Part shown: in pieces, positions 1 to 12,054 of the stretch
Layout: every line of letters begins with the position of its first letter
How positions within the stretch are numbered: the first letter of the stretch is position 1
Assembly (NCBI GenBank): GCA_016210785.1
Contig: JACQTN010000179.1
Location: 1-12,054 of the forward strand
Origin: Armatimonadota bacterium
GTDB taxonomy: Bacteria; Sysuimicrobiota; Sysuimicrobiia; Sysuimicrobiales; JACQTN01
Reading direction: 5' to 3'
Length of the DNA: 12,054 bases
The notes under the pieces: model-generated
Told to the model about the DNA's origin: nothing
Seen by the model: the letters and a program-made list of their open reading frames with translations, nothing else
Database searches by the model: none
Translations under genes and position numbers: made by a program

Positions 1-519
1 GTACACGGCACCCCCCGCGCACGGCCCCATGATCGCCGAGATCTGCGGGATCACGCCCGAGGCCAGCACGTTGCGCAGGAAGATGTCGGCGGAGCCGCCC
101 GGGCTCTCCACACCCTCCTGGATGCGCGCGCCTCCCGAGTCGTTGAGGCCGATGACGGGCGCGCCGGTGGAGGTGGCCAGGTCCATGATCTTGCAGATCT
201 TGGCAGCGTGCCCCTCGCCCAGCGAGCCGCCCAGCACGGTGAAGTCCTGGGAGAAGATGAAGACGGGACGGCCGTCGATGGCGCCGTGCCCGGTCACCAC
301 GCCGTCGGCCGGCGCCTCCACGCGATCCATGCCGAACTCGCGGGCGCGGTGGGTGACGAACATGTCCAGCTCGACAAACGTGCCGGGGTCGAGGAGGACA
401 TCAAGGCGCTCCCGCGCGGTGAGCTTGCCGCCCTGGTGCTGGCGGCGCACGCGCTCTTCGCCGCCCATCTGCCGGACGCGGTCGCGGCGCCGGCGCAGGT
501 CCTCGATGTGGCCCGGCAT
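1..519 (-). CDS. Acyl-CoA carboxyltransferase (propionyl/methylmalonyl-CoA type), 5' part only
   Basis: This is the N-terminal 173 residues of a biotin-dependent carboxyltransferase beta subunit (PccB/MmdA family). Such enzymes move a carboxyl group between carboxybiotin and propionyl-, acetyl- or methylmalonyl-CoA in the cytosol. Visible family features are the [19 protein letters not shown] segment near residue 35, the [20 protein letters not shown] segment near 93-112, [12 protein letters not shown] near 134-145, and [10 protein letters not shown] at the window edge, which supplies the acyl-CoA/oxyanion glycines. Families of this type run to about 510-530 residues, so about two thirds of the gene lies beyond the left edge. 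The ATG at 519 was chosen because it sits one base after the stop of the upstream gene (TGA-g-ATG), which suggests coupled translation, and because [12 protein letters not shown] is a typical start for the family. A GGGGAG lies about 13 bases upstream. The acyl-CoA substrate cannot be told from this fragment. Confidence 0.93.
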
Positions 520-520
520 C

Positions 521-844
521 TCAGGCGAACCGCTCCCCGCCGCCAGTCCGGCGGTCGGCGTGAGCGGGCACCGGGGAGAGGGGACGGATGGAGATGATAC
601 CGTGCTTGAAGATCAGCTCCTCGCGGCCCTCCGCCTCCACCAGCAGGCTGTAAGTGCCGAAGGCGCGGATCACGGCCTGGGGGATCTCGTAGCCGTCCAC
701 GCACAGGATGCGCACCGGGGCGCCCCCGTCCACCAGCCCCTGGTAGAACTGGTCCTCCATGACCTGCCGCCGGTCGGTGCCCTGGCGCCGTTCCACGTGT
801 CCGGCCACGCCGGTGGGGCGTTCGTGCATCTCGCGCGTGTTCAC
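521..844 (-). CDS. Possible internal-start short form: stand-alone Hfq-like protein
   Basis: Within the fused gene, a GTG at 844 (codon 350) is preceded at six bases by GGGGAGGT, a stronger Shine-Dalgarno than that of the full gene. Initiation here would give a 107-residue protein holding the complete Hfq-like domain near residues 28-89, close to the size of ordinary Hfq (about 75-100 residues). The start also has the GTGA form used at other gene junctions in the window, where the TGA would end an upstream gene in another frame. Either the fused gene makes two products, or two genes were fused by a frameshift in the low-complexity linker. In-frame translation through the site is clean, so the full-length protein remains the default. 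Confidence 0.35.
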
Positions 845-1891
845 AGGCGCACCTCCCCGCGGTTCCGGCCGAATCTCTGAGATATCCTTGAGCACGTCGG
901 ACGCGGCGGCGGCCGCGGATCGCTGCACGTCGAACGGCTGAGACTCGCGCGAGGGCCCGGAGGTCCGCGCCCGGGCCGTCGCGGCGCTGGTGGATACGGC
1001 ACCGGAGGAAGGGGGACCCGGCCGGGCGGCGGGCGCCACCGGCTCCGGCGACGCTGCCGGACCCGACGACGAGGCACGCGGGAACGGGCGAAGCGAAGGT
1101 GCCGGGGACGGCGGAGCGGAGGGCGGCGGCGGCGCCGGATCTCCCGCCGCCGGCGCGGGTAAGCGGCCGGCCGCCGTCAGGTAGGACCGCCGCATGGCCT
1201 CCAGGCGGCCCCGCCGATCCTGGGCGGGCCACGGTGCCCGGGGGCGCACCGCGCCTGGGACGTCGCGCTTCGCCGCGGCGTCCAGCGTCGCCATCACCAC
1301 CGCCTCGCCTTCGCCAGCATCGACAAACGTCGCGCCGACCTGCTGCTCATCGCCGCCGGACGCGGGAAAGGACACGGCCACCACCGCCACTTGCCGCTGC
1401 GCAAAGGGGAGAATCGCCACCGCCTCCAGCAGGGGACGGCGCACGCCCGGGTCGAGCATCGGCCGCATGGCGTCCAGCGCCGCCAGCGCCACCGTGCGCA
1501 GCCGCGCCGCCGGGCCGGGCGTTCCCTGCGCCGTGCCGCGCGTGACCCGCGTCTCGGCGTCGGTCTCCCAGCGGATCTCCACCACCACCTGGGTGCCCGA
1601 CTCGCCGATACGCTCCTGCAGGCTGTGCAGCCGTGGAGCGGACCGCACGCGCAGCGAGTCCGTTTCGCGCAGGGGGGCGACGTGGATGCGCGCGCCGTCC
1701 AGGAGCAGGTTGAACTGGCTGAGCAGCGCGGAGGTGACGGCGCGGCGGATCTCTTTGGGGTCGCCGTGGGCTTCCGCGGTGAGGTGGATGCGCTCGATTT
1801 GCCCGGTCTCGGAGGCGATGACGCGGGAGGAGACGACGCCCGACAACCGCTCGAGGAGGGCCTCGATCTCCTCTGCAAAAACCTCGGGCAT
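521..1891 (-). CDS. Two-domain protein: carboxylase-neighbour domain, Pro/Ala linker, C-terminal Hfq/Sm-like domain
   Basis: The 456-residue product has three parts. Residues 1-75 ([20 protein letters not shown], then [16 protein letters not shown] and an IHVAPL strand) resemble an unnamed domain I recall from proteins encoded next to acyl-CoA carboxylase genes. Residues 100-210 form a second alpha/beta segment. Residues 245-350 are a disordered Pro/Ala/Ser linker. Residues 377-438 align with bacterial Hfq: MEDQF matches its first helix, [20 protein letters not shown] matches Sm1, and [13 protein letters not shown] matches Sm2 (YKHAIST in E. coli). The K56/H57 equivalents K429/H430 are kept. 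Q8 is E379, K31 is E402, and the rim arginines are absent. RNA binding or hexamer formation is inference. The start is uncertain: ATG 1891 follows a purine-rich GGAGG stretch, with GTG 1936 and TTG 1948 as in-frame alternatives. Confidence 0.8.
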
Positions 1892-1967
1892 TTCCTCCGC
1901 CGCCCTCCGTGAAGTTCCTGGCTCCTCTTTCGTCACGCCGGGGCGCAATCCCTGTGCCCAAGAACAC

Positions 1968-4587
<2,620 letters not shown>

Positions 4588-4607
4588 GCCTACCTCCCAC
4601 GGACAGC

Positions 4608-4616
4608 AGTATAGCA
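4608..4616 (-). promoter_or_regulatory. Extended -10 promoter element for the ligA unit
   Basis: On the minus strand the bases TGC-TATACT give an extended -10 (TGn-TATAAT, one mismatch in the hexamer) in an otherwise very GC-rich gap. No good TTGACA lies 16-18 bases upstream, which is acceptable for an extended -10 site. Transcription would start near 4601, about 14 bases before the leader ORF and 88 before ligA. It is the only A/T-rich hexamer of this kind in the gap after the M29 peptidase gene. Confidence 0.5.
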
Positions 4617-4618
4617 CA

Positions 4619-4628
4619 CGTCCGGACG
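4619..4628. promoter_or_regulatory. Perfect 10-bp palindrome in the promoter spacer
   Basis: CGTCCGGACG is self-complementary and lies two bases upstream of the TGC of the extended -10 element, between the expected -10 and -35 positions. That is a place where a repressor dimer would block RNA polymerase. Ten-base palindromes also occur by chance in GC-rich DNA, so an operator role is only a possibility. Confidence 0.25.
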
Positions 4629-4662
4629 CACCCGTTCCTCCAGAGAACGCTGCGTCTTCCGT

Positions 4663-5775
4663 TCAGATGACCCAGCGCCCGTCGCGGTGGATGACCTGCC
4701 CGTCGGCGCGTACCTCGCCGCCCTGCCGCAGGTCGCAGATCATGTCCCAGTGGATGGCCGACCGGTTCTTCCCCCCGGTCTCCGGATAGCTCGACCCCAG
4801 GGCCAGGTGGACGGTGCCGCCGATCTTCTCGTCGAAGAGGATGATCTTGCTGAAGCGCGTGATGGCCTCGTTGTTCCCGAAGGCAAACTCGCCCACGTAG
4901 CGGGCCCCGGCGTCGGTGCCCAGCATCGCCTCCAGGAACTCCCGGCCGTGCGCCGCCTCGGCGTTCACCACCCGCCCCTTCTCGAAGGTCAGCCGGACGT
5001 CGGTGACCTCGCGCCCCCTGTACAGCGCCGGGAAGGTGAAGCGGATGTGTCCCTCCACCGAGTCCTCCACGGGCCCCGTGAAGACCTCGCCGCTGGGGAA
5101 GTTGCGCCGGCCGTCGGAGTTGAACCACCGGCGCCCCGCCACGCCCATCCGCAGGTCCGTGTCCGGCGCCCTCACCTCCAGCGCGCGCACACCCTCCAGG
5201 AATTCGCATTGCGCCCGCTGCCGGGCGCTCAGCGTCTCCCACGCCGCCAGCGGGTCCACCTGGTCCAGAAACTCCGCCCGGGCCACGAACTCCTCGAACT
5301 CCCCGAGCGACATTTCGGCCTCCTGGGCGTCGGCGTGGGTGGGATGACGGGTCAGGCACCATCGCAGCTCGCCGCGGCCTGACCGGCCGAAGAAGATCTC
5401 CCGCAGCGGGCCGTGCGCCCGGAAGTACCCGACCTGCCGCGACGGATCCACCCCCGTGAGCGCCTTGGGGTTGAGGGGAGCCACGATGCGCAGGCTGGCG
5501 TCCATCCGCTCCACCTCCGCCCGGTCCAGGTCCGAGACGAAGGTGAGCTGTTCATCGGAGGCGTGCTTGTAGAAGATCTCCTCGAGCTCTTCCAGGCCGA
5601 TCTTCAGGCGGACGTGGGCGCCGGCCCGCAGCGCCTCGCGGTAAACCTGGCGCACCAGCGGTCCCGCGGCCGGGGTGGACTCCAGCACCAGCAGGTCGCC
5701 GGGGCGCAGGCGGAGGGAGTAGCCGGCCAGCAGCGCGGCCTTCTTCGCAATCCACGAATCATTCATGCCCAGCAT
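4663..5775 (-). CDS. M29-family aminopeptidase (AmpS/AmpT type)
   Basis: A 370-residue metallo-aminopeptidase of family M29, cytosolic two-metal enzymes that remove N-terminal residues from peptides. The length is slightly shorter than the usual ~400. The metal-binding C-terminal half is well kept: FPSGEVFTGPVEDSVEGHIRF-like block starting near 226 (likely ligand E230), GEFAFGNNEAITRF near 295-308 (E296), DEKIGGTVHLALGSSYPE near 315-332 (E316, H323), and HWDMICDLR at 342-350 (H342, D344). The start at ATG 5775 overlaps the sulfur-carrier gene by 17 bases; ATG 5766 (MNDSWIAKKAALL) is an equally good start with an 8-base overlap. It is the last gene of the amino-acid block. Substrate is unknown, and a role in cleaving the carrier's C-terminal tail would be unusual, because M29 enzymes act on N-termini. 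Confidence 0.93.
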   Translation of the reverse strand: MLGMNDSWIAKKAALLAGYSLRLRPGDLLVLESTPAAGPLVRQVYREALRAGAHVRLKIGLEELEEIFYKHASDEQLTFVSDLDRAEVERMDASLRIVAPLNPKALTGVDPSRQVGYFRAHGPLREIFFGRSGRGELRWCLTRHPTHADAQEAEMSLGEFEEFVARAEFLDQVDPLAAWETLSARQRAQCEFLEGVRALEVRAPDTDLRMGVAGRRWFNSDGRRNFPSGEVFTGPVEDSVEGHIRFTFPALYRGREVTDVRLTFEKGRVVNAEAAHGREFLEAMLGTDAGARYVGEFAFGNNEAITRFSKIILFDEKIGGTVHLALGSSYPETGGKNRSAIHWDMICDLRQGGEVRADGQVIHRDGRWVI

Positions 5776-6166
5776 TCATGCGCAGGACCGGCGAGCCGGG
5801 TCCGAGCATCCCCAGCATGATGGACGCCGCAGAATCAGGGGAGGGGGAGGTATCGGAAGGGGGAGGGAAAGCGCCCTCCCCCTCCGAGAAAATCCCGCCG
5901 GCCAGAGCGGGGATGATGGACACCTCGGCGCCCTCGGGCACCGGGGTCTGCAGCCCGGCCAGCGTGCGGATATCCTGCTCGTTGACGAAGATGTTGACAA
6001 ACCGCAGCACCTGGCCGTCGCTGTCCAGCACCCGCTCCCTCACCCCCGGGTGTTTGCGCTCCAGGTTCTCGATCACGTCGCGGAGCGTCGCCCCGTCCAC
6101 CTCGACGATCTTGTTGCCGCCCGTGAGCCGCCGCAGCGGCATGGGAATGCGCACCTTAACCGGCAT
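5759..6166 (-). CDS. ThiS/MoaD-family sulfur-carrier-like protein with a C-terminal tail after the diglycine
   Basis: The first 91 of 135 residues form a beta-grasp ubiquitin-like fold: MPVKVRIPMPLRRLTGG, a TLRDVIENLERKHPGVRERV helix, LRFVNIFVNEQDIR, then PVPEGAEVSIIPALAGG. Relatives normally end at this GG, which is adenylated and thiocarboxylated so that the protein can donate sulfur. Here 44 more residues follow (92-135), rich in Pro, Ser and Gly with no recognisable domain. The diglycine must therefore be exposed by proteolysis, or the protein is inactive as a carrier, or an older stop codon has been lost. The ATG at 6166 has GGGAGGG seven bases upstream and gives the normal family start; an in-frame extension to GTG 6238 lacks a good site. 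The gene follows the zinc-ribbon threonine synthase by 75 bases and overlaps the aminopeptidase gene. Confidence 0.88.
   Translation of the reverse strand: MPVKVRIPMPLRRLTGGNKIVEVDGATLRDVIENLERKHPGVRERVLDSDGQVLRFVNIFVNEQDIRTLAGLQTPVPEGAEVSIIPALAGGIFSEGEGAFPPPSDTSPSPDSAASIMLGMLGPGSPVLRMNAGHE
5853..5887. repeat. Strong G/C palindrome in the tail of the sulfur-carrier gene
   Basis: Perfect 10-bp arms AGGGGGAGGG and CCCTCCCCCT enclose a six-base loop; a further TCGG/CCGA pairing extends the stem to 14 bp with one bulged base. It begins at codon 94, three codons after the diglycine. No T-run follows it on the minus strand, so it is not a standard intrinsic terminator. Its poly-purine style resembles the dispersed palindrome at 8814-8836, so it may be an inserted repeat. 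Confidence 0.7.
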
Positions 6167-6241
6167 TGCCTGACCCTCCCGTCCGCCGAGCCGTTCGCGT
6201 TGAGCATCGTCGAAGCGCGCCGGCCGGCATTGGCGCACGGC

Positions 6242-7483
6242 TCAACTCACGGCCACGCGTCCCAACACCTTCTCCTCGAACGCCCGCACCGTGGCGGGAA
6301 TGCGGACCGGCGCCTTCAACACGCCGTCCACCGCCTCAGGCGTCTTCAGCCCCATGCCGGTGATGTACGCCACCACGGTCTCGTCGGGACGGAAGGCGCC
6401 TGCCTCTGCCAGCCGGCGCAGCACACCGGTGGTCACACCGCCCGCGGTCTCCGTAAACAGCCCCTCCGTCTCCGCCAGCAGGCGGATGCTCTCCACGACC
6501 TCCTCGTCGGTCACGGTCTCCACCACGCCGCCCGTGCTGCGCACCGTCTGCAGGGCGTAGATGCCGTCGGCCGGGTTGCCGATCGCCAGCGACTTGACGA
6601 TGGTGTCGGGCCGCACTGGCTTCACGTCGTCCGCGCCGCGGCGGAAGGCGTCGGCCACCGGCGCGCATCCCGCGGGCTGGGCGCCGTGCACGCGCGTGAC
6701 CGGTCCGCCGTCCAGGAGCCCCACGCGCCGGAGCTCGTCCAGCCCCTTGTCGATCTTCACGAGCAGGTTGCCCGACGCGATGGGCACGATGACGTGGTCG
6801 GGCGCCCGCCAGCCGAGCTGCTCCACCACCTCGAAGGCCAGCGTCTTGGCGCCCTCCGAGTAGTAGGGACGCAGATTCACGTTGACGAACGCCCACCGGA
6901 ACTCGTCGGCCAGTTCGGTGCACAGGCGGTTGACGTCGTCGTAGGTACCGTCCACCTCCACCACGGTCGGCCCGTACACCGCCGTGCTGAGAATCTTGGC
7001 CCGCTCCAGCCCCCGCGGGATAAAGATGTAGGCGGGGATGCTGGCCTTGGCGGCGTGCGCGGCCAGAGAGTTGGCCAGGTTCCCGGTGGAAGGACACGCC
7101 GCCGCCTCGAAATCGAACTGGCGGGCCATGGTCACCGCCACCGACACCGCCCGGTCCTTGAAGGAGTGGGTGGGGTTCGCGGCGTCGTTCTTCAGGTAGA
7201 GGTTGCGCAGCCCGAGCCGGCGTCCCAGGTTCTCCGCCCGGACCAGGGGCGTGAAGCCCGCGCCCATGTCCACCGGCGGCGCATCTCCCACGGGAAGCAG
7301 CTCGCGATAGCGCCACAGCGTGGAGGGGCGTCGGGCGATCTCGCTGGCGCCCAGGGTCTGCCGAAGCTTGTCGTAGTCGTAGTGCACCTCCAGCGGGCCG
7401 AAGCACTCCTCGCACACGTAGTGCGGCCCCAGCGGGTACTCCGTCCCGCACTCCCGGCACACCAGCTTCTGGGCAAACGCCAT
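6242..7483 (-). CDS. thrC: Threonine synthase 2 (zinc-ribbon type, PLP fold type II)
   Basis: A 413-residue PLP enzyme of the threonine synthase family, which converts O-phosphohomoserine to threonine. The N-terminus carries a four-cysteine ribbon (VCRECG and YVCEECF; C9, C12, C24, C27), common in threonine synthases of thermophiles and archaea. PLP-binding K109 lies in THSFKDRAVS, PSTGNLANS follows near 131-139, IVPIASGN binds the phosphate, and the substrate loop IGNPADG is intact, unlike in the second copy at 9773-10876. ATG 7483 was chosen over GTG 7492 because AAGGGGGTGA (7489-7498) sits five bases upstream, nearly the ideal ribosome-binding site. It follows lysC and precedes a sulfur-carrier-like gene. 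Since fold type II relatives such as CysM accept sulfur from a carrier protein, a role in homocysteine or cysteine synthesis is an alternative. Confidence 0.9.
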   Translation of the reverse strand: MAFAQKLVCRECGTEYPLGPHYVCEECFGPLEVHYDYDKLRQTLGASEIARRPSTLWRYRELLPVGDAPPVDMGAGFTPLVRAENLGRRLGLRNLYLKNDAANPTHSFKDRAVSVAVTMARQFDFEAAACPSTGNLANSLAAHAAKASIPAYIFIPRGLERAKILSTAVYGPTVVEVDGTYDDVNRLCTELADEFRWAFVNVNLRPYYSEGAKTLAFEVVEQLGWRAPDHVIVPIASGNLLVKIDKGLDELRRVGLLDGGPVTRVHGAQPAGCAPVADAFRRGADDVKPVRPDTIVKSLAIGNPADGIYALQTVRSTGGVVETVTDEEVVESIRLLAETEGLFTETAGGVTTGVLRRLAEAGAFRPDETVVAYITGMGLKTPEAVDGVLKAPVRIPATVRAFEEKVLGRVAVS

Positions 7484-7488
7484 TTCCG

Positions 7489-7498
7489 TCACCCCCTT
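7489..7498 (-). promoter_or_regulatory. Ribosome-binding site of thrC2
   Basis: AAGGGGGTGA differs by one base from the ideal AAGGAGGTGA and ends five bases before ATG 7483. It decides that start over the upstream GTG 7492, which lies inside the site. Confidence 0.75.
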
Positions 7499-7508
7499 TG
7501 ACCCCCTC

Positions 7509-7574
7509 GAAACATCCCCAGAGCCCCTCGAAGCACCGCGGCGGATGTTTCCAGCGGGTCACTCCGCGCGGTGC
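7509..7574 (-). ncRNA. Candidate H-type pseudoknot between lysC and thrC2
   Basis: Two perfect inverted repeats are interleaved. Arms GCACCGCG/CGCGGTGC (7567-7574 with 7533-7540) form an 8-bp stem, nine if the last A of the lysC stop codon pairs too. Arms GAAACATCC/GGATGTTTC (7543-7551 with 7509-7517) form a 9-bp stem. In RNA order the linkers are 15, 2 and 15 bases, a geometry that lets both stems form at once as a pseudoknot. The element starts right after the lysC stop and ends 25 bases before the thrC2 start, so it could control thrC2 translation or message stability. It matches no riboswitch class that I recognise, and folding has not been computed. Confidence 0.45.
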
Positions 7575-8057
7575 TCACAGGCGATCCAGGTTGAAGGCCC
7601 GGTGGACGGCGCGCACGCAGCGCTCGACCTCCGCGGCGTCGATGATGCAGGAGACCTTGATCTCCGACGTGCTGATCAACTGGATGTTCACGCCCTCCTC
7701 GGCGATGGCCCCGAACAGCTTGGCGGCCACGCCGGGATTGCTCACCATGCCCGCGCCGACGATGGAGATCTTGGCCACGCCGTTCTCCCAGTGCACGCCG
7801 CGCGCGCCGATCTCCCGCGAGACCTCCTCCGTCACCTTCGCCGCGGTCTCGCCGTCGGCGCTGGAGACGGTGAAGGAGATGTCCGCCTTCCCGTCGCGGC
7901 TGGCGCTCTGGATGATCATGTCCACGTTGATGTGCCTGGCCGCCAGCGCGCTGAACAGGCGGTGGGCCACGCCCGGCACGTCGGGCAGGCCGGCGATGGT
8001 GATCTTGGTCACGTCCCTGTCATGGGTCACCGCCGTCACCACGCGCGACTTCTCCAT
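7575..8057 (-). CDS. lysC: Aspartokinase beta subunit from an internal in-frame start
   Basis: An ATG at codon 246 of lysC is preceded by GGAGGAG with a six-base spacer, a very strong ribosome-binding site inside a coding region. It would produce a 160-residue protein made only of the two ACT domains. Bacillus subtilis aspartokinase II and the corynebacterial enzyme are known to make such a regulatory beta subunit from an in-frame start at a similar place, forming alpha2-beta2 complexes. The site is seen directly; its use here is inferred. Confidence 0.75.
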   Translation of the reverse strand: MEKSRVVTAVTHDRDVTKITIAGLPDVPGVAHRLFSALAARHINVDMIIQSASRDGKADISFTVSSADGETAAKVTEEVSREIGARGVHWENGVAKISIVGAGMVSNPGVAAKLFGAIAEEGVNIQLISTSEIKVSCIIDAAEVERCVRAVHRAFNLDRL

Positions 8058-8792
8058 GGCACGCTCCTCCACGATTCTGGTCCCCTCGGCTTCGGAGAAG
8101 GTGGAGCGGATGTGGAGCGGGACGTTATACTGCTTGGCGTACTCCGCGGCCCGCGTCTGCAGCACCACGGCCCCGCTCGAGGCCATCTCCAAGATCTCGT
8201 CGAAGGAGAGGACGTCCAGCTTGCGCACCCCCGGCGCGATCCGGGGATCGGCCGTGAAGACGCCTTCCACGTCGGTGTAGATCTCGCAGACGTCGGCCCC
8301 CAGGGCGGAGGCCAGCGCCACCGCGGTCACGTCTGAGCCGCCGCGTCCCAGCGTGGTGATCTCGTCCTCCGCGGTAATCCCCTGGAACCCCGCCACGATC
8401 ACGATGTTGCCCCGGCTCAGCTCCCGGTCCAGGCGCCGGCGGTCCACCTCCAGGATGCGCGCTTTGGTGTGCACCTTGTCGGTGAGGATGCGCACCTGCG
8501 CGCCGGTGAGGGAGATGGCCGCGTGGTCCAGCTTGTGTATCGCCATGGCCAGCAGGGCGATGGAGACCTGCTCGCCGGTGGCCAGCAGCATGTCCATCTC
8601 CCGCGCGGGCGGCCGCTCGTTTACCTGGCGCGCCAGATCGATGAGGTGATCGGTGGTGCCGCCGGGCGCGGAGACCACCACCGCCACCTTGTGGCCCGCC
8701 TGCTTGGTGGCCACGACCCGCCGGGCCACGTGCTTCACGCGCTCCGGCGTGGCCACCGACGTGCCTCCGTATTTTTGAACGATGAGTCCCAT
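7575..8792 (-). CDS. lysC: Aspartokinase (alpha subunit, with two ACT domains)
   Basis: A 405-residue aspartokinase that phosphorylates aspartate, the first step towards lysine, threonine and methionine. The kinase domain (1 to about 245) shows VQKYGGTSV at 5-13, VVVSAPGGTTD, GFQGITAEDEITTLGRGGSD near 144-163, and the YTDVEGVFTADPR nucleotide-binding segment. Two ACT domains follow (about 260-335 and 340-405), with the SRDGKADISFTV and GAGMVSNPGVAAKLF effector-site segments that normally bind lysine or threonine for feedback control. ATG 8792 has GGGAG five bases upstream. The size and internal start match the Bacillus-type lysine-sensitive enzyme. It is separated from thrB by a 60-base gap holding a palindromic repeat. 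Confidence 0.97.
   Translation of the reverse strand: MGLIVQKYGGTSVATPERVKHVARRVVATKQAGHKVAVVVSAPGGTTDHLIDLARQVNERPPAREMDMLLATGEQVSIALLAMAIHKLDHAAISLTGAQVRILTDKVHTKARILEVDRRRLDRELSRGNIVIVAGFQGITAEDEITTLGRGGSDVTAVALASALGADVCEIYTDVEGVFTADPRIAPGVRKLDVLSFDEILEMASSGAVVLQTRAAEYAKQYNVPLHIRSTFSEAEGTRIVEERAMEKSRVVTAVTHDRDVTKITIAGLPDVPGVAHRLFSALAARHINVDMIIQSASRDGKADISFTVSSADGETAAKVTEEVSREIGARGVHWENGVAKISIVGAGMVSNPGVAAKLFGAIAEEGVNIQLISTSEIKVSCIIDAAEVERCVRAVHRAFNLDRL
8064..8070 (-). promoter_or_regulatory. Internal ribosome-binding site for the aspartokinase beta subunit
   Basis: GGAGGAG lies six bases before the ATG at 8057, inside lysC. It overlaps codons for the kinase/ACT junction and is stronger than the site of the full gene. 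Confidence 0.7.
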
Positions 8793-8813
8793 GTGGTCTC
8801 CCGTGACCTGTTC

Positions 8814-8836
8814 CCCTCTCCCCCAGGGGGAGAGGG
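8814..8836. repeat. Dispersed-type palindrome between thrB and lysC
   Basis: Perfect 11-bp arms CCCTCTCCCCC and GGGGGAGAGGG surround a single A, followed by TAGGGTGAGGGG. This CCCTCACCCTA-plus-hairpin pattern is familiar as an intergenic repeat scattered through many GC-rich bacterial genomes. As RNA it forms a stable hairpin directly after the thrB stop, which could attenuate read-through or protect the upstream message. No T-run follows. Confidence 0.75.
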
Positions 8837-8852
8837 TAGGGTGAGGGGTGCC

Positions 8853-9776
8853 TCACACGCGAACCGGATTGTCCTCCTTCACCACCCGCGCGCCCTCCGG
8901 GTCGATCTCCGTCACCACGATCTGGCACGCCACGCCCGCACCGGCGAGGGCGCGTTGCATCGCCTCGCCGCACGCGCCGTCGGGGGCAAAGGCCGCCACC
9001 GTCGGCCCCGACCCGCTCAGCATGACGCCATAGGCGCCGGCGCCCCGCGCCGCGTCCATCACCGCCTCCAGCCACGGCACCAGCGGCCGGCGGTAGGGCT
9101 GGTGCAGCCGGTCCTGGGTGGCCGCGCCCAGCAGGTCGGGCCGGTCGCCGGTCAGCGCCGCCACCAGCAGCGCCGCCCGCCCCACGTTGAACACCGCGTC
9201 CGGAAACGGCACTGTCTGCGGCAGCAGCCGCCGCGCCTCCGCGGTCGAGACCTCCACCTCCGGGATTGCGAGCACGAGCCGCCACGTCCCGCGCACGTCC
9301 ACCTTCGCCCACCGCACGCGGCCGCCGTCCAGGGTGCAGGCCACCAGCCCGCCAACCAGAGCCGGGGTCACGTTATCGGGATGCCCCTCCAGGCCGCACG
9401 CCAGATCCAGCAGCGCGCCCAGCGGCAGCGGGTCGCCGAGCAGCGCGTTGGCGGCCACGGTGCCGCCGGCGATGGCCGCGGCGCTGCTTCCGAGCCCCCG
9501 GCGCAGCGGGATGGCGTTGCGCTGCGTCACCCGCAGCGGGCCCAGCGCACGCCCCGCCTTCTGGGCCACCTCCTCCGCCGTCCGCAGGACCAGGTTGCGG
9601 CCGTCGCGGGGCAGCCGGTCCGCGCCCGCGCCCGTGACGGTCACCTCCGTCCTCTCCGCCCGCTCCACCGTCAGCACGTTGTAGAAACGTACCGCCAGTC
9701 CCAGCGCGTCGAACCCGGGCCCCAGGTTGGCGATGGTCGCCGGCACTTTCACTGTCACGCGCCGGAGCGCGCTCAC
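8853..9776 (-). CDS. thrB: Homoserine kinase
   Basis: A 307-residue GHMP kinase that makes O-phosphohomoserine, the substrate of threonine synthase. Motif 1 is at 11-23 (VPATIANLGPGFD), the ATP-binding glycine loop is PLRRGLGSSAAA at 90-101, and the C-terminal GHMP motif is GVMLSGSGPTVAAF. The length is typical. The GTG start at 9776 overlaps the thrC1 stop as GTGA, so the two are probably translationally coupled. The C-terminus ends just before the palindromic repeat. Function is clear from sequence and from the hom-thrC-thrB order. Confidence 0.97.
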   Translation of the reverse strand: MSALRRVTVKVPATIANLGPGFDALGLAVRFYNVLTVERAERTEVTVTGAGADRLPRDGRNLVLRTAEEVAQKAGRALGPLRVTQRNAIPLRRGLGSSAAAIAGGTVAANALLGDPLPLGALLDLACGLEGHPDNVTPALVGGLVACTLDGGRVRWAKVDVRGTWRLVLAIPEVEVSTAEARRLLPQTVPFPDAVFNVGRAALLVAALTGDRPDLLGAATQDRLHQPYRRPLVPWLEAVMDAARGAGAYGVMLSGSGPTVAAFAPDGACGEAMQRALAGAGVACQIVVTEIDPEGARVVKEDNPVRV

Positions 9777-10876
9777 CGTCCGATGACCCCCTCGATCACC
9801 CGCGCCACCGACTCGAAGGACGCGCGCACCGGCGGCGGGATCCGCACACGCCCCAGCGCCGTGTCCACGTCCTTGAGCCCGTGACCTGTGACGATGGCGA
9901 CCGCCACCTCGCCGTCCGGCAGCGTCCCTTCCGCCGCGCGGCGCAGCAGCCCCGCCACGCCTGTCGCGGAGGCGGGCTCCACGAAGATCCCTTCCTCCCG
10001 CGCCAGCAGGGCCTGCGTCTCCAGGATCTCCTCGTCGGTCACCTTGGTGAACTCACCGGGGCTCGCCTGCCCCGCCCCCCCCGCCGGCTTCCTGGCGGCG
10101 GGTTTGCCGCCGCGGATCGCCGATGCCACCGTCTGCGGCACCCCGATCCGCCGACCCTCCACCAGCGGGGCCGCGCCCGCCGCCTGCACGCCCAGCAGCG
10201 TCGGCAGCGCCGCGATGCGCCCGCGCTCGTGGTACGCCGCCAGGCCGCGCCACAGCGCCGTGATGTTCCCCGCGTTGCCCACGGGCAGCGCGATCAGGTC
10301 CGGCACCCGGCCCAGGGCGTCGCAGATCTCGAAGGCGACCGTCTTCTGCCCCTCCAGCCGGTGCGGGTTGAGCGAGTTCACCAGCGTCAGCGACATCTGC
10401 TCCGTGACGGTGCGCGCCAGCTCCATGGCGTCGTCGAAGGTACCCCGCACGGAGACCGCCTCCGCCCCGTGCACCAGCGCCTGGGCCATTTTGCCCATCG
10501 CGACCCCGCCCGCCGGCACGATGACGAAGCAGGGCAGGCCGGCGCGCGCCGAGTACGCCGCCGCGGAGGCCGCGGTGTTGCCGGTGGAAGCGCAGACGAC
10601 GGCGCGGCTCCGCGCCTCCAGCGCCTTGGAGATCGCCACCGTCATCCCCCGGTCCTTGAAGGACCCGGTGGGATTCGCGCCTTCCACTTTGATGAGGAGC
10701 CGCCGGCCGATGCGCGCGCTCAGCACCCGGCTCTCCACCAGAGGGGTGTTCCCCTCGAGGAGGGTCACCACCGGCGTCTCGCGGGTGACGGGGAGGAACT
10801 CGCGGAACTCCTCGATCACCCCGCGCCAGGTCCCGGGACTCACGCCGACCACGCCCCGCCGGCCACCGGGACTCAC
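9773..10876 (-). CDS. thrC: Threonine synthase 1
   Basis: A 367-residue PLP enzyme of the shorter threonine synthase type with no zinc ribbon. PLP lysine K74 lies in GSFKDRGMT, with CASTGNTAASAAAY at 95-108, LEGQKTVAFE at 174-183 and LPVGNAGNIT at 197-206. A conserved loop is altered: the usual AIRIGNPxSW reads AIRGGKPAAR (253-262), followed by a Gly/Ala/Pro-rich run, while flanking motifs and spacing are normal and in frame. The GTG at 10876 was chosen because it overlaps the hom stop as GTGA with GAGGT nine bases upstream; GTG 10843 is an alternative created by a 33-bp tandem duplication. It lies between hom and thrB, the classical threonine operon order. Confidence 0.93.
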   Translation of the reverse strand: MSPGGRRGVVGVSPGTWRGVIEEFREFLPVTRETPVVTLLEGNTPLVESRVLSARIGRRLLIKVEGANPTGSFKDRGMTVAISKALEARSRAVVCASTGNTAASAAAYSARAGLPCFVIVPAGGVAMGKMAQALVHGAEAVSVRGTFDDAMELARTVTEQMSLTLVNSLNPHRLEGQKTVAFEICDALGRVPDLIALPVGNAGNITALWRGLAAYHERGRIAALPTLLGVQAAGAAPLVEGRRIGVPQTVASAIRGGKPAARKPAGGAGQASPGEFTKVTDEEILETQALLAREEGIFVEPASATGVAGLLRRAAEGTLPDGEVAVAIVTGHGLKDVDTALGRVRIPPPVRASFESVARVIEGVIGR

Positions 10877-10879
10877 GCC
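10833..10879 (-). repeat. 14-bp direct repeats 33 bp apart at the hom/thrC junction
   Basis: GGCGTGAGTCCCGG occurs at 10866-10879, where it contains the hom stop and the thrC GTG, and again at 10833-10846. The offset of 33 bases keeps the frame, giving two similar 11-residue segments at the thrC N-terminus (VSPGGRRGVVG and VSPGTWRGVIE). This looks like a tandem duplication that copied the GTGA start. Confidence 0.8.
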
Positions 10880-12054
10880 TCGTCGACCTCGACGCGGATC
10901 ACGCTGCTGACCTCCTTGAGCACGGCCAGCTCGCGGAGCCTCGGCAGCACCCGCCGCATCCTGGCCTCCTGGGTACGGTGGGTGACCAGCACGATGTCGG
11001 CCACCTCCCCGCGGCTCTTCTGCACGATGGAGGCGATGCTCACGCCCTCCTCGCCGAAGACCGCGGCGATGCGGGCGAAGACGCCCGGCTGATCCGCCGC
11101 CTGGAGGCCCAGGTAGAAGCACGCTTCTGACAGATCGGGATCGCGGATGGGGGTGCTGCGGTAACACGTGCAGCCGAGGCGGCCCGCCGCGCCCAGCCGG
11201 CGGTTGCGGCCGACGTCCACTAGGTCGGCGATGATGGCGCTGGCAGTGGGGCCGCCGCCCGCGCCCCGCCCGTAGAACATCACCTCGCCCACGGCGTCTC
11301 CGCGCACCAGCACGGCGTTGTACTCATCGGTCACCGCGGCGAGGGGATGGGACGTGGGGATCATCGCGGGATGGACCCGGACCTCCACCTGCCCATCCAC
11401 CTGGCGGCCGATGGCCAGCAGCTTGATGACGTAGCCCAGCTCGCGCGCGTACTCGACGTCGCGGGGAGAGATCCGGCTGATGCCCTCGCGGGGCACGTCG
11501 CTGGCCGTGACGCGGGTGTTGAAGCACACCGAGGCCAGGATGGCCAGCTTGGCCGCCGCGTCGTGCCCTTCCACGTCGTCGGTGGGGTCCTGCTCGGCGA
11601 AACCGCGCGCCTGCGCCTCGCTCAGCGCCTCGCTGAACGTCCACCCCTCGCGGGTCATGCGGGTCAGGATGTAGTTGGTCGTCCCGTTCAGGATGCCGGT
11701 CACCTCAACGATGCGGTTGGCGGCCAGTCCTTCCTTGATCGGACGGATCAGCGGGATGCCGCCGCCCACGCTGGCCTCAAAACACAGGTCCACACCCGCC
11801 GCCTCCGCCGCGTCCAACAGCTCGCGCCCGCGGTTGGCCATCAACTGCTTGTTGGCGGTCACCACGCTCTTGCGCTGCTCCAGGGCGCGCAGCACGTAGG
11901 AGCGCGCCGGCTCGATCCCACCCATGACCTCCACCACCACGTCGATGCGCGGGTCGGTGACCACCTCCCACGCGTCGCCGGTCAGCAGGGCACGGTCCAC
12001 GGGCACGGCGCGCGGCTTGTCGGGATGGGCCACGGCGACGCGGCGCACCTGGAA
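10873..12054 (-). CDS. hom: Homoserine dehydrogenase, N-terminus beyond the window
   Basis: This enzyme reduces aspartate semialdehyde to homoserine with NAD(P)H, the branch point towards threonine and methionine. The visible 393 residues begin inside the nucleotide-binding domain; the GxGxxG end of about 35-45 residues lies off the right edge. Seen are VVEVMGGIEPAR, SVVTANKQLMA, FEASVGGGIPLIRPI, GILNGTTNYILTRM, the catalytic segment DPTDDVEGHDAAAKLAIL with D165 and K169 of the visible fragment, and PREGI. A C-terminal ACT domain from about 312 (FYLGLQAADQPGVFARIAAV) suggests threonine feedback. The stop is shared with the thrC1 start (GTGA). The promoter of the amino-acid unit is outside the window. 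Confidence 0.97.
   Translation of the reverse strand, partial: FQVRRVAVAHPDKPRAVPVDRALLTGDAWEVVTDPRIDVVVEVMGGIEPARSYVLRALEQRKSVVTANKQLMANRGRELLDAAEAAGVDLCFEASVGGGIPLIRPIKEGLAANRIVEVTGILNGTTNYILTRMTREGWTFSEALSEAQARGFAEQDPTDDVEGHDAAAKLAILASVCFNTRVTASDVPREGISRISPRDVEYARELGYVIKLLAIGRQVDGQVEVRVHPAMIPTSHPLAAVTDEYNAVLVRGDAVGEVMFYGRGAGGGPTASAIIADLVDVGRNRRLGAAGRLGCTCYRSTPIRDPDLSEACFYLGLQAADQPGVFARIAAVFGEEGVSIASIVQKSRGEVADIVLVTHRTQEARMRRVLPRLRELAVLKEVSSVIRVEVDEA

Follow-up and report, generated by a model that had tools for sequence, protein, structure and literature searches.

What does an Hfq-like domain do at the end of a long protein encoded beside acyl-CoA genes? The question is raised by a 456-residue protein encoded on the minus strand (521..1891, ATG at 1891) of a 12,054-nucleotide contig, the whole stretch analysed here and called the window, from an Armatimonadota genome assigned to Sysuimicrobiota (CSP1-3), a phylum with one class and one order according to PMC11604079, in whose main text a count of the term 'hfq' returns none. 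Hfq fusions are known already: archaeal plasmids encode natural zinc-finger-Hfq proteins in which, as here, another domain precedes an Hfq-like C-terminus, and which differ in being plasmid-borne and in having a C2H2 finger, with no LeuA-like domain reported (PMC3543421). The protein described here is a variant of Hfq of which we found no report in the open-licence PMC literature, nor any paper there on Hfq fused to such an N-terminal part. Our leading reading, to which we give slightly less than even odds (roughly 0.47), is that it is a divergent chromosomal Hfq acting as a metabolite-responsive RNA regulator, in which an Sm ring and a sensor domain would control their own operon.

The C-terminal part is a divergent Hfq with a predicted Sm fold

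The Pfam Hfq model matches residues 380-441 of the window protein (E 1.3e-6, 28.4 bits, cut-off 27), close to residues 377-438, which an initial annotation made from the letters alone had aligned with Hfq. A protein search returned 44 fusion-family proteins including the window's own, and the alignment and profile were built from 41 of them; this profile matches a solved Hfq structure at E 4.1e-8, and all 41 scanned sequences, again with the window's own, match Pfam Hfq at E <= 1 (best 1.5e-8). The lack of any Sm/Hfq profile match, which the initial annotation had named as evidence against itself, was therefore not what we found. Monomer structure prediction, also proposed there as a check for a five-strand Sm fold, gives an N-terminal helix followed by five strands, about 1.1 Å rmsd from Caulobacter Hfq (6gwk). 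We conclude that the C-terminal part is a divergent Hfq with a predicted Sm fold, although it is no small stand-alone protein but part of a 456-residue fusion, and although the window protein falls short of the NCBIfam Hfq equivalog cut-offs (26.3 versus 61.7 and 27.4 versus 95 bits). With classic Hfq proteins (Caulobacter 6gwk, Listeria 4nl2, Thermotoga 4y91 and E. coli) it shares the Sm fold, K56/H57 and an aromatic residue at position 42; unlike them, the fusions have a one-residue insertion at 404, carry Q8E, D40G, Q41T, K31E and Q52E, lack RRER, and hold the Sm/Hfq domain at the C-terminus of proteins of 365-480 residues. FlgV/BB0268, reported to be without an Sm fold (PMC11607428), is a warning case for 'divergent Hfq' labels; the Sm fold of the fusion, by contrast, is predicted with high confidence.

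The gene, delimited by its open reading frame, Pfam and its relatives, encodes four regions, all on the minus strand. N1 (residues 1-73; 1673..1891) is predicted as helix-strand-strand-helix-strand, a common, ferredoxin-like fold, and N2 (residues 85-212; 1256..1639) resembles the regulatory domain of LeuA/CimA. A Pro/Ala/Glu-rich, low-confidence linker (residues 213-372; 776..1255), much of it under pLDDT 50, leads to the Sm/Hfq domain (residues 373-441; 569..775), delimited by Pfam, the profile and the predicted model, which has the highest column conservation of the protein among relatives. The Pro/Ala linker of about 100 residues noted initially was recovered at that length, with 18% Pro and 16% Ala in the 27 of 44 relatives in which the script placed both ends. 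None of the 98 alignment columns at residues 233-330 is conserved at 90% or more, whereas 7 of 20 columns reach at least 90% in the segment D..xIRPExxGG (residues 331-350; 842..901), a possible docking-peptide candidate in an otherwise unconserved linker.

RNA-contact positions are replaced almost uniformly

We number positions by E. coli Hfq. The window protein has E379 at Q8, E402 at K31, G412 at D40 and F411 at F39, its K429/H430 align with K56/H57, and RRER is missing, just as the initial annotation had it; its own departures from the family pattern, R394, L396 and V398, lie on one strand. Among the 44 fusions, compared with canonical Hfq from the seven of 11 loci (L033-L043) matched by a sequence pattern, the proximal-site residues Q8 and Q41 have become E (43) and T (44), respectively. 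D9 is kept as D in 43; the replacements Y25 to R (42), L26 to C (44), V27 to R (43), I30 to Y (43), K31 to E (43), D40 to G (43), F42 to Y (44), Q52 to E (44) and Y55 to F (43) are nearly as regular, the arginine rim patch is absent, and K56 and H57 of the Sm2 motif are kept in 44/44. Since the Sm domain is the most conserved region and the replacements are near-uniform, we read it as re-specified rather than decayed. The replacement of Q8, Q41, K31 and Q52 together with the absence of the rim arginines nevertheless means that RNA binding may be lost. The initial proposal that the Sm fold is kept while RNA binding is altered thus agrees with the predicted fold, and with the contact residues to the extent that these have changed.

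The fusion gene adjoins propionyl-CoA and methylmalonyl-CoA genes

The fusion gene is followed in the window by the 5' part of a carboxyltransferase gene of propionyl-CoA carboxylase beta type (1..519, minus strand; family taken from a full-length relative), which is cut by the contig end and whose start codon lies 1 nt past the stop codon of the fusion; this gap, measurable at 16 of 21 loci, ranges from -8 to 149 nt. Just upstream lies a gene for a GerMN-type (Germane) protein (1968..2489, minus strand; PF10646, E 3.5e-21). The acyl-CoA neighbourhood claimed initially recurs in the 20 fetched fusion loci: methylmalonyl-CoA mutase was detected at all 20, the carboxyltransferase at 19 and biotin carboxylase at 17 (downstream gene families verified on L093). 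GerMN was detected at 19 as well, LigA at 15, a gene for homoserine kinase or threonine synthase at 14 and MoaD at 12. In 29 of 33 fusion genomes the mutase gene lies downstream on the same strand, at 1.3-6.2 kb; the contigs of the remaining four stop within 1.6 kb. The fusion is retained with the mutase at three loci (L088, L089 and L091) where carboxylase genes were not detected. Conversely, family f4 has the operon but not the fusion; in its genome G003 (L150) the order is LigA-GerMN-carboxyltransferase, with a 127-nt gap (4266-4393) and no gene between the last two. Propionyl-CoA and methylmalonyl-CoA genes finish valine and isoleucine breakdown. Before the cluster, window positions 6242-12054 hold threonine-pathway genes, partly conserved in relatives: by eye, homoserine dehydrogenase and kinase, aspartate kinase and two threonine synthase-like genes.

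The main rival to a metabolite-responsive regulator is a ring that binds protein, as in cyanobacterial Hfq: the Sm domain would have given up RNA, and the ring would serve only to assemble the N-terminal part for binding a protein such as the carboxylase or the mutase. We consider it doubtful, if the best of the alternatives. It would account for the replacement of Q8, Q41, K31, Q52 and the rim patch in nearly all 44 fusions and for the operon association, down to the 1-nt gap in the window, and there is a precedent in cyanobacterial Hfq, which works with the pilus ATPase PilB and EbsA and which, according to PMC8092324, had not been demonstrated to act as an RNA chaperone. That protein (3hfo) combines the Hfq fold with a protein-binding role; unlike the fusion, it stands alone and has different partners. 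The invariant Lys-His pair and aromatic residue at F42 speak against a purely protein-binding ring, as does the persistence of the fusion at L091, where the carboxyltransferase was not detected.

A promoter-like element precedes many fusion genes

The fusion start could be located in 24 of 32 loci tried, and a bipartite element, GCAGGR-N17/18-GAA, lies 7-74 nt upstream of it, exact in 12 of 20 loci and with at least 8/9 positions in 14 of 20; the same score (at least 8/9) is reached by 15 of 233 unlabelled genes. Enrichment in fusion leaders is circular, because the element was defined by reading them. HPF genes, of which 4 of 8 score at least 8/9 (p 0.0016), one of them exactly, offer a small independent hint that they and the fusion genes may share a regulon. 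The intergenic density is 14 per 100 kb (12 of the 21 matches being fusion leaders) versus 0.9 in coding sequence and 2-4 for other spacings. Sites were found upstream of the fusion (L084-L100), of HPF (L064) and of a CBS-GGDEF-N2 gene (L076), and the window has a weak copy (7.5/9; 1929..1955, minus strand). The element may be an alternative-sigma promoter.

The N-terminal part belongs to a family that mostly works without Hfq

The N-terminal part is two domains, the second of them LeuA/CimA-regulatory-like by its predicted models, which have the bbb-a-bbb-a (b, strand; a, helix) fold of that domain. In LeuA and CimA, the regulatory domain binds leucine or isoleucine. Compared with the LeuA/citramalate synthase structures (1sr9, 3fig and 3f6h), N2 has the predicted fold at 10-13% identity and has no synthase attached. 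Pfam LeuA_dimer gives no match in the window protein and, among 21 relatives, three weak ones with E 6.5e-4 at best, and a wide N2 profile compared with LeuA domains reaches a probability of 86.9 (E 4.2e-6) versus 0.35% for a fusion-only N2 profile. The N1-N2 family has no Pfam model and is unnamed.

A search of other genomes' contigs gave a single locus, L002 (record named Bacillota bacterium), in which N1-N2 (4576-5319) and linker-plus-Sm (5270-5995) are encoded by separate open reading frames that overlap by 50 nt in different frames. The linker-Sm product (Pfam Hfq, 28.3 bits) is in public records as P0165, under the name RNA chaperone Hfq. An assembly frameshift is conceivable for L002 alone; however, because a second protein, P0166 (237 residues, 48% identical to P0165), has the same make-up and length, we take L002 for an unfused form and not for an error. 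Akin to the fusion, P0165 and P0166 carry the Hfq domain behind a long disordered-looking stretch, and the gene for P0165 overlaps an N1-N2 gene; as opposed to the fusion, the L002 genes are separate, the genome has, elsewhere, another N-part and a small Hfq (87-residue open reading frame), and VorB instead of the mutase adjoins. The pair follows 2-oxoacid:ferredoxin oxidoreductase genes and a Glu/Leu/Phe/Val-type dehydrogenase gene, and the oxidoreductase alpha subunit passes the NCBIfam VorB cut-off (3-methyl-2-oxobutanoate; 557.5 versus 399 bits).

Stand-alone relatives have two recurrent homes. Within the order, the N1-N2 gene adjoins HPF in 8 of 10 fetched loci and lies near SecA in 9 of 10 (L062-L071). 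The fusion profile matches at least 132 of 151 genomes around that of L002, with the N-part in nearly all matches listed; among the best 20 of the matches listed (L174-L193), 11 N genes lie beside a Glu/Leu/Phe/Val-type dehydrogenase gene, Vor genes or both (Vor in 10 of 11), and nine beside HPF, in most cases along with SecA and RF2. At none of these 20 loci is there an Sm domain nearby, so the family mostly works without Hfq. Hence the initial remark that the N-terminal part is usually seen without Hfq stands, but its tie to carboxylases does not, the Hfq-free relatives lying beside HPF/SecA/RF2 or branched-chain-oxoacid oxidoreductase genes. A tree is compatible, at weak support (84/53), with a split between fusion plus VOR-type and HPF-type proteins, the last label including P-proteins whose genomic context was not seen in each case. 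In other groups the N gene was recovered in 15 of 18 outside loci, of which, by eye from protein starts (Pfam check: seven neighbours in five loci), eight have HPF, RsfS/ArgS, ArgS or RRF/EF-Ts near (for example L118:27-704, L105:4562-5326 and L117:4230-4735) and seven have no visible translation neighbour. N2 also occurs at the C-terminus of a CBS-GGDEF protein (L076:4081-5361), and a protein alike by eye is encoded in the window's own genome (contig C336, L077:49-1377).

These neighbourhoods would suit an N-terminal part that is a ribosome- or translation-associated module without ligand sensing, the Hfq domain tethering certain mRNAs to it. We think this unlikely: HPF adjoins 8 of 10 relatives in the order and 9 of 20 others, and RsfS, ArgS or RRF/EF-Ts lie near some outside relatives, but N2 is predicted to fold like regulatory domains that bind small molecules and is found behind CBS-GGDEF modules too, 11 of 20 relatives sit in a branched-chain-oxoacid cluster, and the seven outside loci just mentioned lack a translation neighbour.

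A metabolite-responsive Hfq as the leading reading

A metabolite-gated RNA regulator is our leading idea because N2 has a predicted Leu/Ile-type regulatory fold, unfused relatives lie by branched-chain-oxoacid genes and the fusion lies by propionyl-CoA/methylmalonyl-CoA genes. The Sm parts would assemble as a ring, which would bind RNA on its proximal side through the kept Lys, His and aromatic residue, the distal face being re-specified, while a long flexible N-terminal arm would carry the ferredoxin-like and LeuA/CimA-type domains. N2 would sense a branched-chain amino acid, or something formed in its breakdown, and its ligand state would alter how the ring regulates its own operon, whether through translation or through stability. 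The N family stands at both ends of the pathway from Val/Ile through branched-chain oxoacid and propionyl-CoA to methylmalonyl-CoA. A wider version, which we put forward tentatively as a less than probable one, is an allosteric Hfq with a built-in sensor for a branched-chain amino acid or an acyl metabolite, which would take the place of ordinary Hfq in most of the order and couple RNA control to the catabolism of branched-chain compounds and to propionyl-CoA flux, a sister sensor being tied to ribosome hibernation.

If the leading reading is true, Hfq would be gated in a new way, by a ligand-binding-type domain on each ring subunit. The fusion offers a defined protein of well-predicted domains joined by a linker, with a likely target operon; the unfused two-gene form found elsewhere allows comparison with it, and the residue changes in 44 relatives make it possible to test which faces of Hfq tolerate re-specification. 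The finding further draws attention to a common unnamed N1-N2 family that recurs in two steady settings, beside branched-chain-oxoacid oxidoreductase genes and beside the HPF-SecA-RF2 genes of ribosome hibernation.

Most fusion genomes show no other Hfq-like gene

In the window's genome (72% complete), Pfam Hfq matches this protein alone, which answers the question of another hfq raised by the initial annotation. With Pfam Hfq and the fusion profile, 28 of 33 fusion genomes (23 of 33 at least 92% complete) show no other Hfq-like gene. One, G023, has an extra Pfam Hfq match (L081, G023:C156), a canonical Hfq whose gene is flanked by those for Der and HflX-like GTPases; the contig, of 4.7 kb, is possibly contamination. 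By the fusion profile, four further fusion carriers, G014, G022, G026 and G031, have small Sm-only open reading frames of the fused type (located at L079:3678-3899, minus strand, G014:C1:11311-11586, G022:C67:5627-5794 and G026:C38:64277-64441). The Pfam model missed even the fused Sm domain in G014, G022, G026 and G036, so a very divergent second copy may exist.

The scarcity of other copies is what would be expected if the fusion were simply the general Hfq of the clade, serving sRNAs and mRNAs as a global chaperone, with an incidental arm and genome position. We hold this for quite improbable: the gene is linked to one metabolic cluster; miaA and hflX, the usual neighbours of hfq (PMC11607428), are absent among the labelled neighbours, in a labelling not aimed at either gene; and the rim patch that speeds annealing in Hfq is missing (PMC5379935, which covers the roles of the E. 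coli positions in part).

The fusion is conserved across the order

The fusion family is widespread. Of the 43 homologues of the window protein, 34 align in one piece over at least 95% of the query at 35-41% identity, and the remaining nine over 24-65%. The two-part architecture, for which the initial annotation had suggested a search, has both halves in 33 of 43 genomes of the order, counting G042, in which N1 is in a different frame from N2 and Sm; G041 has a fragment, G035 a stand-alone N-part alone, and eight have neither part (seven of family f4, one of f3), f4 genomes giving no match for Hfq or N-part. A chimeric assembly or frameshift joining two genes, conceivable in that the window is a single 12 kb contig, its genome is 72% complete and L002 has separate genes, is refuted for the order by the 34 near-full-length alignments and the 33 genomes. 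The other finding that the initial annotation had named as contrary evidence, close relatives that always carry two separate genes, does not hold within the order; outside it, L002 does have separate genes. Outside the order, where at most four candidates were scored per genome, 37 of 343 genomes match one part or the other, and no open reading frame among those listed has both. In each of two trees of N-parts all sampled fusions group together (19/19, support 100/99, and 12/12, support 100/100) as a single clade, so that, with the roots of both trees not fixed, a single origin of the fusion is the simplest reading.
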